DNA of 64,000 nt, from the NCBI RefSeq assembly GCF_004785955.1, contig NZ_SJER01000004.1, positions 186,001-250,000 of the forward strand. The letters are read 5' to 3'. Below the pieces are notes generated by a model. It made no database searches, was not told the origin of the DNA, and was given only the letters and a program-made list of their open reading frames with translations. This stretch comes from Halostella litorea. GTDB taxonomy: Archaea; Halobacteriota; Halobacteria; Halobacteriales; Natronoarchaeaceae. Both the position numbers and the translations under genes were made by a program. Below, one piece after another: positions 1 through 64,000 of this stretch (positions are counted from its first letter, which is position 1; each line of letters begins with the position of its first letter).

Positions 1-154
1 GGGGCGCAGCGACGACCGGGACCGCTCCCATGCCGGTGCGGCCGGGTGAGGGGAACGAATAAACCGCCGCGACGTCACTAGCGGCGCGTGATGGCCCGAC
101 CACGCCCGACGCGGTCGCGGGGAACCGACGCGCGGCTCATGCCGGTGGTATTGC

Positions 155-589
155 GTGGCTGAGACGCTGTTCCGGCGCATACTCGTTCCGATAGCGAACG
201 AGGACGACGCCGCGGCGACCGCCGCCGCGCTCGGCCCGTATCTCGACGGCGCGGCCGCCGAGGTGGTCGCGGTCGCGGTCGTCGAGAAAGCCGGCGGCGC
301 GCCGGACAAGGCCTCGGTGGAGCAACGCGAGCGCCACGCCGAGGCGTCGTTCGACCGCTTCCGGACCGGACTCGGGGACGTCGACGTCGAGACGGAGATC
401 CGGTACGGGACCGACGTCGCCGAAACGATCGTCGACGCCGCCCACGACGTCGGCGCGAGCGCCATCGTCTTCACCCCCCGCGGGGGGAGCCGGTGGATCA
501 AACTCCTGACCGGTGACGTGACGACGAACCTCGTCGCCGACAGCGACCTGCCGGTCGTCGTCCTGCCGGACCCCGGGGACGGGGAATGA
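155..589 (+). CDS. Universal stress protein (UspA family)
   Basis: A 144-residue single-domain Usp/HUP-fold protein of normal family length. The N-terminal beta strand RRILVPIA is typical. The C-terminal segment around residues 107-136 (TPRGGSRW, LLTGDVT, LPVVVLP) sits where the family has its glycine-rich ATP-binding loop, but the loop is only partly kept, so ATP binding is uncertain. Translation appears to start at a GTG at 155. It stands alone with 160 bases before the next gene. Usp proteins are cytoplasmic, often dimeric stress-associated proteins; the specific role here is unknown. A second, different Usp protein lies at 3736-4137. Confidence 0.85.
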   Translation: MAETLFRRILVPIANEDDAAATAAALGPYLDGAAAEVVAVAVVEKAGGAPDKASVEQRERHAEASFDRFRTGLGDVDVETEIRYGTDVAETIVDAAHDVGASAIVFTPRGGSRWIKLLTGDVTTNLVADSDLPVVVLPDPGDGE

Positions 590-722
590 CGGCGGTTTCA
601 CTCTAATAGTCTCACCCGTCCCGTTACCGGCGAGAGCGAACGCTCCGGGACGGCCGCCGTTTTCCGTACTATGGTATGTGGTAACAGTCGGGTAGGTTCG
701 GACGAGGAACCGGTCAGCAGAG

Positions 723-729
723 TCTAAAC
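723..729 (+). promoter_or_regulatory. TATA box of the winged-helix/HalOD1 gene pair
   Basis: TCTAAAC is centred about 26 nt upstream of the ATG at 752. This spacing fits a leaderless haloarchaeal transcript and supports that start. Inferred from position and composition only. Confidence 0.4.
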
Positions 730-751
730 CCCGCCGCCCTTCCGGATCGGC

Positions 752-1144
752 ATGTCCGTCGACGCCAAGCAGGCCGAGAAACGTGTCATCGAACGATGGG
801 ACGAGGTGTTCAGGGCGCTGTCCGCGGAGCCCCGTCGGCAGATGGTTGTCGCGCTGCTGGAGGCCCCGCCGGACCGGGAACTGTCGCTGCCGGAGGCCGC
901 GAACCCGCCGTACCGCCTCATGGACCCCGAGGATCTGTACGTCGAACTCAAACACTCGCACCTCCCGCTGCTGGAGTCGGCGGGGTTCGTCGAATACTCG
1001 ACCGACCCGCTCCGGGTCGCACGGGGGCCGAACTTCGAGGAGGCCGCGGTCGTGTTCGAGGCCCTCCAGCGGAACGCCGACCGGATCCCGGATCCGCTCG
1101 TCCACGGCTGTCAGCGGCTCGAAGAGCGGAGGCAGCGCTCGTGA
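752..1144 (+). CDS. Winged-helix DNA-binding protein, haloarchaeal DUF7344-like
   Basis: A 130-residue protein with an ArsR-like winged-helix core. Residues ~20-37 (VFRALSAEPRRQMVVALL) match the opening helices of haloarchaeal regulators of this kind, and HSHLPLLESAGFVEYSTD (~66-83) matches the recognition helix and start of the wing. It is probably a cytoplasmic transcription regulator; its target is unknown. Its stop codon overlaps the GTG start of the HalOD1 gene (GTGA), so the two are probably translationally coupled. No metal-binding cysteine cluster is seen, so nothing suggests metal sensing. Confidence 0.7.
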   Translation: MSVDAKQAEKRVIERWDEVFRALSAEPRRQMVVALLEAPPDRELSLPEAANPPYRLMDPEDLYVELKHSHLPLLESAGFVEYSTDPLRVARGPNFEEAAVVFEALQRNADRIPDPLVHGCQRLEERRQRS

Positions 1145-1401
1145 GCGACCGCGGGCGGGCGGCGGTCGACGTCGCCCGGGCGCTGGCGCGCGTCGAGGGC
1201 GTCGCGCCGCACGAACTGGGGTACAGCCTCCAGGAGTACGTTGACGCCGACAGCATCGACCGGCTGGCGGCCATGGAGGACGCCGACTGGACGCTGACGT
1301 TCGCGGTGCCCGACCACGAGGTGACGGTCCATAGCGACGGCCGCGTGCTGGTCGACGGCGAACGTAGGGAGCCGGAGGAGACCGGCACGCTCGAACGCTG
1401 A
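1141..1401 (+). CDS. HalOD1 output-domain protein
   Basis: An 86-residue protein matching haloarchaeal output domain 1: VDVARALARVEGVAPHEL, then DADSIDRLAAM, ending with the strand pair LTFAVPDHEVTV and GRVLVDGE. The GTG start at 1141 overlaps the stop of the upstream winged-helix gene by four bases. HalOD1 is found alone or at the C-terminus of haloarchaeal response regulators and is thought to act as a signalling output module, though its biochemical activity is not established. The pairing suggests a regulator plus output partner (inference). Confidence 0.75.
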   Translation: MSDRGRAAVDVARALARVEGVAPHELGYSLQEYVDADSIDRLAAMEDADWTLTFAVPDHEVTVHSDGRVLVDGERREPEETGTLER

Positions 1402-1455
1402 CCGGCCGCCGCCCCCGCTTCGGCGTCGGCAAACCCCGCTCCGAGCCACAGGTTC

Positions 1456-2715
1456 ATGGGCAGGTCCCGAGAAGGGGGCGACGTGACCGATTCGACGGGC
1501 GGGACGGAGACGGCGACGAGCGCCGCGCGGCAGCGAAGCGGCCGGACGCGGTGGGCGCTGGTCGCGGGGGCGAGCCTCGTCTCCGTCGCGCTGGGTGCGT
1601 ACGAGATATCGCCGGCGAGCGTGACGCCGCTGGTCCGCGAGTCGCTGGGGGTCGGGGACGCCGCCGCGGGGCTCGTCGTCAGCGTGATGTTCGGCACCGC
1701 CGTCGTGGCGAGCCTGCCGATCGGGGCGATGCTCGACCGGACCGACTCCCGGCGGGCCGTCGCTGTCGCCGTGCTCGTCCTCTTCGTCGCGGGCGTCTGG
1801 GGCTGGATCGCCGGCGAGCGCGGGGCGTTCCTTTCCGTGCTCGGCTCGCGGATCCTCGGCGGCGTGGCGTACGTCGTCGTGTGGAACGCCAGCATCGACA
1901 TCGTCAGCGAGGCCGTCACCGGCGCTCGCCGCGCCACCGCCGTCGGCGTGTTCACCGCCAGCGGCCCGGTCGGGTTCGCGCTCGGGCAAAGCACCGCGCC
2001 GGCCATCGCCGCCCGCTTCGGCTGGCCCGCCATCTTCCTCGCGTTCAACGGCCTCGCGCTCGTCGGCCTCGCCGTGTTCTGGCCCACCAGCCGGGGCCTC
2101 GGGGCGGTCGGCGGCGACGCGCCGCCCACCCGCGCCGAGTTCGGCGACGTGCTCCGTGACCGCGCGGTGTGGACGGTCGGCGGCCTCGGCTTCCTGGGCT
2201 ACTCGCTGTACCTGTTCGTCAACAGCTGGGCGCCGTCCTACCTGACCGACGTGGTCGGGCTGTCGCTGGGCGTCAGCGGCCTGCTGGTCGCCGCCTTCCC
2301 CGCGGTGGGCGTGCTGGCACGGGTCTCCAGCGGCCTGCTCTCGGACCGCCTGTTCGGCGGGCGGCGGCGGCCGGTGGTGCTCGCCTCGTTCGTCGTGGCC
2401 GCCCCGCTGGTGGCTAGCGTCGTCGCCACCCGCTCGGTGGTCGCGCTGCTCGCCGTGTTGCTCGTCGCCGGCTTCGCCGTGCAGTTGACGCTCGGCCTCT
2501 CGTTCGCGTACGTCCGCGAACTCGTCGACCCCCGGGTCGCCGCGACGGCCGTCGCGTTCCAGACGGCGGTCGGCCTCGCGGGCGCGTTCGCCGCCCCCAT
2601 CGTCGGCGGCGCGGTGATAGAACGTGCGGGCTACACAGCGGCGTTTCTCGCCGCCAGCGCGCTGGGCGTCCTGGGCGTCGTGCTGGCGTGGCGCGCGCCG
2701 GAACCGGGGCGGTGA
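1456..2715 (+). CDS. Major facilitator superfamily transporter
   Basis: A 419-residue integral membrane protein with about twelve hydrophobic segments in two halves, typical of MFS permeases. The loop after the second helix, GAMLDRTDSRRA (~residues 87-98), is the family signature (G-x3-D-R-x-G-R-R type), and a degenerate copy (GLLSDRLFGGRRR) follows in the second half. The substrate cannot be told; the closest look is to sugar/organic-anion or nitrate-type MFS proteins. An alternative GTG start at 1483, preceded by a G-rich run, would shorten it by nine residues. It follows the HalOD1 gene by about 55 bases and could be co-transcribed. Confidence 0.8.
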   Translation: MGRSREGGDVTDSTGGTETATSAARQRSGRTRWALVAGASLVSVALGAYEISPASVTPLVRESLGVGDAAAGLVVSVMFGTAVVASLPIGAMLDRTDSRRAVAVAVLVLFVAGVWGWIAGERGAFLSVLGSRILGGVAYVVVWNASIDIVSEAVTGARRATAVGVFTASGPVGFALGQSTAPAIAARFGWPAIFLAFNGLALVGLAVFWPTSRGLGAVGGDAPPTRAEFGDVLRDRAVWTVGGLGFLGYSLYLFVNSWAPSYLTDVVGLSLGVSGLLVAAFPAVGVLARVSSGLLSDRLFGGRRRPVVLASFVVAAPLVASVVATRSVVALLAVLLVAGFAVQLTLGLSFAYVRELVDPRVAATAVAFQTAVGLAGAFAAPIVGGAVIERAGYTAAFLAASALGVLGVVLAWRAPEPGR

Positions 2716-3034
2716 GGGGCCGAATTTATACCTAATCCAGACATTGTGTTATTCTTACGTTAGCCGATCTATACTTCGGGGCGAAGACGGATGGCCCGAC
2801 GTATTCCGGCCCTAGAGCAACGGAAGGCACTGTTCTGAAGAATAGACGTATTCCACTGACAGAAGACGTTATACGCCTCTATCTGTCCGAAAAACCGTTT
2901 ATATGACCTCTAAGCCCAGAATCACCATCCCACTGGATCTATGATAAAAGAAAATATATGTCGGGCGATTTCTCTGATTTTCAATTCGAGTGAAACGAGC
3001 GAGGTCGAAACCCGTAACGCGACCGGCGGCACCC
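2716..3034. other. AT-rich intergenic region between convergent genes
   Basis: About 320 bases separate the ends of the MFS gene (+) and the GNAT gene (-). The stretch is clearly more AT-rich than its surroundings. It holds a TATA-like TTTATAT at 2898-2904 and a short open frame from 2941 that soon runs antisense into the GNAT gene; I do not consider that frame a gene. No hairpin with a T-run that would make a clear terminator was seen. Confidence 0.5.
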
Positions 3035-3631
3035 TCACTCCCGCTCGGCCGGCGGGCGCTGGACCCGCTCGGCGACGGGCTTCTCCAGAGAAAGTTCCAT
3101 CTCCAGGTCCGAGCGCATCCGCTCGACCACCTCGAAGCCGACGTTCTCGTACACCGTGACGGCGCGGCGGTTCCCCTTGGAGACCTCCAGCGTGAGCGCC
3201 TCGTGGTCGCGGTCGTCGGCGTACGCGACGACCTGTTTCATCAGTTCGGTGCCGACGCCGCGGTCCTGGTAGTCCTGGTGGACGAACACCACGAACTTCG
3301 GGTCGGCCCGGTCGGCCGGAACGACAGCGACGTGGCCGACGACGCGGTCGCCGTCCAGCGCGACGAGATTCCAGCCGTTTTCCCGGAGGCGGTCGAGCCA
3401 CGACTCGATCTGGGGTACGGTCGCCGGCGGCAGCCCCATCGTCCGGCTGTACGAGTCGATGTCGTCGTACATGTCGACCGTCGCGCCGCGGTCCGACTCG
3501 CGGAACGGGCGGATGACGAGCGGGACCTCCTCGCGGTCGTAGAACCGCGGGCACCGCGGCGGACAGTACGGCGTCCCGCTACACTCCGAGTTGTCCCAGG
3601 CCGAGCAGGCCGCGTCGGAACGCCAACTCAT
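3035..3631 (-). CDS. GNAT N-acetyltransferase with cysteine-rich N-terminus
   Basis: A 198-residue protein. Residues ~38-185 form a GCN5-related acetyltransferase domain: the acetyl-CoA pyrophosphate loop is QDYQDRGVGTELMKQ, followed by LEVSKGNRRAVTVYENVGFE, the usual beta5-alpha4 region. Before the domain, residues 1-30 hold five cysteines (SDAACSAWDNSEC and YCPPRCPRF), a pattern that could bind a metal. The acceptor substrate is unknown. It is divergent from the UspA gene at 3736. Confidence 0.8.
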   Translation of the reverse strand: MSWRSDAACSAWDNSECSGTPYCPPRCPRFYDREEVPLVIRPFRESDRGATVDMYDDIDSYSRTMGLPPATVPQIESWLDRLRENGWNLVALDGDRVVGHVAVVPADRADPKFVVFVHQDYQDRGVGTELMKQVVAYADDRDHEALTLEVSKGNRRAVTVYENVGFEVVERMRSDLEMELSLEKPVAERVQRPPAERE

Positions 3632-3706
3632 ACCGAGAGGTTCGGCGGGCGGCCGCCTAAAGCCTTTGACGAACGCGTTCGAGACGCGCCGTGGTCGGTG
3701 CTAACC

Positions 3707-3712
3707 ATTATT
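3707..3712 (+). promoter_or_regulatory. TATA box of the second UspA gene
   Basis: ATTATT is centred 27 nt before the ATG at 3736. It therefore supports MYEILAAIDD as the true N-terminus rather than an upstream in-frame ATG at 3691. Confidence 0.5.
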
Positions 3713-3735
3713 GTCCATGCGGTCGAAGCTGTCGT

Positions 3736-4137
3736 ATGTACGAGATACTGGCAGCGATAGACGACGACGTCGACGGCGCGCACGCGCAGGTCGACGCCGT
3801 CGAGAGCATGGTCGACGCCGCCGACGAGGTGGTCGTCCACCTGCTGCACGTGTTCACGGACAACCCCTCGGGCGCGTCGATCATGCAGGTCGAGGCCGCC
3901 CGCGAGGCGTCGGAGCGACTGGAGGAACTGGGCGTCGAGGTCCGCGCGGAGGAGACCAGCGGCGACCCGGCGACGCAGATACTGGAACGCGCCGAGACCG
4001 AGAACGTCGACCAGATATGCGTCGGCGGCCGCAAGCGGTCACCGACGGGCAAGGCGCTGTTCGGGAGCGTCACGCAGGACGTGATCCTCGGCACCGACCG
4101 GCCGGTGCTCGTCTGTGGCCGTCGGTCCGACTCGTAA
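3736..4137 (+). CDS. Universal stress protein (UspA family)
   Basis: A 133-residue Usp-fold protein. It starts with the family strand YEILAAIDD and keeps the C-terminal loop VGGRKRSPTGKALFGSVTQ, close to the G-x2-G-x9-G-S nucleotide-binding motif, so it may bind ATP. The start is set by a TATA-like element 27 nt upstream. It is monocistronic, lying before a separate promoter for the acyl-CoA dehydrogenase gene at 4254. Confidence 0.88.
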   Translation: MYEILAAIDDDVDGAHAQVDAVESMVDAADEVVVHLLHVFTDNPSGASIMQVEAAREASERLEELGVEVRAEETSGDPATQILERAETENVDQICVGGRKRSPTGKALFGSVTQDVILGTDRPVLVCGRRSDS

Positions 4138-4220
4138 CGCGGCGTCGCGCCTGCGTCCCGGCCGGCGTGGCGGGAGCCCGCCCGGACCGCCGGGTAGCGC
4201 CCGTCACGGGCGGAGCGACA

Positions 4221-4243
4221 GTATAATGTGAATGGTTGTTCAC
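4221..4243 (+). promoter_or_regulatory. Promoter with palindromic operator candidate for hydroxyacyl-CoA dehydrogenase gene
   Basis: GTATAATG (4221-4228) is a TATA box about 29 nt before the ATG at 4254. It abuts the perfect inverted repeat GTGAA-N6-TTCAC (4228-4243), which lies between the TATA box and the expected transcription start. A regulator bound there would block initiation, so repression of this two-gene fatty-acid-type unit is likely. The regulator is unknown. Confidence 0.55.
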
Positions 4244-4253
4244 TGTGCGATCG

Positions 4254-5141
4254 ATGCGCGTTACCGTACTCGGAGCCGGAACGATGGGCCACGGGATCGC
4301 ACAGGTCGCCGCGACGGCGGGCTACGACGTGACGATCCGGGACATCGACGAGTCGATCCTCGAAGACGGGGTGGCGTCGATCGAATCGAACCTGCAGGGC
4401 GGGGTCGAGCGGGAAAAGCTAACGGCCGACGAGAAGGCCGCCGCGCTCGACCGGATCGGGACGACCACGTCGCTGGAGGACGCCGTCGGCGACGCGGAGT
4501 TCGTCGTCGAGGCGGTGCCCGAGGACATGGACCTGAAGCAGGGAACGTTCGAGGACGTGGCCGCCGCCGCGCCGGCCGACGCGGTGCTCGCCACGAACAC
4601 CTCGTCGCTGTCGGTGACTGAGATCGCGAGCGTCCTCGACGACCCCGGGCGGGCGATCGGCCTCCACTTCTTCAACCCGGTCCACATCATGGGGTTGGTC
4701 GAGATCGTCGTCGCCGAGGGGACCGACGAGGCGACGCTCGAAACCGCCACCGAGTTCGTCGAGGCGATCGACAAGGAGCCGGTGACAGTGCGGGACTCCG
4801 CCGGCTTCGCCTCCTCGCGGCTCGGCGTCGCGCTCGGCGTCGAGGCGGTCCGGATGCTGGAGGAGGGCGTCGCCGGCCCGCGGGACATCGACGCGGCGAT
4901 GGAACTCGGCTACAACCACCCGATGGGGCCGATAGAATTGGGCGACGTGGTCGGGCTGGACGTGCGCCTCGACATCCTTGAGTACCTCCGCGAGGAGCTT
5001 GGCGAGCGGTTCCGCCCGCCGCAGCTACTGAAACAGAAGGTCCGGGCCGGGAAGCTCGGGAAGAAGACCGGCGAGGGGTTCTACGTCTGGGAGGACGGCG
5101 AGATCGTCGGCGTCAGCGGCGACTGGGGTGACGGGCAGTGA
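4254..5141 (+). CDS. 3-hydroxyacyl-CoA dehydrogenase (3-hydroxybutyryl-CoA dehydrogenase type)
   Basis: A 295-residue single-function enzyme that oxidises 3-hydroxyacyl-CoA to 3-oxoacyl-CoA with NAD. The N-terminal Rossmann fold has G7-A-G-T-M-G12. NTSSLS (115-120) and the catalytic His138 in LHFFNPVHIMG match the family, and the C-terminal domain carries YNHPMGPIELGDVVGLD and GKKTGEGFYVW. The start at 4254 gives the standard MRVTVLGAG N-terminus. Its stop overlaps the GTG start of the downstream enoyl-CoA hydratase, so the two consecutive beta-oxidation steps are translationally coupled. Confidence 0.93.
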   Translation: MRVTVLGAGTMGHGIAQVAATAGYDVTIRDIDESILEDGVASIESNLQGGVEREKLTADEKAAALDRIGTTTSLEDAVGDAEFVVEAVPEDMDLKQGTFEDVAAAAPADAVLATNTSSLSVTEIASVLDDPGRAIGLHFFNPVHIMGLVEIVVAEGTDEATLETATEFVEAIDKEPVTVRDSAGFASSRLGVALGVEAVRMLEEGVAGPRDIDAAMELGYNHPMGPIELGDVVGLDVRLDILEYLREELGERFRPPQLLKQKVRAGKLGKKTGEGFYVWEDGEIVGVSGDWGDGQ

Positions 5142-5953
5142 CCGCCACCGAGGACGCGGCGGCCGACTGCGACACGGTGTCGGCGACGGTCGGCGAGCGC
5201 GTCGACGGCGTCGCGACCGTGACGCTGTCGCGGCCCGACGCCAGGAACGCGCTCGACGCCGAACTGCGGAGCGACCTCACGGCCGTGCTGGACGCCGTCG
5301 AGGACGACGACGCGGTCCGCGTGGTCGTCCTGACCGGCAGCGACGAGGGCGGCGCGTTCGTCGCCGGCGCGGACGTGACCGAACTGCGCGAGCGCGACGC
5401 CATCGAGCAGCGGGAGGCGAGCAAGCGGCCCCGCGTGTACGAGCGCGTGGCGAACCTCCCCAAGCCCGTCATCGGCCGGATCAACGGCCACGCGCTGGGC
5501 GGCGGCTGCGAACTCGCGCAGGCCTGCGACGTGCGGATCGCCTCGGAGAAGGCGAAGCTCGGCCAGCCCGAGATCAACCTCGGGATCATCCCCGGCGGCG
5601 GCGGCACCCAGCGGCTCCCCCGGCTCGTCGGCACGGGGCAGGCGATGCGGCTGGTCCTCTCGGGCGAACTGATCGACGCCGAGGAGGCACGCGACATCGG
5701 CCTCGTCGAGGAGGTCCACCCCCACGAAGACCTCGACGACGCCGTCTACGACCTCGCGGCGTCGATGGCCGCCAAGAGCCCCGTCGCCCTGGAGTTCGCC
5801 AAGGAGGCCGTGGGGGCCAGCGCCGAGATGGACATCGAGGACGGCATCGAGTACGAGGCCGAACTGTTCGCCCAGCTGTTCGCCACTGAGGACAAAAACG
5901 AGGGGATCGACGCGTTCTTCGAGGACCGCGAGCCGGAGTGGCAGGGGAAGTGA
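5138..5953 (+). CDS. Enoyl-CoA hydratase (crotonase family)
   Basis: A 271-residue crotonase-fold enzyme that hydrates trans-2-enoyl-CoA. The oxyanion hole is formed by AGADVTEL and GHALGGGCELAQACD. Both active-site glutamates of true hydratases appear to be present, one in GGGCELA and one in GQPEINLGIIPGGGGTQRL. The GTG start overlaps the stop of the preceding dehydrogenase gene. Its stop lies one base from the stop of the convergent MaoC gene. Confidence 0.92.
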   Translation: MTATEDAAADCDTVSATVGERVDGVATVTLSRPDARNALDAELRSDLTAVLDAVEDDDAVRVVVLTGSDEGGAFVAGADVTELRERDAIEQREASKRPRVYERVANLPKPVIGRINGHALGGGCELAQACDVRIASEKAKLGQPEINLGIIPGGGGTQRLPRLVGTGQAMRLVLSGELIDAEEARDIGLVEEVHPHEDLDDAVYDLAASMAAKSPVALEFAKEAVGASAEMDIEDGIEYEAELFAQLFATEDKNEGIDAFFEDREPEWQGK

Positions 5954-5954
5954 G

Positions 5955-6419
5955 TCAGTCCGGCCCGTCCCGCCGGGCCACCAGTTCGTAGTTCTCCAGG
6001 GTCAACACCGTCTCGCCGTCGCCGTTCGTTACGGTGATCGACTCGTGGACGACGCCGCTCGTCGGGTCGCTCTCGGAGGGGCGCGTGTCGAGTATCTCGT
6101 TTTCCACCGCGAGTTCGTCGCCCGGCCGCACCGGCGCGTGCCAGCGCACGTCGTCGATGCCGAGGCCGCCCACGACGGCCCGCTGGCTCCGGACGGCGTC
6201 GACCAGCAGGCGGACCGACAGCGAGAGGGTGTGGTAGCCGCTGGCGATGAGGCCGTCGAAGCGGCTCTCGGCGGCGGCCTCCGGGTCCGTGTGGAACGGG
6301 AGCGGGTCGAATTCCGCGGCGAACTCTCGGATCTCCGCCTCGGTGACGGTCGTCGTGCCGCAGTCAGTGACGGTGCCCGGTTCCACGTCCTCGAAGTAGA
6401 CGGTCGCGTCGTCGCTCAT
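5955..6419 (-). CDS. MaoC-like (R)-specific enoyl-CoA hydratase, copy 1
   Basis: A 154-residue single hot-dog domain protein. The hydratase-2 motif reads FDPLPFHTDPEAA around residues 37-49, keeping the catalytic Asp and His, followed by GLIASGYHTLSLSVRL. MaoC proteins hydrate enoyl-CoA esters to the R isomer, or dehydrate the reverse. It is the last gene of the long minus-strand run that begins with the LivK-type binding protein. A paralogue lies directly upstream. Confidence 0.85.
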   Translation of the reverse strand: MSDDATVYFEDVEPGTVTDCGTTTVTEAEIREFAAEFDPLPFHTDPEAAAESRFDGLIASGYHTLSLSVRLLVDAVRSQRAVVGGLGIDDVRWHAPVRPGDELAVENEILDTRPSESDPTSGVVHESITVTNGDGETVLTLENYELVARRDGPD

Positions 6420-6462
6420 GTCGGGGGGCTCTCACCCCCGAGCCTTCACCGTTTCGCTCGCG

Positions 6463-6906
6463 TCACTCCCGGGCGATGATGTTGATGCCGGTCCACCGGA
6501 GCACCTCGTCGCCGTCGCCGTTGTGCGCCCGCGTCTGATTGCGGACGTAGCCGCGGTCGTCGCGGCTCCCGGAGGCGGTGGTCTCCATGATCTCGTTTTC
6601 GACGGTGAGGACGTCGCCCGGCCGCACCGGCGTCTCCCAGCGCAGTTCGTCGACGCCGATCGCGCCCATGCTCGCCGCCTCGCAGAGGAAGCCGTCGGCG
6701 AACAGCCGCATGCAGACGCTGGCGGTGTACCAGCCCGAGGCGATCAGGCCGCCGAAGATGGAGTCGCGGGCCACATCGGGGTCGACGTGGATCGGCTGGG
6801 GGTCGTAGCGCTCCGCGAACGCGACCATCTCCTCGCGGGGCACCTCGTAGCTCCCCAGTTCGCGCACCGTGCCTTCCTCGACGTCGTCGAAGTGGATCAG
6901 GGACAT
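6463..6906 (-). CDS. MaoC-like (R)-specific enoyl-CoA hydratase, copy 2
   Basis: A 147-residue hot-dog protein with the motif YDPQPIHVDPDVA, keeping the Asp/His pair, then GGLIASGWYTASV. I take MSLIHFDDVEEG (ATG at 6906) as the start because it aligns with MSDDATVYFEDVEPG of copy 1; an upstream in-frame start at 6933 is possible. The two copies are clearly related but far from identical, so the duplication is old. They may form a heterodimer or serve different substrates (inference). Confidence 0.85.
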   Translation of the reverse strand: MSLIHFDDVEEGTVRELGSYEVPREEMVAFAERYDPQPIHVDPDVARDSIFGGLIASGWYTASVCMRLFADGFLCEAASMGAIGVDELRWETPVRPGDVLTVENEIMETTASGSRDDRGYVRNQTRAHNGDGDEVLRWTGINIIARE

Positions 6907-6981
6907 GCGTCGCCAGTCGAAGGCAGTCGGCATAAAATCGATCGGAACGGCGCGGGAAGGGGCGGACAACGCCCCCGGCCG

Positions 6982-7767
6982 TCACTCGCCGGTGAACTCG
7001 GGGTCGCGGTCCTCGCGGAACGCGTCGACGCCCTCGTCGTGGTCCGCCGTCGAAAGCAGCGTGCTCTGGGCGAGCGACTCCAGCAGCCCGGCGGTCCGCA
7101 GGTCGGAGTCGCGGGCCTCGTTGACCACCCGTTTCGCCAGCCCGATGGCCTGTGGCGGCCCGTCGAGCAGGTCGGCGGCGTACTCCCGGGCGGCCGCGTC
7201 CGGGTCGTCGGCGACGCGCTCGACCAGCCCGATCTCGCGGGCGCGCTCGCCGTCGACGAGGTCGCCGCTGAAGATCATGTCCTTGGCCCGCCCCGGGCCG
7301 ACGAGGTGGACGAACCGCGAACAGCCGCCCAGCCCCGGGATGAGGCCGATGTTGTGCTCGGGGAAGCCAAGCGTCGCGTCCGGCGCGGCGATCCGCACGT
7401 CGCAGGCCAGCGCGAGTTCGAGGCCGCCGCCGACGCAGGTGCCGTCGATGGCCGCCAGCACCGGCGTCTCGGTCGTCTCGATGCGCTCGAACGCCCGGCC
7501 GAGCACGCGCGAGTTCGTCCGGAACTCCGCTGTCGTCCAGTCGCGGGCCGTCTCGAACAGGCCGACGTCCGCGCCGACCGAGAAGACGTCGTCGCCGCCC
7601 GCGACGATCCCGACGCGGACATCGTCCTCGTCGAACACCGCGACGGCGTCCGACAGGTCGGCACGCACGTCCTGACTGATCGCGTTGACCGGCGGGTTCG
7701 CCAGCCGGACCGTGGCGACGCCGTCGTCGACGGTCACGTCGAGCGTGTCGAACGCGTACTCAGCCAT
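6982..7767 (-). CDS. Enoyl-CoA hydratase/isomerase (crotonase family)
   Basis: A 261-residue crotonase. The oxyanion segments are VGADVGLF and GTCVGGGLELALACD, and the second catalytic glutamate is retained in FPEHNIGLIPGLGG, so hydratase activity is plausible. It overlaps the upstream crotonase gene by eight bases (start at 7767, upstream stop at 7760), suggesting coupled translation. It belongs to the importer/beta-oxidation run. Confidence 0.88.
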   Translation of the reverse strand: MAEYAFDTLDVTVDDGVATVRLANPPVNAISQDVRADLSDAVAVFDEDDVRVGIVAGGDDVFSVGADVGLFETARDWTTAEFRTNSRVLGRAFERIETTETPVLAAIDGTCVGGGLELALACDVRIAAPDATLGFPEHNIGLIPGLGGCSRFVHLVGPGRAKDMIFSGDLVDGERAREIGLVERVADDPDAAAREYAADLLDGPPQAIGLAKRVVNEARDSDLRTAGLLESLAQSTLLSTADHDEGVDAFREDRDPEFTGE

Positions 7768-8575
7768 CCTGCCCCCACTCCGGGTCGCGGTCGGTCATGA
7801 ACGCCTCCAGCCCCTCGGCGAAGACGGCGGAGTCGCTGACCCGTTTGATCGTGTCCCGTTCTTCCTCCAGGTGCTCGTCCAGCCGCCCGGCGTACGTCGA
7901 GTCGATCAGTGCCTTCGTCTCCTCGTACACCGTCGTCGGGCCGTCCGCGAGCTTCGCCGCCCACTCCGTCGCGGCGTCGAGGAACTCGTCGTCTGGGCGG
8001 TCGACCCGCCGGTTGGCGAGGCCCAGGTCGACGGCCTCCTCGGCGGGGATCGGCTCCGGGTCGAACAGCAGTTCGCGAGCGCGGTACGGGCCGACCGTCT
8101 GGGCGAGGAAGAACGGCGTGGCGTTGTCCGGGGTCAGCCCGACGCGGGCGTAGCCGGTGTTCAACACCGCGTCGCGGTGGAGCACGACGAGGTCGCAGGC
8201 GAGCGTGAAGCCGAGGCCGCCGCCCGCCGCGACGCCGGACACCGCCGCGATGACGGGCGCGGGAAAGCGGCGGAGCGTCCGGATGAACCGGTTCGACGCG
8301 GCGGCGATGGTGTCGACCTTCGCCGCGCGCATCTCCTCGGGCGCGGACTCGACCGACCGCAGGTCCGCGCCGGCGGAGAACTCCGGTTCGCCGTAGAGGA
8401 CGAGCGACCCCACGTCGCCGGCCAGCGCCTCGACGGCCTCGGCCATCGCCTCGACCTGCGGCGGCGTGAACACGTTCAGCGGCGCGTCGCCCCGCTCCAT
8501 CACGAGGCGGGCCACGTCGCCGTCCGCGACGAACTCCAGGCGGACGCCCTCGTGGACGCGCTCGGTGCGGGTCAT
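7760..8575 (-). CDS. Crotonase-family protein, PaaG-like (isomerase type)
   Basis: A 271-residue crotonase-fold protein. The oxyanion loop AAGGGLGFTLACD lacks the first hydratase glutamate, and the second region reads YARVGLTPDNATPFFL instead of PEINLG. An Asp after the VGL-P turn is the arrangement of PaaG/enoyl-CoA isomerase types, so a double-bond isomerase is more likely than a hydratase (inference from family knowledge). The ATG at 8575 overlaps the stop of the upstream hexapeptide-repeat gene (ATGA). Confidence 0.8.
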   Translation of the reverse strand: MTRTERVHEGVRLEFVADGDVARLVMERGDAPLNVFTPPQVEAMAEAVEALAGDVGSLVLYGEPEFSAGADLRSVESAPEEMRAAKVDTIAAASNRFIRTLRRFPAPVIAAVSGVAAGGGLGFTLACDLVVLHRDAVLNTGYARVGLTPDNATPFFLAQTVGPYRARELLFDPEPIPAEEAVDLGLANRRVDRPDDEFLDAATEWAAKLADGPTTVYEETKALIDSTYAGRLDEHLEEERDTIKRVSDSAVFAEGLEAFMTDRDPEWGQDG

Positions 8576-9117
8576 CGCTCCGCCCCACCCCCCACGTCGG
8601 CGCGCCCGAGGGGTGCCTCGGCCTCCCGGTACCGCTCCGAGAGCCGAAGGTACTCCTCGCAGTACCACCGGATCTGCTCTTTCCGGTCCTCGCCGATGGG
8701 CTTGGTCTCCGGCGGCGACCCGTACGCCATGTGGCCGTCCGGTATCTCCTGACCCTCGCGGACGACGGTGCCCGCCGCGACGATGCAGTCGTCGCCGACG
8801 GAGGCCTCCGGCAGGATCGTACTCGACATGCCGATCAGCGTGTCGTCGCCGACGGTGGCGCGGTCGACCACGACGTTGTGGCCGACGGTCACGCCGGAGC
8901 CGAGCGTCGCCTCGTGGAGCATCGTGAAGTCCTGGACGTTCGTCTCGCTGCCGACGCTGACGGGACCGTAGTCGCCGCGGACGCAGACGAACGGCCAGAC
9001 GCTCGCCCGTTCGGCGACGGTCACGTCGCCGACGAGGTACGCCATCTCGGAGACGAACGCCGAGTCGGCCACGGCGGGCCGGTCGCCCTCGAACGGCCGC
9101 AGCGGGGGCACGGTCAC
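8572..9117 (-). CDS. Gamma-carbonic-anhydrase/PaaY-like left-handed beta-helix protein
   Basis: A 181-residue hexapeptide-repeat protein of the YrdA/PaaY group, which forms trimers. Arg48 in RGDYG and NVQDFTMLHEA carry conserved residues. Of the three zinc-ligand histidines, His68 and His80 are present, but the third (VGHNVVVDRA, five residues after His80) is Asp85. A classical carbonic anhydrase site is thus altered; PaaY relatives act as thioesterases that free trapped CoA in phenylacetate catabolism, which would suit this setting (inference). The GTG start at 9117 overlaps the stop of the LivF-type gene, and the stop overlaps the next ATG. Confidence 0.8.
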   Translation of the reverse strand: MTVPPLRPFEGDRPAVADSAFVSEMAYLVGDVTVAERASVWPFVCVRGDYGPVSVGSETNVQDFTMLHEATLGSGVTVGHNVVVDRATVGDDTLIGMSSTILPEASVGDDCIVAAGTVVREGQEIPDGHMAYGSPPETKPIGEDRKEQIRWYCEEYLRLSERYREAEAPLGRADVGGGAER

Positions 9118-9821
9118 TTCACCCCCAGGTAGTTCTCCATCGCCTCCCGGTCGCCCAGCAGTTCGCCGGCGGGGGACTCGTGGACGACCTCGCCGGTCTC
9201 GAGGACGTACGCTCGGTCGGCCAACCCGAGCGCCATCTCGGCGTTCTGCTCGACCAGGAGGATCGTGACGCCGTCCTCGTTGAGTTCCCGGATCGTGTCG
9301 GCCACGTCGTCGACGATCTGGGGTGCCAGCCCCTCGCTCGGCTCGTCGAGCAGGAGCAGGTCCGTCTCGGGGCCGAGCAGCCCCCGCGCGATGGCGAGCA
9401 TCTGCTGTTCGCCGCCGCTCATCGTGCCGGCCTTCTGGTCCCGGCGCTCGTCGAGGCGGGGGAACCGCTCGTACACGTCCTCGAACCCGCCGTCGCCGCC
9501 GGAGTGGGCGGCGAGCCGCAGGTTCTCCTCGACGGTCAGGTCGCCGAACACGCGCCGCTCCTCGGGCACCCACGAGACGCCGCGCCGGCGGACGTCGTGG
9601 GGTTCGAGCCCGTGGATCGGCTCGCCGTCCTTCGTGATCTCGCCGGACGTGACCGGCGTCAGGCACATGATGCTTCGCAGCGTCGTCGTCTTGCCGGCCC
9701 CGTTTCGGCCGACCAGGGCGACGATCTCGCCGCGGCCGACCGACAGCGAGACGTCGAACAGCACGTGGCTCTCGCCGTAGTGGGTGTCGATGCCGTCCAC
9801 CGACAGCAGTTCGTCGGCCAT
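9114..9821 (-). CDS. livF: Branched-chain-type ABC importer ATPase LivF
   Basis: A 235-residue ABC ATPase of the LivF class. The Walker A motif is GRNGAGKTT, the signature is MSGGEQQMLAIARGL and the Walker B region is LLLLDEPSEGLAP. The ATG at 9821 is chosen because GGAGGTG lies a few bases upstream as a Shine-Dalgarno sequence; a GTG at 9830 is an alternative. It pairs with LivG to energise the LivHM permease. The substrate is not necessarily an amino acid: in this family such importers also carry aromatic or short-chain acids and amides, and the CoA-pathway neighbours favour that. Confidence 0.92.
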   Translation of the reverse strand: MADELLSVDGIDTHYGESHVLFDVSLSVGRGEIVALVGRNGAGKTTTLRSIMCLTPVTSGEITKDGEPIHGLEPHDVRRRGVSWVPEERRVFGDLTVEENLRLAAHSGGDGGFEDVYERFPRLDERRDQKAGTMSGGEQQMLAIARGLLGPETDLLLLDEPSEGLAPQIVDDVADTIRELNEDGVTILLVEQNAEMALGLADRAYVLETGEVVHESPAGELLGDREAMENYLGVK

Positions 9822-9822
9822 C

Positions 9823-10575
9823 TCACCCACCTCCGAGGTACGCTTTCTGGACGCGTTCGTCCTCCCGTATCTCCGCGGGCGGCCCCCACGCGAGCAGTTC
9901 GCCGCCGTTCATCACCGCGACGTGGTCGGATATGTCCATGACGATCTCCATGTCGTGTTCGATGAGGACGATAGTGGTGTCCTCGGCGATCCGCTCTATC
10001 AGTTCGACGGTCTCGACGGTCTCCTCCGGGCTCATCCCGGCGGTCGGCTCGTCCATCAGCAGGAGGTCGGGGTCGGCGGCGACCGCGATCCCGATCTCCA
10101 GGTGGCGGCGCTGCCCGTACGAGAGGTTCGCCGCCGTCCGGTCGGCGACGTGCCCGAGGCCGATGCGCTCCAGCACGGCCTCCGCGTCGTCCATCGCATC
10201 GTCGAGGGTGTTGTAGTGCCGGACGAAGTCCGAGACCCCGAACCCGCTGTAGCGGGCCTGCGTGGCGAGCCGGACGTTCTCCAGCGCGGTCAGGTCGTCG
10301 AAGAAGTTCGTGATCTGGAACGACCGGACGATCCCGCGGGAGACGAGTTCGTGGGGCTCCGCGCCGTCGATGCGCTCCCCGCGGAACTCGATGTGTCCGT
10401 CCGTCGGCGCGTGCTTGCCGGTAAAGAGGTTGAACAGCGTCGTCTTGCCGGCCCCGTTCGGCCCGATGATCGACGTGATGTCGCCGGCCGGCACCGACAG
10501 CGACACGTCGTCGACGGCGGTGAGCGGGCCGAACTTCTTGGTCACCTGGTCGGTGCGCAGGAGCGCGTCGCTCAC
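9823..10575 (-). CDS. livG: Branched-chain-type ABC importer ATPase LivG
   Basis: A 250-residue ABC ATPase. Walker A is GPNGAGKTTLFN, the signature is LSYGQRRHLEIGIAV and Walker B is LLLMDEPTAGMSPEE. The M-S-P-E-E after Walker B and the length are typical of LivG. Its stop lies one base from the LivF start. It forms a heterodimer with LivF at the cytoplasmic face of the importer. Confidence 0.92.
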   Translation of the reverse strand: MSDALLRTDQVTKKFGPLTAVDDVSLSVPAGDITSIIGPNGAGKTTLFNLFTGKHAPTDGHIEFRGERIDGAEPHELVSRGIVRSFQITNFFDDLTALENVRLATQARYSGFGVSDFVRHYNTLDDAMDDAEAVLERIGLGHVADRTAANLSYGQRRHLEIGIAVAADPDLLLMDEPTAGMSPEETVETVELIERIAEDTTIVLIEHDMEIVMDISDHVAVMNGGELLAWGPPAEIREDERVQKAYLGGG

Positions 10576-10636
10576 GGGCGACCACCTCCGTTCGGCGTGC
10601 GGGCCGGTCGGCGCGCGGCCGCAGGGCGGGGGCCGC

Positions 10637-11722
10637 TCATCGTTCCCCCCGCACCTTCCTGACGTACGTCAGGAGCGCGTCCTTGGCGTTTTTCAGCGCG
10701 TTCCGCGGGTCGTTCTTCAGGGAGACGACGACCCCGGCGAGGCCCCGCGGGGCGAAGATGACGACCACGACGAACACCCCGCCGAGGATGATCTCCCAGG
10801 CGGCGACGCCAGCCAGCATCTCCTCCATGAGGATGACGGCCGTCGCGCCGAGCATCGGTCCCCACAGCGTCCCCATGCCGCCGAGCAGCAGCATGACGAC
10901 GAGTTCCCCGCTGACCGTCCAGTGGAGCAACTGGGGATGGGCGAGGCTCTGGAACGGGACGTACAGCCCGCCGGCCAGCCCGGCGAAGCCGCCGCTGATG
11001 GCGAAGCCGACCACCTTGTAGCGCTGGACGTCGTAGCCGACGAACGCCATGCGCTCCTCGTTCTCGCGGATCCCCTGAAGCGCGCGGCCGAAGGGGGAGT
11101 TGGCGAGGCGGACGAGCGCGACGAGCGACAGCGTGACCAGCGCCAGCGCCATGAAGTAGTAGTTGATGCGGTCCGAGAAGTCGACGATCCCGAACAGTTC
11201 GTACAGCGCCACGCCGTAAATGCCGTTGTCGCCGCCGGTGACCGACTCCGCGCCGGCGACCATCGCCGGCACGTCGGCGAAGGCGATCACGTAGAACATC
11301 TGGGCGAACGCCAGCGTGAGCATGGCGAAGTAGATGCCCCGAGCGCGGACGCTGAACCAGCCGATCACCGCCGCGACGACGACGCCGGTCAGCATCGCCA
11401 GCGGCAGGACGACCAGTGCGTTCGGCGTCACCTCGGCGACCAGTATCGCCGCCGCGTAGCCGCCCGCGCCGAACATCGCGGCGTGGCCGAACGACAGCAG
11501 GCCTGCGTAGCCGAAGACGAAGTCGAGGCTGAGCGCCAGCAGGGCAAACACCAGTATCTGCACGAGGACGAACAGCCAGAACGGTTCGAGTATCGCCGCG
11601 ACCGGCCCGAGCAGCGCCAGCAACCCGACGATGGCGACGAGCGCGTAGCGCCCGCCGGTGGTGAGGATCTGGTTGCCGGCCGACCGCTCGGAGCGACCGA
11701 AGCGGGCGAAGAGTTCGCGCAT
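10637..11722 (-). CDS. livM: Branched-chain-type ABC importer permease LivM
   Basis: A 361-residue membrane permease with about ten hydrophobic segments. LSLDFVFGYAGLLSFGHAAMFG (residues ~63-84) is the conserved LivM helix pair, and the EENEERMAFVGYDVQRYK-type cytoplasmic loop near residue 215 is the usual coupling site to the ATPase. Its start is directly next to the LivH stop (11723), so the two permease subunits are coupled. Confidence 0.92.
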   Translation of the reverse strand: MRELFARFGRSERSAGNQILTTGGRYALVAIVGLLALLGPVAAILEPFWLFVLVQILVFALLALSLDFVFGYAGLLSFGHAAMFGAGGYAAAILVAEVTPNALVVLPLAMLTGVVVAAVIGWFSVRARGIYFAMLTLAFAQMFYVIAFADVPAMVAGAESVTGGDNGIYGVALYELFGIVDFSDRINYYFMALALVTLSLVALVRLANSPFGRALQGIRENEERMAFVGYDVQRYKVVGFAISGGFAGLAGGLYVPFQSLAHPQLLHWTVSGELVVMLLLGGMGTLWGPMLGATAVILMEEMLAGVAAWEIILGGVFVVVVIFAPRGLAGVVVSLKNDPRNALKNAKDALLTYVRKVRGER

Positions 11723-12598
11723 CTACGCCGCCTCCGTTGCGCCGAACAGGCCGCTCGGTTTCACGATCAGTACCACCGCCATCAGCGCGAAGATGAACAG
11801 GTCGGTCAGCGACGGCGCGATCAGCGCGCCGTAGGCCGTCATCAGGCCGATCAGCAACGCGCCGTAGACGGCCCCCTTGAAGCTCCCGAGGCCGCCGATC
11901 ACGACGATGACGAACGCCTGGATGATGACGCCGAAGCCCATCCCGGGGTTCACCGAGCGGGACGCGCCGAGCAGGACGCCGGCGACGCCCGCGAGCGCGG
12001 CCCCGAACACGACGACGCCGGTGAACACCTTCGACACGTCGACGCCGAGCGCGTCGACCATCTCGGTGTCGTGGGCGCTGGCCCGGATGAGGATCCCGAC
12101 GTCGCTTTGCGAGATGACCAGCCAGATCGCCCCGATCAGCGCCGTGCTGACCGCGAGGACGAACATCCAGTACACCGGGTAGCTCAGCGAACCGAGCGAG
12201 AGCGTCCCGGACAGCGCGTCGGGGGCCGGGATCCGGTAGGACTGGCCGCCCCACACCTCGACGACGATCCCCTCTATCATGATCGCCAGCCCGAACGTGA
12301 GCAGGATGTGATAGAGCGGGTTGCGCCCGTACAGCGGGCGGAGCGACAGTATCTCGATCGCCGCGCCGACGGCGGCGACGAGCAGCGGCGCGATAACCAG
12401 CGCGGCCCAGAAGCTCCCCAGTTCGGACACCACGACGACGCCGAAGTACGCGCCGAGCATGTACAGCGCGCCGTGGGCGAAGTTGATCACGTCGAGCATG
12501 CCGAAGATGAGGGTGAGCCCCGCGGCGACGAGCGCCAGCGTCATGCCTAGCTGGAGTCCGAGCAGCGTCGCCCGGAGCACGGTCGTGACGTCTACCAT
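11723..12598 (-). CDS. livH: Branched-chain-type ABC importer permease LivH
   Basis: A 291-residue permease with around eight membrane segments. The N-terminal GLQLGMTLALVAAGLTLIFG and the following FAHGALYMLGAY are hallmark LivH segments, and RASAHDTEMVDALGVDV marks the cytoplasmic coupling loop. It forms the channel with LivM and follows the binding-protein gene by about 40 bases on the minus strand. Confidence 0.92.
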   Translation of the reverse strand: MVDVTTVLRATLLGLQLGMTLALVAAGLTLIFGMLDVINFAHGALYMLGAYFGVVVVSELGSFWAALVIAPLLVAAVGAAIEILSLRPLYGRNPLYHILLTFGLAIMIEGIVVEVWGGQSYRIPAPDALSGTLSLGSLSYPVYWMFVLAVSTALIGAIWLVISQSDVGILIRASAHDTEMVDALGVDVSKVFTGVVVFGAALAGVAGVLLGASRSVNPGMGFGVIIQAFVIVVIGGLGSFKGAVYGALLIGLMTAYGALIAPSLTDLFIFALMAVVLIVKPSGLFGATEAA

Positions 12599-12637
12599 GG
12601 TGGATCGGTGGAAGGGTAGGTTGTTCCGCGAGTCATC

Positions 12638-13900
12638 TCACAGGCTGCAGCCCCAGGTGGGGATCTCGGGCCGGTCGAGCGTCGTGACGACCTCGTTGTC
12701 GACCCCGTCGTCGGTCTCGACGACCTGGCGGACGTCCATGTCCTGGATCGGGTCGTTCGTCTCGGGGTGGAACTGGAACGAGCCCCGCGGGCTGTCGATC
12801 TCCATCCCGCTGAGGGAGTCGGCGAGGTCGTCCGGGTCGGTGCCGTCGACGTCCGCGACCGCCGCGTCGATGGCCTGCGCCGAGTCGTACCCCTGGCAGG
12901 CGTACACGTTCGGCCGGGTGTCGTGTTCGCCCTGGTAGTTCTCGACGAACGTCTGGTTCCGGTCGGTCTGCTTGGACGGCGTGTAGTGGAGCAGCGAGTA
13001 CTTGCCAAGCGCCGCCTCGCCCTGCGCCGGGAGGGTGTCCTCCGAGAGGAGGAAGCCGCTCCCGGTCTGGGTCATCTGCTCGTCGAGGCCGAACTCGCTG
13101 AACTGGGTGATGTAGTTGACCGCGTCGGCCCCGGCGAAGAAGGAGAACACAGCGTCCGCGCCGCTGTCCTCGATCTCGCCGAGGTAGGGGGAGTAGTCGT
13201 CCGAGCCCAGCGGGACGCCGACCTCGCCGACGACCTCGCCGCCGGCCTCCTCGAACGCCTCGCGGAAGAAGTTCTTGGAGTTCTGCCCGAAGGCGTAGTC
13301 GGCGTAGGCGAGCACGGCGTTGTCCGCGACGTTGTCGTACACCCACGGCGCGAGCGGGGCGCTGGTCTGCCAGTCGTTGAAGGAGGTCCGGAAGTGGTAC
13401 TTCAGACAGCCCTCCTGGACGACGCGGTAGTCGCCGGCGTTGGCGTTCAGCCAGATGGCGCTGCCCTCGTTCTGGACGGTCTGCATCATGGCGATGGCGA
13501 CGGCGCTGGACACCGGCCCGACGAGCACGTCGGCCCCCGCATCGATCAGCATCTCGCGGGTGATGGAGACGCCGCGGTCGGTGTTTGCCTCCGTGTCCCG
13601 CTGGACGTACTCGACCTCGCGGCCGCCGATCTGGCCGTCGTTCTGCTCGACGTACATCTCGAACCCGTTGACGATGCTCTCGCCGAGCAGCGAGTACGTG
13701 CCCGAGAAGGGGAGCACGTAGCCGACGGTCACCGTGTCGTCGCCGTCGTCGCTGCCGGTGAGGCCGCCCAGACAGCCGCCGAGTGCGGTCGCACCCGCCG
13801 TCGCCCCGCCGACGAGGAAGCGACGTCGCGACGACCCTGAGAACCGCGTTCGCCGACCCTGTCCCTGCTTGTTCGCGCCAGTCTCGCTATTGGGAGACAT
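12638..13900 (-). CDS. livK: Periplasmic-type substrate-binding lipoprotein, LivK/urea-amide class
   Basis: A 420-residue extracytoplasmic ligand-binding protein (Peripla_BP_6 class). The N-terminus has a twin-arginine signal (SSRRRFLVGG, residues ~23-32) and a lipobox ending in ALGGC near residue 44, so it is Tat-exported and lipid-anchored, as usual in haloarchaea. The mature part begins with VTVGYVLPFSGTYSLLGES, the classic opening strand and ligand loop. The start at 13900 is supported by a TATA box about 27 nt upstream. It is the first gene of the importer/beta-oxidation run. Confidence 0.92.
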   Translation of the reverse strand: MSPNSETGANKQGQGRRTRFSGSSRRRFLVGGATAGATALGGCLGGLTGSDDGDDTVTVGYVLPFSGTYSLLGESIVNGFEMYVEQNDGQIGGREVEYVQRDTEANTDRGVSITREMLIDAGADVLVGPVSSAVAIAMMQTVQNEGSAIWLNANAGDYRVVQEGCLKYHFRTSFNDWQTSAPLAPWVYDNVADNAVLAYADYAFGQNSKNFFREAFEEAGGEVVGEVGVPLGSDDYSPYLGEIEDSGADAVFSFFAGADAVNYITQFSEFGLDEQMTQTGSGFLLSEDTLPAQGEAALGKYSLLHYTPSKQTDRNQTFVENYQGEHDTRPNVYACQGYDSAQAIDAAVADVDGTDPDDLADSLSGMEIDSPRGSFQFHPETNDPIQDMDVRQVVETDDGVDNEVVTTLDRPEIPTWGCSL

Positions 13901-13921
13901 ACTCAGTCCGTAGTCGATTCG

Positions 13922-13988
13922 CTATTTATAATTTTCGACCATGTAGGGACCCGCCCTTTTGGGGGCCGGTCGAGCGGGTAGGTTTATA
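13922..13988. promoter_or_regulatory. Divergent promoters of the importer run and the CoA-transferase genes
   Basis: On the minus strand ATTATAAATA (13922-13931) is centred about 27 nt from the binding-protein ATG at 13900. On the plus strand TTTATA (13983-13988) is centred about 29 nt before the ATG at 14015. Both transcripts would be leaderless. A G/C-rich CCGCCCTTTTGGGGGCCGG lies between the two boxes. Shared control of uptake and CoA activation is plausible. Confidence 0.6.
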
Positions 13989-14014
13989 TGACACGATCGT
14001 AGACGTAGAATCGC

Positions 14015-14911
14015 ATGACAGCAGATCCGCCAGCGACGCTCCGGGAGGCGGTGTCGCGGATATCGCCGGGCAGTTCCGTCGCCGCGGGGCTCGCGCTCGA
14101 ACACGCGATCCCCTTCGCCGTCGGCCACGAGTTGATCAGACAGGGGACCGACGACCTCACCCTCGTCGGGCCGATAAGCGACCTGCTTTTCGACCAGCTC
14201 GTCGGGGCCGACGCCGTGTCGCGGATCCGCGCGGCGTGGGTCGGCAACGTCAGCGCCGGGACGGGCTACCGGTTCCGCGAGGCCGTCGAGAGCGACGAGA
14301 TAGCGGTCGAGAACCACTCCAACTTCAGCATCGCGCTCGCGCTGAAGGCCGGCGCGCTCGGCGTGCCGTACCTCCCCACGAAGTCGCTGCTGGGGAGCGA
14401 CGTGTTCGCGGAGAGCGACCTGTTCCGGCGCGGCGAGGACCCGTTCACCGGCGACGAGGTCGCGCAGGTCCCCGCCATCGAGCCGGACTGGGCGGTCGTC
14501 CACGCCCAGCGCGCCAGCCCCGCCGGCGACGTGCACCTGTGGGGCAACACCGGCATCGTCGACCCGGCCGTCGGGGCGGCGGAGAACGTGCTCGTCACCG
14601 CCGAGGAGGTCGTGGACAGCGAGACCATAACGAGCGACCCGAGCCGGACCGCGATCACCCGCGAGCAGGTGGCGGCCGTCGTCGAGTGCCCGTTCGGGGC
14701 ACACCCCTCGCCGGTGACCGGCCACTACAACCGCGACAACGAGTACTTCCTCGACTACCACGACCGGACCGACACGCAGGCGGGCTACGAAGAGTGGGCC
14801 GACGAGTGGGTGTACGGCGTCGACGACCGCGAGGAGTACATGGGGAAGGTGGACGCCGACCTCTCTGTCACCGAGCCGACCGTCGCCGCGGAGGTGCGCT
14901 ATGGCCAGTGA
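14015..14911 (+). CDS. CoA-transferase family I, subunit A (GctA/IpdA-like)
   Basis: A 298-residue alpha subunit. The segment ENHSNFSIALALKAGALGVPYLPT (residues ~97-120), leading into KSLLGSDVF, closely follows the glutaconate CoA-transferase A pattern. Enzymes of this family move CoA between acyl groups; the related IpdAB pair instead hydrolyses a ring in steroid breakdown, so either chemistry is possible. The subunit B gene overlaps its end by eleven bases. The leaderless start is set by the TATA box at 13983. Confidence 0.85.
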   Translation: MTADPPATLREAVSRISPGSSVAAGLALEHAIPFAVGHELIRQGTDDLTLVGPISDLLFDQLVGADAVSRIRAAWVGNVSAGTGYRFREAVESDEIAVENHSNFSIALALKAGALGVPYLPTKSLLGSDVFAESDLFRRGEDPFTGDEVAQVPAIEPDWAVVHAQRASPAGDVHLWGNTGIVDPAVGAAENVLVTAEEVVDSETITSDPSRTAITREQVAAVVECPFGAHPSPVTGHYNRDNEYFLDYHDRTDTQAGYEEWADEWVYGVDDREEYMGKVDADLSVTEPTVAAEVRYGQ

Positions 14912-15671
14912 GGAGTACACGCCGCGGGAGCTGATGGTGACGGCGGCCGCCGCGGAGATCGACGACGGCGACACGGCGTTCGTCGGGATGCGCCTGCCGC
15001 TCATCGCCTTCCAGGTGGCGGTCAGCACGCACGCGCCGAACTCGATGGCCGTCTACGAAAGCGGCGTCGTCCGGGACAGCCCCGCCGACGGGTTCATCCA
15101 CACGATGTGCGACCTGCCGAACCTCAACCGCGCCGTCTCGACGACGGGGATGATAGACATCATGAGCCGCCTCCAGCGCGGCGACGTCGACGTCGGCTTC
15201 CTCGGCGGCGCGGAGGTCGACCGCTACGGCAACCTCAACACGACGCGGGTGGCCGCCGGCGACCGCGAGATACGGCTCCCGGGGAGCGGCGGGGCCTGCG
15301 ACATCGCCTGCATGGCCGGGCGGACCGTCCTGTTGATGCCCCACGAGCCGCGCCGGTTCGTCGAGGAGGTCAACTACGTCACCAGCCCGGGCCACGCCGC
15401 CGACGGGCGCGGCCGCAAGAACCACCCCGCGCCGGGGGGCGGACCGGACGCCCTGGTCACCTCCAAGGCGACGTTCGGCTTCGCGGACGGCGAACTGTAC
15501 CTGCGGAGCCTCCACCCCGGCGTCGACGCCGACGAGGTGCTCGGGGACTTCCCGTGGGACGTAAACACCGCGCCCGACGTCGGCGAGGGCGAGGTCGCGA
15601 CGACGGCGGAGCCGACGGCCGAGGAACTCGACCTGATCCGGACGTTCGACCCCGACGGCTTCTGGACCTGA
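14901..15671 (+). CDS. CoA-transferase family I, subunit B (GctB/IpdB-like)
   Basis: A 256-residue beta subunit. The segment MAVYESGVVRDSPADG near residues 49-64 holds a Glu in about the place of the catalytic glutamate of family I CoA-transferases; an alignment is needed to confirm it. GGAEVDRYGNLNTT and LPGSGGACDIAC are also typical of the family. It should form an A2B2 or similar complex with the preceding subunit. Position opposite the importer operon suggests activation of an imported acid. Confidence 0.85.
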   Translation: MASEEYTPRELMVTAAAAEIDDGDTAFVGMRLPLIAFQVAVSTHAPNSMAVYESGVVRDSPADGFIHTMCDLPNLNRAVSTTGMIDIMSRLQRGDVDVGFLGGAEVDRYGNLNTTRVAAGDREIRLPGSGGACDIACMAGRTVLLMPHEPRRFVEEVNYVTSPGHAADGRGRKNHPAPGGGPDALVTSKATFGFADGELYLRSLHPGVDADEVLGDFPWDVNTAPDVGEGEVATTAEPTAEELDLIRTFDPDGFWT

Positions 15672-15754
15672 GCCGCGGCGGGCGTCCGCCGTCGCCCGCG
15701 ACCGGCCCCCTATCTTTCCGACGATCGATCGGGATAGTAACCGTTAGGTATTTC

Positions 15755-15760
15755 TTTTAA
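15755..15760 (+). promoter_or_regulatory. TATA box of the CoA ligase gene
   Basis: TTTTAA is centred 26 nt before the ATG at 15783 but only about 8 nt before the upstream ATG at 15765. The spacing argues that the transcript begins at 15783 and that the upstream ATG pair is not translated. Confidence 0.5.
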
Positions 15761-15782
15761 AACTATGATGAAACAGTCGAGG

Positions 15783-17417
15783 ATGCAGACGAACGTTCCC
15801 ACCGAGTACCTGCCGGACGAATCGGCCGCGCCGGACTACATCCACGCGGTACCCGAGGCCCACTACCCGAGGGAGATAAACGCCGCCGAACAACTGGTCG
15901 ACAGGCACGTCCGCGAGGGGCGGGGCGACAACGTCGCCGTCTACTTCGAGGACGAGGAGATCACCTACGCCGAACTGCAGGAGCGAGTCAACCGGATGGG
16001 CAACGCCCTCCGGGACGTCGGCGTCGAGGAGGGCGACAGAGTGGTGGTGCGGTTCCCCAACAGGCCGGAGCCGCTCGTCACCTGCCTCGCGGTCCAGAAG
16101 ATAGGCGCCGTCGCGCTCCCGTCGATGAAGCTCCTGCGGGCGAAGGAGCTCCGCTACATCATCAACAACGCCGAGGCGACGGCGGTCGTGGTGTACGACG
16201 ACCTGCTCGACGAGGTAAACGAGGCGCTGCCCGACCTGGATACCGTCGAGAACGTCGTCGTCGCCGAGCGCACCGGCGTCGACCACGACCACCACAGCTA
16301 CGACGACGTGATGGACGCGGCCAGCCCCGAACTCGACGCCGCGGACACCGAGCGCGACGACCTCGCGCTGATGCTGTACACCAGCGGGACGACCGGCCGC
16401 CCGAAGGGCGCGGTCCACACGCACCGCCAGATCCTCGCCAGCGCCGACACGTACGCCCGCTACTGCCTCGAACCGTCCGTGGACGATGTGTTCGGCGGCA
16501 ACCCGCCGCTCCCGTTCGCGTACGGCTACGGCGACCTGGTCACGTTCCCGCTCCGGTTCGGCGCGAGCACGAGCCTCGCGCAGGACGCCGGCCCGGGCGA
16601 CCTGCTGGAGGCCGTCGACGAGCACGGCATCACGGTCCTCTGTTCGATCCCGACGGCGTTCAACCAGATGCTCTCGGAGTTCCCCGACGGCCCCGAGCAG
16701 TACGACGTCTCCTCGCTCCGGGCCGGCGTGAGCGCCGGCGAGCCGCTGACGCCGACGACGTTCGAGTCGTTCAAGGAGGAGTACGGCGTCGAACTGCTCG
16801 ACGGGATCGGGACGACGGAGATGCTCCACATCTTCGTCAGCCACCGCCACGACGAGGAGATCGACCCGACGGCGACCGGGTTCCCGGTGCCGGGGTACGA
16901 GTGCAAGATCGTCGACCCCGACACGGGCGAGGAGTGTGACCGGGGCGAGGCCGGACTGCTCGCGGTCCGCGGGCCGACCGGCATCGAGTACTGGGACCGC
17001 CCCGAGAAACAGGAGGACGCCTGCCGGGACGGCTGGTCGTACCCCGGCGACATCTTCGTCCAGCGCGAGGACGGCCGACTGGAGTACAAGTCCCGCGCGG
17101 ACGACCTCATCATCTCCAGCGGATACAACATCCCCGGCCCGGAGGTCGAGGCCGTCGTGCAGGAACACGAGGCAGCCTCGGAGGTCGCGGTCATCGGCAG
17201 CCCCCACGAGGAGCGCGGCGAGATCGTGAAGGCCTTCGTCGTGCTGGCGGACGGGGCAACCGGCGACGACGAACTGGTCGAGGAGATCCAGAACCACGTC
17301 AAGAACACGCTCGCGCCGTACAAGTACCCCCGCGAGGTGGAGTTCGTCGACGAACTGCCGCGGACCGAGACGGGGAAGATCCGCCGCACCGAACTGCGCG
17401 AACAGGAGCAGTCCTAA
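15783..17417 (+). CDS. Aryl/acyl-CoA ligase (AMP-forming, benzoate-CoA-ligase-like)
   Basis: A 544-residue acyl-adenylate enzyme that activates a carboxylic acid with ATP and CoA. Motifs seen in order: LYTSGTTGRPKG (P-loop, A3), GIGTTEMLHIF (A5), YKSRADDLIISSGYNI (A8 hinge) and the C-terminal lysine motif TETGKIRR (A10). The early segment LPSMKLLRAKELRYI resembles benzoate and 2-aminobenzoate CoA ligases. I start it at MQTNVPTEYL because the TATA box is placed for that codon; starting at 15765 would add six residues. It is monocistronic. The substrate is not proven. Confidence 0.88.
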   Translation: MQTNVPTEYLPDESAAPDYIHAVPEAHYPREINAAEQLVDRHVREGRGDNVAVYFEDEEITYAELQERVNRMGNALRDVGVEEGDRVVVRFPNRPEPLVTCLAVQKIGAVALPSMKLLRAKELRYIINNAEATAVVVYDDLLDEVNEALPDLDTVENVVVAERTGVDHDHHSYDDVMDAASPELDAADTERDDLALMLYTSGTTGRPKGAVHTHRQILASADTYARYCLEPSVDDVFGGNPPLPFAYGYGDLVTFPLRFGASTSLAQDAGPGDLLEAVDEHGITVLCSIPTAFNQMLSEFPDGPEQYDVSSLRAGVSAGEPLTPTTFESFKEEYGVELLDGIGTTEMLHIFVSHRHDEEIDPTATGFPVPGYECKIVDPDTGEECDRGEAGLLAVRGPTGIEYWDRPEKQEDACRDGWSYPGDIFVQREDGRLEYKSRADDLIISSGYNIPGPEVEAVVQEHEAASEVAVIGSPHEERGEIVKAFVVLADGATGDDELVEEIQNHVKNTLAPYKYPREVEFVDELPRTETGKIRRTELREQEQS

Positions 17418-17763
17418 CGGCCCCTCGTACCTTTTCCGACCGACGACCCCGGTAGCCGCTGGATCCGGGTTCGTCCGCCGCCGTATGGTGTGTATACACA
17501 CACCGTATACGTCCCCCGAGAGGCGGGACCACGGGCGCGCCGTCGCCGCGCTCGGCACGACGACCCTGGACGCGGCCCCGGTGGACGGCCGTGTTAACAC
17601 GCCCTTAGTCCGTGTTATTTGAGAGCGTATTCGGTATCGTATTCGGAGAGCGTATACGACGATCGTTGCTGATAGATCTGCTCGATGGAGACTGTGGGAG
17701 GACACTCACAGTCGGCGGCGGCGGCCGGGACGAAGGACAGACGCTGCGTGCCGTCCCGGGGGG
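17418..17763. other. Non-coding region with several palindromes between convergent genes
   Basis: About 345 bases lie between the ligase stop and the stop of the ABC permease. I see no gene. It contains the 14-bp palindrome GTGTGTATACACAC (17488-17501), a copy of a 24-bp element also present at 31045 (here 17594-17617), and a degenerate copy of the GTATAC palindrome (17625-17646) followed by GCGTATACGAC (17650-17660). Confidence 0.7.
17594..17617 (+). repeat. 24-bp dispersed element, copy 1
   Basis: The element begins TTAACAC, has CCCTTAGT in the middle and ends CGTGTTA; it matches the copy at 31045-31068 at 22 of 24 positions. Its ends form a short stem (TTAACAC against GTGTTAT, six of seven pairs). 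Both copies lie in gaps between convergent genes, near GTATAC palindromes. Confidence 0.75.
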
Positions 17764-18669
17764 TCACGCACCCCCCTTCGCGGACACCGTGGCGTTGTCC
17801 TCCAGGGTGCGCGCCACCACGTAGAGGCTCCAGATGAACAGCCAGAGGGTGAAACTCGGGACGACCACCCACCACCAGGCGCGGGTCAGTTCGCCCGACC
17901 CGAACACCTCGTGGAGCATCAGGCCCCAGCTCACCGTGTCGGGGTCGCCGAGGCCGATGAAGCTCAGACTCGCCTCGAGCAGGATCCCCCACGTGATCGC
18001 GAACACGAAGTAGATCAGGATGAGGGGCACGAGGTTCGGGAGCAGGTGGTAGTACATTATCTTCACGTCCGACGACCCCGCCGCCTTCGCGCTCTTGACG
18101 AACTCTCGCTCGCGGAGCGACAGGGCCTCAGACCGCGTGACCCGGGCGACCGACCGCCAGAACAGCAAGGCGATCACGGCGGCGATGGTGTACAGCCCGG
18201 ACCCGAAGATGGCGATCAGGATGATCGCCATCGGGTAGAACGGCAGGCCGTACGCCATGTCGGTCAGGCCCATCAGGACGGTGTCGACCTTCCCGCCGTA
18301 GTAGCCCGAGACGAGCCCGATGTTGACGCCGATAGTGACGACCAGCACCGCGGACAGCACGCCGACGGTCAGCGAGGTCCGGAACGAGTGGATCGTCTGG
18401 CTCAACACCCCGTACCCGAGGTACGTCGTGCCGAGCGGGAACTCGGCGCTCGGCGGCTCCAGTTGGGCGTACTGGCCGGACGAGGTCTGCAGGTACTCGA
18501 ACGGCCCCGGTATCGGGAGGTACGGGCCCACGATCCCGATGAGCACGTACACCCCGAGCACCGTGATCGCGAACTTCCCCCAGCGGTCCTCGAACACCGG
18601 GTGGAAGAAGTCCCAGGCTATGCGTCGGGCGCGCGACGCCGAATCGGAGTACTTCTTGACGTTGATCAT
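17764..18669 (-). CDS. Peptide/nickel-type ABC importer permease, DppC class
   Basis: A 301-residue permease of the BPD_transp_1 family with an N-terminal OppC-like cytoplasmic/TM1 segment. The coupling loop SKAAGSSDVKIMYYHLLPNLVPLILIYF carries the EAA-type pattern (A-A-G-x5-I-x-x-H-x-L-P-N). Six membrane segments are visible. It overlaps the DppB gene by four bases and is the last gene of the transporter operon. Confidence 0.9.
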   Translation of the reverse strand: MINVKKYSDSASRARRIAWDFFHPVFEDRWGKFAITVLGVYVLIGIVGPYLPIPGPFEYLQTSSGQYAQLEPPSAEFPLGTTYLGYGVLSQTIHSFRTSLTVGVLSAVLVVTIGVNIGLVSGYYGGKVDTVLMGLTDMAYGLPFYPMAIILIAIFGSGLYTIAAVIALLFWRSVARVTRSEALSLREREFVKSAKAAGSSDVKIMYYHLLPNLVPLILIYFVFAITWGILLEASLSFIGLGDPDTVSWGLMLHEVFGSGELTRAWWWVVVPSFTLWLFIWSLYVVARTLEDNATVSAKGGA

Positions 18670-19652
18670 GTTTTCCCGTAGCTGATCCGCGGGTCGAAGT
18701 AGCCGTACGCCAGGTCGACGACGAGGTTCGTCAGCAACACGATCACGGCCACCATGAAGAAGGCGGCCTGCGCGACGGGCATGTCCTGTCGCTGTGCCGC
18801 GAGCACCAGTTCACGGCCGATGCCCGGCCAGGAGAACACCACCTCGATCAGGATCTGCCCGCCGAAGGCGACGCCGATCATCGGCGTCAGCCACGTCAGC
18901 AGCGGCAGCATGCTGTTCCGAGCCGCCCGGCGGCGGACCTGCCGAGGGTGGAGCCCCTTCAGCCGGTGCAACTCGACGTAGTCCTTCTCGCGCTCGCCGA
19001 TGATGTTGTTCCGCATCAGCATCATCGGGTCGGCGATGTAGTGGAGCAACGCGGTGGTAAACGGCAGCGCCGCGTACTTGTAGAACGTCGGCGACGTGAG
19101 CCGCTCGGTGACCGACTGGTCGGCTCCCCCGATCGGCCCCATCCCGCCGGTCGGGAGCCACCCGAGGTTGTACGAGAACACGATCAGGAGGGCCAGCCCG
19201 AGGATGAAGTGGGGGATCGCCCGGAGCGAGACCGGGATGTACGTCCCCCAGCGGTCGAGTTTCGTCCCCTTGTTCCAGCCGACGACCGACCCCCAGAAGT
19301 ACGCGATGACCATGACCAGCGCCAGCGCCGGCAGCATGATCATGAGCGTGTTGACGAGGGCCGGGAAGATCACGTCGGCGACCGGCTCCCGGTAGAAAAA
19401 CGAGATGCCGAAGTCGCCCTGCAACGCGTTTCGGATGAAGACGACGTACTGCTCGTGGAGCGGCTTGTTCAGCCCGAAGTTCTCCAGCATCGCCTGCCGC
19501 GACTCCTCGGTGAGCCGCCCGCTGACGAGCATCGCCGTCGGGTCGCCGGGCATCACCCGGAACAGGACGAAGATCGCCGTCAGCAGGAAAAACAGCATGA
19601 AGACGAAGCTGACGAGCCGGCGGACCAGGAATTCGGAAAGCGAGTTCGACAT
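18666..19652 (-). CDS. Peptide/nickel-type ABC importer permease, DppB class
   Basis: A 328-residue permease. It starts with a TM segment (VRRLVSFVFMLFFLLTAIFVLFRVMPGDP), where the R-x-MPGDP end is the DppB/NikB hallmark. The coupling loop LHRLKGLHPRQVRRRAARNSMLPLLTW replaces the canonical AR-A-KG sequence but keeps K-G-L and R-N-x-x-LP. It pairs with the DppC-type subunit through an overlapping start and stop. Confidence 0.9.
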   Translation of the reverse strand: MSNSLSEFLVRRLVSFVFMLFFLLTAIFVLFRVMPGDPTAMLVSGRLTEESRQAMLENFGLNKPLHEQYVVFIRNALQGDFGISFFYREPVADVIFPALVNTLMIMLPALALVMVIAYFWGSVVGWNKGTKLDRWGTYIPVSLRAIPHFILGLALLIVFSYNLGWLPTGGMGPIGGADQSVTERLTSPTFYKYAALPFTTALLHYIADPMMLMRNNIIGEREKDYVELHRLKGLHPRQVRRRAARNSMLPLLTWLTPMIGVAFGGQILIEVVFSWPGIGRELVLAAQRQDMPVAQAAFFMVAVIVLLTNLVVDLAYGYFDPRISYGKT

Positions 19653-19675
19653 GGGTTAGTGTTCCATCCCGCGGG

Positions 19676-21322
19676 TCACTCCTCGGGGTAGTACAGGTTG
19701 TCGTTGTTGTCGTACTCGTAGCCCGCATCCCGGAGCGTCTGCTTCGCGCCCTCGATGTCGCGCTCGACGTTCTGGAGGTCGGCGGCGAACGAGGACTGGG
19801 GGTGAACCAGCGTACCGTCGCCGACGTCGGCCTCGCCGTTGTAGAAGATCTGGATGATCCGGTCCGGGTCGGTCGCCTGCATGAGCGCGTGCCGGAACGC
19901 GCGGTCGTCGAACGGGGCGGTCCCCAGGTTGAAGCTCATCTTCATCTGGAGCACGCTCGCCGCGCTGGACTTGGAGATGTAGTCGTTCTCCGCGAGCGCG
20001 TCCGTCACGGACGGCGGCGGCGACGACGTGGTCATGTGGATGTTCTGCTCCTCGAAGTCCGCGCGGATCGCCTCCATGCTCGCCCGGTTGACGAAGATGA
20101 ACTCGTCGTAGGCAGGCGTCTCCCAGTGGTCGTCGTAGGCCTCGTACCGGATCTCCGAGTCGGTGATCTCGGTGATCTGCAGCGGGCCGCTCCCGACCAG
20201 TTCGTCGACGTCGGCGTCCCAGTTGACCGGCGTGTCGACCTGGTCGGGGACGCTCTCCCAGATGTGCATCGGGAGGATGTTCATGAACGTCATCGCGCTG
20301 TTCAGGAACGCCACGTTCGGCTGGGCGAGGGACACGCGGACCGTCCGGTCGGTCTGCATGGTGGCGTCCTCCACGTCGCTCAGGAACGGGTCGTACTTGG
20401 GGAAGGAGTACTCCATCAGGAAGTTGAAGGTGAACTCCAGGTCCTCCGCGGTGACGGGCTCGCCGTCGTGGAACGTCATCCCCTCCCTGAGGGTCATGTC
20501 GATCGTCGTGTCGTCTATCTGCTCGTAGTTCTCGACGGCCCAGTTGACCGGGTCGCCGTCCAGCCCCACGCGGCTCGGCGTGTCGTACGCCAGTTTGAGC
20601 AGGTACTGGAGGTCGTTCGAGTCGGGGGCCAGCGGGTTCGGGATGGCAATCTCCTGCTGTGCGCCGACGACCAGCGTGTCCGTGTCCCCGACCGGTTCGG
20701 CGCTGAGGACGGTCATCGTCCCCGTCGTCCGCGCCCCGATGAACTCCGTGGGCTGGATGTCGAACTGCCCCGTGTTGATCGGCAGCGTCGCCTTCGGCCA
20801 GACGTAGATGAGTTCGGGGAGGTCCTCCCGGAGGATCTCCTGCATCTGCCCGATGATCTCCGCCCGCTCCTCCTGGTCGTACGCGGCCCGCTGCTGGCTG
20901 AACAGGTCGTCGTACTCCTCGTTTTCGTACCCCGCGATGTTCACCGCCGAGTCGGAGGTGTACGTCGAGAGGAAGTAGTCCGGGTCGACGCGGTCGGGCG
21001 ACGACCCCCACGGCGTGTGGCTCACGTTCTCGGGCTGGTTCGTGTAGGCCTCGCCGACGAACGTGTTCCACGTGGTCGTGTCGAGTTCGAACTCCACGCC
21101 GATCTCGCTCCACTGGTTCGCCGTCTCCCGCGCCACGTCGACGAAGTTCGACAGCTCGCCGACGCGGATCTGCTGGGTGCCGACCTGCTCGCCGTCGGCG
21201 CCGCCGCCGCTGTTACAGCCGGCCATCAGGGCCGCGGTCGCCGCAACGCCGCCTTTCAGCATCGTTCGCCGGTTCAGCGCCTGTTCCTCCCTGCCGTACC
21301 GCGAGTTGGTTTCGTCTGTCAT
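19676..21322 (-). CDS. Extracellular solute-binding lipoprotein, SBP_bac_5 (peptide/nickel) family
   Basis: A 548-residue binding protein. Residues ~17-36 form a Tat signal (NRRTMLKGG) with a lipobox ending LMAGC, so it is Tat-exported and lipid-anchored. The body matches family 5 binding proteins for peptides, nickel and other chelates (DMTLREGMTFHDGEPVTAEDLEFTFNF region). Unusually, that hallmark lies late (residues ~269-295) and the N-terminal third holds what looks like the C-terminal lobe sequence order, so the protein may be circularly rearranged. Its own promoter and an operator candidate lie upstream. Confidence 0.85.
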   Translation of the reverse strand: MTDETNSRYGREEQALNRRTMLKGGVAATAALMAGCNSGGGADGEQVGTQQIRVGELSNFVDVARETANQWSEIGVEFELDTTTWNTFVGEAYTNQPENVSHTPWGSSPDRVDPDYFLSTYTSDSAVNIAGYENEEYDDLFSQQRAAYDQEERAEIIGQMQEILREDLPELIYVWPKATLPINTGQFDIQPTEFIGARTTGTMTVLSAEPVGDTDTLVVGAQQEIAIPNPLAPDSNDLQYLLKLAYDTPSRVGLDGDPVNWAVENYEQIDDTTIDMTLREGMTFHDGEPVTAEDLEFTFNFLMEYSFPKYDPFLSDVEDATMQTDRTVRVSLAQPNVAFLNSAMTFMNILPMHIWESVPDQVDTPVNWDADVDELVGSGPLQITEITDSEIRYEAYDDHWETPAYDEFIFVNRASMEAIRADFEEQNIHMTTSSPPPSVTDALAENDYISKSSAASVLQMKMSFNLGTAPFDDRAFRHALMQATDPDRIIQIFYNGEADVGDGTLVHPQSSFAADLQNVERDIEGAKQTLRDAGYEYDNNDNLYYPEE

Positions 21323-21331
21323 TGGTGATCG

Positions 21332-21390
21332 GTATGCGATTGTCTCGCATACGACGCTTCGTACACAATCATTCGTAACATACCATATAG
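21332..21390 (-). promoter_or_regulatory. Promoter and operator candidate of the solute-binding protein gene
   Basis: CTATATGG on the minus strand (21383-21390) is a TATA box, placing transcription start near 21360. Just downstream lies the perfect inverted repeat GTATGCGA-N5-TCGCATAC (21332-21352), ahead of the ATG at 21322. A bound protein would block transcription, so negative control is likely. The half-site resembles the GTATACGA half-sites of the palindrome at 31106. Confidence 0.6.
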
Positions 21391-21418
21391 CTTTCGGTGG
21401 TCGTACTTCCCGATCATG

Positions 21419-22495
21419 TCAGTGTTCGGCCCCCTGCGGCGCGTGCTCGGCCAGCGCCGCCGACAGCGCCTCGTCGACGTCGACGGCGTCCTCCTCGAAC
21501 GGCAACTGCTCGGTCCGGTGGTCCAGCGCGATCCCCGCGACGTCCCGCAGCACCGAGGCCGTCACGGTCGATTCGCCGCGGACGGCCGCGAGCGCCGCGG
21601 CAGCGCGCCGGAGCGTGTCGTCCCCGCGGTGCCCGTCGACGTCGAGGCGCACGTTCGTCGCCGCTATGGCGCGGGCGACGTGGTCCGGGATCGTCACGTC
21701 GCCCAGTCGGGCGCGGGCGTCGACGATGTCGCGGGTCAGCGCGCGCTGGTCGTCCTCGTACGCCGCGCGGAACGCCGCTGGGTCGGCGTCGAACGCCGCC
21801 CGTCGCTCGCTTATCTCGACGCGCTCCTCCACGTCGTCGATGCCCGCCACGTCCACGACCAGCCCGAACCGGTCGAGCAGTTGCGGCCGCAGCGACCCCT
21901 CCTCGGGGTTCATCGTGCCGACGAGGACGAACTCGGCGGGGTGGCGGTGGGAGACGCCCTCCCGTTCGACGACGTTCTCGCCCATCGCGGCGGCGTCCAG
22001 CAGGGCGTCGACGAGGTGGTCGTCGAGCAGGTTCACCTCGTCGACGTACAGCACGTTCCGGTTGGCCGCCGCCAGCACGCCCGGTTCGAACCGCGCCTCG
22101 CCGTCGCCGAGCGCCCGCTCGATGTCGAGCGTCCCGGTGAGGCGGTCCTCGGTCGCGTCCAGCGGCAGGTCGACCACCCGCATCGGCCGCGTCTCCGTCG
22201 GGGGGTCGCCGTCCGAGGCGCGCTCCCGGCAGTCCTCGCACATGCGCTGTGGGTCGTCCGGCGGGCAGCCGTACGGACAGTCCGCCACGGCCTCCTGGTC
22301 GGGAAGCACGTCCGCGAGCGCGCGGACGGCCGTCGACTTCGCGGTGCCGCGCTCGCCGCGGATCAACACGCCGCCGATCGACGGGTCGACCGCGTTCAGC
22401 ACCAGCGCGCGCTTCATCTCCGTCTGGTTGACCAGCGCCGTGAACGGGAAGGTCGTCGGGTCGGTACTCCGTTGCTCGGTGTCGGTGTCGGTCAT
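21419..22495 (-). CDS. Magnesium/cobalt-chelatase-like AAA+ ATPase, ChlI type
   Basis: A 358-residue AAA+ protein. Walker A is GERGTAKST (residues 47-55), Walker B is NVLYVDEVNLL, and VLVGTMNPEEGSLRPQLLDRFGL contains sensor 1 and the arginine finger region. An insert after Walker A holds Cys73, Cys77, Cys86 and Cys89 (CPYGCPPDDPQRMCEDC), a zinc-site pattern I associate with the cobaltochelatase-like ChlI group. It is a near copy of the N-terminal half of the adjacent VWA protein. No CobN/ChlH catalytic subunit is in the window. Confidence 0.85.
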   Translation of the reverse strand: MTDTDTEQRSTDPTTFPFTALVNQTEMKRALVLNAVDPSIGGVLIRGERGTAKSTAVRALADVLPDQEAVADCPYGCPPDDPQRMCEDCRERASDGDPPTETRPMRVVDLPLDATEDRLTGTLDIERALGDGEARFEPGVLAAANRNVLYVDEVNLLDDHLVDALLDAAAMGENVVEREGVSHRHPAEFVLVGTMNPEEGSLRPQLLDRFGLVVDVAGIDDVEERVEISERRAAFDADPAAFRAAYEDDQRALTRDIVDARARLGDVTIPDHVARAIAATNVRLDVDGHRGDDTLRRAAAALAAVRGESTVTASVLRDVAGIALDHRTEQLPFEEDAVDVDEALSAALAEHAPQGAEH

Positions 22496-22525
22496 GGTGT
22501 GGTGGTTCGGTGGCCGGACGGTGCG

Positions 22526-24520
22526 TCACGGGGCGACGTAGTCCCCGTCCGGCAGGTCGATCAACGGTACGTACTGCGCGTCCATCGCGTCGGCGAGCGT
22601 GCGGTTCCACTCGTACTCCTCGCGCTTGGCCGCGAGCGCCTTCTCCTCGGACCACAGGGAGAACGTCGAGTCGTTCAGCCCGTGGCCGGTGTCGACGTAC
22701 GCCGTCTCGACGTCGGCCGCGGCGAGCGCGGCCGCGACCCGGAGCGCCTCCCGCTCGGGGTCGGCCCCGTCCTCGTAGGGGACGTTCGCCTTCCCGTCGC
22801 TGAAGGTGACGACCAGCGGGTACACGTCCGGGTCGCGCCGGCGCTCCCGCTCGACGAGTTCGTAGGCGGTCGCGAGCCCGTGACACAGCGGCGTGTTGCC
22901 GCCGACGCGGAGCTCAGACACCTGCCGCCGGGCGCGGCCGACGTCGCGCGTCGGTTCCACGACGACCCGGGCGTCCTTCCCCCGGAACGCGACGACGGCG
23001 ACGCGGTCCCGCGTCCGGTAGGCGTCCTCGATCAGCGACAGCACGGCGCGTTTGGTCTCGCGCATCCGCGAGCCGTTCATCACGCTCCCGCTGGCGTCGA
23101 CGACCAGCACGAGCAGCCCCTCCGCCGTCCGCTCGCGGAGTTTCTCCCGCACGTCCGCGGGGCGGACGTCGATCCCGTCCCCGGCGTCGGACCCGCGTCG
23201 CCGCCCCTGCCGGCGCGCCGCGGCCCGCAGGGTGGCGTCGACGGCCACGTCGTCCGGGTCGTCCCGGCGACGGGAGCCGACGTACCGCCCGCTCCGGCCC
23301 CGTATCTTCGAGGGGATCCGGCGGCCGTACTCCTCCCGGCGGGTCCGGTCCTTCGCGGGGTCGAGGGCGGTTCGGTCGATCGGGTAGGTCGAACCGACGT
23401 CAGCGATGAGGTCGTTCCGGCCGCCGTTGACCGGGACGCGGCCGTCGGAGTCCGCGTCGGCGCTGTCGGCCGTGTCCGCGGGGTCGCCCGGTTCCACGTC
23501 GTCGGGGAGGCGGACCGCCTCGCGGTCGCTCCCGGCGTCGCGTTCGGCCGCCGGCCGGCGGTGGGCAAGCGCGAGGCGGCGCGCCTCGGCGAGGTGGCGG
23601 TCGGTGACCTCGCCCGCCCCGTCGAGCGCCGCGGCGGCGGCGGCCGTCCGCCGGACTGCGATGTCGCCGCGCAGCCCCGGCACCCGCGCGTCGACGGCGT
23701 GTTCGGAGACGGCCGCCGCCGCGTCCGCCGGCAGCGTCACGTCGTCGAGTCGGGCACGGGCGTCCGCGATGTCGCGGGTCAGCGCGCGCTGGTCGTCGGC
23801 GTAGTCGTCGCGGAACCCGGCGGGGTCCGCGTCGAACGCCGCCCGCCGCTCGCTTATCTCGACGCGCTCGTCCACGTCGTCGATGCCCGCCACGTCCACG
23901 ACCAGCCCGAACCGGTCGAGCAACTGCGGTCGCAGTTCCCCCTCCTCGGGGTTCATCGTGCCGACGAGGACGAACTCGGCGGGGTGGCGGTGGGAGACGC
24001 CCTCGCGTTCGACGACGTTCTCGCCCATCGCCGCCGCGTCGAGCAGCGAGTCCACGAGGTGGTCGTCGAGCAGGTTCACCTCGTCGACGTACAGCACGTT
24101 CCGGTTGGCCGCCGCCAGCACGCCCGGTTCGAACCGCGCCTCGCCGTCGGCCAGCGCGCGTTCGACGTCGAGCGTGCCGACGAGGCGGTCCTCGGTCGCG
24201 TCCAGCGGCAGGTCGACCACCCGCATCGGCCGCCGCTCCGTCGGCAGCGACTCGCCCGCGCGACGGCGGCGACGGCAGTCGTCGCACATCCGCCGCGGGT
24301 CGTCCGGCGGGCAGCCGTACGGACAGTCCGCGACGGCCTCGTGGTCGGGGAGCACGTCCGCGAGCGCGCGGACCGCCGTCGACTTCGCGGTGCCGCGCTC
24401 GCCGCGGACCAGCACGCCACCGATAGACGGGTCGACCGCGTTCAGCACCAGCGCCCGCTTCATCGCCGACTGGTTGACCAGCGCCGTGAACGGGAACGGG
24501 CCGCGCATCGGCGCGCTCAC
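22526..24520 (-). CDS. Chelatase-like AAA+/VWA fusion protein (ChlID type)
   Basis: A 664-residue protein. Residues 1-330 are an AAA+ module with Walker A GERGTAKST and the same four-cysteine insert (C66, C70, C79, C82). An acidic, low-complexity linker follows (~365-410). The C-terminal ~190 residues are a von Willebrand A domain with an intact metal-ion site: DASGS, the Thr in GNTPL and the Asp in FSDGKAN. Such fusions drive metal insertion by a chelatase or activate other metalloenzymes. The GTG start at 24520 overlaps the stop of the upstream ABC ATPase (GTGA), tying it to the transporter operon. Confidence 0.85.
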   Translation of the reverse strand: MSAPMRGPFPFTALVNQSAMKRALVLNAVDPSIGGVLVRGERGTAKSTAVRALADVLPDHEAVADCPYGCPPDDPRRMCDDCRRRRRAGESLPTERRPMRVVDLPLDATEDRLVGTLDVERALADGEARFEPGVLAAANRNVLYVDEVNLLDDHLVDSLLDAAAMGENVVEREGVSHRHPAEFVLVGTMNPEEGELRPQLLDRFGLVVDVAGIDDVDERVEISERRAAFDADPAGFRDDYADDQRALTRDIADARARLDDVTLPADAAAAVSEHAVDARVPGLRGDIAVRRTAAAAAALDGAGEVTDRHLAEARRLALAHRRPAAERDAGSDREAVRLPDDVEPGDPADTADSADADSDGRVPVNGGRNDLIADVGSTYPIDRTALDPAKDRTRREEYGRRIPSKIRGRSGRYVGSRRRDDPDDVAVDATLRAAARRQGRRRGSDAGDGIDVRPADVREKLRERTAEGLLVLVVDASGSVMNGSRMRETKRAVLSLIEDAYRTRDRVAVVAFRGKDARVVVEPTRDVGRARRQVSELRVGGNTPLCHGLATAYELVERERRRDPDVYPLVVTFSDGKANVPYEDGADPEREALRVAAALAAADVETAYVDTGHGLNDSTFSLWSEEKALAAKREEYEWNRTLADAMDAQYVPLIDLPDGDYVAP

Positions 24521-25617
24521 TGCGGCCCCGTCTCGGACGGCGGCGGTTCCTCGGTCCGCTGTTCGGGCTCCGGGGCGTCGTCGGACGCCGCGCCGTCGCG
24601 GCCGGCCGACGACGCCGCCGCTTCGTCCTCGGTCACGTCGTGATGGAGGTAGCAGGCGACCTTGCGGTCCGTGCCCTCGTCGGTCAGCGCGGGCACCGCC
24701 TCCGAGCACTCCGGCATCGCGTCGGGACATCGCGGGTGGAACTGACAGCCCTGGATGTCCCGGTCGTCGTCGTCCTCGGGGGTCGGCAGGAGCACCCGCT
24801 CCCGGTCGCCGGAAAGCGTCGGCAGGCTGGCCACGAGCGCCCGGGTGTAGGGGTGTTTCGGGTCGCCGACGATCCGCTGGGCGGGCCCCTGCTCGACCAC
24901 CTTCCCGAGGTACATCACGGCGATGCGGTCGGCCACCAGCTTCACCACCGAGAGGTTGTGGGTGACGTAGAACATCGCGAAGCCGTGTTCGTCCTGCAGC
25001 CTGTCGAGCAGGCGGAGGATCCCGGACTGCAGGGAGACGTCGAGCATCGACAGCGGCTCGTCGGCCACCAGCAGGTCCGGGTCCAGCACGATGGCGCGGG
25101 CGATGCAGACGCGCTGGCGCTCGCCCCCGCTCAGCTGGTCCGGGAACAGCTCCATGTAGTCCCCGGCGGGGTTGAGCCCAACGTCGTTCAGCGTCGCCTC
25201 GACCTTCGCCTCAAGCTCCTCGTGGATCATGTCCCGGAAGTTCTTGAGCGGCTCCGCGACCGCCTGGAACACCGTCTTGCGTGGGTTGAGCGTCTCGTAG
25301 GGGTCCTGAAAGATGATCTGGGCCCGCTCGCGGAACGCCCGCAACTCCTTGTTGGAGTACTCGCAGATGTCCTCGCCGTCGAACACGATCTCCCCCTCGG
25401 TGGGGTCCTCCAGCCGGAGCGTCGTCTCGATGAGCGTCGACTTGCCAGACCCGCTCTCGCCGATGACCCCGAGCGTCTCGCCCGGGTCGATCGAGAGGTC
25501 CAGGTCGTCGACGGCCTTCACCTGCTCCTCCTGGCCCAGCAGGCGGCGGAGGAACCCTGACTCCGCGGCGTAGTACTTCTTCAGGCCGCGGATGTCGACC
25601 AGCGGCTCACCCGACAT
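24517..25617 (-). CDS. Peptide/nickel-type ABC importer ATPase, DppF class
   Basis: A 366-residue ABC ATPase. Walker A is GESGSGKST, the signature is LSGGERQRVCIARAI and Walker B is LLVADEPLSML. The C-terminal oligopeptide-transporter extension has the cysteine pattern GCQFHPRCPDAMPEC and a later C, which in this family can bind an iron-sulfur cluster. A 35-residue acidic tail follows that is not part of the family. It overlaps the DppD gene by eleven bases and the chelatase gene by four. Confidence 0.92.
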   Translation of the reverse strand: MSGEPLVDIRGLKKYYAAESGFLRRLLGQEEQVKAVDDLDLSIDPGETLGVIGESGSGKSTLIETTLRLEDPTEGEIVFDGEDICEYSNKELRAFRERAQIIFQDPYETLNPRKTVFQAVAEPLKNFRDMIHEELEAKVEATLNDVGLNPAGDYMELFPDQLSGGERQRVCIARAIVLDPDLLVADEPLSMLDVSLQSGILRLLDRLQDEHGFAMFYVTHNLSVVKLVADRIAVMYLGKVVEQGPAQRIVGDPKHPYTRALVASLPTLSGDRERVLLPTPEDDDDRDIQGCQFHPRCPDAMPECSEAVPALTDEGTDRKVACYLHHDVTEDEAAASSAGRDGAASDDAPEPEQRTEEPPPSETGPQ

Positions 25618-26614
25618 CGGACCAGCTCACCTCCGTTGCCTCCGCCCGCATGCGGTCCGCCTCCCCGGCCCGATAACACGCGGAGTGGATGCCCGGCCGC
25701 TCCTCCCGGAACTCGGGATGGGCGGTTTCGCACTCCTCGACCGCGTACGGACACTTGTTGATGAACCGGCACCCGTCCGGCGGGTGCAGCAGGTTCGGCG
25801 GTTGCATCTTCATCGCGATCATCTCGTCGGTCGACGAGTGCAGGTCCGGCAGCGAGTTCTTCAGCCCGATGGTGTAGGGGTGGACGGGCTCGTCGAACAG
25901 CTCCTTGCTCGGGCCCTGCTCGGTGATCTTGCCGCCGTACATCTCGATCAGGTACTCCGAAGTCTCCACGAGGTCGGCGATGTCGTGGGAGACGAACAGC
26001 GCCGAGACCCCGAACTCGTCGCGGTAGGTCTCGATGTCGTTGAGGATCTTGTCCCGGAGCAACACGTCGAGGCCGGTGGTCGGCTCGTCGGCGATGATGA
26101 GTTCGGGCTCGAGGATGAGCGCCATCGCCAGCAGGACGCGCTGGCGCATCCCGCCGGAGAGCTGGTGGGGGTAGCTCCGCAGCCGCGAGGCGCTGATCCC
26201 CACGAGGTCGAGCACCTCCTCGGCCCGCTCCACGCAGTCGGCCTTCGACATGTCCCGGTGGGCGCGGATCGTCTCGACGAGCTGGTCCTGGATCGTGTAC
26301 ACCGGATCCAGGCTCCCCATCGCGCTCTGTGGGATGTAGGCGATCTGCTCCCAGCGGATCTCGCGCATCCGCTTTTCGGGGAGGGACGTCAGGTCCTGCC
26401 CGTCGAACCTGATCTCGCCGGAGTGGACGACAGCGTTGTCGTCCAGCCCCCCGACGATGGCCTTCGAGAGCGTCGACTTGCCGCAGCCGGACTCGCCGAG
26501 CACCCCCACGAGGCTCTCCGGGTCGACGTCGAACGAGACGCCGTCGACGGCGTGGACGTAGCCGTCGCCGACCTCGTAGCGAACCTCCAGGTCGCGGACG
26601 GAGAGCAGCGACAT
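25607..26614 (-). CDS. Peptide/nickel-type ABC importer ATPase, DppD class
   Basis: A 335-residue ABC ATPase. Walker A is GESGCGKST, the signature is LSGGMRQRVLLAMAL and Walker B is LIIADEPTTGLDV. The C-terminal extension carries CRFINKCPYAVEEC, again the family cysteine pattern. It pairs with the DppF-type ATPase. Its start is one base from the stop of the SCP2 gene, so the SCP2 and M29-like genes belong to the same transcript. Confidence 0.92.
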   Translation of the reverse strand: MSLLSVRDLEVRYEVGDGYVHAVDGVSFDVDPESLVGVLGESGCGKSTLSKAIVGGLDDNAVVHSGEIRFDGQDLTSLPEKRMREIRWEQIAYIPQSAMGSLDPVYTIQDQLVETIRAHRDMSKADCVERAEEVLDLVGISASRLRSYPHQLSGGMRQRVLLAMALILEPELIIADEPTTGLDVLLRDKILNDIETYRDEFGVSALFVSHDIADLVETSEYLIEMYGGKITEQGPSKELFDEPVHPYTIGLKNSLPDLHSSTDEMIAMKMQPPNLLHPPDGCRFINKCPYAVEECETAHPEFREERPGIHSACYRAGEADRMRAEATEVSWSDVG

Positions 26615-26615
26615 G

Positions 26616-27017
26616 CTACGTTTCCCAATCGAACGTGGCCGGGGTGTTGATCTCCGCGCCGCGGCGGAACGCGCGCAGGAGCCCGTAGTTGTAGCACCTG
26701 GCGGCCATCATGCTCGACATGAAGATGTCGCCGTCGTTCAGCGCCTGCAGGGGCGACACCTCGCCGCGCATGATCCGGTGGAGCGACTCGACGTCGCCCT
26801 CGACGCGGGTGACCTCGTTGACGAGGTCGGGCGATTCGATCCGGCCGCGCTCGCACTCGATGCCGTCGGGCGACGCGTCCAGAACGAACGGCTCCGCGTC
26901 GGACAGGTCGAACACGAACCGGCGGTCGGCGAGCTGTTGTTCGAGCGTCTCGATGCCCTCGTCGTCGTTCGCCAGCGCCTCGAGGAAGCTGACGAGTTCC
27001 GTCGTGATGTCACTCAT
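26616..27017 (-). CDS. SCP2 sterol-binding-domain-like protein
   Basis: A 133-residue protein that follows the SCP2 fold pattern: RFVFDLSDAEPFVLDASPDG, then DVESLHRIMRGEVSPLQALNDGDIFMSS (~residues 76-103), the lipid-pocket helix segment. SCP2 domains bind hydrophobic or CoA-linked ligands and occur as fusions or stand-alone proteins near beta-oxidation and sulfatase genes. Here it lies between a peptidase-like protein and the transporter ATPases, with gaps of one and six bases. The ligand is unknown. Confidence 0.7.
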   Translation of the reverse strand: MSDITTELVSFLEALANDDEGIETLEQQLADRRFVFDLSDAEPFVLDASPDGIECERGRIESPDLVNEVTRVEGDVESLHRIMRGEVSPLQALNDGDIFMSSMMAARCYNYGLLRAFRRGAEINTPATFDWET

Positions 27018-27023
27018 GGGGTC

Positions 27024-28097
27024 TCACTTCTGTTTGAGCAGTTTGTCGGGGTCGCCGTGCTCGGCGGCGACTTCGCGGATGTCCGGGTCGTCGAGGAAGG
27101 TGAGCTTCCCGTCGGCGACGACCGGTTCGCCGTCGATTTCGATCGTCGGGTCCAGCACGAAACCGTCGAGGTGGAGCTCCGTGCCGCCGGTCTCCTCGAA
27201 GGGGTACATGCTGAAACAGCGCATGTTGCCGATGGCGATGTGGATGTTGCCGTACCGGCGCTCGGCCTCGTTCGGGATCGGCTTCTGGTCCAGCGGCGCG
27301 TCGCGGACCTTCGGGTGGAGCCCGAACATGAACTCCTCGCAGAAGCCGACGTTCGGGACGCCCTCGACGATGTCGCTGAGTTCGTCGGCCGCGCGCCCGC
27401 CCTCGATGTTCGTGCAGTAGTTGTCCTCGAACGTCAGCTTGATCGGCTCGTCGCCGACGCCGACGCCGCTGAACGCGTCGTAGTAGACCACGCCGTTCGT
27501 CTCCTGCGGCGGGAGGACGCCGGCGATAGCGCCCGGGAACGTCGCGGGGTAGGTGCCGGGTCGTTTCTCGTCGGCGGGGACCGTCCCGAAGTCGCCGCCC
27601 CAGTCCTCCGGGTTGTACGTGGCGGTGACGTCGGTGCCCTTGTCGCAGGTGACGCGTATCTCCGAGCCGCCCCGCGTGATCTCTAGGGCCTTCTTCTCTA
27701 TCTCCAGTACGAGGTCGACGGGGTAGGCCGCGGCCTCCTGTGCGAAGAACTCGGGGTCATGCGGGTTGGCGACGCTGTACATCTCCAGCCCGTGTTCCAT
27801 GATCGCCTTCTGTGTCCCGCGGTCGTGGCTGGTCGCGAAGGTCATCCGCAGCATCTTGTCGGCGGATTTGAGCGCCTCGTCGATGATCGGCCCGCCGCCC
27901 TGGGCCTGGATCGGGTTGAAGTCGATCCAGGTGACGACGACGTTTGCCCCCTGCGATCGGGCCTCGGCGGCGACCTCGTTCACCACGTCCTCGTCGGCGT
28001 AGGAGTCGGCGACGACGACGACTTCCTCGCCCTCCGAGACCTCCGCCCAGTTGGCAACGTAGTTTCTAATGCCTAGTGCTCTGTCAGTCGCTCTCAT
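27024..28097 (-). CDS. M29 aminopeptidase-like/NicX-like metalloprotein
   Basis: A 357-residue protein resembling the aminopeptidase T (M29) fold, which also includes 2,5-dihydroxypyridine dioxygenase NicX. Likely metal ligands are in GFCEEFMFGLHP (~residues 258-269), NIHIAIGN and ELHLDGFVLD, where the M29 family keeps Glu and the H-x-D pair. Whether it is a peptidase or a ring-cleaving dioxygenase cannot be told by eye. It is the first gene of the transporter operon, with a leaderless start set by the TATA box at 28123. Confidence 0.7.
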   Translation of the reverse strand: MRATDRALGIRNYVANWAEVSEGEEVVVVADSYADEDVVNEVAAEARSQGANVVVTWIDFNPIQAQGGGPIIDEALKSADKMLRMTFATSHDRGTQKAIMEHGLEMYSVANPHDPEFFAQEAAAYPVDLVLEIEKKALEITRGGSEIRVTCDKGTDVTATYNPEDWGGDFGTVPADEKRPGTYPATFPGAIAGVLPPQETNGVVYYDAFSGVGVGDEPIKLTFEDNYCTNIEGGRAADELSDIVEGVPNVGFCEEFMFGLHPKVRDAPLDQKPIPNEAERRYGNIHIAIGNMRCFSMYPFEETGGTELHLDGFVLDPTIEIDGEPVVADGKLTFLDDPDIREVAAEHGDPDKLLKQK

Positions 28098-28122
28098 GCG
28101 AACTGATAGAATGGAGTATCTG

Positions 28123-28129
28123 TATTAAA
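28123..28129 (-). promoter_or_regulatory. TATA box of the M29-like/peptide-transporter operon
   Basis: TTTAATA on the minus strand is centred 29 nt upstream of the ATG at 28097, fitting a leaderless message that could run through the SCP2, ABC ATPase and chelatase genes. Confidence 0.55.
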
Positions 28130-28198
28130 CGTTTCCCACAGATCGGTCGCGGGCGGGAACCGGGGGTCGCGACGCCCGAACGCGTCGCCACGCCGCCC

Positions 28199-29332
28199 TC
28201 AATCCGTCCGGTACCGCTCTACCGCGTCCGTGTCGACCGAGACGCCCAGGCCTGGGTCGTCGGGAACCGAAAACGTCGGCCCGTCGGGGTCCCACCGGCC
28301 GGGGTCGGCGACCAGCGCCCCGTCGGCGTCGGCGTTCAGGAGGCCGGTCGGGTACGCCCGCTCGGGCGAGGCCAGCGCGAAGTGTGCGGCCGCGGCCGCG
28401 CCGACGGTCAGTTCGAGCATCCCGCCGACGTAACACGGGAGGCCGTGGGCGGCCGCGACCGCCGCGACGCGCGTCGCGCCGGCGAGTCCGCCCGCCTTGG
28501 CCGGCTTGACGTTTATCGCGTCGACGGCATCCGCGCTCGCCAGCGCCGCGACGTCGGCCGGCGTGTAACAGCCCTCGTCGGCCATGACGGACGGTTCGAC
28601 GGCCGCTCGCACGCGCCGGAGTCCGGCCCGGTCGTCCTGGGGCACCGGCTGTTCGACGAAGACGATCCCGTCGGCCGCGTCGTTCAGCGAGCGGATCGCC
28701 CGGACGGCCTCGCCGGGGTGCCACGTCCCGTTTGCGTCGACGCGGATCCGGGCGTCGGGGCAGGCCTCGCGGACCGCTTCGAGCCGCCGGCGGTCGGCGT
28801 CGTGGTCGTCGGCCCCGACCTTCAGCTTGAACGCCGAGAACCCCCGCTCGGCCGCGGCCGCGACCTCCTCGCGGACCGCCTCGGGCGGTTTGATCCCGAC
28901 CGTGTGGTGCAGCGGGAGCGAGCGGTCGGCCGCGGTCGGCCCGCCGAGCAGTTCGTACACCGGCCGGCCCATCCCCTTGCCGAGGGCGTCGTGCAGCGCC
29001 GCGTCGACGCCGGCGACGGCAAAGGGGTGGGACGCGACCGCCGCCTCCAGGTCCGCGGCGACCCGCGCGACGTGGGCCGGGTCGCGGCCCTCGACGACGG
29101 GCGCGAACTCGGCCTCGATCACCGACCGCACGGTCGCCTGCGTCCCGCTTTTGGGCCAGTCGGGGTGGGGCGCGACCTCGCCGTAGCCGACGACGCCGGC
29201 GTCGGTTTCGGCGCGGACCAGCACGTGGTCAAAGGAGTCCGACCCCGCGGTGGAGTCGTCCGACCCGCCGGTCCGCAGCGCCGTCGCCTTCGGGACGCTC
29301 ACCGGAACCGCGTCGAGGGAAGTGACCTCCAT
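28199..29332 (-). CDS. Enolase-superfamily racemase/cycloisomerase (MLE subgroup, dipeptide-epimerase-like)
   Basis: A 377-residue enzyme with the N-terminal capping domain and a (beta/alpha)7-beta barrel. The catalytic pattern of the muconate-lactonizing subgroup is complete: K169-L-K171 in FKLKVG, metal ligands Asp199 (RVDANG), Glu227 (VEQP) and Asp252 (MADEG), and Lys276 (INVKPAK). Members are dipeptide epimerases, N-succinylamino-acid racemases, o-succinylbenzoate synthases or muconate cycloisomerases. The peptide-type importer and M29-like protein next door favour a dipeptide epimerase, but the aromatic genes nearby keep a cycloisomerase open. Confidence 0.8.
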   Translation of the reverse strand: MEVTSLDAVPVSVPKATALRTGGSDDSTAGSDSFDHVLVRAETDAGVVGYGEVAPHPDWPKSGTQATVRSVIEAEFAPVVEGRDPAHVARVAADLEAAVASHPFAVAGVDAALHDALGKGMGRPVYELLGGPTAADRSLPLHHTVGIKPPEAVREEVAAAAERGFSAFKLKVGADDHDADRRRLEAVREACPDARIRVDANGTWHPGEAVRAIRSLNDAADGIVFVEQPVPQDDRAGLRRVRAAVEPSVMADEGCYTPADVAALASADAVDAINVKPAKAGGLAGATRVAAVAAAHGLPCYVGGMLELTVGAAAAAHFALASPERAYPTGLLNADADGALVADPGRWDPDGPTFSVPDDPGLGVSVDTDAVERYRTD

Positions 29333-29343
29333 GGGGAGGCCCG

Positions 29344-29889
29344 TTACTCGTGGTCGGCCTTCGAGAACGACTCGTCGTCGGTCTCGTGGAACTCGTCGCG
29401 CACGTTGTCGAAGTCGACGCCGACGCGGAAGTCCTTCGGGTTCTCGACCTCGTCGGGGACGATCCCCGTGAGCTGTTCGACGCGGGGGACGCGGACGCGC
29501 GGGTACGAGCCGATGTGGATGTGCTCCTCGTCGCCGATCACTTCCACGCGGTTTTCCGCGCCGCCGGGCAGGTAGACGACGTCGCCCGGCCCGGCCTCGA
29601 TCGACTGCTCGTTGCCGTCGTTGTCCTTGTAGTACCAGACGCAGCGGCCCTTGATCGTCGTCAGGATCTGGTACATCTCCGGCGTGTGGGTGTGGAGCGG
29701 GAACACGTCCCCGGGCTGTCCGGTGGTCCAGGTGACGTACATGTCGTTCGTCAGCATCACCGAGTGGACCGTCTTCAGGTTGTCCCCCGCGCCCTCGACC
29801 AGGTCGGGGGCGTCGGGCGCGTGCACTTTGAACGCCTGTTGCTGCGGCAGGACGGAGTAGTCCTTGTCGGCCACTGGATTGTCGGCCAT
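29344..29889 (-). CDS. Cupin-domain protein
   Basis: A 181-residue single-cupin protein. Cupin motif 1 is FPLHTHTPEMYQILTTIKG (~residues 63-81), with the two His and the Glu in metal-ligand places. Motif 2 is GPGDVVYLPGGAENRVEVIG, where the expected metal His is not obvious. It could be a small isomerase, dioxygenase or binding protein. I start it at MADNPVADKD (29889). It lies 11 bases upstream of the enolase-superfamily gene and is divergent from the IclR regulator, which may control it. Confidence 0.75.
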   Translation of the reverse strand: MADNPVADKDYSVLPQQQAFKVHAPDAPDLVEGAGDNLKTVHSVMLTNDMYVTWTTGQPGDVFPLHTHTPEMYQILTTIKGRCVWYYKDNDGNEQSIEAGPGDVVYLPGGAENRVEVIGDEEHIHIGSYPRVRVPRVEQLTGIVPDEVENPKDFRVGVDFDNVRDEFHETDDESFSKADHE

Positions 29890-29988
29890 ACGCGGTGGGT
29901 TCGCGCAGGAGCACAAAAAACCACGGGTCGGTGACGGGTCGCTGCGGACCAGGCGACGCTCCGGCGCGTTCGGTAATACCGACTAACG

Positions 29989-29996
29989 TTTATTAT
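29989..29996 (+). promoter_or_regulatory. TATA box of the IclR-family regulator
   Basis: TTTATTAT is centred about 26 nt before the ATG at 30018, indicating a leaderless mRNA and ruling out the much longer upstream extension of the same frame. Confidence 0.55.
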
Positions 29997-30017
29997 AGTA
30001 CGTACCCATACCCGAGT

Positions 30018-30785
30018 ATGGCACAGAAAGGCACAGGGGGCGGCGTGAAATCCGACGAGACGCTGCTCGGCATCGTCGAGACGGTGCGGGAGCTAAACGG
30101 GGCGACGGTGACGGAGCTGGCCGACGAGTTGGGGCTGGCGAAAAGCACCGTCCACAGCCACCTGCAGACGCTGGAGGAGCACGGGTTCATGCGGCGCAGC
30201 GACGGCGAGTACGTGATCAGCTACCGGTTCCACGACTACGGGATCTGGGCGCGGAACCAGAGCGACCTGTTCCAGGTCGCCAAGCCCCGACTGAAGGAAC
30301 TGTCGCGGGAGACCGGCCACAAAGTCTGGTGCGTCGTCGAGCGCCAGGGGAAGGCGGTGTACCTGTACGGGGCGGAGGGGCGCTCTCCGATCCAGACGTA
30401 CGCACGCGAGGGCGCGACGACCGAACTGCACTTCCTGGCGGCGGGCAAGGCGATCCTGGCCCACCTGCCGGAGGAGGAGCGGAAAGCGATCGTCGGCGAC
30501 GGCCCGCTCCCGGCGAAGACGGACGACACGACCACGGACCCGGAGGAACTGCTCGCCGAACTCGAAACTGTGCGCGAGCAGGGCGTCGCGTTCAACATCG
30601 GCGAGGCGATGGAGGGGCTCAACGCCATCGGGACGCCGATAAAGCGGGTCGGCGACGGTGTCTACGGCGCGATCAGCCTCTCGGGCGCGGCCAATCGGCT
30701 GCCGAGGGAGCAACTGGAGTCGGAGTACGCGGAACGGCTGCTCGGGATCGCAAACGAGATCGAGATCAACATCCGGCACCTCTAA
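30018..30785 (+). CDS. IclR-family transcriptional regulator
   Basis: A 255-residue regulator. Residues ~13-75 are the winged helix (ETLLGIVETVRELNGATVTELADELGLAKSTVHSHLQTLEEHGFMRR) and residues ~90-250 the IclR ligand-binding domain, with ELHFLAAGKAILAHLPEEE and the closing YGAISLSGAANRL. Archaeal IclR proteins commonly sense aromatic or short acids. It is divergent from the cupin/racemase genes and separated from the ferredoxin gene by a palindrome-rich gap, so either side may be its target. Confidence 0.9.
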   Translation: MAQKGTGGGVKSDETLLGIVETVRELNGATVTELADELGLAKSTVHSHLQTLEEHGFMRRSDGEYVISYRFHDYGIWARNQSDLFQVAKPRLKELSRETGHKVWCVVERQGKAVYLYGAEGRSPIQTYAREGATTELHFLAAGKAILAHLPEEERKAIVGDGPLPAKTDDTTTDPEELLAELETVREQGVAFNIGEAMEGLNAIGTPIKRVGDGVYGAISLSGAANRLPREQLESEYAERLLGIANEIEINIRHL

Positions 30786-30945
30786 CGGTCGTTCGCCCTC
30801 GTCGAACGAAGGGCTCGTGAACGGAACGATGCCGAGACACTGCTTCCGCACCGCGATCGGCTAGCGACTGCGTCCACGTCCGCCGATACCTCCAGCCTGT
30901 ACGGCCGCGAGGGGGCCCCTGGCGTCGATCCGGGATCGAACGTTC

Positions 30946-30962
30946 GTTCGCTGTGAGCGAAC
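30946..30962. repeat. Inverted repeat (possible hairpin)
   Basis: GTTCGCT and AGCGAAC are perfect 7-bp arms around a 3-base loop, about 160 bases after the IclR stop codon. No T-run follows, so a terminator role is uncertain. Confidence 0.55.
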
Positions 30963-31044
30963 TAGTGTGCGAACGACTGCCAGACTGGGGCGACCGATCC
31001 CGCCCGAAGCGACGAGGATGGGTTGGACAGTTCGGCCCGTAGTT

Positions 31045-31068
31045 TTAACACACCCTTAGTACGTGTTA
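31045..31068 (+). repeat. 24-bp dispersed element, copy 2
   Basis: It begins TTAACAC, contains CCCTTAGT and ends CGTGTTA. With one more base the ends form a perfect stem: TTAACAC (31045-31051) against GTGTTAA (31063-31069). It matches the copy at 17594 at 22 of 24 positions. Confidence 0.75.
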
Positions 31069-31105
31069 ATCCGCGTGTGCGAACCGCCGCGACGACGACG
31101 GCTTT

Positions 31106-31127
31106 GCGTATACGATATCGTATACGC
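31106..31127. repeat. Perfect 22-bp palindrome, GTATAC type
   Basis: GCGTATACGAT followed directly by ATCGTATACGC; every base pairs in the reverse complement. A 22-base perfect palindrome is far from random expectation in this GC-rich setting. It could be a dimeric regulator site or a cruciform. A degenerate relative is at 17625-17646 and a partial one lies upstream of paaA (33104-33122). Confidence 0.85.
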
Positions 31128-31231
31128 CGTTCGTGGGTCCGGAACGGCGCCATCCCGGCGGGAAACCGCCGCATACAGCGACGAACGGACCCGCCGGTAG
31201 CGCGGACGGCGTCTATCGAGCGGAAACCTAT

Positions 31232-31254
31232 GCGTATACGTTAAACGTATACGC
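31232..31254. repeat. Perfect 23-bp inverted repeat, GTATAC type
   Basis: GCGTATACGTT and AACGTATACGC are perfect 11-bp arms around one central A. The outer nine bases of each arm equal those of the palindrome at 31106, while the centre differs. It ends about 57 bases from the ferredoxin stop codon. Confidence 0.85.
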
Positions 31255-31310
31255 TCGGAAGAAGAGTAGCCGGCGATACTGACCGGCCCCGCGAAACGGA
31301 ATCGACCGGC

Positions 31311-31595
31311 TTACGGGCTCTCGTCGGTCCGGAGTTCGAGGTTCGAGAGCGGCCTGCCGATGCAGGTCAGCACGTACCCCTCCTCCTTCTCGCTCTCGGA
31401 GAGGAACATCCCCTCGGTCTGGTCGACCTCCGAGCCGTCCTCCCGCATGGCACAGCAGACCCCACAGACCCCCATCCGGCACTGGTACGGGAGGTCGATC
31501 CCGACCTCCTCGGCCGCTTCGAGGATCGACTTGTCCGCGGGGACCTCGATCGTCTCGTCGCGGTCGACGAGTTCGACGGTGTACGTGTCGGCCAT
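31311..31595 (-). CDS. Plant-type [2Fe-2S] ferredoxin
   Basis: A 94-residue ferredoxin with the cluster ligands Cys39, Cys44, Cys47 (CRMGVCGVC) and Cys78 (LTCIG); Cys48 is an extra cysteine. It is about the size of the ferredoxin domain at the C-terminus of the PaaE reductase. No FAD/NAD-binding reductase lies nearby, so this stand-alone ferredoxin may deliver electrons to the PaaA-C oxygenase two genes away (inference). It follows a GNAT gene on the same strand by six bases. Confidence 0.88.
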   Translation of the reverse strand: MADTYTVELVDRDETIEVPADKSILEAAEEVGIDLPYQCRMGVCGVCCAMREDGSEVDQTEGMFLSESEKEEGYVLTCIGRPLSNLELRTDESP

Positions 31596-31601
31596 GGCGC
31601 T

Positions 31602-32096
31602 CTACCGGTTCCCCGCGGCCTTTTCGTACACGTGTTCGACGGGCTCGAACCCGAGGTCCTCGTAGAGGGCCGGTGCCTCCTCGTCGCCCTCCAGCACGTC
31701 GATCCGGTAGAACTCCACCTCGTGTGGCGGGCCGGCGAACCACTCGTCGGCCTTCTCCAGGAGCGCCTTGCCGACGCCCTCGCCGCGGTGCTCGGCCTCG
31801 ACGTAGTGCCCGTTGATGTACCCGTGGTCCTGCAGGCGGAAGATCGGATGGTCGCCCATCACCCGCGCCTCCAGTACGCCGACCAGGTCCCCGGTCGACT
31901 CCTCCTCGGCGACGACGACCGTCCCGTACTTGGAGTCGACGAGCTGGTTCTCGAAGTAGCTGAGCCAGCGCTCGTCCGCGTCCTCCTTGTGCTGGTACCG
32001 GTCGTCGTACTTCGAGAGGTGGTCCGTGAACCCGTGCCAGAGTTCGATCAGGTCCTCGCCGTCGTCGCTGGTCGCGTGTCGCACCTCGTAGGCCAT
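31602..32096 (-). CDS. GNAT N-acetyltransferase
   Basis: A 164-residue acetyltransferase domain. The acetyl-CoA loop is EAEHRGEGVGKALLEKADEW (~residues 103-122) and the C-terminal strand-helix reads YRIDVLEGDEEAPALYEDLGFEP. The start MAYEVRHATSDDG (32096) gives a standard GNAT N-terminus. It is probably co-transcribed with the ferredoxin gene. The acceptor is unknown. Confidence 0.82.
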   Translation of the reverse strand: MAYEVRHATSDDGEDLIELWHGFTDHLSKYDDRYQHKEDADERWLSYFENQLVDSKYGTVVVAEEESTGDLVGVLEARVMGDHPIFRLQDHGYINGHYVEAEHRGEGVGKALLEKADEWFAGPPHEVEFYRIDVLEGDEEAPALYEDLGFEPVEHVYEKAAGNR

Positions 32097-32170
32097 GTAC
32101 GACCGGTTGCGCCCGACTACCAAAAAAGGTCGTGTCGGTGACGCCCGATCTCCCCCGCCGGTCGCGGTCC

Positions 32171-33049
32171 TCAGCAGTCGAACAGCGACCGCGCGTTCCC
32201 CCGGAGGATGCGGTCGACGGTGTCGGCCGGCAGGTCCAGGTCCCGGACGGCGTCGACGTTCTCCCCGATGTCGGGCACCATCGGCCCGGGCCAGTCGCTC
32301 CCGAACAGGACGCGGTCGTCGACGCGCTCTATCTCGGGGAAGTACTCCAGCAGTTTCGACGGCGGGAACGAGGAGATGTCGAGGTAGACGTTGTCGTGCC
32401 GGCGCAGGAGGAACCACGCCTCCTCGGTGTACATCGGCCTGCCGCCGTGGGCCATGACGATGTCCAGGTCCGGGAAGTCGACGGCAACGTCGTCGAGGGG
32501 CATCGGGTCGGCGTACCGCGACCGCGCGCCCGCGAAGATGCTCGTGCCGGTGTGGACCGTCACCGGCACGCCGGCGTCGGCACAGCGCTCGTACAGCGTC
32601 GCGAGCGAGTCGAGCCCCCGCGTGTCCGGGTCGTCCCGGTAGTCGTTGGCGTTGAGTTCCTGGTGGGGCGGGTGGATCTTGATGCCGTCGAGCGACAGGT
32701 CGTCTATCGCGCGGTCTATCTCGGCTTCGGGGTCGGCGGCCAGGTTCGGGTCGAAGCCGCCGAACGCCAGCACGCGGTCGGGCGCGGCCGCACGAAACGA
32801 CGCCGCCCACTCGTTAATGTCGTGGCCGTAGCCGACGACCGGGCTGACGTAGTTGATGATCGCCGCCGTCGCCACGCCCTGCGAGTCGAGGTAGTCGACG
32901 AACCGGTCGGGGTTCCGGGCGAGGTCCACCTTCCGGTCGAAGTCGGCGGAGTGCTCCCGGAGCGTCGCCAGCGCGGCGTCGTCCATCCGCCAGAACGGGT
33001 TCATGTGGACGTGCACGTCGACGACGTCCGCCGTGGGTGGGGTTGCCAT
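32171..33049 (-). CDS. Amidohydrolase-family (Amidohydro_2) metal-dependent hydrolase/decarboxylase
   Basis: A 292-residue TIM-barrel enzyme. Metal-ligand signatures are VDVHVHMNPFW (H-x-H), KIHPPHQELN, VTVHTGTS, VMAHGGRPMY and the final FGSDWPGP Asp. This subgroup (ACMSD/gamma-resorcylate type) includes hydrolases and non-oxidative aromatic decarboxylases, which would fit the nearby aromatic genes, but the reaction is not shown. The start at 33049 is supported by a TATA box 27 nt upstream. It is divergent from paaA. Confidence 0.82.
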   Translation of the reverse strand: MATPPTADVVDVHVHMNPFWRMDDAALATLREHSADFDRKVDLARNPDRFVDYLDSQGVATAAIINYVSPVVGYGHDINEWAASFRAAAPDRVLAFGGFDPNLAADPEAEIDRAIDDLSLDGIKIHPPHQELNANDYRDDPDTRGLDSLATLYERCADAGVPVTVHTGTSIFAGARSRYADPMPLDDVAVDFPDLDIVMAHGGRPMYTEEAWFLLRRHDNVYLDISSFPPSKLLEYFPEIERVDDRVLFGSDWPGPMVPDIGENVDAVRDLDLPADTVDRILRGNARSLFDC

Positions 33050-33072
33050 GGGCGACGTTACGCGGACGGCGG

Positions 33073-33079
33073 CATAAAA
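33073..33079 (-). promoter_or_regulatory. TATA box of the amidohydrolase gene
   Basis: TTTTATG on the minus strand is centred 27 nt upstream of the ATG at 33049, pointing to a leaderless transcript. Confidence 0.5.
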
Positions 33080-33103
33080 TCGGCGGCCCGCGGCGCGCGG
33101 CCC

Positions 33104-33140
33104 GCTCGATACGCGGATCGTATACAGAAAACAATTATAA
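33104..33140 (+). promoter_or_regulatory. paaA promoter with partial GTATAC palindrome
   Basis: TTATAA (33135-33140) is the TATA box, giving a 5' leader of about a dozen bases before the ATG at 33177. Just upstream, CGATACGCGGATCGTATAC (33104-33122) resembles the 22-bp palindrome at 31106: its right half ATCGTATAC is identical and the left half is degenerate. An activator or repressor could bind there. Confidence 0.5.
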
Positions 33141-33176
33141 TGCTGGCCCGGTAAGGGATTACTGTCCGACCCAACC

Positions 33177-34097
33177 ATGCCTACCGAGAAACAGCTGAAA
33201 AAGCAGCTTCAGAACGGGAAGATGATCGAATCGGAGGAGGAGATGACCGAGGGGTACAAGGAAGCCCTCAAGCGCATCCTCCTCGTCTCCGGCGACACCG
33301 AGCTGATGAGTGCGCCCGCCTACTACGACCAGTCGCTCAACGCGCCCTCGATCGACGCGCGGGCGTCCTGCATCAGCGTCATCCAGGACGAACTCGGCCA
33401 CGGTCACATCGCCTACCGCCTGCTCGAGGACCTGGGCGAGGACCGCGAGGAACTCGTCTACGGCCGCGAGCCCCACGAGTTCCGCAACACGTACGGGTTC
33501 GACCAGCACATCGAGAACTTCGCCGAACTCGTCACCGCCCACGGCATCTTCGACCGCGCGGGGATGGTGCTGCTCGGCGACATCTACGAGAACACGTCCT
33601 ACGCGCCCTGGAAGCGCGCGCTGACGAAAGTCGAGAAGGAAGAGCAGTTCCACCTCCGCCACGGCGAGACGTGGATGCGCCGCCTCGCCAACAAGAACGA
33701 CAAGACCCACGCGAAGCTCCAGGAGGCCGTCGACTGGATGTTCCCCATCGGCGTCGAGTGGTTCGGGATGGAGGACGACAAGAAGCGCAACACCGAGCAG
33801 CTCGACTACCGCATCAAGGGCAAGTCCAACGACGAGCTCCGCCAGGACTGGCTCTCGCGGACGCTCCCGCTGATGGACGAACTCGACCTCGACGTGCCCG
33901 CCCACTACGACGAGGCGGCCGACGAGTACGTCCTCGAGTACGACCTGCCCATCGCCTTCGACCAGGAGAACAAGGACTGGCGGTTCGAGGAGTCGATCAC
34001 TTGGTCCGACGTGATGGACCGCTGGCGCTCCCGCGGCCCGGCAAACGAGAAGTACGTGAACCTGATCCAGTCCGGCAAGGTCGACGTCGGGGTCTGA
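33177..34097 (+). CDS. paaA: Phenylacetyl-CoA epoxidase-type oxygenase, catalytic subunit PaaA
   Basis: A 306-residue ferritin-like diiron protein. Carboxylate/histidine ligands match the E. coli enzyme: Glu42 (DTELMS), Glu72 and His75 (DELGH), Asp126 region (GIFDRA), Glu156 and His159 (EEQFH). The known enzyme converts phenylacetyl-CoA to its ring-1,2-epoxide in a PaaABC(D)E complex. In haloarchaea an oxygenase of this type might also act on benzoyl-CoA-like esters; that is speculation. It heads an operon with paaD, paaB, paaC and a zinc-ribbon gene. Confidence 0.92.
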   Translation: MPTEKQLKKQLQNGKMIESEEEMTEGYKEALKRILLVSGDTELMSAPAYYDQSLNAPSIDARASCISVIQDELGHGHIAYRLLEDLGEDREELVYGREPHEFRNTYGFDQHIENFAELVTAHGIFDRAGMVLLGDIYENTSYAPWKRALTKVEKEEQFHLRHGETWMRRLANKNDKTHAKLQEAVDWMFPIGVEWFGMEDDKKRNTEQLDYRIKGKSNDELRQDWLSRTLPLMDELDLDVPAHYDEAADEYVLEYDLPIAFDQENKDWRFEESITWSDVMDRWRSRGPANEKYVNLIQSGKVDVGV

Positions 34098-34100
34098 ACG

Positions 34101-34493
34101 ATGTCGACGAAGCAATCAGTCGACGGCGCGTCCGGTCCGCCCCGGACCAGCGAGTTCATCGAGGCCCGGCGGGCCGACGCGTCGCCGTTCGAGGAGACGC
34201 TGTGGGACGCGCTCGACGGCATCCCGGACCCGCACATCCCGGTCAGCCTGGTCGAGATGGCGATGGTCTACGACGTGACCGCCGAGGACGGCCACGTCGA
34301 CGTGGAGATGTCGTTCCCCTGCATGGGCTGTCCGGCCTACGACATGATCAAAAACGACGTGCGGAGCTGTCTCCGCGTGATCGACGGCGTCGACGACGTC
34401 GACGTGGAAGTCGTCTGGGACCCGGTCTGGTCGAAGGACATGCTCACCGAGGAAGTGCGTGAGAAGATGCACGAATCGGGGATCGGCCTATGA
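34101..34493 (+). CDS. paaD: PaaD-type DUF59/MIP18 iron-sulfur assembly protein
   Basis: A 130-residue protein. Residues ~35-115 form the DUF59 domain: DGIPDPHIPVSLVEMAMVYDV, then MSFPCMGCPAYDMIKNDV with two cysteines at the cluster-binding place, and EVVWDPVWSKDML. PaaD is thought to help mature the oxygenase or its reductase. In E. coli PaaD a zinc-ribbon follows the domain; here that part is missing and appears as its own gene at 35462. It sits four bases after paaA and overlaps paaB by four. Confidence 0.88.
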   Translation: MSTKQSVDGASGPPRTSEFIEARRADASPFEETLWDALDGIPDPHIPVSLVEMAMVYDVTAEDGHVDVEMSFPCMGCPAYDMIKNDVRSCLRVIDGVDDVDVEVVWDPVWSKDMLTEEVREKMHESGIGL

Positions 34494-34711
34494 CGGGGGA
34501 GACGAAGTACGAGGTGTTCGCCCGGCGCAACGAGGGCGACGACACCCTCCACCTGGGCAACGTCAGGGCGAAAAGCGACCGGCTCGCAAAGATGTACGCA
34601 CACAACACGTACGACGAGGAGGACTGGGACTACCTCGCGGTCGTCCGGGCGGACGACCTGCTGGAGGTCGAACCGCAGGCGATGCGCCACGGGGTGAGCG
34701 CCGATGAGTGA
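34490..34711 (+). CDS. paaB: Phenylacetyl-CoA epoxidase-type subunit PaaB
   Basis: A 73-residue protein matching PaaB: YEVFARRNEGDDTLHLGNVRA is the family core, and AHNTYDEEDWDYLAVVRADDL follows. PaaB is a structural subunit bridging PaaAC heterodimers. It is shorter than the bacterial protein (~95 residues) at the C-terminus. Overlaps with paaD (ATGA) and paaC (eight bases) show tight coupling. Confidence 0.88.
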   Translation: MTGETKYEVFARRNEGDDTLHLGNVRAKSDRLAKMYAHNTYDEEDWDYLAVVRADDLLEVEPQAMRHGVSADE

Positions 34712-35465
34712 CTGGCCCGACGCGGCGGTCGACTACGTGCAGGCGATAGCCGACACGAAGCTCGTCATCGGCCACCGGTGTGCCCAGTGGAGCCTCGCCG
34801 GGCCGTCGCTGGAGGACGACATCGGCGGCTCCAGCGCGGCCCAGGAGGAGGTCGGCCACGTCCGCCAGCTGTTCCGGAAGCTGGAGGACCAGGGCCGGGA
34901 CGGCGACTGGCTGCGGGGTGCGCGCGAGCCCGAGGAGTTCAACAACGCCTCCGCGCTCGACCGCATCGACGGCGAGTGGGCAGACTTCGTGGCGACGATA
35001 GCGCCCGCGGACCGCGCGGCGTGGTACCTGCTCGACGCCATCGACAGCGACGGGATGGACGGCATGATCACGAAGATCGGCGAGGACGAGTACTTCCACC
35101 TGGAGTACCACGACGCCCGGCTGGAGACGCTGGCCGCCGAGCAGCCCGACGAACTGCAGGCCACGCTGGAGGAGACGATCCCGGCCGCGCTCGCGTTCAT
35201 CGGCCCCGAGTCGTACGACGACGAGTCGGACCCGCTGGTCGAGAGCGGCTTCACGAGCGTCTCCGCGGCCGATGTCCGGGAGCGGTTCGCCGACCACTAC
35301 CGCGACCTGTTCGCCGACACGGACGTGTCGCTGTCGGGCGTCGACTGGGACGCCCCCGACGCCGACGAGTGGGACGAGACCCGCCGGCGCGTCGGGTCGG
35401 GCGGCGTCGACGAGGAGGACCTCGTCCAGATCCGCGGCGAGCGAAACGCCATGTTCGCACGATGA
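34704..35465 (+). CDS. paaC: Phenylacetyl-CoA epoxidase-type structural subunit PaaC
   Basis: A 253-residue ferritin-like protein. It opens with DYVQAIADTKLVIGHRCAQWSLAGP, typical of PaaC, and keeps an ExxH in QEEVGHVRQLF and DEYFHLEYH. PaaC is the non-catalytic partner of PaaA. Its stop overlaps the start of the zinc-ribbon gene. Confidence 0.9.
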   Translation: MSDWPDAAVDYVQAIADTKLVIGHRCAQWSLAGPSLEDDIGGSSAAQEEVGHVRQLFRKLEDQGRDGDWLRGAREPEEFNNASALDRIDGEWADFVATIAPADRAAWYLLDAIDSDGMDGMITKIGEDEYFHLEYHDARLETLAAEQPDELQATLEETIPAALAFIGPESYDDESDPLVESGFTSVSAADVRERFADHYRDLFADTDVSLSGVDWDAPDADEWDETRRRVGSGGVDEEDLVQIRGERNAMFAR

Positions 35466-35632
35466 TGGCCGACGTGGAAACCCCTTACGTCGAGTGCCCG
35501 CACTGTGGCTCCGGGGACGTCGAGCAGGAGTCGAAGTTCGGCAGCGAGATCTCGAAGTCGCAGTACTACTGCAACGGCTGCAACACCGTCTTCGAGCGGA
35601 TCAAGTACGACGGGAAACAGCCCGACGAGTAG
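35462..35632 (+). CDS. Small zinc-ribbon protein, split C-terminal part of PaaD
   Basis: A 56-residue protein with CPHC (12-15) and CNGC (37-40), a two-knuckle zinc ribbon, and the sequence SKFGSEISKSQYYC found at the C-terminus of bacterial PaaD. It starts at ATG 35462, overlapping the paaC stop, or possibly at the next ATG (35465). It is therefore the second half of PaaD made as a separate polypeptide. It is probably needed with the DUF59 protein for oxygenase maturation. Confidence 0.85.
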   Translation: MMADVETPYVECPHCGSGDVEQESKFGSEISKSQYYCNGCNTVFERIKYDGKQPDE

Positions 35633-35692
35633 CGCGGACCGCAGGACTTCGATCCGTTCGAGAGCCGCTATCGCGGCCGATCAGCGCCGGAT

Positions 35693-35726
35693 ATCACGAA
35701 TTTTCGTGATGAGAAATTACTTATAC
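35693..35726 (+). promoter_or_regulatory. Promoter with palindrome for the crotonase gene at 35750
   Basis: ATCACGAA-TT-TTCGTGAT (35693-35710) is a perfect inverted repeat with 8-bp arms. It lies just upstream of the TATA box ACTTATAC (35719-35726), which is centred about 27 nt before the ATG at 35750. The position suits an activator or upstream-acting regulator. It could instead be the end of the paa transcript. Confidence 0.55.
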
Positions 35727-35749
35727 CGGGCCGTCAATTGACACCCTGT

Positions 35750-36592
35750 ATGCAATCGTTTAGCGAGCTCGACCTGGAGTATTTCCAGACCGACCTGGAG
35801 GACCACATCGGAACCATCCGCCTGGACCGGCCGCCGGCGAACGCGCACAACATCGACGTGTTGCTCGAACTGCAACGCGCCGTCGAGACGGTCCGGTTCG
35901 ACGAGGACGTCCGCGCGGCGCTGTTTGGCAGCGCCAACGAGAAGTTCTTCTCGACCGGGTTCGACATCCAGGCGCTCCAGAGCGAGTCCGGGAAACAGGT
36001 CGGCTACGCGAGCCAGACGAGCAAGGAGATCATCATGAAGATGCGGACGACCGACACCATCTTCATCGCGATGGTCAACGGGCACTGCATGGGCGGCGGC
36101 CTGGAGCTCGCGCTCGCCTGTGACTTCCGCTACGCCGGCAACGACGACGACTACAACGTCGGCATGCCGGAGATCCACCTCGGCCTCATCGCCGGCGAGG
36201 CCGGGACCCAGCTGCTCCCGCGCTACATCGACCGCTCGACGGCGCTCAAGATGATGATCACCGGCGAGACGATCACGCCGGAGGAGGCCGAGGAGCGGGG
36301 CATCTTCGACGAGGTCCACCCACCGGACGAGGTCGAGGACGCCGCCCGCGACTTCGCCGAGCAGATCGCCCACAAGTCCCACATGGCCGTCGGCCACAAC
36401 AAGCTGGCCGTCAACGAGGGGCTGGAGATGCCGCTGTGGGACGCGCTGTCCCACGAGCGCGAACTCCAGAACCGCCTGCTTGGCTCCGATGTCGCAAAGG
36501 AGGGCGTCGACGCCTTCCTCGGCGACCACGACCCGGACTTCCTCGGCGTCGAACTCGGCGACAAGGAACCGGGAGCGCCCGACGAGGAGTAG
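35750..36592 (+). CDS. Enoyl-CoA hydratase (crotonase family)
   Basis: A 280-residue crotonase. Oxyanion segments are FFSTGFDIQAL and GHCMGGGLELALACD. The glutamates of hydratases are kept in GGGLELA and GMPEIHLGLIAGEAGTQLLPR. The start MQSFSELDLEYFQ is set by the TATA box. It directly follows the paa genes but has its own promoter, and could act on the ring-opened or beta-oxidation intermediates (inference). Confidence 0.9.
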   Translation: MQSFSELDLEYFQTDLEDHIGTIRLDRPPANAHNIDVLLELQRAVETVRFDEDVRAALFGSANEKFFSTGFDIQALQSESGKQVGYASQTSKEIIMKMRTTDTIFIAMVNGHCMGGGLELALACDFRYAGNDDDYNVGMPEIHLGLIAGEAGTQLLPRYIDRSTALKMMITGETITPEEAEERGIFDEVHPPDEVEDAARDFAEQIAHKSHMAVGHNKLAVNEGLEMPLWDALSHERELQNRLLGSDVAKEGVDAFLGDHDPDFLGVELGDKEPGAPDEE

Positions 36593-36607
36593 GACCGCGG
36601 GGACGGG

Positions 36608-37762
36608 TTACAGCCCGAGCGCCTCGCCCGCGACCGTAGTCTTCTGTATCTCCGTCGTCCCGCCGATGATGCTCAGGATCTTCGCGTCCCGGTAGTACCG
36701 CTCCAGCGGCAGGTCCGTCCGGTAGCCCTTCCCGCCGTGGACCTGCATCGCGTTCCGCGTGACGAACTCGGCGGCCTCGCTGGCGACGTACTTCGCCTTG
36801 CTCGACTGGCGCGTGCTCGCCTCCCCGTCAGCGATGGCCTTCGCGGAGTCGTACACGAGGTGGCGCGCGCCGTCGAGCCGGGCGTCCATGTCCGCGACGA
36901 GCACCTGCACCGCCTGGTACTCGCCGACGGCCTGCCCGCCCTGCTCGCGGTCGCCCGCGTAGTCTATCGCCGCGTCGAACGCCGCCCGGGAGATCCCGGT
37001 GCCGATGGCGCCGAGGCCGGTCCGGGCCATGTCGATCGTGCCCATGGCGATGCGGAAGCCGTGCCCGACCTCGCCAAGCACCGCCGACTCGTCGACGCGC
37101 ACGTCCGACAGCGTCGAGTCGCCGGTGACGTGGCCGCGCATCCCCATGTACTCCTTGCGGTCGAACTCGAACCCGTCGGCGTCGTCGACGCCCGGGACGA
37201 GGAAGACGCTGACGCCGTGGCCCTCCTCGGGCGCGGGGCGCTTGCGCGCGACGACGAGGTGGAGGTCCGCGACGCCGGCGTTCGTCCCGAACGACTTCTC
37301 GCCGGAGAGCAGGTAGCCGTCGTCATCGGCCTCGGCCACCGTCGACAGTTCGCTCGGGGAGCTACCGGCGTCCGGTTCCGTCAGGAGCATCGCGCCGACC
37401 GTCTCGCCGCGCGCCATCGGTTCGAGGTACCGCTCCTTCTGTGCCTCAGTGCCGAAGTTGGCGACTGGGAGCGCCGCGAACGTCTGGCCCTGGATCGTCT
37501 CCGCGACCGCGCCGGAGGCCTCGGCGATCCGCTCGACCGCGAGGCAGTACGAGAGGAAATCGGACCCCTCGCCGCCGTAGGCCTCCGGCAGGAGGATGCC
37601 GAGCAGGCCGCGCTCGCCCGCCTCCTCGATCACCTCCCGGGGGAACTCGTCGGTTCGCTCGATACGCTCGGCTGCCGGTTCGACGACCTCCTCGGCGAAC
37701 GCCGCGGCCCGCTCCCGGACCTCGCGGTGTTCGTCGGCGAGGGCGCTCTCGATGAGGCTCAT
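36608..37762 (-). CDS. Acyl-CoA dehydrogenase
   Basis: A 384-residue FAD enzyme with the usual three-domain layout. LLTEPDAGSSPSE marks the middle-domain flavin contact and GGKGYRTDLPLERYYRDAK the C-terminal domain. The end motif reads IIGGTTEIQ: the Glu that acts as base in short- and medium-chain enzymes (YEGT) is Gly, as in long-chain or isovaleryl types where the base lies elsewhere; I could not place that alternative residue. Electrons would pass to ETF. It is convergent with the crotonase gene and starts from a TATA box at 37789. Confidence 0.9.
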   Translation of the reverse strand: MSLIESALADEHREVRERAAAFAEEVVEPAAERIERTDEFPREVIEEAGERGLLGILLPEAYGGEGSDFLSYCLAVERIAEASGAVAETIQGQTFAALPVANFGTEAQKERYLEPMARGETVGAMLLTEPDAGSSPSELSTVAEADDDGYLLSGEKSFGTNAGVADLHLVVARKRPAPEEGHGVSVFLVPGVDDADGFEFDRKEYMGMRGHVTGDSTLSDVRVDESAVLGEVGHGFRIAMGTIDMARTGLGAIGTGISRAAFDAAIDYAGDREQGGQAVGEYQAVQVLVADMDARLDGARHLVYDSAKAIADGEASTRQSSKAKYVASEAAEFVTRNAMQVHGGKGYRTDLPLERYYRDAKILSIIGGTTEIQKTTVAGEALGL

Positions 37763-37788
37763 ACACCCCTACACGCGCGGGGCGCTCC

Positions 37789-37796
37789 CATAAAGG
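37789..37796 (-). promoter_or_regulatory. TATA box of the acyl-CoA dehydrogenase gene
   Basis: CCTTTATG on the minus strand is centred about 30 nt upstream of the ATG at 37762. Confidence 0.45.
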
Positions 37797-37857
37797 TTCG
37801 CGCGGGTCGGCGCGAGCGACGGGCCGGGGCGCGCGCCCGTCGGCGTCGCCGCGACCG

Positions 37858-39309
37858 CTACTCCAGGCTGATGTTGACGTTTTTCGTCTGGGTGTACTCC
37901 CGGAGCGCCTCGGTCCCCTGCTCGCGGCCGAGGCCGCTCTGCTTGAAGCCGCCAAAGGGTGTCTGGGGCTGGGTCACCGGGTACTCGTTGACCGTCACCA
38001 TGCCGTAGTCGAGGCGGTCGGCGACGGTGTGGGCGGTGGTCAGGTCCTCGGTCCAGATGCCGGCCATCAGGCCGTACGGCGAGTCGTTGGCGATCTGAAT
38101 CGCCTCCTCGCAGTCCTCGAAGCTGATCACCGACAGCACCGGCCCGAATATCTCCTCCCGGGCGATGGTCATGTCGTTCGTCACGTCGGTGAACACCGTC
38201 GGCTCGACGAAGTAACCCCGCTCCTTGTCGTCGGGGACGCCGCCGCCGCAGGCGACGGTCGCGCCCTCGGCCTTCCCGGTCTCGATGTAGTCGAGCACCT
38301 CCTGTTGCTGGCTCTCGCTGACGGTCGGCCCCATCCGGCCGTCGTCGTCGATGCCGCTCCCGAGGGGCGTCGACTCGGCCTGTTCGACGACGCGCTCGAC
38401 GACCTCGTCGTGGACCGATTCGTGGACGACGAGGCGGGAGCCGGCCCAGCACATCTGGCCGGCGTTCATGAAGATGCCGTAGTGACAGCCCATCGCGGCC
38501 TCGTCGAGGTCGGCGTCCGGGAACACCACGTTCGGCCCCTTCCCGCCGAGTTCGAGCGTGACGCCGGTGACGTTCTGCGAGGCGCGCTCCATCACGCCCT
38601 TGCCGACCCCGGTGCTCCCGGTGAAGGCGACGTGTTCGACCTCCGGGTGCTCCGCGAGGTGGTTCCCCGCGACGCTCCCGCGGCCGGGGACGACGTTGAG
38701 GACGCCGTCGGGGAAGCCGGCCTCGTCGGCGGCGACGGCGTAGTACAGCGCCGAGAGCGGCGTCGTGCTGGAGGGCTTCAGGACGGCGCTGTTTCCACAG
38801 GCCAGCGCGGGCGCGAGGCTCCGGCCGGCCAGCTGGAACGGGTAGTTCCACGGGATGATGTGTCCCGTGACGCCGACCGGCTCGCGGACGGTGTAGTTGA
38901 GGCGGTCGCCGGGGACGGGCACCTGGTCGCCCTGCACCTTGTCGGTCCACCCGGCGTAGTAGCGGAACGTGTCGATCACCATGTCCACGTCGATGGACGC
39001 CTCGAACGGCGTCTTCCCGTTGTCGTGGGACTCGACGGCGATGATCTCGTCCTTCCGGTCCTCGATGGCGTCGGCGAAGGCGTGCAGTTTCGCCCCCCGC
39101 TCCCGCGGGTCGAGCGACCGCCACTCGGCGTCGCGGGCGACCGCCGCGTCGGCGGCCGCCACCGCGCGGTCGACGTCGGCCTCGGCGGCCTCCGCCACCT
39201 CGGCGTACGGCTCCTCGGTCGCTGGGTCCTCCGTCACGAACGTCTCGCCGCTCTCGGCAGTCGTCCACTCGCCGTCGATATACAGGTCTGTCGGGCCGGT
39301 GTAGCTCAT
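37858..39309 (-). CDS. Aldehyde dehydrogenase (NAD(P)-dependent)
   Basis: A 483-residue ALDH. The Rossmann-type FTGSTGVGKGVM, the catalytic base region LELGGKGPNVVF and the nucleophile in NAGQMCWAGSRLVVHE are all intact, and the C-terminal PFGGFKQSGLGREQG is typical. It resembles betaine-aldehyde and aryl-aldehyde dehydrogenases; the aldehyde is not identifiable. It is divergent from the thiolase gene, with a matching promoter element on both sides. Confidence 0.93.
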   Translation of the reverse strand: MSYTGPTDLYIDGEWTTAESGETFVTEDPATEEPYAEVAEAAEADVDRAVAAADAAVARDAEWRSLDPRERGAKLHAFADAIEDRKDEIIAVESHDNGKTPFEASIDVDMVIDTFRYYAGWTDKVQGDQVPVPGDRLNYTVREPVGVTGHIIPWNYPFQLAGRSLAPALACGNSAVLKPSSTTPLSALYYAVAADEAGFPDGVLNVVPGRGSVAGNHLAEHPEVEHVAFTGSTGVGKGVMERASQNVTGVTLELGGKGPNVVFPDADLDEAAMGCHYGIFMNAGQMCWAGSRLVVHESVHDEVVERVVEQAESTPLGSGIDDDGRMGPTVSESQQQEVLDYIETGKAEGATVACGGGVPDDKERGYFVEPTVFTDVTNDMTIAREEIFGPVLSVISFEDCEEAIQIANDSPYGLMAGIWTEDLTTAHTVADRLDYGMVTVNEYPVTQPQTPFGGFKQSGLGREQGTEALREYTQTKNVNISLE

Positions 39310-39336
39310 ACGGCCTGGACTTCAGCCCCGCCGGTG

Positions 39337-39396
39337 AAAAGTGTAGGGGCGGCGGAACCCCCCGCGTTCGCCGCCGCGGGCCACCTATACACTTTT
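39337..39396. promoter_or_regulatory. Mirror-image divergent promoters of aldehyde dehydrogenase and thiolase genes
   Basis: AAAAGTGTA (39337-39345) and TACACTTTT (39388-39396) form a perfect 9-bp inverted repeat 42 bases apart. Each arm lies about 26-36 nt before the start codon of its own gene, where the TATA box should be (CTATAC at 39385-39390 for the thiolase). The two genes thus carry the same core promoter sequence and are likely co-regulated. Confidence 0.6.
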
Positions 39397-39421
39397 GGTC
39401 CGCGCACGGATACTCGGACCC

Positions 39422-40591
39422 ATGCGAGACGCATACGTAGTCGGGGCCGGACAGTCGGCGTTCGGATCGTTCCCGGAGGAGACGTACCTCACGCTGTTCG
39501 ACGACGCGTTCGACGCGGCGCTGGACAGCGTCGACGGCGACCTCGGGCCCGACACGATAGACGAGGCGTACCTCGGCACGCTCGGCGTCGGCGGCCGCCA
39601 GATCGGCCTCAGCGGGCCGGCGGTGACCGAACACGTCGGCCTCCACGGCGTGCCGACGACCCGGGTCGAGAACGCCTGCGCCGCCAGCGGCTACGCGTTC
39701 CGGCAGGCCGTCACGGCGGTCAGGTCCGGCATGGTCGACGTGGCGCTGGCGGGGGGCTACGAGGTGATGACCGACGCGAGTTCCGACCACACGCGCTGGT
39801 GGCTCGGCGTCTCCGGCGAGACGGAGTGGGAGCGCACCAGCGGCACGACGTTCGCCGGGGTGTACGCCCAGATGGCGAGCGCGCACATGGACGAGTACGG
39901 CACCACCGTCGAGGACCTGAGCCGCGTCGCCGTGAAGAACCACGGCAACGGCGCGCGGAACCCGAAGGCCCACCTGGGCTTCGAGTGCTCGCTCGACGAC
40001 GCCGTCTCGGCCCCCGCGGTCGCGGACCCGCTCAACCTGTACCACTGCTGTCCGACGACCGACGGCGCGAGCGCCGTCCTGGTGACGAGCGAGGACGTTG
40101 CGCGCGAGGCGACCGACACGCCGATCCGCGTGGCCGGCGCGGGCGCGTCCAGCGGGCGCGTCGGCCTGTTCCAGCGCGACTCGCTGACGAGCGTCCCGGC
40201 GAGCGTCCGGGCCGGCGAGGACGCCTACGAGGAGGCGGGGATCGGCCCCGACGACCTGGACTTCGCGGAGGTCCACGACTGCTTCGCCATCGCCGAGTTG
40301 CTCGCCTACGAGGACCTGGGCTTCTGCGAGCGCGGCGAGGCCGGGCGGTTGCTCCGCGAGGGCGTCGTCGACCCCGACGGCGAGTTGCCGACGAACACGA
40401 GCGGCGGCCTCAAGTCGAAGGGCCACCCCATCGGCGCGACGGGGACGGGCCAGATCGTCGAGGCGTTCAAACAGCTCCGCGGCGAGGCCTACGTGCAGGT
40501 CGACGACCCGCGGTACGGGCTGACCCACAACGTCGGCGGCAGCGGCGGCGGTGTGACGGTACACGTCCTCGAACGGGAGGAGGCAGCATGA
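39422..40591 (+). CDS. SCP2-type thiolase (acetyl-CoA acetyltransferase family)
   Basis: A 389-residue thiolase-fold enzyme. The acylated cysteine is Cys86 in ENACAASGYAF; EVHDCFAIAELL carries the HDCF motif of SCP2-type thiolases, and the catalytic His is in KSKGHPIGATG. It should cleave or form 3-oxoacyl-CoA. Its stop overlaps the start of the HMG-CoA-synthase-like/DUF35 gene (ATGA), the usual archaeal partnership of thiolase and DUF35 protein. Confidence 0.9.
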   Translation: MRDAYVVGAGQSAFGSFPEETYLTLFDDAFDAALDSVDGDLGPDTIDEAYLGTLGVGGRQIGLSGPAVTEHVGLHGVPTTRVENACAASGYAFRQAVTAVRSGMVDVALAGGYEVMTDASSDHTRWWLGVSGETEWERTSGTTFAGVYAQMASAHMDEYGTTVEDLSRVAVKNHGNGARNPKAHLGFECSLDDAVSAPAVADPLNLYHCCPTTDGASAVLVTSEDVAREATDTPIRVAGAGASSGRVGLFQRDSLTSVPASVRAGEDAYEEAGIGPDDLDFAEVHDCFAIAELLAYEDLGFCERGEAGRLLREGVVDPDGELPTNTSGGLKSKGHPIGATGTGQIVEAFKQLRGEAYVQVDDPRYGLTHNVGGSGGGVTVHVLEREEAA

Positions 40592-41997
40592 GGGGGATCG
40601 CCGCCGCCGGAGCGTACGTCCCCCGGTTCCGGCTGTCGACCGACGAACTCGCCGACGCGTGGGGGACGAGCCACGCCAGCGGGATCGAGCGCAAGGCCGT
40701 CCCCGCCGCCGACGAGGACGCGCTGACGATGGCGGTTTCCGCGGCCGAGCGCGCGCTCTCGGACGCCGATGTCGACCGCGACGAGGTGACGCTGGCCGCC
40801 GCCGCCACGACCACGCCGCCGCTGGAGGAGGGCGAGTTCGTTCCGCGCCTCGTCCGGGCGCTTGACCTCCCCCAGAGCGTTGCGACGGCGACGGAGACGG
40901 GCCACACCGCCGCGGGCGCGGCGGCGCTCTCGCGGGCGCTGGACGCCGACGGCCCGGCGCTCGTCGTCGCCGCGGACTGCCCGGAGGGCGAACCCGCGGA
41001 CGCCGACCACCCGCTCGGCGCGGGCGCGGCGGCGTTCGTCGTCTCCGACGACGCCGCGGCCGCAGTCGGCGACGTCGCGTGGCACACCGACGAGACGCCC
41101 GGCGTGCGCTTCCGCGAGCGCGGCGACGGCGACGTCGGGGGGCTGGACATCACGACCTACCAACGCGACGCCGTCCGCGGCGCGGTCACCGAGGCCGTCT
41201 CGTCGCTGTCGGTCGACCCCGAGGAGGCCGACGCCGCGGCGGTGCACCAGCCCGACGGCCGGTTCCCGTACCGCGCGGCCGGCGACCTCCCGCTGTCGAA
41301 CGAGGCCGTCGCCGCTGGTACCGTCGTCGACCGCGTGGGCGACGCTGGCGCGGCGACCGTCCCGCTCGGCCTGCTCGCGGCGCTGGACGGCGCGGACGAC
41401 GGGGAGACGACCGTCGCGGCCGCGTTCGGCGGCGGCACCGCGGCGGCGCTGGCCGTCGAGGGCGGCCTGTCGGTCGCCGGGGTCGCCGACCTCGACGGCG
41501 GCACCGACATCGACTACGCGTCGTACCTCCGGGAACGGGGCTACGTCGTCTCCGGCGAGGTGTCGGGCGGCGGCGCGCACGTCAGCCTGCCGAACTGGCG
41601 GCGCTCGCTCGACCAGCGCTACCGCCTCGTCGCGGGGCAGTGCCCCGAGTGCGGCGGCGTCACGTTCCCGCCCGAGGGGGCCTGCCAGTCCTGTCACGCC
41701 CGCGTCGAGTTCGAGCCGTTCGAGGCGTCGCGGACGGGGACGGTCCGCGCGCTGACGGTCATCGGCCAGGGCGGCGCGCCGCCGGAGTTCGCGGAGTTAC
41801 AGCAGCGCGACGGCGCGTACGCCGTCGCCATCGTGGCGCTTGAAAGCAAGGAGGGGACCGTGACGCTCCCGGCGCAGATTACCGATGCGGACCCCGAAAA
41901 CGTCGCCGTCGGCGACGAGGTGGCGGCGACGGTGCGGCGCATCTACGAGCAGGAGGGCGTGCCGCGCTACGGCGTCAAGTTCGAACCGACCGAGTAA
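40588..41997 (+). CDS. HMG-CoA-synthase-like/DUF35 (zinc ribbon-OB) fusion protein
   Basis: A 469-residue protein. Residues 1-330 follow the HMG-CoA synthase/KAS III fold (GIAAAGAYVPRFRLSTDEL at the start). The place of the catalytic Cys reads ATETGHTAAGAAALSRAL, with no cysteine, so it is unlikely to catalyse condensation. Residues ~340-469 are DUF35: rubredoxin-like CPEC and CQSC, then an OB fold (GTVRALTVIGQ, VGDEVAATVRRIYEQ). It probably scaffolds the upstream thiolase, the DUF35 part shuttling CoA substrate. Its 3' end overlaps the convergent metallo-beta-lactamase gene by 31 bases. Confidence 0.85.
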   Translation: MRGIAAAGAYVPRFRLSTDELADAWGTSHASGIERKAVPAADEDALTMAVSAAERALSDADVDRDEVTLAAAATTTPPLEEGEFVPRLVRALDLPQSVATATETGHTAAGAAALSRALDADGPALVVAADCPEGEPADADHPLGAGAAAFVVSDDAAAAVGDVAWHTDETPGVRFRERGDGDVGGLDITTYQRDAVRGAVTEAVSSLSVDPEEADAAAVHQPDGRFPYRAAGDLPLSNEAVAAGTVVDRVGDAGAATVPLGLLAALDGADDGETTVAAAFGGGTAAALAVEGGLSVAGVADLDGGTDIDYASYLRERGYVVSGEVSGGGAHVSLPNWRRSLDQRYRLVAGQCPECGGVTFPPEGACQSCHARVEFEPFEASRTGTVRALTVIGQGGAPPEFAELQQRDGAYAVAIVALESKEGTVTLPAQITDADPENVAVGDEVAATVRRIYEQEGVPRYGVKFEPTE

Positions 41998-42917
41998 TCG
42001 TCAGGGAGCGCCCGGTACGCGACCGGGTCCTCGGCGCACGGTTCAACTGCCCTGAGGGCGTCCAGCCGTCGGAGGTGAGCCGACGCCTCACCCGCGCCGA
42101 ACTTGGCGTGGATGCCGTTCATCTCGCCGAACAGGTCCTGAGCGACGGCCCACGGCGTCGCGCCGCCGTCCGCGGGAAGCGCGTCGAGCACCCGGCGCGC
42201 CCGCTCGCGGTGGTGTTCCCGGACGTTCTCGGCCGCCTCGCGGACGTTCATCGTCGTCCCGTGGCCCGGTTCGCCGCGCTCGTGGGCGGCCGCGACGCGG
42301 TCGACCGAGGCGAGGTAGTCCGCCAGCGGGTCGTCGGTGCGGGTGTCGCTTCCCCCGACGTTCGGCGTGTAGGTGGGGAGCAGCAGGTCCCCGAGCAGGA
42401 GCCGACCGTCGTAGAGGAACGAAGCGTGGCCGGCGGTGTGGCCGGGCGTGTGGACCAGTTCGACGCCGGCGACCGAGTCGCCGTCCGACAGCGCGCGGAC
42501 GTCGTACTCGTCCGGGACGGGCGAGGGGCGGTCGCGCTCGACCAGCCGCGTCCGCACGGCCTCGGGGACGCCCCACCGGCGGAGCGCGGCGGCGTCGCGG
42601 TCCAGCCGACGCTCGCGCTCGGCGGCGTAGTCGCCGACCAGCGGCGCGTCCGCGGCGTGCATGGCGAGCGTCGCGTCCGCCGCCCCCGCGAGGCGCGCGG
42701 CGAGCCCCGAGTGGTCCGCGTGCCAGTGGGTCACCAGCACGTGCTCGACGTCGCCGAGCGCGAGGCCGGCGTCGTCGATGCCCCCGCGGAGCGCCGTCCA
42801 GGCGTCCTCGCCGGGCGGACCGGGGTCGACGACGACGCCCGCGTCCGGCAGGACGTACGCACTGTTGACGCCCTCCGGCGTGCCCGCGCCCACCGCGACC
42901 CGGCACACGTCGGTCAC
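41967..42917 (-). CDS. Metallo-beta-lactamase-fold hydrolase
   Basis: A 316-residue MBL enzyme. The metal motif is complete: THWHADHSG, the His in HTPGHTAGH and the Asp in LLLGDLLLP. A C-terminal helical winged-helix-like extension (~residues 210-310, HLRRLDALRAVEP) resembles LACTB2-type hydrolases. Thioesters or glyoxalase II-type substrates are typical. The GTG start overlaps the stop of the UbiD-like gene. It is the last gene of the UbiD unit. Confidence 0.85.
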   Translation of the reverse strand: MTDVCRVAVGAGTPEGVNSAYVLPDAGVVVDPGPPGEDAWTALRGGIDDAGLALGDVEHVLVTHWHADHSGLAARLAGAADATLAMHAADAPLVGDYAAERERRLDRDAAALRRWGVPEAVRTRLVERDRPSPVPDEYDVRALSDGDSVAGVELVHTPGHTAGHASFLYDGRLLLGDLLLPTYTPNVGGSDTRTDDPLADYLASVDRVAAAHERGEPGHGTTMNVREAAENVREHHRERARRVLDALPADGGATPWAVAQDLFGEMNGIHAKFGAGEASAHLRRLDALRAVEPCAEDPVAYRALPDDYSVGSNLTP

Positions 42918-44299
42918 TCGTCGCCCTCCCCCAGCAGCGCCCAGCGGTCCAACGCCGACTCCCGGACGTTCTCCGGGAACGACGACTCGAAGGTGACGCG
43001 GGGGGCGATGTAGTCCTCGTCCCACCGCGGGTCCCAGATGGCGCTGATGTACAGCCGCGACCCCGTCTCGCCGTCACGGCGGTAGACGGGCGCGGTCGCG
43101 GCCGGCGCGTTCGGGTCGCTGAACACCCAGTCGTTCCCGGGGTGGGCCTTCACCCACATGTCGTCCAGCGCCCGGGCCAGGTCCGTCGGCCGGGCGTACT
43201 CGTCCAGCACGAGCACCTTGTCGAAGAAGTCGGAGAACGAGAACAGGGCGTTGGCGAGTTGCCAGTCGAAGCCCGCGTACAGTATCTCGCTCGACACGAG
43301 ACAGAGCCCGAGCCGGCTCTCGACGGGCAGTTGGACCCACGACACCGGCGAGACGCCCCAGTACCCGTTCACCCGCCGGTACAGGGTCGCGGCCTCGACC
43401 AGGCTCGCCAGGTGCACGTCGTCGGCCAGCGGCGCGCCCAGCGGGACGAACGGGACGGTCGGGTCCTCGCGCAGCCGGATCCGGTCTGCGTCGACGGCGA
43501 CCGTCGCGGTTTCCGTGGCCCGCTCCCAGGTCGCCGAGGGGCCGCCCACCGCGTCGTCCGTCGGGCGGGCGACGCCGTCGATCCGTACCTCGGCGGCCGC
43601 GGGGACGACGCGGCCGTCCGTCCGGGCTAACGGCACGTCGGCCAGCCCCGCAGCGCGCTCGGGCACGGCCGGGGCCGTGGTGTCCTGTGTCCACCCCTGG
43701 AGCGCGGCGATCAGCGTCGCGGCCGAGACGCCGAGCGAGATGCTCGCGGTCCGCTCGCCGTCGCACCAGTCGAGGAAGGGCCGCGGGACGGTGACGCGGA
43801 GCAGCGACCCGCGGTGGACCGTCCCGCGGACGGGAGCCCACGACGTCTCCCCGTCGCGCTCGACGGCCATCACGCCCTGCGTCACGGACTGCCGGCCCTC
43901 GTCGTCGACCGAGGGGAGGCCGAGCGCGTACAAGTCGTCGCCGGCCTCTTCCTCCGCCGCGGGGTCGACGAACATCGCCCGGTCGAGCGGCGTCGTCTCC
44001 CACCGGGCGAGCGCGTCGAGCAGGTCGACGTAGCTCACCGACCGGTCCATCCCCAGGCCGGCGGCGATGCGCCGCCACGGCCGGTGGCTCCGGCTCGATA
44101 TCTGGTCCGGGCCGGCGTACACGCCGCTCGCGTACGCGACCGACCCCGATGTCTCGGCGAAGCGAAGCGCCGCGCAGTTGTTCCGGAGCGCCTCGCTGGC
44201 GACGACTGCCGCCTCGGTGTCCCAGTGGACGCGCTCGTCGACGGCCAGCAGGTCGTCGGCCGCCCGCAGGCCGTCGACGTGTTCCGCAAACGTCGTCAC
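42914..44299 (-). CDS. Divergent UbiD-like decarboxylase-family protein
   Basis: A 461-residue protein with the overall UbiD layout: N-terminal DLLDALARWETTPLDRAMF region, a central beta-barrel stretch and a C-terminal FDKVLVLDEYARPTDLARALDDMWVKAHPGNDWVF that matches the UbiD segment on parallel helices. The family signature with the two catalytic glutamates (E-G-E, EGPFG) seen in its neighbour is absent, so it may be a non-catalytic partner. It overlaps both neighbours by four bases, pointing to a fixed complex with the upstream UbiD. Confidence 0.7.
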   Translation of the reverse strand: MTTFAEHVDGLRAADDLLAVDERVHWDTEAAVVASEALRNNCAALRFAETSGSVAYASGVYAGPDQISSRSHRPWRRIAAGLGMDRSVSYVDLLDALARWETTPLDRAMFVDPAAEEEAGDDLYALGLPSVDDEGRQSVTQGVMAVERDGETSWAPVRGTVHRGSLLRVTVPRPFLDWCDGERTASISLGVSAATLIAALQGWTQDTTAPAVPERAAGLADVPLARTDGRVVPAAAEVRIDGVARPTDDAVGGPSATWERATETATVAVDADRIRLREDPTVPFVPLGAPLADDVHLASLVEAATLYRRVNGYWGVSPVSWVQLPVESRLGLCLVSSEILYAGFDWQLANALFSFSDFFDKVLVLDEYARPTDLARALDDMWVKAHPGNDWVFSDPNAPAATAPVYRRDGETGSRLYISAIWDPRWDEDYIAPRVTFESSFPENVRESALDRWALLGEGDE

Positions 44300-45807
44300 G
44301 TGTCGGCCCCCGTCGGGTCGAACCCGGTCAGACGGTCGGGGTCGGCCCCCGCCTCCTTGAGCAGCGTGCGCGCCCAGTACCGCGTGTCGGGGTCGGCCGT
44401 CTCGCCCGCCGTGGCGGCCGCTTGCGCGTCGTCGTCGTCCGACCGCGTCGCGTCGATGTACGCCTTCGCGGTCTTGGCCTTCGAGGTGCCCGTCTGGGCG
44501 TCGCCCTTCTCGCTCGGCGTCTGGTAGATGTTCAGGGGCACCTTCGGCATCGACTCGACGCCGAACTGGTGGAAGTCCTCGTCGGGGTCGGCATGCAGCG
44601 CGAGCGCCTCCAGCACCGCGCGCTGGTCGAGCGGGTCGACGTCGCCGTCGACGAACACGAAGAAGTCGACGTGGAGCATCCCCCACGTCGTGAAGATGAA
44701 GTTCGCGAGTTCGTGGAGGTCGCCCGGCGCCGTGGCGTCCGTCGAGACGACGTACACCGTCCGCGGCGTCGACTGCCACGGGACGCAGCGGTCGACGTCG
44801 AACCCGCCAGCACGCAGGCCGAGCGTCGCGTCCGGGCCGACACAGCCGATCTCCATCGAACTCGTGGAGTTCTCGGTGTACCCCACGCCGGACCCCTCGA
44901 CGCAGAAGGGGATGATCGGGCGCTCGCGGTGGGTGATCGCCGTCACCTGGAGCGCCGGCATCGAGCGCCGTGGGCCGTGCATGTAGCCGAAGTAGTCGCC
45001 GAACGGCCCCTCGTCCCGCCGGACGTTCGGGACGATTTCGCCCTCGATCACCAGTTCCGCGCTCGCGGGGACCCGGAGGTCGTTCGTCTCGCAGGGGACG
45101 AGTTCGACCGGGCCGCCCTTCAGGCCGCCCGCGAACTCCACCTCGCTGCGCCCGGTGGGGATCCACATCACGGAGCTGTACTGCACGGCGGGTTCGGCCC
45201 CGACGACGATGGCGACCGGCATCGGCTCGTCGCGGCGCTCATACTTGTAGTAGTAGAGGTTCGGCGTCTGCTCGCCCGCCAGCAGCAGGACGCTCGCCGT
45301 CTCGCTGTCGTGGACCATCGCGCGGTGGTAGGAGTAGTCGACCCAGTCCGAGTCGAGGTCGGGCGTCACCAGCGTGTGCAGGTTCGAGTAGCGCCCGCCG
45401 TCGCCGGCGTGGATGTACGGCCACGGGTAGTCCAGCAGGTTCACGTCCTCGCCGGTTTCGACGACGTCCTTGCAGGGGGCGTCCGACCGCGACACGGTGA
45501 CCGGGTCGCGCTGGTCTTTCAGGCGCGCTATCGTCTCGTCGTAGAACTCCCGGCGCGACGTGTCCGGCGGGACGTCCATCCCGACCGCGATCCGGTCCCA
45601 CGGGCGGCGCTGGGAGCCGCGGTACGGGTCGCCGACGAGCCGCGCGCCCTCGACGGATTCGAACAGCGGGATCCGGTCGTCGTTTTCGTTGGCGAGCATC
45701 GTGAGCGCGCTCGCCTCCAGGTTCCACGAGACCGGGTCCTCGACCCGGACGAGCCCGTCGCGGGCCTCCAGCCGCTGGAGGTACTCGCGGAGGCTGTCGA
45801 CCGTCAT
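44296..45807 (-). CDS. UbiD-family (prenylated-FMN) decarboxylase
   Basis: A 503-residue enzyme with the hallmark AELVIEGEIVPNVRRDEGPFGDYFGY (~residues 241-266), containing the catalytic and cofactor-site glutamates. UbiD enzymes carry out reversible decarboxylation of aromatic or unsaturated acids with prenylated FMN, made by UbiX; no UbiX gene is in the window. An Asp/Ala-rich tail after TSKAKTAKAYIDATR is haloarchaeal. It is flanked by an unknown 165-residue protein upstream and a divergent UbiD-like partner downstream, all with four-base overlaps. Confidence 0.88.
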   Translation of the reverse strand: MTVDSLREYLQRLEARDGLVRVEDPVSWNLEASALTMLANENDDRIPLFESVEGARLVGDPYRGSQRRPWDRIAVGMDVPPDTSRREFYDETIARLKDQRDPVTVSRSDAPCKDVVETGEDVNLLDYPWPYIHAGDGGRYSNLHTLVTPDLDSDWVDYSYHRAMVHDSETASVLLLAGEQTPNLYYYKYERRDEPMPVAIVVGAEPAVQYSSVMWIPTGRSEVEFAGGLKGGPVELVPCETNDLRVPASAELVIEGEIVPNVRRDEGPFGDYFGYMHGPRRSMPALQVTAITHRERPIIPFCVEGSGVGYTENSTSSMEIGCVGPDATLGLRAGGFDVDRCVPWQSTPRTVYVVSTDATAPGDLHELANFIFTTWGMLHVDFFVFVDGDVDPLDQRAVLEALALHADPDEDFHQFGVESMPKVPLNIYQTPSEKGDAQTGTSKAKTAKAYIDATRSDDDDAQAAATAGETADPDTRYWARTLLKEAGADPDRLTGFDPTGADT

Positions 45808-46301
45808 GCGTCGTCGCTCCCGCCGGTCAGCTCGCGCTGTTCGCGTTTGACCTTCAGCTCGACGTACTCGTTGACCAGTTCCGGGTGGCGCTCCGAGAGG
45901 TGCTCGTACAGTATCTTCCGGCTCGCCTCGGAGACGGAGCCGTACTGGCCGGTCTCCACGAGGTAGCGCAGGAGTGCCTTCACCTCCTCCGAGCGTGTGT
46001 TGATGACGTTGGGCCCGTCCGCCGTCGCGTCCATCACCCGCTCCAGGGTCCCCCGGTCGACGCTCCCGGCGTCGATCTCCGTCTCCAGCACCTCGATGTA
46101 CCACTGCTCCTCGGTGTTCTCGTGTGGCCCCTTGACGACGGTGAGCGGGGCGGGGTCGTCGAGTTCGTCGGCGTCGCGACTGACCCTGGCCCGGGTGCTG
46201 AAGATCTCCTTGGTCTCCTTGTCGGTCACCTGGATACTTATCTCGTCGCGCTCGGGGTCCGGGGGGAGGTTGGTTTCGGACGTGACGTATTCGTCGGACA
46301 T
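45804..46301 (-). CDS. Unknown 165-residue protein heading the UbiD operon
   Basis: I do not recognise this family. The first half is acidic with strands (DEISIQVTDKETKEIFSTRARV, EEQWYIEVLETEIDAG); the second half is helical and basic (SEASRKILYEHLSERHPELVNEYVELKVKREQREL). No signal peptide, membrane segment or cysteine is present. Its stop overlaps the start of the UbiD gene (ATGA), and a TATA box lies at 46332. It is best read as a dedicated small subunit or helper of the two-component decarboxylase (inference). Confidence 0.6.
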   Translation of the reverse strand: MSDEYVTSETNLPPDPERDEISIQVTDKETKEIFSTRARVSRDADELDDPAPLTVVKGPHENTEEQWYIEVLETEIDAGSVDRGTLERVMDATADGPNVINTRSEEVKALLRYLVETGQYGSVSEASRKILYEHLSERHPELVNEYVELKVKREQRELTGGSDDA

Positions 46302-46331
46302 ACCCAGTGGTACGTGTTTCCATGTTACCCG

Positions 46332-46339
46332 AATAAAGT
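46332..46339 (-). promoter_or_regulatory. TATA box of the UbiD operon
   Basis: CTTTATTC on the minus strand is centred about 35 nt upstream of the ATG at 46301, giving a leader of a few bases. Confidence 0.5.
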
Positions 46340-46429
46340 CTTATCGTGTGAGCGGCCAGTTCGACCCGGAAGCAGGACGGGGATCGGGGGGCGACGCGCG
46401 TCGCCAGTCGGCGGAACGCGGCCGCGCCG

Positions 46430-48211
46430 TCAGGGCCGCACCGTCGGGTCCGAGCTGACGACGTCCCACTCCGAGGGCTCGATCACGTTGCCGTCGAACG
46501 CGTCGTGTTCGGGGTAGGCGGTGAACACGAGGAACTCGGCCCTGTCGTCGAGGTACTCCACCAGCGTCGAGAGGTTCCCCTCGGTGAGGCCGCCGAGCTG
46601 GTCGAGCAGCATGATGGGCACGTTCTGGGCCACCTCGAACGCCTCGTGGCCGGCCAGCGCGGCGACGATGCCGAGCAGTTCGAGTTCGCCCTCCGACAGC
46701 GCGTCGACGCTGGCCTCGCGGCCGTCGCGGGCGACGACCAGGTCGAAGTTGCTGGTCAGCCGCGCCGTCTCGAAGCTGGTGTCGAACCGCGCGAGCAGGT
46801 CGTCGATCGCGTCGTCGAACGCCTCGCGGGTCCGGCGTTTCAGCTCCGCCTTCCGGTTGCGCAGCGCCGCGATCTCCTCCCCGAGGTCGTCGTGTTCCGC
46901 CTCCAGCGTGTCCCGGCGGTCGGCCAGGCCCTCGATCTCCGAGAGCTCCTCGCGCTTCTCCTCGAGTTCGGCCTCCGCCCGCTTGATCTCGCTTTTGATC
47001 TCGGTGAGGTCGTCGCTGTGCTCCGCGACCGCCGCCTCGAGGTCGTCGATGCGGTCGTCGAGCTCCGCCTTCCGCTCCCGGGCCGAATCGAGGCTCTCGG
47101 CCCGGTCCCCGCGCTTCGCCTCAAGGTCGTCGACGCGGCGCTCCAGGTCGTCGCGGCGCTTCCTGGCCTCCCGGATCTCCTCGCGGCGGCTCTCCAGTTC
47201 CGCGACGCGGTCGTCGTACTCCGCGCGCTCGGCTTTGAGCTCCGAGATCCGGTCGCTGAGCTCGTCGAGGCGGTCGCGGACCGTCCCCTCGTCGGTCGAC
47301 TCGCCGCAGAGCCAGCAGTCGACCTCGTCGCCCATGATCCCCCGGTCCAGGTCGGTGAGCAGCTCCACGCGCCCCTCCTCCAGCACGCGGCGGTTGGCCG
47401 AGTACACCGACTGGAGCAGGTCGACGTCGGTCCGGATCGACTCCCGGCGGTCCCGGACCTCGGCGAGTTCGGCGCTCACGTCCTCGTCGGGGACCGTCAG
47501 GGCCTCGTACTCCTCGCGGACCTCCGCCAGCTTATCGTCGATGCGCTCGACGGCGTCGGACAGCCGGTCGACGCGCTGTTCGGTCTGGCTCCGTTCGGCG
47601 CGCAGGCGGCTCAGCTCCTCGCGGTCGTCGTTCTCGGCCGTCGCGTCCGGTTCGGCGAGGTCGGCGCGTTCGGCCTCCAGCTCCTCGAGTTCGTCGGTCA
47701 GCCGCGTCACGTCCTCCTGGACGCCCGGCAGGCGTCGCGCCGCGTCGCGGGCCTCCTCCAGTTCTGCCTCGACGCTCGACCGCTCGGCTTTCAGGTCGGC
47801 GATCCGCTCCTCGATGTTCTCGAAGTCGAGCGGGCGCGTCAGCAGTTCCTCCAGGTTCTCGCCGCGGCGGACGGCGTCGCGGACGGCGTTGTCCTCGTCG
47901 AGGAAGGCGTACAGGTCGGCCCGGATGCGGTCGTACTCGTCGTCGAGAAACACCTCCCCCTCGCTCACGACGGTGCCGTTCCGCCGCGTCAGTTCGACGG
48001 CGTACGACCCGTCGGGCGCGTCGAGTTGAACCCGGCCGGCGTCGGCCCCCTCAGTGAGCGGCGTTCTGGTGCCCATCGCCGTCTCGATGGCCTGGAGGAA
48101 GCTCGATTTTCCCTGCCAGTTCGCGGCGCGCACGACGTTGTTCCCCGGGTGTATCGTCGCGTGCCCCTCGCGAATGCCGGCGATGTTCTCCGCAGTGAGG
48201 TTCCACGTCAT
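46430..48211 (-). CDS. Archaeal SMC-related ATPase (Rad50-like, zinc hook)
   Basis: A 593-residue SMC-like protein. The N-terminal ATPase half has a variant P-loop NWQGKSS (31-37). Two long coiled-coil arms (~130-290 and ~310-480) meet at a central CWLC (Cys299, Cys302), like the Rad50 zinc hook. The C-terminal half has the signature-type ALSEGELELLGIVAAL and Walker B PIMLLDQLGG, where the usual Glu after Asp is Gln. It fits the group annotated as archaea-specific SMC-related proteins. It is divergent from the RdfA gene, an association I recall from Haloferax. Confidence 0.88.
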   Translation of the reverse strand: MTWNLTAENIAGIREGHATIHPGNNVVRAANWQGKSSFLQAIETAMGTRTPLTEGADAGRVQLDAPDGSYAVELTRRNGTVVSEGEVFLDDEYDRIRADLYAFLDEDNAVRDAVRRGENLEELLTRPLDFENIEERIADLKAERSSVEAELEEARDAARRLPGVQEDVTRLTDELEELEAERADLAEPDATAENDDREELSRLRAERSQTEQRVDRLSDAVERIDDKLAEVREEYEALTVPDEDVSAELAEVRDRRESIRTDVDLLQSVYSANRRVLEEGRVELLTDLDRGIMGDEVDCWLCGESTDEGTVRDRLDELSDRISELKAERAEYDDRVAELESRREEIREARKRRDDLERRVDDLEAKRGDRAESLDSARERKAELDDRIDDLEAAVAEHSDDLTEIKSEIKRAEAELEEKREELSEIEGLADRRDTLEAEHDDLGEEIAALRNRKAELKRRTREAFDDAIDDLLARFDTSFETARLTSNFDLVVARDGREASVDALSEGELELLGIVAALAGHEAFEVAQNVPIMLLDQLGGLTEGNLSTLVEYLDDRAEFLVFTAYPEHDAFDGNVIEPSEWDVVSSDPTVRP

Positions 48212-48357
48212 AGCGGATGTTCTCGCCGACCGCGTTAAGGTTTACTACTCGCGGGAGAGAAATTTCCGTCGAGCGGTTTACAGCGGCGGTGTGACAAGGT
48301 TTTTGCGTCCGAGGCGGCACGGTTCGAACGACGACCGATGACGTCGGCTGATCCCGC

Positions 48358-49002
48358 ATGAGCTGCAAGATCGATTCGGCGACCCGCGAGTACGACCTCG
48401 ACGTGCCGCAGGCGGCGTACGACGGCGTCGACGACTACCTCCTGCAGCGCTGGACCGGCGCCGACGGCCGGGCCGCGGAGGGGTACCGCTCGCTGACGGA
48501 GTGGTTCAACAAGCGCCTGCTCAAGCGGGTGTACGACGAGCACAACCGCGAGGCGACGGGCGTCAGGCTCGACAGCGAGTACGAGGCGCTGCGCTCCGAC
48601 GACGACCTCACCCGCCGCGAACTGGCGGACGACCTCCGCGCCGCGGGCATCGACGCGGAGGAGTTGACGTCTGCCATGATCTCCTGGAGCACGATGCGCC
48701 ACCACCTCAAGGACTGCCTCGACGGGTCGAAAGCGCCCGCGGAGGCCAGTTCCGACTGGGAACTGGAGAGCGTCCGCATCGCCGCCGAGCGGACCGAGGA
48801 GAAGGCCGACGAGGCGCTGCGGTCGCTCGTCTCGAAAGGGGAAATCGCCGACGGCGACGCCGCGGAGGTTTCCGTCGACGTCCAGCTAACCTGCCCCGTC
48901 TGTCACGTCCGGACGCCGCTGACCGAGGCCGCGGAGCGGGGGTACGTCTGCCGTGAACACGCCGACGCCACGCCGAGCGACCGGGCCGGGACCGACGACT
49001 AA
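48358..49002 (+). CDS. rdfA: RdfA-like rod-determining factor
   Basis: A 214-residue protein resembling the haloarchaeal rod-determining factor RdfA, needed for the rod cell shape in Haloferax volcanii. Recognisable parts are DDYLLQRWTGADGRAAEGYRSLTEWFNKRLL, LRSDDDLTRRELADDLRAAGID and MISWSTMRHHLKDCL. The C-terminus adds a zinc-binding-looking CPVC with a later CREH. Its mechanism is not established. It lies divergently next to the SMC-related gene. The assignment is from memory of the family, so a search is advisable. Confidence 0.75.
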   Translation: MSCKIDSATREYDLDVPQAAYDGVDDYLLQRWTGADGRAAEGYRSLTEWFNKRLLKRVYDEHNREATGVRLDSEYEALRSDDDLTRRELADDLRAAGIDAEELTSAMISWSTMRHHLKDCLDGSKAPAEASSDWELESVRIAAERTEEKADEALRSLVSKGEIADGDAAEVSVDVQLTCPVCHVRTPLTEAAERGYVCREHADATPSDRAGTDD

Positions 49003-49763
49003 CCGAAGTCCGGCCGCCGGCCCTCGAGGAACGCCTCGACGCCCTCCTCGTGGGCGTCGGTGTCGTACGCGAGCGTCTGGAAGTGCGCCTCGCGGCGGAG
49101 CCCGTCGTCGACCGGCTCGCCCAGGTTCTCGTGGATCGCCTCCTTGGCCAGCGCGATGTTCTCGGTCGGCCGAGCCGCGAGCGTCTCCAGCAGGTCCCCG
49201 ACGGCGTCGTCCAGTTCGTCGGCCGGCACCGCCTCGTTGACCAGATCCATCTCGGCCGCGGTGGCGGCGTCGATCAGGTCGCCGGTGAACGCCAGTTCCT
49301 TCGCCGTCCGGAGGCCGACGAGCCGCGGGAGCGTCACGGTGCCGCCCAGGTCGGGGACGAGGCCGACGTTGATGAACGACGCCCCCAGCCGGGCGTCGTC
49401 CGCGGCGACGGCGAAGTCCGCGGCCGCGACGAGCGAGAGGCCCGCGCCGACGGCGTCGCCGTTCACCCTCGCCACGACCGGCACCGGCGCGGAGAGCACC
49501 CGCTCGGCCACGCGGCCCAGCGTCTCGCGGACGCGCTCGTACGCCTCGCGGGCGGTCTCGTCGCGCTCGGCCATCGCCTGAATGTCCCCGCCGGCGCTGA
49601 ACGCGTCCCCTTCTCCGGTGACGACGACAGCGTCCAGTTCGCCCGGGTCGAGGTCCGCGAGGGCGTCGGCCAGGTCGCGGGCGACGGCCGCGGTGAAGGC
49701 GTTGCTCGCGTCGGGCCGGTCGAAGGTGATGCGTCTGACCCCGTCCGCGTCGGTGACGTGCAT
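48999..49763 (-). CDS. Crotonase-family enoyl-CoA hydratase/isomerase
   Basis: A 254-residue crotonase. The oxyanion loops are SAGGDIQAM and GDAVGAGLSLVAAADFA; the first hydratase Glu is Ser, and the second place reads SFINVGLVPDLGGTVTLPR, so it looks PaaG/isomerase-like. The start MHVTDADG at 49763 is supported by a TATA box 27-28 nt upstream. It overlaps the 3' end of the convergent rdfA gene by four bases. Confidence 0.85.
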   Translation of the reverse strand: MHVTDADGVRRITFDRPDASNAFTAAVARDLADALADLDPGELDAVVVTGEGDAFSAGGDIQAMAERDETAREAYERVRETLGRVAERVLSAPVPVVARVNGDAVGAGLSLVAAADFAVAADDARLGASFINVGLVPDLGGTVTLPRLVGLRTAKELAFTGDLIDAATAAEMDLVNEAVPADELDDAVGDLLETLAARPTENIALAKEAIHENLGEPVDDGLRREAHFQTLAYDTDAHEEGVEAFLEGRRPDFG

Positions 49764-49787
49764 GCCCGTACCTGCGGAAGGCGGATA

Positions 49788-49794
49788 CTTATAT
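49788..49794 (-). promoter_or_regulatory. TATA box of the crotonase gene at 49763
   Basis: ATATAAG on the minus strand is centred 28 nt upstream of the ATG at 49763. Confidence 0.55.
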
Positions 49795-49829
49795 GGTCGC
49801 CCCCGGGCGGCCGAAGCAAGGTAGATAGC

Positions 49830-49901
49830 GGAAACAGTCACTAAAGGAGATTAAATTCGAATTATATACTTCTCCGGGATTTAGATTGGAAACGGTCACT
49901 A
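49830..49901. repeat. Direct repeat GGAAACRGTCACTA, two copies
   Basis: The 14-base unit occurs at 49830-49843 (A at the variable place) and 49888-49901 (G), 58 bases apart on the same strand, in AT-rich DNA upstream of the crotonase promoter. It may be a regulator site pair or a remnant of a duplication. Confidence 0.6.
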
Positions 49902-50191
49902 CATCGCGAAATTGATCGGAGGCTAGCTGAACGGAATAGTGGAATCAGATCCGGGCTGTATCCCGTTATTTCGAATCAGTTCGGTGTTTCACGGATCACG
50001 AGTACATCTCGCCGGATCCGTCCATGCCATCATCTCACCGATCAGCCGAGGTAGGCCCATCTATTATCTGAATTCATATATAAACTGATTCTCTACTGGT
50101 AGCTAATATATCCGTCGAGACCCCGTGTCCCTGTCCAGAAGAGCGGAGGCGGGGAGAGTGCTCGACGCCCCGATGCCGGAGCGGTCGACCG

Positions 50192-51034
50192 TCAGATCCC
50201 GAGCACATCGCGCGCCTGCGACGGCGTCGCGACGTCGCGGCCGAGTTCCTCGGCGATGCGGACAACCCGAGAGACCAACTGAGCGTTGCTCTCCGCCAGT
50301 TCGCCTTTCCGGTAGTAGACGTTGTCCTCCAGGCCGACACGGACGTGCCCGCCAAGCAGGATCCCGAGCGTCGCGAACGGCAACTGGTGGGGGCCGAATC
50401 CGAGGACGTTGAACCGCGCGCCGTCGGGGAGGTTGTCGACGGCGTTCAGCAGGTTGCGCGGCCGCGGCCGGGTGAGCGTCCCGCCGCCGAAGATGAGCGT
50501 CGCGTAGACGGGGTCCGCGAGGTCGCGGCGCTCCAGCAGGCCGTGGACCTCGTTCATGTGGCCGTCGTTGAACACCTCCAGTTCGGGCTTTATCCCCCGG
50601 TCGCGCATCTCGGCGTGGAGCGAGTCGACCAGCCCGCGCGTGTTCTCGCTCGTCAGGTGGTCGTAGCGGTTCAGCGGGCCCATGTCCAGCGACGCCATCT
50701 CCGGCGGCGGATCCGTCCGCAGCGGGAGGTGTCGGTCGGCGTCCGGCGCACCGGTGCCGCCGGTCGAATGCTGGATCACCACGTCGTCGGCGTGGCGTCG
50801 CACGGCGTCGTCGATCTCCTGAAATCGCTCGGTGGCGAACGAGCGCTCGCCGTTCGGCCGCCGGGCGTGCAGGTGGACGACCGACGCGCCGGCGTCCTCC
50901 GCCGCGGCCGCCGCGCGGCCGATCTCCTCGGGCGTCTCCGGCAGGTTCGGGTTGGCCTCCTTCCCGTGGACGCCGCCGGTGAGCGCCGCGGTGACGACGA
51001 GCGGTTCGCCGCCGAGGAAGTCGTCGTAGGTCAC
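50192..51034 (-). CDS. BKACE-family 3-keto acid cleavage enzyme (DUF849)
   Basis: A 280-residue TIM-barrel enzyme. [27 protein letters not shown] at the N-terminus, [12 protein letters not shown] with the zinc-binding H-x-H, and [25 protein letters not shown] at the C-terminus are diagnostic of beta-keto acid cleavage enzymes. These condense a beta-keto acid with acetyl-CoA and split it into a CoA ester and acetoacetate. The actual keto acid is unknown. It overlaps the small cysteine-protein gene by four bases. Confidence 0.92.
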
Positions 51035-51237
51035 TGCGCGTCACCGTCCCCGTCGTCGCCGCCCTCGTGCTCCCGGTAAATCTCGCAGTGGGCCGCGTGG
51101 TCGAGGTCGTAGCGGTCGTTGCAGACATCCGCGCGCATCGGCTGGACGAACCGGTCGACGGCGGTGCAGTACGCCCGCTCCGCGTCGAACTGGCGGTCGC
51201 CCGAGCCGCGGCGATACTCCAGGTACGGGCAGGTCAT
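51031..51237 (-). CDS. Small four-cysteine protein (haloarchaeal, unknown function)
   Basis: A 68-residue protein with Cys3, Cys24, Cys39 and Cys50 ([28 protein letters not shown]) and an Asp-rich tail. The cysteine spacing suggests a zinc or iron-sulfur site. I recall such short CPYLEYR proteins as common in haloarchaea but without known function. The start/stop overlap with the BKACE gene indicates one transcript. Confidence 0.7.
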
Positions 51238-51286
51238 GCGTATCGGTCGGCCCGGACCGAGTTAACGTTTGTCGGGGAACCCGCCG

Positions 51287-51294
51287 CTTTAGTA
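51287..51294 (+). promoter_or_regulatory. TATA box of the MBL gene at 51317
   Basis: CTTTAGTA is centred 26 nt before the ATG at 51317. Confidence 0.45.
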
Positions 51295-51316
51295 CCGACG
51301 CGGCGAACGACGGGCC

Positions 51317-52075
51317 ATGGTACGTCACCGCGGCCTCTCGCTGGACTGGTTCGGCTACGCGACTGCCCGGATAGCCGGCGACGACGGCGTCGTCTACACC
51401 GACCCAGGCCGGTACGGCACGCTGACCGGGGAGTGGGCCGAGCGCTACGGCGGCGCGGACCACCCGAGCGGCGGGCCGTACGACGCGGGGGACGGCGACG
51501 TGGTGCTCGTGACCCACGACCACCACTACGACGACGACGGGGTCGAGCGCGTGGCGAGCGACGACGCGACGCTCGTCGTGTACGAGGCCGTGTCGGCCGA
51601 CGCCATCGGGGCAAGCGGCGGCCGGGACGTGCGCGAACCGGAGGCGCTTCCCTACGACGTGGTCCGGGTCGGCTACGGCGACGAGGTGAACGTCGGCGGC
51701 GTCGACGTGCGCGTCACGCCGGCGTACAACCGCCCCGACGGCCCGAACGCGAGCGGCGGGGAACCGCTCCACCCGGAGGGCTTTGGCTGCGGGTTCGTCG
51801 CGGCCGTCGACGGCGTCCGCTGCTTCTGGCCCGGCGACTCCGACGCGCTGGACGAGCACCGGGACATCGACGCCGACGTGTTCATGCCCTCCATATCGCG
51901 GAGTTTCACGATGGACCGCCACGACGCGGCGGATCTGGCCGAGCGGATCGACCCCGGACTCGTGCTCCCGATCCACTACAACACGTTCCCGGATCTGCGG
52001 GCCGACTCAGGCGCGTTCACCGCCGACGTGGCGAAGCGGGGCGTACCCGTGGCGCTCGCCGAACGCGACTTCTGA
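51317..52075 (+). CDS. UlaG-like metallo-beta-lactamase-fold protein
   Basis: A 252-residue MBL-fold protein of the short UlaG/lactonase-like class. The metal motif is [12 protein letters not shown], a variant of HxHxDH with an extra residue, followed by [13 protein letters not shown] and a late PIHYNTFPD. Such proteins are metal-dependent hydrolases or phosphodiesterases with mostly unknown substrates. It is transcribed alone from a TATA box at 51287. Confidence 0.8.
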
Positions 52076-52101
52076 GTCGGCGGGCCGGCCGCGCCCCGAA
52101 C

Positions 52102-52108
52102 CTATTTG
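52102..52108 (+). promoter_or_regulatory. TATA box of the ThuA-domain gene
   Basis: CTATTTG is centred 27 nt before the ATG at 52132. Confidence 0.45.
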
Positions 52109-52131
52109 CGCGGGGTCGGGGAACGTCGAAC

Positions 52132-52896
52132 ATGCCGACCCGAGTCACCGTGTGGAACGAGCACCGACACGAGCGCGATCACGAGGCGGTCGCGGAGCTG
52201 TACCCGGACGGGATCCACGGCGCGATAGCCGACGCGCTGACCGAGGCGACTGACGACGTGGAGCGGCCGGCGGTCGAGGTGCGGACCGCGACGCTCGACG
52301 AACCGGAACACGGCCTCACCGAGGACGTGCTGGCGTCGACGGACGTGCTCACCTGGTGGGGTCACGCCGCCCACGACGAGGTCGCTGACGACGTCGTCGA
52401 GCGCGTCCGCGAGCGCGTGCTCGACGGGATGGGCCTGGTCGCGCTCCACTCCGCGCACTACTCGAAGATATTCAAGGCGCTCATGGGCACTTCCTGCTCG
52501 CTCAAGTGGCGCGAGGCCGCCGAGACCGAGCGGCTGTGGGTCGTCGAGCCCGGTCACCCGATCGCCGCGGGCGTCGACGAGTGCGTCGAGGTGCCCGAGG
52601 CGGAGATGTACGGGGAGCGCTTCGACGTTCCCCAACCCGACGCGCTGGTGTTTACCTCCTGGTTCGAGGGCGGCGAGGTGTTCCGCTCGGGCTGCTGTTA
52701 CCGCCGGGGCAGCGGCCGGGTGTTCTACTTCCGGCCGGGCCACGAGACGTACCCCGTCTACCACCAGCCGGAAGTGCGGCGGATCCTCCGGAACGCCGTC
52801 GCGTGGGCCGCGCCCGGTGAGAGGGGAAGCGTCTCGTTCGGCAACGCCGAGCCGAGAGAAGAGATAGACGAGAGCGACGACCGCAGCGTTCACTGA
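52132..52896 (+). CDS. ThuA-domain (trehalose-utilisation-like) protein
   Basis: A 254-residue protein with the class-I-glutamine-amidotransferase-like fold of ThuA. It opens with [26 protein letters not shown], then [14 protein letters not shown] and [21 protein letters not shown], and closes with [25 protein letters not shown], all typical. ThuA proteins are linked to sugar catabolism, with 3-ketosugar activity proposed for some; the role here is open. Confidence 0.88.
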
Positions 52897-52910
52897 CGCG
52901 GAGCGTCTCG

Positions 52911-52961
52911 GCGTGCGGGGCGTCACGATGTGCGAGGCGTCACGGCGTACGGGGCGTCACG
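52911..52961 (+). repeat. 17-bp tandem repeat, three copies
   Basis: Three 17-base units, 52911-52927, 52928-52944 and 52945-52961, each ending GGCGTCACG, with a partial fourth unit. They fill the gap between the ThuA-domain gene and the convergent DICT gene. No function is apparent. Confidence 0.75.
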
Positions 52962-53000
52962 GCGTGGGGGTGGCCCGGATGCCGCGTTCCCGCGTCGCGG

Positions 53001-53762
53001 TCACAGGTTCCGTTCCAGATACCGGGTTATCCGACTCACCCGCGCGTCGTCGAACGTCCACTCGCCGAGCCACTCGTTCTGACGGACCTGATACGCGACG
53101 AGGGCGGCGGAGTCGGCGCTGTCATCGGGGGCGTCGTACACGACGAACCAGCTGTTCCGGAACTCGTCGCCGTAGCCCGCGTGGATCGTGCCGTCGAACG
53201 TCTCCGGCGGGATCCAGTCGGGTATCCCGTATACGTGGACGTCGACGTCCGTGTCCGCGAGTCGGTGGTAGACGTTCCGCGTCCCCCGCTCGTCCTCGAT
53301 GCGCGAGAGCCGCTGGAACGACGATCGGAGGCGGCCGCCGTCGGTGTCGTAGGCCGACTGCTCGATGAACCGGGAGAGCAGGATGAGCGGGAGCTTCTCG
53401 GTGTCCGATTCGGGGAACCCGCGCAGCCTGAACGGGGTGTTCTCCAGCCACGATATTACGTCCGGCACCTCGATCTCGCCCAGCGACCGCGCGCCGGTGA
53501 CGTACAGGTCCGAGTTGACGAACAGGATCGTGTCCTCCAGTTCGCTCAGCGCCGAACTGGCGACGACCTCGCCCCCGCGCAGGAGGATCACCGCGTTCTC
53601 GTCGCAGTCCACTATCTCCTCGTCGCTGACGGCGACAGGCTGGCCGTCGAACAGCGACTCGACCATCTCCTGAACGGGTTGGGGACGCGTTCGGTTGACG
53701 ACCGCGAGCGACCACTCCTCCGGCGGGTCGTCGTCGATGAAGTCGGTGAGGTGGTCGTGCAT
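53001..53762 (-). CDS. DICT sensory-domain protein
   Basis: A 253-residue protein matching haloarchaeal DICT-domain proteins: WSLAVVNRTRPQPVQEMVESLFDG near the N-terminus, AVILLRGGEVVASSALSELEDTILFVNSDLYVTGARSL, and LRSSFQRLSRIEDERGTRNVYHRLA. The domain is proposed to sense signals, possibly light, in bacteria and archaea; here there is no fused output domain. I start it at MHDHLTDFIDD (53762). It is divergent from the NuoF-like gene. Confidence 0.8.
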   Translation of the reverse strand: MHDHLTDFIDDDPPEEWSLAVVNRTRPQPVQEMVESLFDGQPVAVSDEEIVDCDENAVILLRGGEVVASSALSELEDTILFVNSDLYVTGARSLGEIEVPDVISWLENTPFRLRGFPESDTEKLPLILLSRFIEQSAYDTDGGRLRSSFQRLSRIEDERGTRNVYHRLADTDVDVHVYGIPDWIPPETFDGTIHAGYGDEFRNSWFVVYDAPDDSADSAALVAYQVRQNEWLGEWTFDDARVSRITRYLERNL

Positions 53763-53880
53763 CCCCTGATCGGGATCAATTACTCGTTCAGCACTGATAA
53801 ATCCGCGTTCCGCGACGAACGCGGCCGGGCGCTGGGCGCGCTTGCCAACGCTTACGGCGCTGGCACCCCTTCCGGAACGC

Positions 53881-55362
53881 ATGACAGAACCCGAAGCGGA
53901 CGCCGCGACCACGGTCCGCGTGACCGTCGGCAGCCGCGGCGGCGGCGACGTGGCGCGGGCGGCGAGGGAGGCCGCGCCCGACGGCGTCGCCGTGCGGACG
54001 GTCGGGCCGACGGGGCTGACGTGGCAGGAACCGATCCTCGCGGCGACGCGGGACGGCCGAACCGCCGCCTACGGCCGGGTGACGCCCTCGGGCGCGAAGG
54101 GGCTGGTCGACGCCCTCGCGGACGGCCTGCTGGAACCGCCCGCGTTCGCCCTCGCGGACGCTCCAGCCGATGAACGCTCGTTCCCGACTCCCGACGACGG
54201 GCCGCTCGGCGTCGGCGAGCGACGCGTGCTCGACGCCTGTGGCTGGGTCGACCCCACCGACGGGTCGCCGGTCGGGACCACGGACCCGGCCGAACTGGAA
54301 GCGGTCGCCCGGCGGTCGGGGTTTCGAGGCCGCGGACAGGCCGATGACGGCGACGGCCCCGTAGCGGCGGTCTGGGACGCCGTCCGCGAGGCGGAGGGTA
54401 ATCCGGCGGAAGGTGATTCCGCGGACGATGATCCGGCGGAGGGTAACCCGGTCGTGGTCGTCGACGGAACCGGCGGCGACCCGGACGCCGACGCGGACCG
54501 GTTGCTGCTCGAATCCGACCCGGCCGCGGTCGTCGACGCCGCGGTGGCCGTCGCGGACCTCGTCGACGCGTCCGAAGTGGTGGTCGCGGTGGACGAGGAA
54601 AATCGTCTCGCACGCGAGCGTGTCGAAGCCGTCGCCGCCGACGCTCCGGGCAGTGCCGCGGCGGTGACGGTGCGCGGGGCGGAGGCGGCCCCGGCGTACG
54701 ACGACCGACCTGCCGTGGTCCACACCCCGCGGACGCTGGCGGGGGTCCGCGCGCTCGCCGGCGACGCCTCCCCGGGCGACGACGCGGCCGATTCCGCGGA
54801 CGGCGCGGCCGACTGGCCCGGTGCCGACCACGACCCCGGCACCCGGCTGGTGACGGTGTGTGGCGACGCCGACCGGGCGACCGTCGAACTCCCGACCGAC
54901 GCGTCCCTATCCGCCGCTCTCGAAGCGGTTGAGGATCCCGGGTTCCAGTTCGCGTGCGTGGGCGGCCGCCTCGGCGGCCTGACCCGCTCGCTCGACGTTG
55001 CCGCGGACGCCGACGCGTTGGTGGCGGCCGGGTTAGGCACGAACGGCGTGGTCGAACTGTTCGACGAGACCCGGTGCCCGGTGGCGGCCGCCGGCAAGCG
55101 CATCCGCTACGCACGGGAACACGGGTGCGGCCGGTGCGAGGGCTGTCGGGAGACGGTCCCGGAACTCCACGAACGGCTCCGAGCGGTGTACGCCGGGGAG
55201 TTCGACCCAACGGAGTTGCGGCGAATCTGTAGCGAACTCGGGGACGGGGACTGCGCGGTGGCGGCCGCCGCCGCTCGCCCCGTCCGAACGGCGGTGGACG
55301 GGTTCGAGGCTGCGTTCCGAAGCCACGCCGACGGGGAGTGCCCGACCGGAGAGTGTAACTGA
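53881..55362 (+). CDS. Degenerate NuoF-like (51-kDa) protein with 4Fe-4S motif
   Basis: A 493-residue protein that follows the NADH-dehydrogenase 51-kDa subunit order. The SLBB-like part is around residues 330-370, and the C-terminal cluster motif CGRCEGC (~413-420) has a further Cys in DGDCAVAAA. The NADH/FMN glycine-rich loop, normally SGLRGRGGAGFPTG, reads SGFRGRGQADDGDG, and an Asp/Ala/Pro-rich insert follows, so nucleotide binding may be lost. No NuoE or NuoG partner is adjacent. It may be an electron-transfer or scaffold remnant. Confidence 0.75.
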   Translation: MTEPEADAATTVRVTVGSRGGGDVARAAREAAPDGVAVRTVGPTGLTWQEPILAATRDGRTAAYGRVTPSGAKGLVDALADGLLEPPAFALADAPADERSFPTPDDGPLGVGERRVLDACGWVDPTDGSPVGTTDPAELEAVARRSGFRGRGQADDGDGPVAAVWDAVREAEGNPAEGDSADDDPAEGNPVVVVDGTGGDPDADADRLLLESDPAAVVDAAVAVADLVDASEVVVAVDEENRLARERVEAVAADAPGSAAAVTVRGAEAAPAYDDRPAVVHTPRTLAGVRALAGDASPGDDAADSADGAADWPGADHDPGTRLVTVCGDADRATVELPTDASLSAALEAVEDPGFQFACVGGRLGGLTRSLDVAADADALVAAGLGTNGVVELFDETRCPVAAAGKRIRYAREHGCGRCEGCRETVPELHERLRAVYAGEFDPTELRRICSELGDGDCAVAAAAARPVRTAVDGFEAAFRSHADGECPTGECN

Positions 55363-55467
55363 GAAGTGTGAATATCCGGTGTTACTGAGTAGTTATACTC
55401 TCTAGTGTAACCGTGTTGGGTCGGAGCGGTATCTGGAGCCTCCGCGTCGAACGGGTAACCGGCGATC

Positions 55468-56526
55468 TTACTCGAACGTAATCGATTCCGAGCCGGGGTC
55501 GACGGAGACGCGTGCCCCCATCGGGAGCGGCGAGACGGGGTTCGTGTGGCCCCAGTCCAGGCCGAGAACCACCGGCGCGTCGGGGTTGTACCGTCCCACC
55601 TCGTCCACGATGGCGTCGTACAGGCGCTCCCGGTAGGCCTCGCGTTCCTCCCTGGGTGGCTCCTCCAGGTAGCTCCGGCCCGGCGGCCGGCCGACCAGAA
55701 CCGCCGCGAAGCGTTCGAGCAGGCCGCGCTCGCCCATGCTCATCAGCGTGCCGCGGACCTCCACCTCGCTCGGGAGCGTCTCGGCGGTTTCGACGGCGAG
55801 GACGGCCCCGTCGAGTTCGTCGGCGTCGGGGACGTATCGGTCCGCCGCGAGGTTCCACTTCAGGATCGCCTGGCTCCCGCCCCACAGCCGGCCCGTGACC
55901 GACTCCGTCCCGCCGGCCCAGCGCCAGCCGGGGTTCGGCTCGTACGCCGGCGGCGACCCCATCTCCGACGGGTTCGTCCACCAGGTGGTGGGCTCGTCCG
56001 TCCACTCCGACGAGGGCTCCAGTTCGCCGATGGAGTCCTCGAAGAACGCGCGCCGGCAGTACCGCTCGGTGTACTCGGGGAGTTCGCCGGGGACGGCCAG
56101 TTCGTTCATCAGTTGCGCGCCGTTGTACGACACCACGCCTGCGTTCCAGAACGCGAGCGAGAGGTTCGTGTTGTCGCTCATGCCGTAGAACCGGGTCGGA
56201 TGTTCGGCCAGCACCTCGGTGTCGACGTGCCGGAGGACCCGCAACTGGTCCGCGCCGCCGATGGTGGCGACGATGCCAGCGATTTCGGGATCGCGGACCG
56301 CCGCGTGGAGGTCCGCGGCGCGGGCCCGCGGGTTGGCGGCCAGAAACTCGTCGCCCTGCCGCGCCGTGGGATACACGACCGGCTCCAGGTCGAACGTCGT
56401 TCGGAGCCGGTCGAGTCCGAGTTCGAACACGTGCGGGGCCGTCCGCGCGCCGCCGCTGGAGGGCGCGAGCACTGCGACGCGGTCCCCCGGCGACAGCGCC
56501 GGCGGGTTCACGAAGTCGTTCGCCAT
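55468..56526 (-). CDS. LD-carboxypeptidase family protein (S66, MccF-like)
   Basis: A 352-residue peptidase S66 protein. The nucleophile is the Ser of FYGMSDNTNL; the catalytic Glu and His are likely in LAVETAETLP and GLDWGHTNP. MccF relatives hydrolyse acyl-sulfamoyl adenylates or peptide-linked compounds; archaea have no murein, so detoxification or peptide processing is more likely. It is the last gene before the origin region. Confidence 0.88.
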   Translation of the reverse strand: MANDFVNPPALSPGDRVAVLAPSSGGARTAPHVFELGLDRLRTTFDLEPVVYPTARQGDEFLAANPRARAADLHAAVRDPEIAGIVATIGGADQLRVLRHVDTEVLAEHPTRFYGMSDNTNLSLAFWNAGVVSYNGAQLMNELAVPGELPEYTERYCRRAFFEDSIGELEPSSEWTDEPTTWWTNPSEMGSPPAYEPNPGWRWAGGTESVTGRLWGGSQAILKWNLAADRYVPDADELDGAVLAVETAETLPSEVEVRGTLMSMGERGLLERFAAVLVGRPPGRSYLEEPPREEREAYRERLYDAIVDEVGRYNPDAPVVLGLDWGHTNPVSPLPMGARVSVDPGSESITFE

Positions 56527-56616
56527 GGTGTCGCCATCACCCGACCGTCACAAGTCAGTTATGGGTCCTTGCCCCTCGTTATCGCGGCTGAGGTCCGTCC
56601 TCCGGTGGACACACCT

Positions 56617-57079
56617 CTATCGATTTGTTGTGGCGGGGGCCGGCCGGCGACCACACCGCTATCGATTTGTAATTGCGAATATCGACCGCTCTCACGTCTC
56701 TATCGATTTGTTTCGGCCCTCTCCTGTGGTGGTTTCACACTTCTATCGATTTGTTTCGAGCGGGGAACGGCGTCCCCCGCCTCTATCGATTTGTTAGGTC
56801 CGTCGGGCAGTCACGCGGGTGGGATCGGGCGGTACCACACCGCTATCGATTTGTTTCGGTGGTCATTTCCGCAATACGTTCGAGAGTGTGGGGAGTTAAG
56901 AATTCGAGTGAGGCGGGCCCGGTTGACAATACAGGCGGGACTGCGAACACCGTTCAGGCGGTAACGCGAACACCACCGAGTCGTCGCTGCCCGGCCCGGA
57001 GCGGCGACGGAGACGGCTCTATCGATTTGTTCGGTCGACCGGCGCGTCTACGGGTGTGACACCCCTCTATCGATTTGTT
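56617..57079 (+). repeat. Origin iteron array, left side (eight copies)
   Basis: Units of CTATCGATTTGTT start at 56617, 56659 (last base A), 56700, 56743, 56783, 56843, 57019 and 57067, all in the same direction. The first six are about 40-60 bases apart. Several are preceded by CACAC or CACC and followed by TCGG. They fill the 573-base gap between the LD-carboxypeptidase and orc1/cdc6 genes. They are most likely binding sites for the initiator encoded next door. Confidence 0.88.
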
Positions 57080-57099
57080 CGGCCGGCGGGGAAGCGGGC

Positions 57100-58416
57100 C
57101 TATTCCCGCAGTTGTGCGTTCACGACAGAGCGGAGTTCGTCCTCGTGGATGTCGTCGAGCCGGGAGTCCTCGCGGAGCGTCTCGATGATCGTCGCCGGGT
57201 CCTCGCCGAACGTGAACTCGAGGTAGCTGCCGGAGTTCGGGCCCTGGCTCTTCCGCTCGGACTCGACCAGCGAGTACGTCGTCAGCTCCTTCATCTTGTT
57301 GACGTACGTCTCCTGGTAGTACTGCTCCGCGTCCAGCGCCTGCGTGAGGTACTGGTACACCGTGTACCCGTGGGGGCTCTTGGCGGCGTTGTTGCCAGTC
57401 TCGGCCGCGACGGCGGCCGTCGCGTACAGGCAGAGCTTCTTCTGCGTCGAAATCCCACGCGTCACCTCCAGCACGCGGTTCTTCTCGACTTTGTCCTGAG
57501 CGCTGCGGACGTGTTCCTCCTGAACCTGCGGGGACCCCGCGCGCTCGGCGATCGACCCCGCTGTCCGGACGAGGTCGATGGCCTTCCGGGCGTCGCCGTG
57601 CGTCTGTGCGGCGAAGGCCGAGGCGAGGGGCAACACGTCGTCGGAGAGCGCGTCGTCGTGGAACGCGTCGCGCCGGTGTTCGAGTATCTCCCGGAGCTGG
57701 TTGGCGTCGTAGTCGTCGAAGTGGACGTCCTCGGGCGTGAACGAACTCAGCGCGCGGGACCCGACGTCCTCCATCATCTTCGTGTCGTTGGAGATCGCCG
57801 CCACCGATATCTTGGCCGTTATCTCGTCGGTGCTGCCCGCGCGGGAGAGCTGATAGAGCAGCCGCGAGAACGCCGGCTCATCCTTGTCCCGACGGCCGAC
57901 GAGCATGTCGAGTTCGTCGAGGACGAAGACGGCGATGTCGTAGTGCTCGTTGACGAGGCGGTAGAGCTCGTTCCACTTCTTCTTCGTCGGGATGCCGTGT
58001 TCGGGAACCTCGACGCTCACCCCCGCGTCGTCGGCGACTTTCCGCGCCAGTTCGTACACCGCGGACCCCAGGGTACCGACGTTCTGACAGTTCATCTGGA
58101 AGACGCCGAAGTTCGTCTCGCGGTTCTCCGTGAGTTCGACGATGTTCCCGCAGACGGCGTTGATTATCAGCGACTTGCCGGTTCCGGAGGGACCGTAGAG
58201 AAACAGGTTCGGCGGCCGCTCGCCGCTTATCGCGACCCGGAGGTGACGGGTGATCTCCGACAACTGTTCGTCCCGACCGACGATCCGGTCCTCGTCGACG
58301 ATCTTCGTCGGGTCCAGAAGCGTCCGGTCGCGGATGAGCGTCGCCGTCTCCTCCTGCTCCAGGATCATGTCCTTTATCGACCCTGCGTCCCTGGAGTCGT
58401 CGCCGGGGTCAGACAT
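57100..58416 (-). CDS. orc1/cdc6: Orc1/Cdc6 replication initiator
   Basis: A 438-residue archaeal origin-recognition protein. Residues ~45-300 are the AAA+ part with Walker A GPSGTGKS (75-82) and Walker B VFVLDELDML; the C-terminal winged helix includes TVYQYLTQALDAEQYYQETYVNKMKELTTYSLVESE. It binds origin repeats and loads the MCM helicase. I start it at MSDPGDDSRD (58416): a TATA-like TTTTTTA lies 27 nt upstream. An iteron at 58454 sits directly upstream of that box, suggesting self-regulation. Confidence 0.95.
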   Translation of the reverse strand: MSDPGDDSRDAGSIKDMILEQEETATLIRDRTLLDPTKIVDEDRIVGRDEQLSEITRHLRVAISGERPPNLFLYGPSGTGKSLIINAVCGNIVELTENRETNFGVFQMNCQNVGTLGSAVYELARKVADDAGVSVEVPEHGIPTKKKWNELYRLVNEHYDIAVFVLDELDMLVGRRDKDEPAFSRLLYQLSRAGSTDEITAKISVAAISNDTKMMEDVGSRALSSFTPEDVHFDDYDANQLREILEHRRDAFHDDALSDDVLPLASAFAAQTHGDARKAIDLVRTAGSIAERAGSPQVQEEHVRSAQDKVEKNRVLEVTRGISTQKKLCLYATAAVAAETGNNAAKSPHGYTVYQYLTQALDAEQYYQETYVNKMKELTTYSLVESERKSQGPNSGSYLEFTFGEDPATIIETLREDSRLDDIHEDELRSVVNAQLRE

Positions 58417-58439
58417 ACCGATCCCATCCGATTCCCCAG

Positions 58440-58466
58440 TAAAAAAGGTTCCCCTATCGATTTGAT
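58440..58466 (-). promoter_or_regulatory. orc1/cdc6 promoter with embedded iteron
   Basis: TTTTTTA on the minus strand (58440-58446) is centred 27 nt before the ATG at 58416. A variant iteron CTATCGATTTGAT (58454-58466) lies a few bases upstream, in the place of the TFB-recognition element. Initiator bound here could control its own gene. Confidence 0.6.
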
Positions 58467-58653
58467 TTACATCGAAATAGCCGTTCTCGGTGGGGAATAC
58501 GGCCGGAGCAAGTTCGTCCGTCGAAACCCCCGACGATTTGTTTCGTCCACGTCGATGACCCACCCGGATCGTTAGCAGTCGTGTCGATTGCGGATAGCGT
58601 CTCACAACTGACGGACGGGGTGAGAACTGATACACGGTGAATGGACGGAGTCA

Positions 58654-58680
58654 ACACACACACACCTCTATCGATTTGTT
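58654..58680 (+). repeat. 27-bp inverted repeat of the origin, left arm
   Basis: A run of ACACACACACACC followed by TCTATCGATTTGTT. The reverse complement of 59054-59080 is identical over all 27 bases. The arm contains a complete iteron (58668-58680). Confidence 0.9.
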
Positions 58681-58774
58681 TCGTGGGGAAGGGTGGGGGA
58701 GGGGGTTAGACAGGGTCGTCAACGGGCCGGCAAATGGAAACCTCGTCTGTCGAGGTCGGACTAGCGGGTTCTTG

Positions 58775-58860
58775 GCTACACTACATCTTATATGTCTATT
58801 ATCTTATTTCTTCTCACTACTTACTAGACTAGAAGTAGATCTAGAAGACTAGAACGATAC
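58775..58860. other. AT-rich candidate DNA-unwinding element
   Basis: About 86 bases, strikingly AT-rich against the GC-rich genome, with short CTAGAA repeats at 58829, 58841 and 58849. It lies between forward and reverse iterons, directly before the iteron at 58867. It is the likely site of strand opening. Confidence 0.75.
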
Positions 58861-58866
58861 ACCCCG

Positions 58867-58879
58867 ATATCGATTTGTT
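58867..58879 (+). repeat. Origin iteron at the edge of the unwinding element
   Basis: ATATCGATTTGTT, one base different from the consensus at its first place, directly after the AT-rich stretch and followed by CG. Confidence 0.8.
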
Positions 58880-59053
58880 CGATCCGGATGCCTGCTACGC
58901 TTTTTCTCTCCACACGAGTACTTAAACCCGGGGTCGATCAACAGGCTGGACTCAGTGTTCATACGGCAACGTTTGATAAATCCCACAGTTTCCAACTACT
59001 TTCGTTCCCCATACCTGCTATGCACAACATACCCACCCCCACTACACCACCCG

Positions 59054-59080
59054 AACAAATCGATAGAGGTGTGTGTGTGT
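59054..59080 (-). repeat. 27-bp inverted repeat of the origin, right arm
   Basis: Exact reverse complement of 58654-58680, about 370 bases away. The iteron occupies 59054-59066, and the GT run follows. Confidence 0.9.
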
Positions 59081-59116
59081 CCGACCGACCCCGTCACTGC
59101 CTCGAACAGCCCTTCG

Positions 59117-59129
59117 AACAAATCGATAG
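59117..59129 (-). repeat. Origin iteron, second reverse copy
   Basis: AACAAATCGATAG on the plus strand, 63 bases after the first reverse copy and followed by AGGGGTGTG, matching the CACCCCT flank of the copy at 57067. Confidence 0.85.
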
Positions 59130-59235
59130 AGGGGTGTGAGGGAAGTGAAGGCCGAGTGAGAAGTGCGATCCGAGAGGCGTTTGGGGGAAACGGGAACGCG
59201 GCTGGAGGGTTCCACTCCGACGCTCCCACCCGTTC

Positions 59236-59940
59236 CTACGTCCTCACCTTGGTCCTGAACCCGACGAAAACCGCCATCACGACGGACCCGACGAAGACCG
59301 TCCAGACGGCTCCGACCAGCAGCGTCTCAGTCGCGGCCGGGAACCGTTCGGCGCTCCCGACGAAGACGCGGAGGTCGAGCGCTATCACCAGCACCGCGGC
59401 AACGACGTCGAACACGAGGTCGAGGGCGGTGTCGCGCCAGCCGTAGTGGACCAACACCGGTTCGACGTCGAACCACTCCCCGACTTCGCGTGCGACCAGT
59501 TCGATCAGTTCCCAGAAGACGCCGATGGCGAACGAGAACCCGACTGTCAGCGCCCTGGGGGAGGACAACGGACCCCCGATATCGCCGACGATACCGCCGA
59601 GAGTGGGGCGCGTGACCAAGATGCCGGCGTAGACGAGGGCCGCGACGAGTCCGCCGGAAACGGTGTGGGTGAGGTGGTCCCACCACCACACTGATTCGTA
59701 CAGCCCCAGCATGCCCATCGAGTGGAGGACGCCGGCCGTCGCCAGCCACAGCGGGAGCACGACGGATGGGGTTTGTTCCGGTCCGACGTACGCCCCGGCG
59801 ACGCTCGGCAACACGGCCAGAACGAAGGCGACCAACGCGTTTACCGCCGCAGCGGCGTTCCGGCGGCGAACAGCCAGAACAAGGAGCAGGAAGACGGCCC
59901 CCTGGAGCGCCGGCACCAGCAGAGACGTGAGCGAGACCAT
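59236..59940 (-). CDS. DUF2238/YjdF-like membrane protein
   Basis: A 234-residue integral membrane protein with about six or seven hydrophobic segments. WWWDHLTHTVSGGLVAAL, FSFAIGVFWELIELVAREVG and YGWRDTALDLVFDVVAA carry the conserved D-H-x-x-H, E-x-x-E and D-x-x-D-x-x-x-D residues of this family, within or near membrane segments. Function is unknown. It is the first gene to the right of the origin. Confidence 0.8.
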   Translation of the reverse strand: MVSLTSLLVPALQGAVFLLLVLAVRRRNAAAAVNALVAFVLAVLPSVAGAYVGPEQTPSVVLPLWLATAGVLHSMGMLGLYESVWWWDHLTHTVSGGLVAALVYAGILVTRPTLGGIVGDIGGPLSSPRALTVGFSFAIGVFWELIELVAREVGEWFDVEPVLVHYGWRDTALDLVFDVVAAVLVIALDLRVFVGSAERFPAATETLLVGAVWTVFVGSVVMAVFVGFRTKVRT

Positions 59941-60037
59941 TCGTGTTCGATTTCTTCCGGACGCTGGGTTATGGAACTTCCGAGGGCGAAACCCCTATGC
60001 GCGAAGTCCCTGCGTGCGAACCCCCCGGCGCACTGCG

Positions 60038-60655
60038 CTATTCATCCCGATAGCGTGGCGGCACGTAGGGCACCACGTGGTCCGGGAGCCGGGGCGTGAC
60101 CACGTCGACGAGTCGGTCGGCGACCGTCGGGAGCAGCCGTCGGACGGCGGTGTACACGACGGCGACGGCGACGGCGACCATCACGACCCGGTCGAGCGGA
60201 GCCTCAACCGTCAGCAACAGGGGCACCGCGAGCGTCGCCGAGAGGAGGAGGTCGCTCGGCGATCCGTCGTAGCCAACCCAGCGCCGGGGGGCGATCCAGC
60301 GCCCGCCGTGGTGGTCGTACACGGCGCGGTCGGAGGTGGCCTCCCAGGGTCGCAACTCAAGCCCGCCACCGAAGACGTCGGTCACGCTGTGGAGGGCCGC
60401 CGCCGCGACGAAAAACCCGGCGAAGACCGTCGCTGCGGCCGGAACGACCGCTGCGGCAGCCAGCGTCGGGACCGCGAGGACGGAGTAGTACACCGGGTAG
60501 TGGAGCGACTTCCGGTGCCCGGCGTACAGGTCGAGGTCCGGGAACACCCCGCCCAGGAGCCCCGCAACGAGGGCGACCCCCGCGAACTCCGGCGCGACGG
60601 GGGTCGCGGACAGCGCGAACGCCATCCCCGCCAGCGCGTGTGTCGGCAGCATCAT
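60038..60655 (-). CDS. Membrane-bound metal-dependent hydrolase-like protein (YdjM/DUF457)
   Basis: A 205-residue membrane protein. The family residues are LPTHALAGMAFAL at the N-terminus, GLLGGVFPDLDLYAGHRKSLHYPVYY (His, Asp, Asp, His and the R-x-x-x-H segment) and AAALHSVTDVFGGG. YdjM-type proteins are annotated as metal-dependent hydrolases and are linked to membrane or DNA-damage phenotypes in bacteria. The start at 60655 is supported by TAATTA (60682-60687) 30 nt upstream; a second ATG follows at 60652. Confidence 0.8.
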   Translation of the reverse strand: MMLPTHALAGMAFALSATPVAPEFAGVALVAGLLGGVFPDLDLYAGHRKSLHYPVYYSVLAVPTLAAAAVVPAAATVFAGFFVAAAALHSVTDVFGGGLELRPWEATSDRAVYDHHGGRWIAPRRWVGYDGSPSDLLLSATLAVPLLLTVEAPLDRVVMVAVAVAVVYTAVRRLLPTVADRLVDVVTPRLPDHVVPYVPPRYRDE

Positions 60656-60724
60656 TGTGTTGGTCCGAAGGAGACACGTTCTAATTAGCGTGTCGGCTGA
60701 CCGTCGTCTCGTTTCCACTTCACT

Positions 60725-60776
60725 CTCGTCCCCGACTGCATACTCGTCCTCGACTGCACTCTCCTCCCCGACCGAC
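60725..60776 (+). repeat. 18-bp degenerate tandem repeat, three copies
   Basis: CTCGTCCCCGACTGCA recurs with a period of 18 bases at 60725, 60743 and, more diverged, 60761, in the gap between the YdjM-like gene and the VOC gene. No role is apparent. Confidence 0.6.
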
Positions 60777-60864
60777 CGCGCCTCGGATCGACCGCTCGTG
60801 TCTGATCCGCCTCCGCTCCCACGGAGACGAAGCACCTATGTCCGCCGCGAGGGGACCCACGACC

Positions 60865-61284
60865 ATGCAGTCCCTCGACGCACACCACTTCGGCGTCACC
60901 GTCACCGACCTCGACAGCGCGGTCGAGTTCTACAGCGAGACACTCGGACTCGACGTCCTCTCCCGTTTCACCGTCTCCGGCGAGGCGTTCGCCACCGGTG
61001 TCGGCGTCCCGGACGCGACAGGCCGGTTCGCCCACCTCGACGCAGGCGGCGCGCGGGTGGAACTCGTCGAGTACGACCCGTCGGGATCCGATGCGACCGC
61101 CGAGTCGGTCAACCAGGCCGGCGCGAAGCACCTCGGCCTGGCGGTCGACGACATCGACCGGTTCTACGACGACCTGCCCGACGGCGTCGACACGCTGAGC
61201 GCCCCGCAGACGACCGAGAGCGGGACCCGGATCCTGTTCCTCCGCGACCCGGAGGACAACCTCGTCGAGGTGCTGGAGGGGTAG
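60865..61284 (+). CDS. VOC-superfamily (glyoxalase/bleomycin-resistance) protein
   Basis: A 139-residue protein with two beta-alpha-beta-beta-beta modules. The metal-ligand places are the His in DAHHFGVTV, the Glu in RVELVEYDP, the second-module His in AKHLGLAVDD and the final Glu in NLVEVLEG. It resembles methylmalonyl-CoA epimerase or lactoylglutathione lyase-like proteins. An ATG at 60838 would add nine residues; MQSLDAHHFG at 60865 is the more usual start. Confidence 0.82.
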   Translation: MQSLDAHHFGVTVTDLDSAVEFYSETLGLDVLSRFTVSGEAFATGVGVPDATGRFAHLDAGGARVELVEYDPSGSDATAESVNQAGAKHLGLAVDDIDRFYDDLPDGVDTLSAPQTTESGTRILFLRDPEDNLVEVLEG

Positions 61285-61392
61285 GGGAGCACCGAGGCGT
61301 CCACGACACCCGGTCACCGTGACCGACGGGGGACGGCCGCCCGTCGACGTTCAGGAATATTCATTTGAGTGGCCGCGGTAGGTCGTCCCGAG

Positions 61393-62667
61393 ATGAGCCT
61401 CTATCAGCGGGACTTCATGGAGGGAACGCGCGGCACCCAGGCGGTCGACTGGGAGGAGCGGATCGACGTCAAGCGCCTCCGGCGGGAGCGCTACGACCGG
61501 GCGCTTGACCGCCTGAAGGACAGCGACCTGGGGAGCATGCTGCTCGTCTCGGACCCCAACATCCGCTACGTCACGGGCCTCGCGATGACCGGCGGGTCGG
61601 GCGCGGACCACTACACCCTCCTGACGGAGGACGGCGACGTGGTCCACTGGGATACGGCCGACCACGCGAGCAACCAGCGGTACAACTGCCCCTGGCTGAA
61701 CGACGTGCGCTACGCCTGCCCGGGGCTGGGCAACGTCCCGCGCGCGTCCGGCCGCGACTCCGCCCGCTCGTTCCTCAAGGAGAAGATGGCCCGGTTGGTC
61801 ACCGACGCGCTGGAGGAGTACGGCGTCGCCAACGAGCCGATGGGGCTGGACGTCGACAACCGCGGCCTCGTCAACGCGTTCGAGAACGACGGCGTCGAGG
61901 TCCGGACGAAGGAGTGCGTCGACCTGATGCACGACGCCCGCAAGACGAAAACGCGCGACGAGATCGAGTGTCTCCGCATGGTCGCGGCGATCTGCGAGGC
62001 CGGCTTCCAGGCGATCACCGAGAGCGCGAAACCGGGCAAGCGCGAGTCGGAGGTGTGGGGCGACGCCGTCCGGGAACTGTGGCGTCACGGCGCGATGGCC
62101 CAGGGCGGCTACGTCACCTCGGGGCCGAACACCTGGCCGAAACACCAGGCCAACACCACCGACCGCGCGATCCGGCCGGGCGACCTCGTCTACGCCGACT
62201 TCTACAACATCGGCTACCTCGGCTACCGCTCGTGTTACTACCGCACGTTCTCCATGGGCGAACCGACGCAGGCCCAGCAGGACGCCTACGAGAAGGCCCG
62301 CGACGACCTGTACGACGTGCTCGAACGCATCGAACCGGGCGCGACCACCGACGAGATATGCCGCGGCTTCCCCGACGAGGAGGGCGAGCACATGGACTGG
62401 TACGACGCCGACGAGTTCTGGCAGATGACGACGAACCACTGGGCCCACGGCCTCGGGCTCCAGCTGTACGAGCAGCCGCTCATCTGGCGCGGCCTCTCGC
62501 CCGAGCATCCCATCGAAATCGAGGAGGGGATGACGATGGCCGTCGAGACGATGCAGCCCGCCGAGCGACAGGGCGTCCGCGTCGAGGAGATGGTCGTCGT
62601 CCGCGAGAACGGCGTCGAGATCCTGAGCCAGTGGCCCGTCGAGGAGATCACGCGGATCGACCACTAA
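61393..62667 (+). CDS. M24-family metallopeptidase-like (creatinase fold) protein
   Basis: A 424-residue pita-bread protein. Of the five M24 metal ligands, Asp (VYADFYNIG), His (HWAHGLGL), Glu (AVETMQP) and Glu (GVRVEEMV) are in place, but the second Asp (normally SDxTRTF) is Cys in YRSCYYRTF. Loss of a ligand occurs in creatinase and other non-peptidase members, so this may not be an aminopeptidase. It is followed after a 147-base gap by the EthD gene. Confidence 0.8.
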   Translation: MSLYQRDFMEGTRGTQAVDWEERIDVKRLRRERYDRALDRLKDSDLGSMLLVSDPNIRYVTGLAMTGGSGADHYTLLTEDGDVVHWDTADHASNQRYNCPWLNDVRYACPGLGNVPRASGRDSARSFLKEKMARLVTDALEEYGVANEPMGLDVDNRGLVNAFENDGVEVRTKECVDLMHDARKTKTRDEIECLRMVAAICEAGFQAITESAKPGKRESEVWGDAVRELWRHGAMAQGGYVTSGPNTWPKHQANTTDRAIRPGDLVYADFYNIGYLGYRSCYYRTFSMGEPTQAQQDAYEKARDDLYDVLERIEPGATTDEICRGFPDEEGEHMDWYDADEFWQMTTNHWAHGLGLQLYEQPLIWRGLSPEHPIEIEEGMTMAVETMQPAERQGVRVEEMVVVRENGVEILSQWPVEEITRIDH

Positions 62668-62783
62668 CCCGGCCGACCCACTGATTTCGTCCGCCCGGAC
62701 TGCGACGCGACGCCGTCGGTGCCGTAGCGCGCCGCGGCCAGCGCCGTCCGAGTTCTACACCACGCCGCGCGTGTTCCACACGA

Positions 62784-62790
62784 TTTATAA
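62784..62790 (+). promoter_or_regulatory. TATA box of the EthD gene
   Basis: TTTATAA is centred 28 nt before the ATG at 62815, indicating a leaderless transcript that probably includes the HD-domain gene. Confidence 0.6.
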
Positions 62791-62814
62791 TCGCGTACGG
62801 CGACGGTTCCGACG

Positions 62815-63558
62815 ATGTACAAGCACGTCGCCCTGCTCGTGCGGCAGGAGGGGATGAGCCACGAGGAGTTCGTGGAGTACTGGCAGGAGAACCACACGCC
62901 GATCGCCCGCGAGATCGAGGGGGTCACCCGCTACCAGACCGTACTCCCGACGGACCCCGAGAACGCGGAGTTCGACGGGCTCGCGGAGCTGTACTTCGAG
63001 AGCCTCGACGACCTCCATGCCGCGCTCGGCAGCCCGGGGAGCCGCGACTACGACCCGACGAAGGAGGTCGCCGCGGAGGCCCGGGAGGACGTGAACAACT
63101 TCCTCGACGTCGAGGAGCGCCCGCGGTTCATCGGCGAGGAGATCGTCCAGAAGGACGAAGTCGACGGCGACACCGACGGCCTGTACAAGCACTCCGCGTT
63201 CCTCGTGCGGCAGGAGGGGATGAGCCACGAGGAGTTCGTGGAGCACTGGCAGGAGAACCACACGCCCATCGCCCGGGAGATAGAGGGCGTCGTCCGGTAC
63301 GCGACGGTGCTCCCGACGGACCCCGAGAACGCGGAGTTCGACGGCGTCGCGGAACTGTACTTCGAGGACCTGGAGGCGCTCTACGACGCGCTCGGCAGTG
63401 AGGGGACGCGGGACTACGACCCGGACCGCGGGAAGGCAAAGGAGGCCCGGGAGGACGTGGACAACTTCCTCGCCGTGGAGGAGCGCCCGCGGTTCATCGG
63501 CCGCGAGACCGTCCAGAAGCGGGGGACCGACGCGACCGCCCGCGGCGACGACGCCTGA
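62815..63558 (+). CDS. Tandem EthD-domain protein
   Basis: A 247-residue protein made of two EthD (dimeric alpha-beta barrel) domains. Residues 2-118 and 124-240 repeat each other: YKHVALLVRQEGMSHEEFVEYW against YKHSAFLVRQEGMSHEEFVEHW, and both contain ENHTPIAREIEGV and VLPTDPENAEFDG. The close match at protein and DNA level points to a recent internal duplication. EthD-type domains act in breakdown of ethers or aromatics or as small cyclases; function here is unknown. A single chain would mimic the usual homodimer. Confidence 0.85.
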   Translation: MYKHVALLVRQEGMSHEEFVEYWQENHTPIAREIEGVTRYQTVLPTDPENAEFDGLAELYFESLDDLHAALGSPGSRDYDPTKEVAAEAREDVNNFLDVEERPRFIGEEIVQKDEVDGDTDGLYKHSAFLVRQEGMSHEEFVEHWQENHTPIAREIEGVVRYATVLPTDPENAEFDGVAELYFEDLEALYDALGSEGTRDYDPDRGKAKEAREDVDNFLAVEERPRFIGRETVQKRGTDATARGDDA

Positions 63559-63559
63559 C

Positions 63560-64000
63560 ATGCCGGACTACGACGCGCAGGTCCGCGACGCGTTCCCGGA
63601 ACTCGCCGACATCGAGGACGACGACCTTCGCGAAAAGGTCGTCGAGGCGTGGCGGCTCGGCCTCGAACGCGGCGGCTGGTCCCACGTCGAGGCCATCCCG
63701 TACGCCTGGAACATCCATGAGGTCACGAACGTCGAGCACGTCCGCGGCGTGACCCGCATCGCCGCCGACGCGGCCGCCCAGCAGCGCGACTTCCACGGCG
63801 CGGACCCCGACCTGGACGTCGTCCGCGCTGCCTGCCTGCTGCACGACGTCGGGAAGTGCTACGAGTACGTCGACCACGTCGACGGGGAACTGGTCGACCC
63901 GGACCCGGAGTACGCGACCGATGAAATCCCTCACTCGCTGTCGGGCTACGCGCTCGCCCACGAGGTCGGCTGCCCGCTCGCGGTCCAGCGCGCGATCCCG
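63560..64000 (+). CDS. HD-domain phosphohydrolase (truncated by window end)
   Basis: The first 147 residues of an HD-domain protein that runs off the window. VEHVRGVTRIAADAA and CLLHDVGKCYEYVDHVDG carry the first His and the H-D pair of the metal-binding site, followed by HSLSGYALAHEVG. HD enzymes hydrolyse phosphate esters or nucleotides. Its ATG at 63560 comes two bases after the EthD stop codon, so the two are co-transcribed. Confidence 0.82.
   Translation, partial: MPDYDAQVRDAFPELADIEDDDLREKVVEAWRLGLERGGWSHVEAIPYAWNIHEVTNVEHVRGVTRIAADAAAQQRDFHGADPDLDVVRAACLLHDVGKCYEYVDHVDGELVDPDPEYATDEIPHSLSGYALAHEVGCPLAVQRAIP

Follow-up and report, generated by a model that had tools for sequence, protein, structure and literature searches.

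Does a short repeat that surrounds an orc1/cdc6 initiator gene in Halostella litorea mark a replication origin, and what would keep the initiator on its own repeats? The gene lies in the window, as the whole 64,000-nt stretch of DNA analysed is called here (positions 186,001-250,000 of contig NZ_SJER01000004.1, assembly GCF_004785955.1). A sequence-only reading of the window had reported thirteen copies of a 13-base unit, eight to the left of the gene and three forward and two reverse to its right, and all 13 turned out to be exactly where it had placed them, as copies of the core TATCGATTTG. Allowing one mismatch added no further copies in the window (0.38 are expected, and 13 were reached in 0 of 100 shuffles), and 13 of the 15 TATCGATTTG copies in the whole 3.75-Mb genome are at the orc locus. 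The repeats had also been said to enter the gene, which is not the case: the coding sequence holds no TATCGATTTG copy, and the closest core starts 39 nt upstream of the start codon. The length of the unit needed correction as well, since its core is present in all 13 copies but the 13-mer CTATCGATTTGTT is exact in only 10 of them, and the element conserved among relatives spans ~24 bp, gAACAAATCGATAGrGGTGnGtG, comprising the core and a G-rich tail that the 13-base unit does not reach. The reading had also passed over one more, diverged copy, AACAAATCGTCGGGGG at 58527-58542. A single full element of this kind was found on contig C7 of genome G000 (~54660-54676; L172), ~1.5 kb downstream of an unrelated Orc paralogue; it is the only other copy with a G-rich tail found in the genome.

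An alignment of 207 exact copies, drawn from the window and 29 related loci (30 in all, hereafter the A-family), shows that conservation extends beyond the core, and aligning 252 copies with a variable triplet left free gave gAACAAATCGATAG[g/a]GGTGnGtGt. The A-family element is asymmetric, with the core followed by the G-rich tail as in haloarchaeal origin recognition boxes (ORBs), and the long G-run is reduced to a G-N alternation. Over 254 copies, the mean length of the longest tail G-run is 3.26, with runs of 5 or more in 6 copies, while the text of Wu 2012 (PMC3528665) describes haloarchaeal ORBs with a long G-string. In a group of initiators at 55% identity, which uses the repeat tTTACACaTCGATGACGGGGGG, the mean is 5.78 (79 copies), and an orc paralogue at 48% identity in the same genome as the window has five copies of TTACAACTCGAAAAnGGGGGG. 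Four repeats can be aligned by eye, column by column, and those of two related initiators retain the long G-run; the A-type unit is therefore read as an ORB whose long G-run has been reduced. The view that the unit is not a classical ORB thus holds as far as the missing long terminal G-run goes, but the tail is still G-rich and the layout is that of an ORB, with inverted copies beside orc1/cdc6.

The initiator matches TIGR02928 (E 1e-120) and the Pfam families Cdc6_C and Cdc6_lid, and exceeds 300 aa with both AAA+ and winged-helix domains. Its nearest solved chains by sequence, 2v1u_A and 2qby_A, were also its top structural matches, both being DNA-bound Orc1 chains (2qby_A: Z 18.4, rmsd 9.5, 329 aligned; 2v1u_A: Z 18.4, rmsd 9.2, 347 aligned). 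The AlphaFold model has a mean pLDDT of 58.5 with a poor AAA+ part, reaches 70-92 by block over residues 321-438 (lowest at 391-400), and was used solely for the secondary structure of the wing. One tRNA gene was detected on the 384-kb contig, which is therefore probably an extrachromosomal replicon. An archaea-specific SMC-related protein (NF045487) is encoded at 46430-48211 of the window, ~8.4 kb from the first ORB, and the plasmid pHH400 has one too. The features of the locus are collected in the table.

Table. Features of the orc1/cdc6 locus in window coordinates.
Feature	Coordinates	Strand	Remarks
Downstream spacer	56527..57102	.	8 same-direction ORBs; proposed array for titrating the initiator; precedent oriC2D, from the oriC2D passages of PMC3936714
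ORB core, downstream array	56618..56627	-	
ORB core, downstream array	56660..56669	-	
ORB core, downstream array	56701..56710	-	
ORB core, downstream array	56744..56753	-	
ORB core, downstream array	56784..56793	-	
ORB core, downstream array	56844..56853	-	
ORB core, downstream array	57020..57029	-	
ORB core, downstream array	57068..57077	-	
orc1/cdc6 initiator gene	57103..58416	-	438 aa, with AAA+ domain, Cdc6 lid and a winged helix at the C-terminus
Upstream spacer, proposed origin proper	58417..59235	.	5 exact ORB cores, one diverged ORB, AT-rich tract
Promoter-proximal ORB running into TATA-like TTTTTTACT	58440..58464	-	core 58455-58464; proposed autoregulatory operator
Diverged conserved ORB AACAAATCGTCGGGGG	58527..58542	-	family form AACAAATCGTCGGAGG; matched by pattern in 29/30 A-family loci, window included
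ORB core	58669..58678	-	full element with (GT)n tail ~58654-58680
AT-rich tract, candidate unwinding element	58775..58860	.	72% AT over 60 bp, centre ~58818
ORB core, upstream spacer	58868..58877	-	
ORB core, opposite orientation, upstream spacer	59056..59065	+	
ORB core, opposite orientation, upstream spacer	59119..59128	+	

Cognate repeats thus occupy both flanking spacers and are partly inverted: in the upstream spacer three cores point in one direction and two in the other, with their G-tails outward. Aligning the upstream spacers of 17 loci revealed two diverged ORBs, namely AACAAATCGTCGGAGG and the promoter-proximal ORB, which runs into a TTTTA box. The AT-rich tract sits between two same-direction ORBs here, and the gap that holds it varies among relatives. 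Two ORBs with (GT)n G-tails form a 27-nt perfect inverted repeat (58654-58680 and 59054-59080). Insertions of ~1-1.5 kb in the origin region, judged by ORB spacing, were seen in the upstream spacer of one relative (L046) and in the downstream spacer of another (L038).

The repeat goes with one clade of initiators. Among 80 loci fetched by tblastn for relatives of the Orc, at least three repeat copies were found in 29, which have the closest Orcs (76-82% identity), and the remaining 51 (Orc 64-73%) had one copy at most. In a survey of 391 genomes of the class, 38 have an Orc at 75% identity or more (two with an internal stop), and all 38 carry the pattern ACAAATCGATAGNGGNG, as do 20 of the 353 that lack such an Orc; a reversed-pattern control gave 1 match in the 391 genomes. 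As the pattern is spread over 58 of the 391 genomes and 29 of 86 genera, the comparison of genomes indicates that the repeat is specific to an initiator family across genera and not to one replicon; it had been proposed to be both initiator-specific and replicon-specific, and only the former survives. Twelve of the 20 genomes that carry the pattern without a cognate Orc were read, and several look like remnants: two had broken pieces of an A-family Orc beside ORBs, three had downstream-type remnants, one had a six-copy array with 42-nt spacing and no Orc pieces, two belonged to an intermediate Orc group with mixed ORBs, one had an inverted pair, and three had a single pattern match.

The locus is a real and conserved replicator-initiator unit, with the inverted array, the downstream array and the gene kept together across genera; archaeal origins adjacent to orc1/cdc6 genes are already known. 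Its parts would very likely work together as the unit of a probably extrachromosomal haloarchaeal replicon, with an origin in the upstream spacer, titration downstream, and autoregulation through an ORB next to the TATA-like box. Orc1 would bind ORBs of the ~24-bp type, and the inverted ORBs of the upstream spacer would form the origin, where bound Orc1 may open the AT-rich tract and load MCM. The eight-copy downstream array would sequester Orc1 from the origin and so limit initiation, and at the ORB that abuts the TATA-like box of its gene, Orc1 would damp its own synthesis.

The activity of the origin was approached through GC skew. The maximum of the cumulative skew of the contig falls inside the locus (raw at window position 58775, detrended at 57966), and block permutation gave P 0.0015 for the amplitude and P 0.005 for the change point, although the change has a broad 95% region (188-266 kb) and the contig is possibly an incomplete replicon. 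The plasmid pHH400, whose oriP was mapped by marker frequency according to the oriP passages of PMC3936714, served as a comparison: its skew maximum lies at record position 3099, ~3 kb from the oriP region (~305 of 406 kb examined), with the same polarity and a similar size (mean skew 0.0086/-0.0057 in pHH400 vs 0.0077/-0.0057 in the contig), and its best change point is ~31 kb from oriP, with oriP inside the 95% region. In three complete plasmids (94, 119, and 135 kb) in which the A-family Orc is the only matched place, the skew extremum fell inside the ORBs in none (amplitude P 0.17, 0.04, and 0.09), and one of them has a skew minimum, i.e. the opposite polarity, ~1.3 kb from the nearest ORB. 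The skew of the contig, with its maximum inside the locus and its polarity as in pHH400, supports activity, and the locus is most likely a replication origin, as had been proposed.

The repeats may instead be operators of an Orc1 that acts as a transcription regulator, with the locus a dormant or decayed origin. The conservation of the promoter-proximal ORB fits this, and there are precedents, since Orc1-2 of Saccharolobus islandicus is described in the relevant part of PMC9738581 as a regulator that is not an initiator, and inactive origins are reported for haloarchaea in passages of PMC3936714. A regulator would leave unexplained why both arrays and the gene stay together across genera, why all good ORBs in the genome but one are at the orc locus, and why the skew maximum lies there, and this alternative is considered unlikely. 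The promoter-proximal ORB finds a place in the replicator-initiator unit too. Searches with patterns drawn up once the alignment had been inspected found the composite of ORB and TATA box (from the ORB to the T-run) in 27 of the 30 loci of the A-family and in 37 of the 51 of the sister and intermediate groups; four matches turned up elsewhere in the loci, over 1.67 Mb counted on single strands. In the 55%-identity group, no ORB of this kind was seen near the promoter. The conserved composite suggests that the ORB autoregulates the initiator gene, and it opens autoregulation by an archaeal plasmid initiator to direct testing.

The sequence-only reading had taken the whole 2.5 kb as one functional origin, which would include both spacers and have two initiation zones. 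Both sides of the gene do carry the same repeat, and the text of Wu 2012 (PMC3528665) places repeats in the spacers flanking orc/cdc6, in some haloarchaeal origins as ORBs on both sides, and links ORB sequence to Orc family. However, the downstream copies in the window all point in one direction, and a similar known layout argues differently: the oriC2-cdc6E/oriC2D system of Haloarcula hispanica likewise has its origin upstream and many ORBs in the spacer directly downstream of the initiator gene (11 in 722 bp vs 8 in 576 bp here), and in the passages of PMC3936714 on this system, the downstream cluster resisted deletion, lacked origin activity and had a negative effect, likely by titration, while every tested origin depended on its own cdc6 gene. 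Given this precedent, the downstream array more probably exerts negative control and has no origin activity itself, and by analogy with Haloarcula oriC2 it would titrate the initiator; a single origin of 2.5 kb is regarded as quite improbable. A parS-like partition site or another segregation element is hardly credible, as the repeat tracks the clade of the orc gene and the annotated ParA found on two of three plasmids read whole lies ~7 and 15 kb from it, even though the array is directional and five of its seven spacings are 40-48 nt. The spacings of 42, 41, 43, and 40 nt in the window look helically phased, and no claim is made for phasing, because the loci are related copies, the preferred phase is not the same in the two families (spacings under 75 nt between copies of one direction gather at 45-47 and 53-55 in the A-family and at 40-42 in the sister clade), and the strong 10.5-bp phase over all copies (R 0.52, n=79, and 0.49, n=52) weakens to R 0.22 and 0.32 over distinct spacings.

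The sister clade, which includes pL131 of Natronomonas pharaonis and pHLAC01 of Halorubrum lacusprofundi, resembles the A-family in its upstream layout, but its Orc is 64-73% identical to that of the window and its downstream array is usually reversed in direction. Its loci mostly use ACACATCGATAG or ACACTTCGATAG, the former one base off the A-type core, and that base is diagnostic: in the A-family it is A in 251 of 252 copies, T in one and C in none, in the sister clade it is C in 338 of 352 copies and A in 4, and in the intermediate group (5 loci, 27 copies) it is C in 24 and A in 3. A quick tree, with a long-branch warning and a weak root, puts the A-family on one branch (SH-aLRT 93) and the sister and intermediate loci on another (98), with the base changed once. 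Origins were predicted by Wu 2012 (PMC3528665) in 15 genomes, and as its text includes those with pL131 and pHLAC01, its figures or supplements may show the sister-clade ORBs; a search of its text did not find the A-type sequence. A literature text search with the A-type element, its complement and the sister core gave no haloarchaeal paper by title.

Both initiators reside together in at least five genomes, and there the two repeat types keep to their own initiators. Of the sister-type ORBs in these five genomes, 44 of 46 are at the sister Orc and 2 elsewhere, the A-type ORBs number 35, of which 33 sit at the A-type Orc and the other 2 on a different contig, and neither type was found at the locus of the other initiator. 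The two units even share a contig in one genome (G372), and the Halorubrum sp. CBA1229 plasmid NZ_CP054586 carries both unit types at coordinates nearly identical to those in G372.

A candidate reader of the diagnostic base was sought in the initiator. Between the A-family and the sister and intermediate loci, 29 of 430 alignment positions are fixed differently (at least 90% on each side), including 4 of 20 in the wing hairpin of the winged helix (P 0.038), 3 of 8 at the wing tip (P 0.012) and 0 of 14 in the recognition helix, with P values uncorrected and regions picked after a first look at the data. The differently fixed wing positions include 385, 391, 397, and 398, and the AlphaFold model has wing strands at 384-390 and 397-403. 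As the base changed in a single evolutionary event and the regions had been chosen after that earlier look, the alignment is suggestive only, and discrimination of A from C in the core by the wing would be a lead.

In bacterial iteron plasmids, the initiator binds repeats at the origin, an extra array serves copy control, and a variant site lies at the promoter of the initiator. The unit in the window would work like these plasmids, with Orc1/Cdc6 in place of their RepA-type initiator. It bears on how haloarchaeal cells with many Orc1/Cdc6 proteins confine each initiator to its own origin, in terms of residues and bases. A tentative answer, which I consider possible though not probable, is that the sister families, able to share a cell or a plasmid, are kept apart mainly by one core base pair (ACA-A-ATCGATAG vs ACA-C-[A/T]TCGATAG), which would be read by the wing tip (Q391/S397/Y398 vs H/M/F) with no fixed difference in the recognition helix, and that the ORB is used in three ways, as origin, downstream titration array and promoter operator. 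If true, this would amount to iteron-plasmid control in an archaeal form, based on a minimal incompatibility code. The value of the unit lies in its near-minimal difference from a co-resident sister system, which offers a natural experiment on how one initiator stays off the origins of another: the clades are ~70% identical with ORBs that differ mainly in one base, and the swap experiment comes down to one base and three residues.

Several isolated loci deserve mention. One genome without a cognate Orc has six ORBs at an exact 42-nt spacing (L165, 5238-5470), and the 10 kb read there hold no cognate Orc; this array could be a relic, or a cis-only site able to exploit the initiator of another replicon. 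In genome G178 (contig C2, 62339; L200), an Orc from the 55%-identity group has an A-type ORB ~640 nt upstream, possibly as part of a mixed origin. Viral spread of the unit was considered and no association is claimed, as the 28 stretches of IMG/VR contigs that match the ORB pattern do so once each, unlike the arrays at orc loci; four phage records have distant Orc relatives (24.8-25.5% identity). Lastly, on the Halorubrum ezzemoulense plasmid NZ_CP034941.1, the match to the A-family orc is split into two pieces, an IS1595 transposase is annotated at that place (209107-211484), and the same plasmid carries a sister-clade orc at 327202-328476, so that one origin was possibly replaced by another after fusion.
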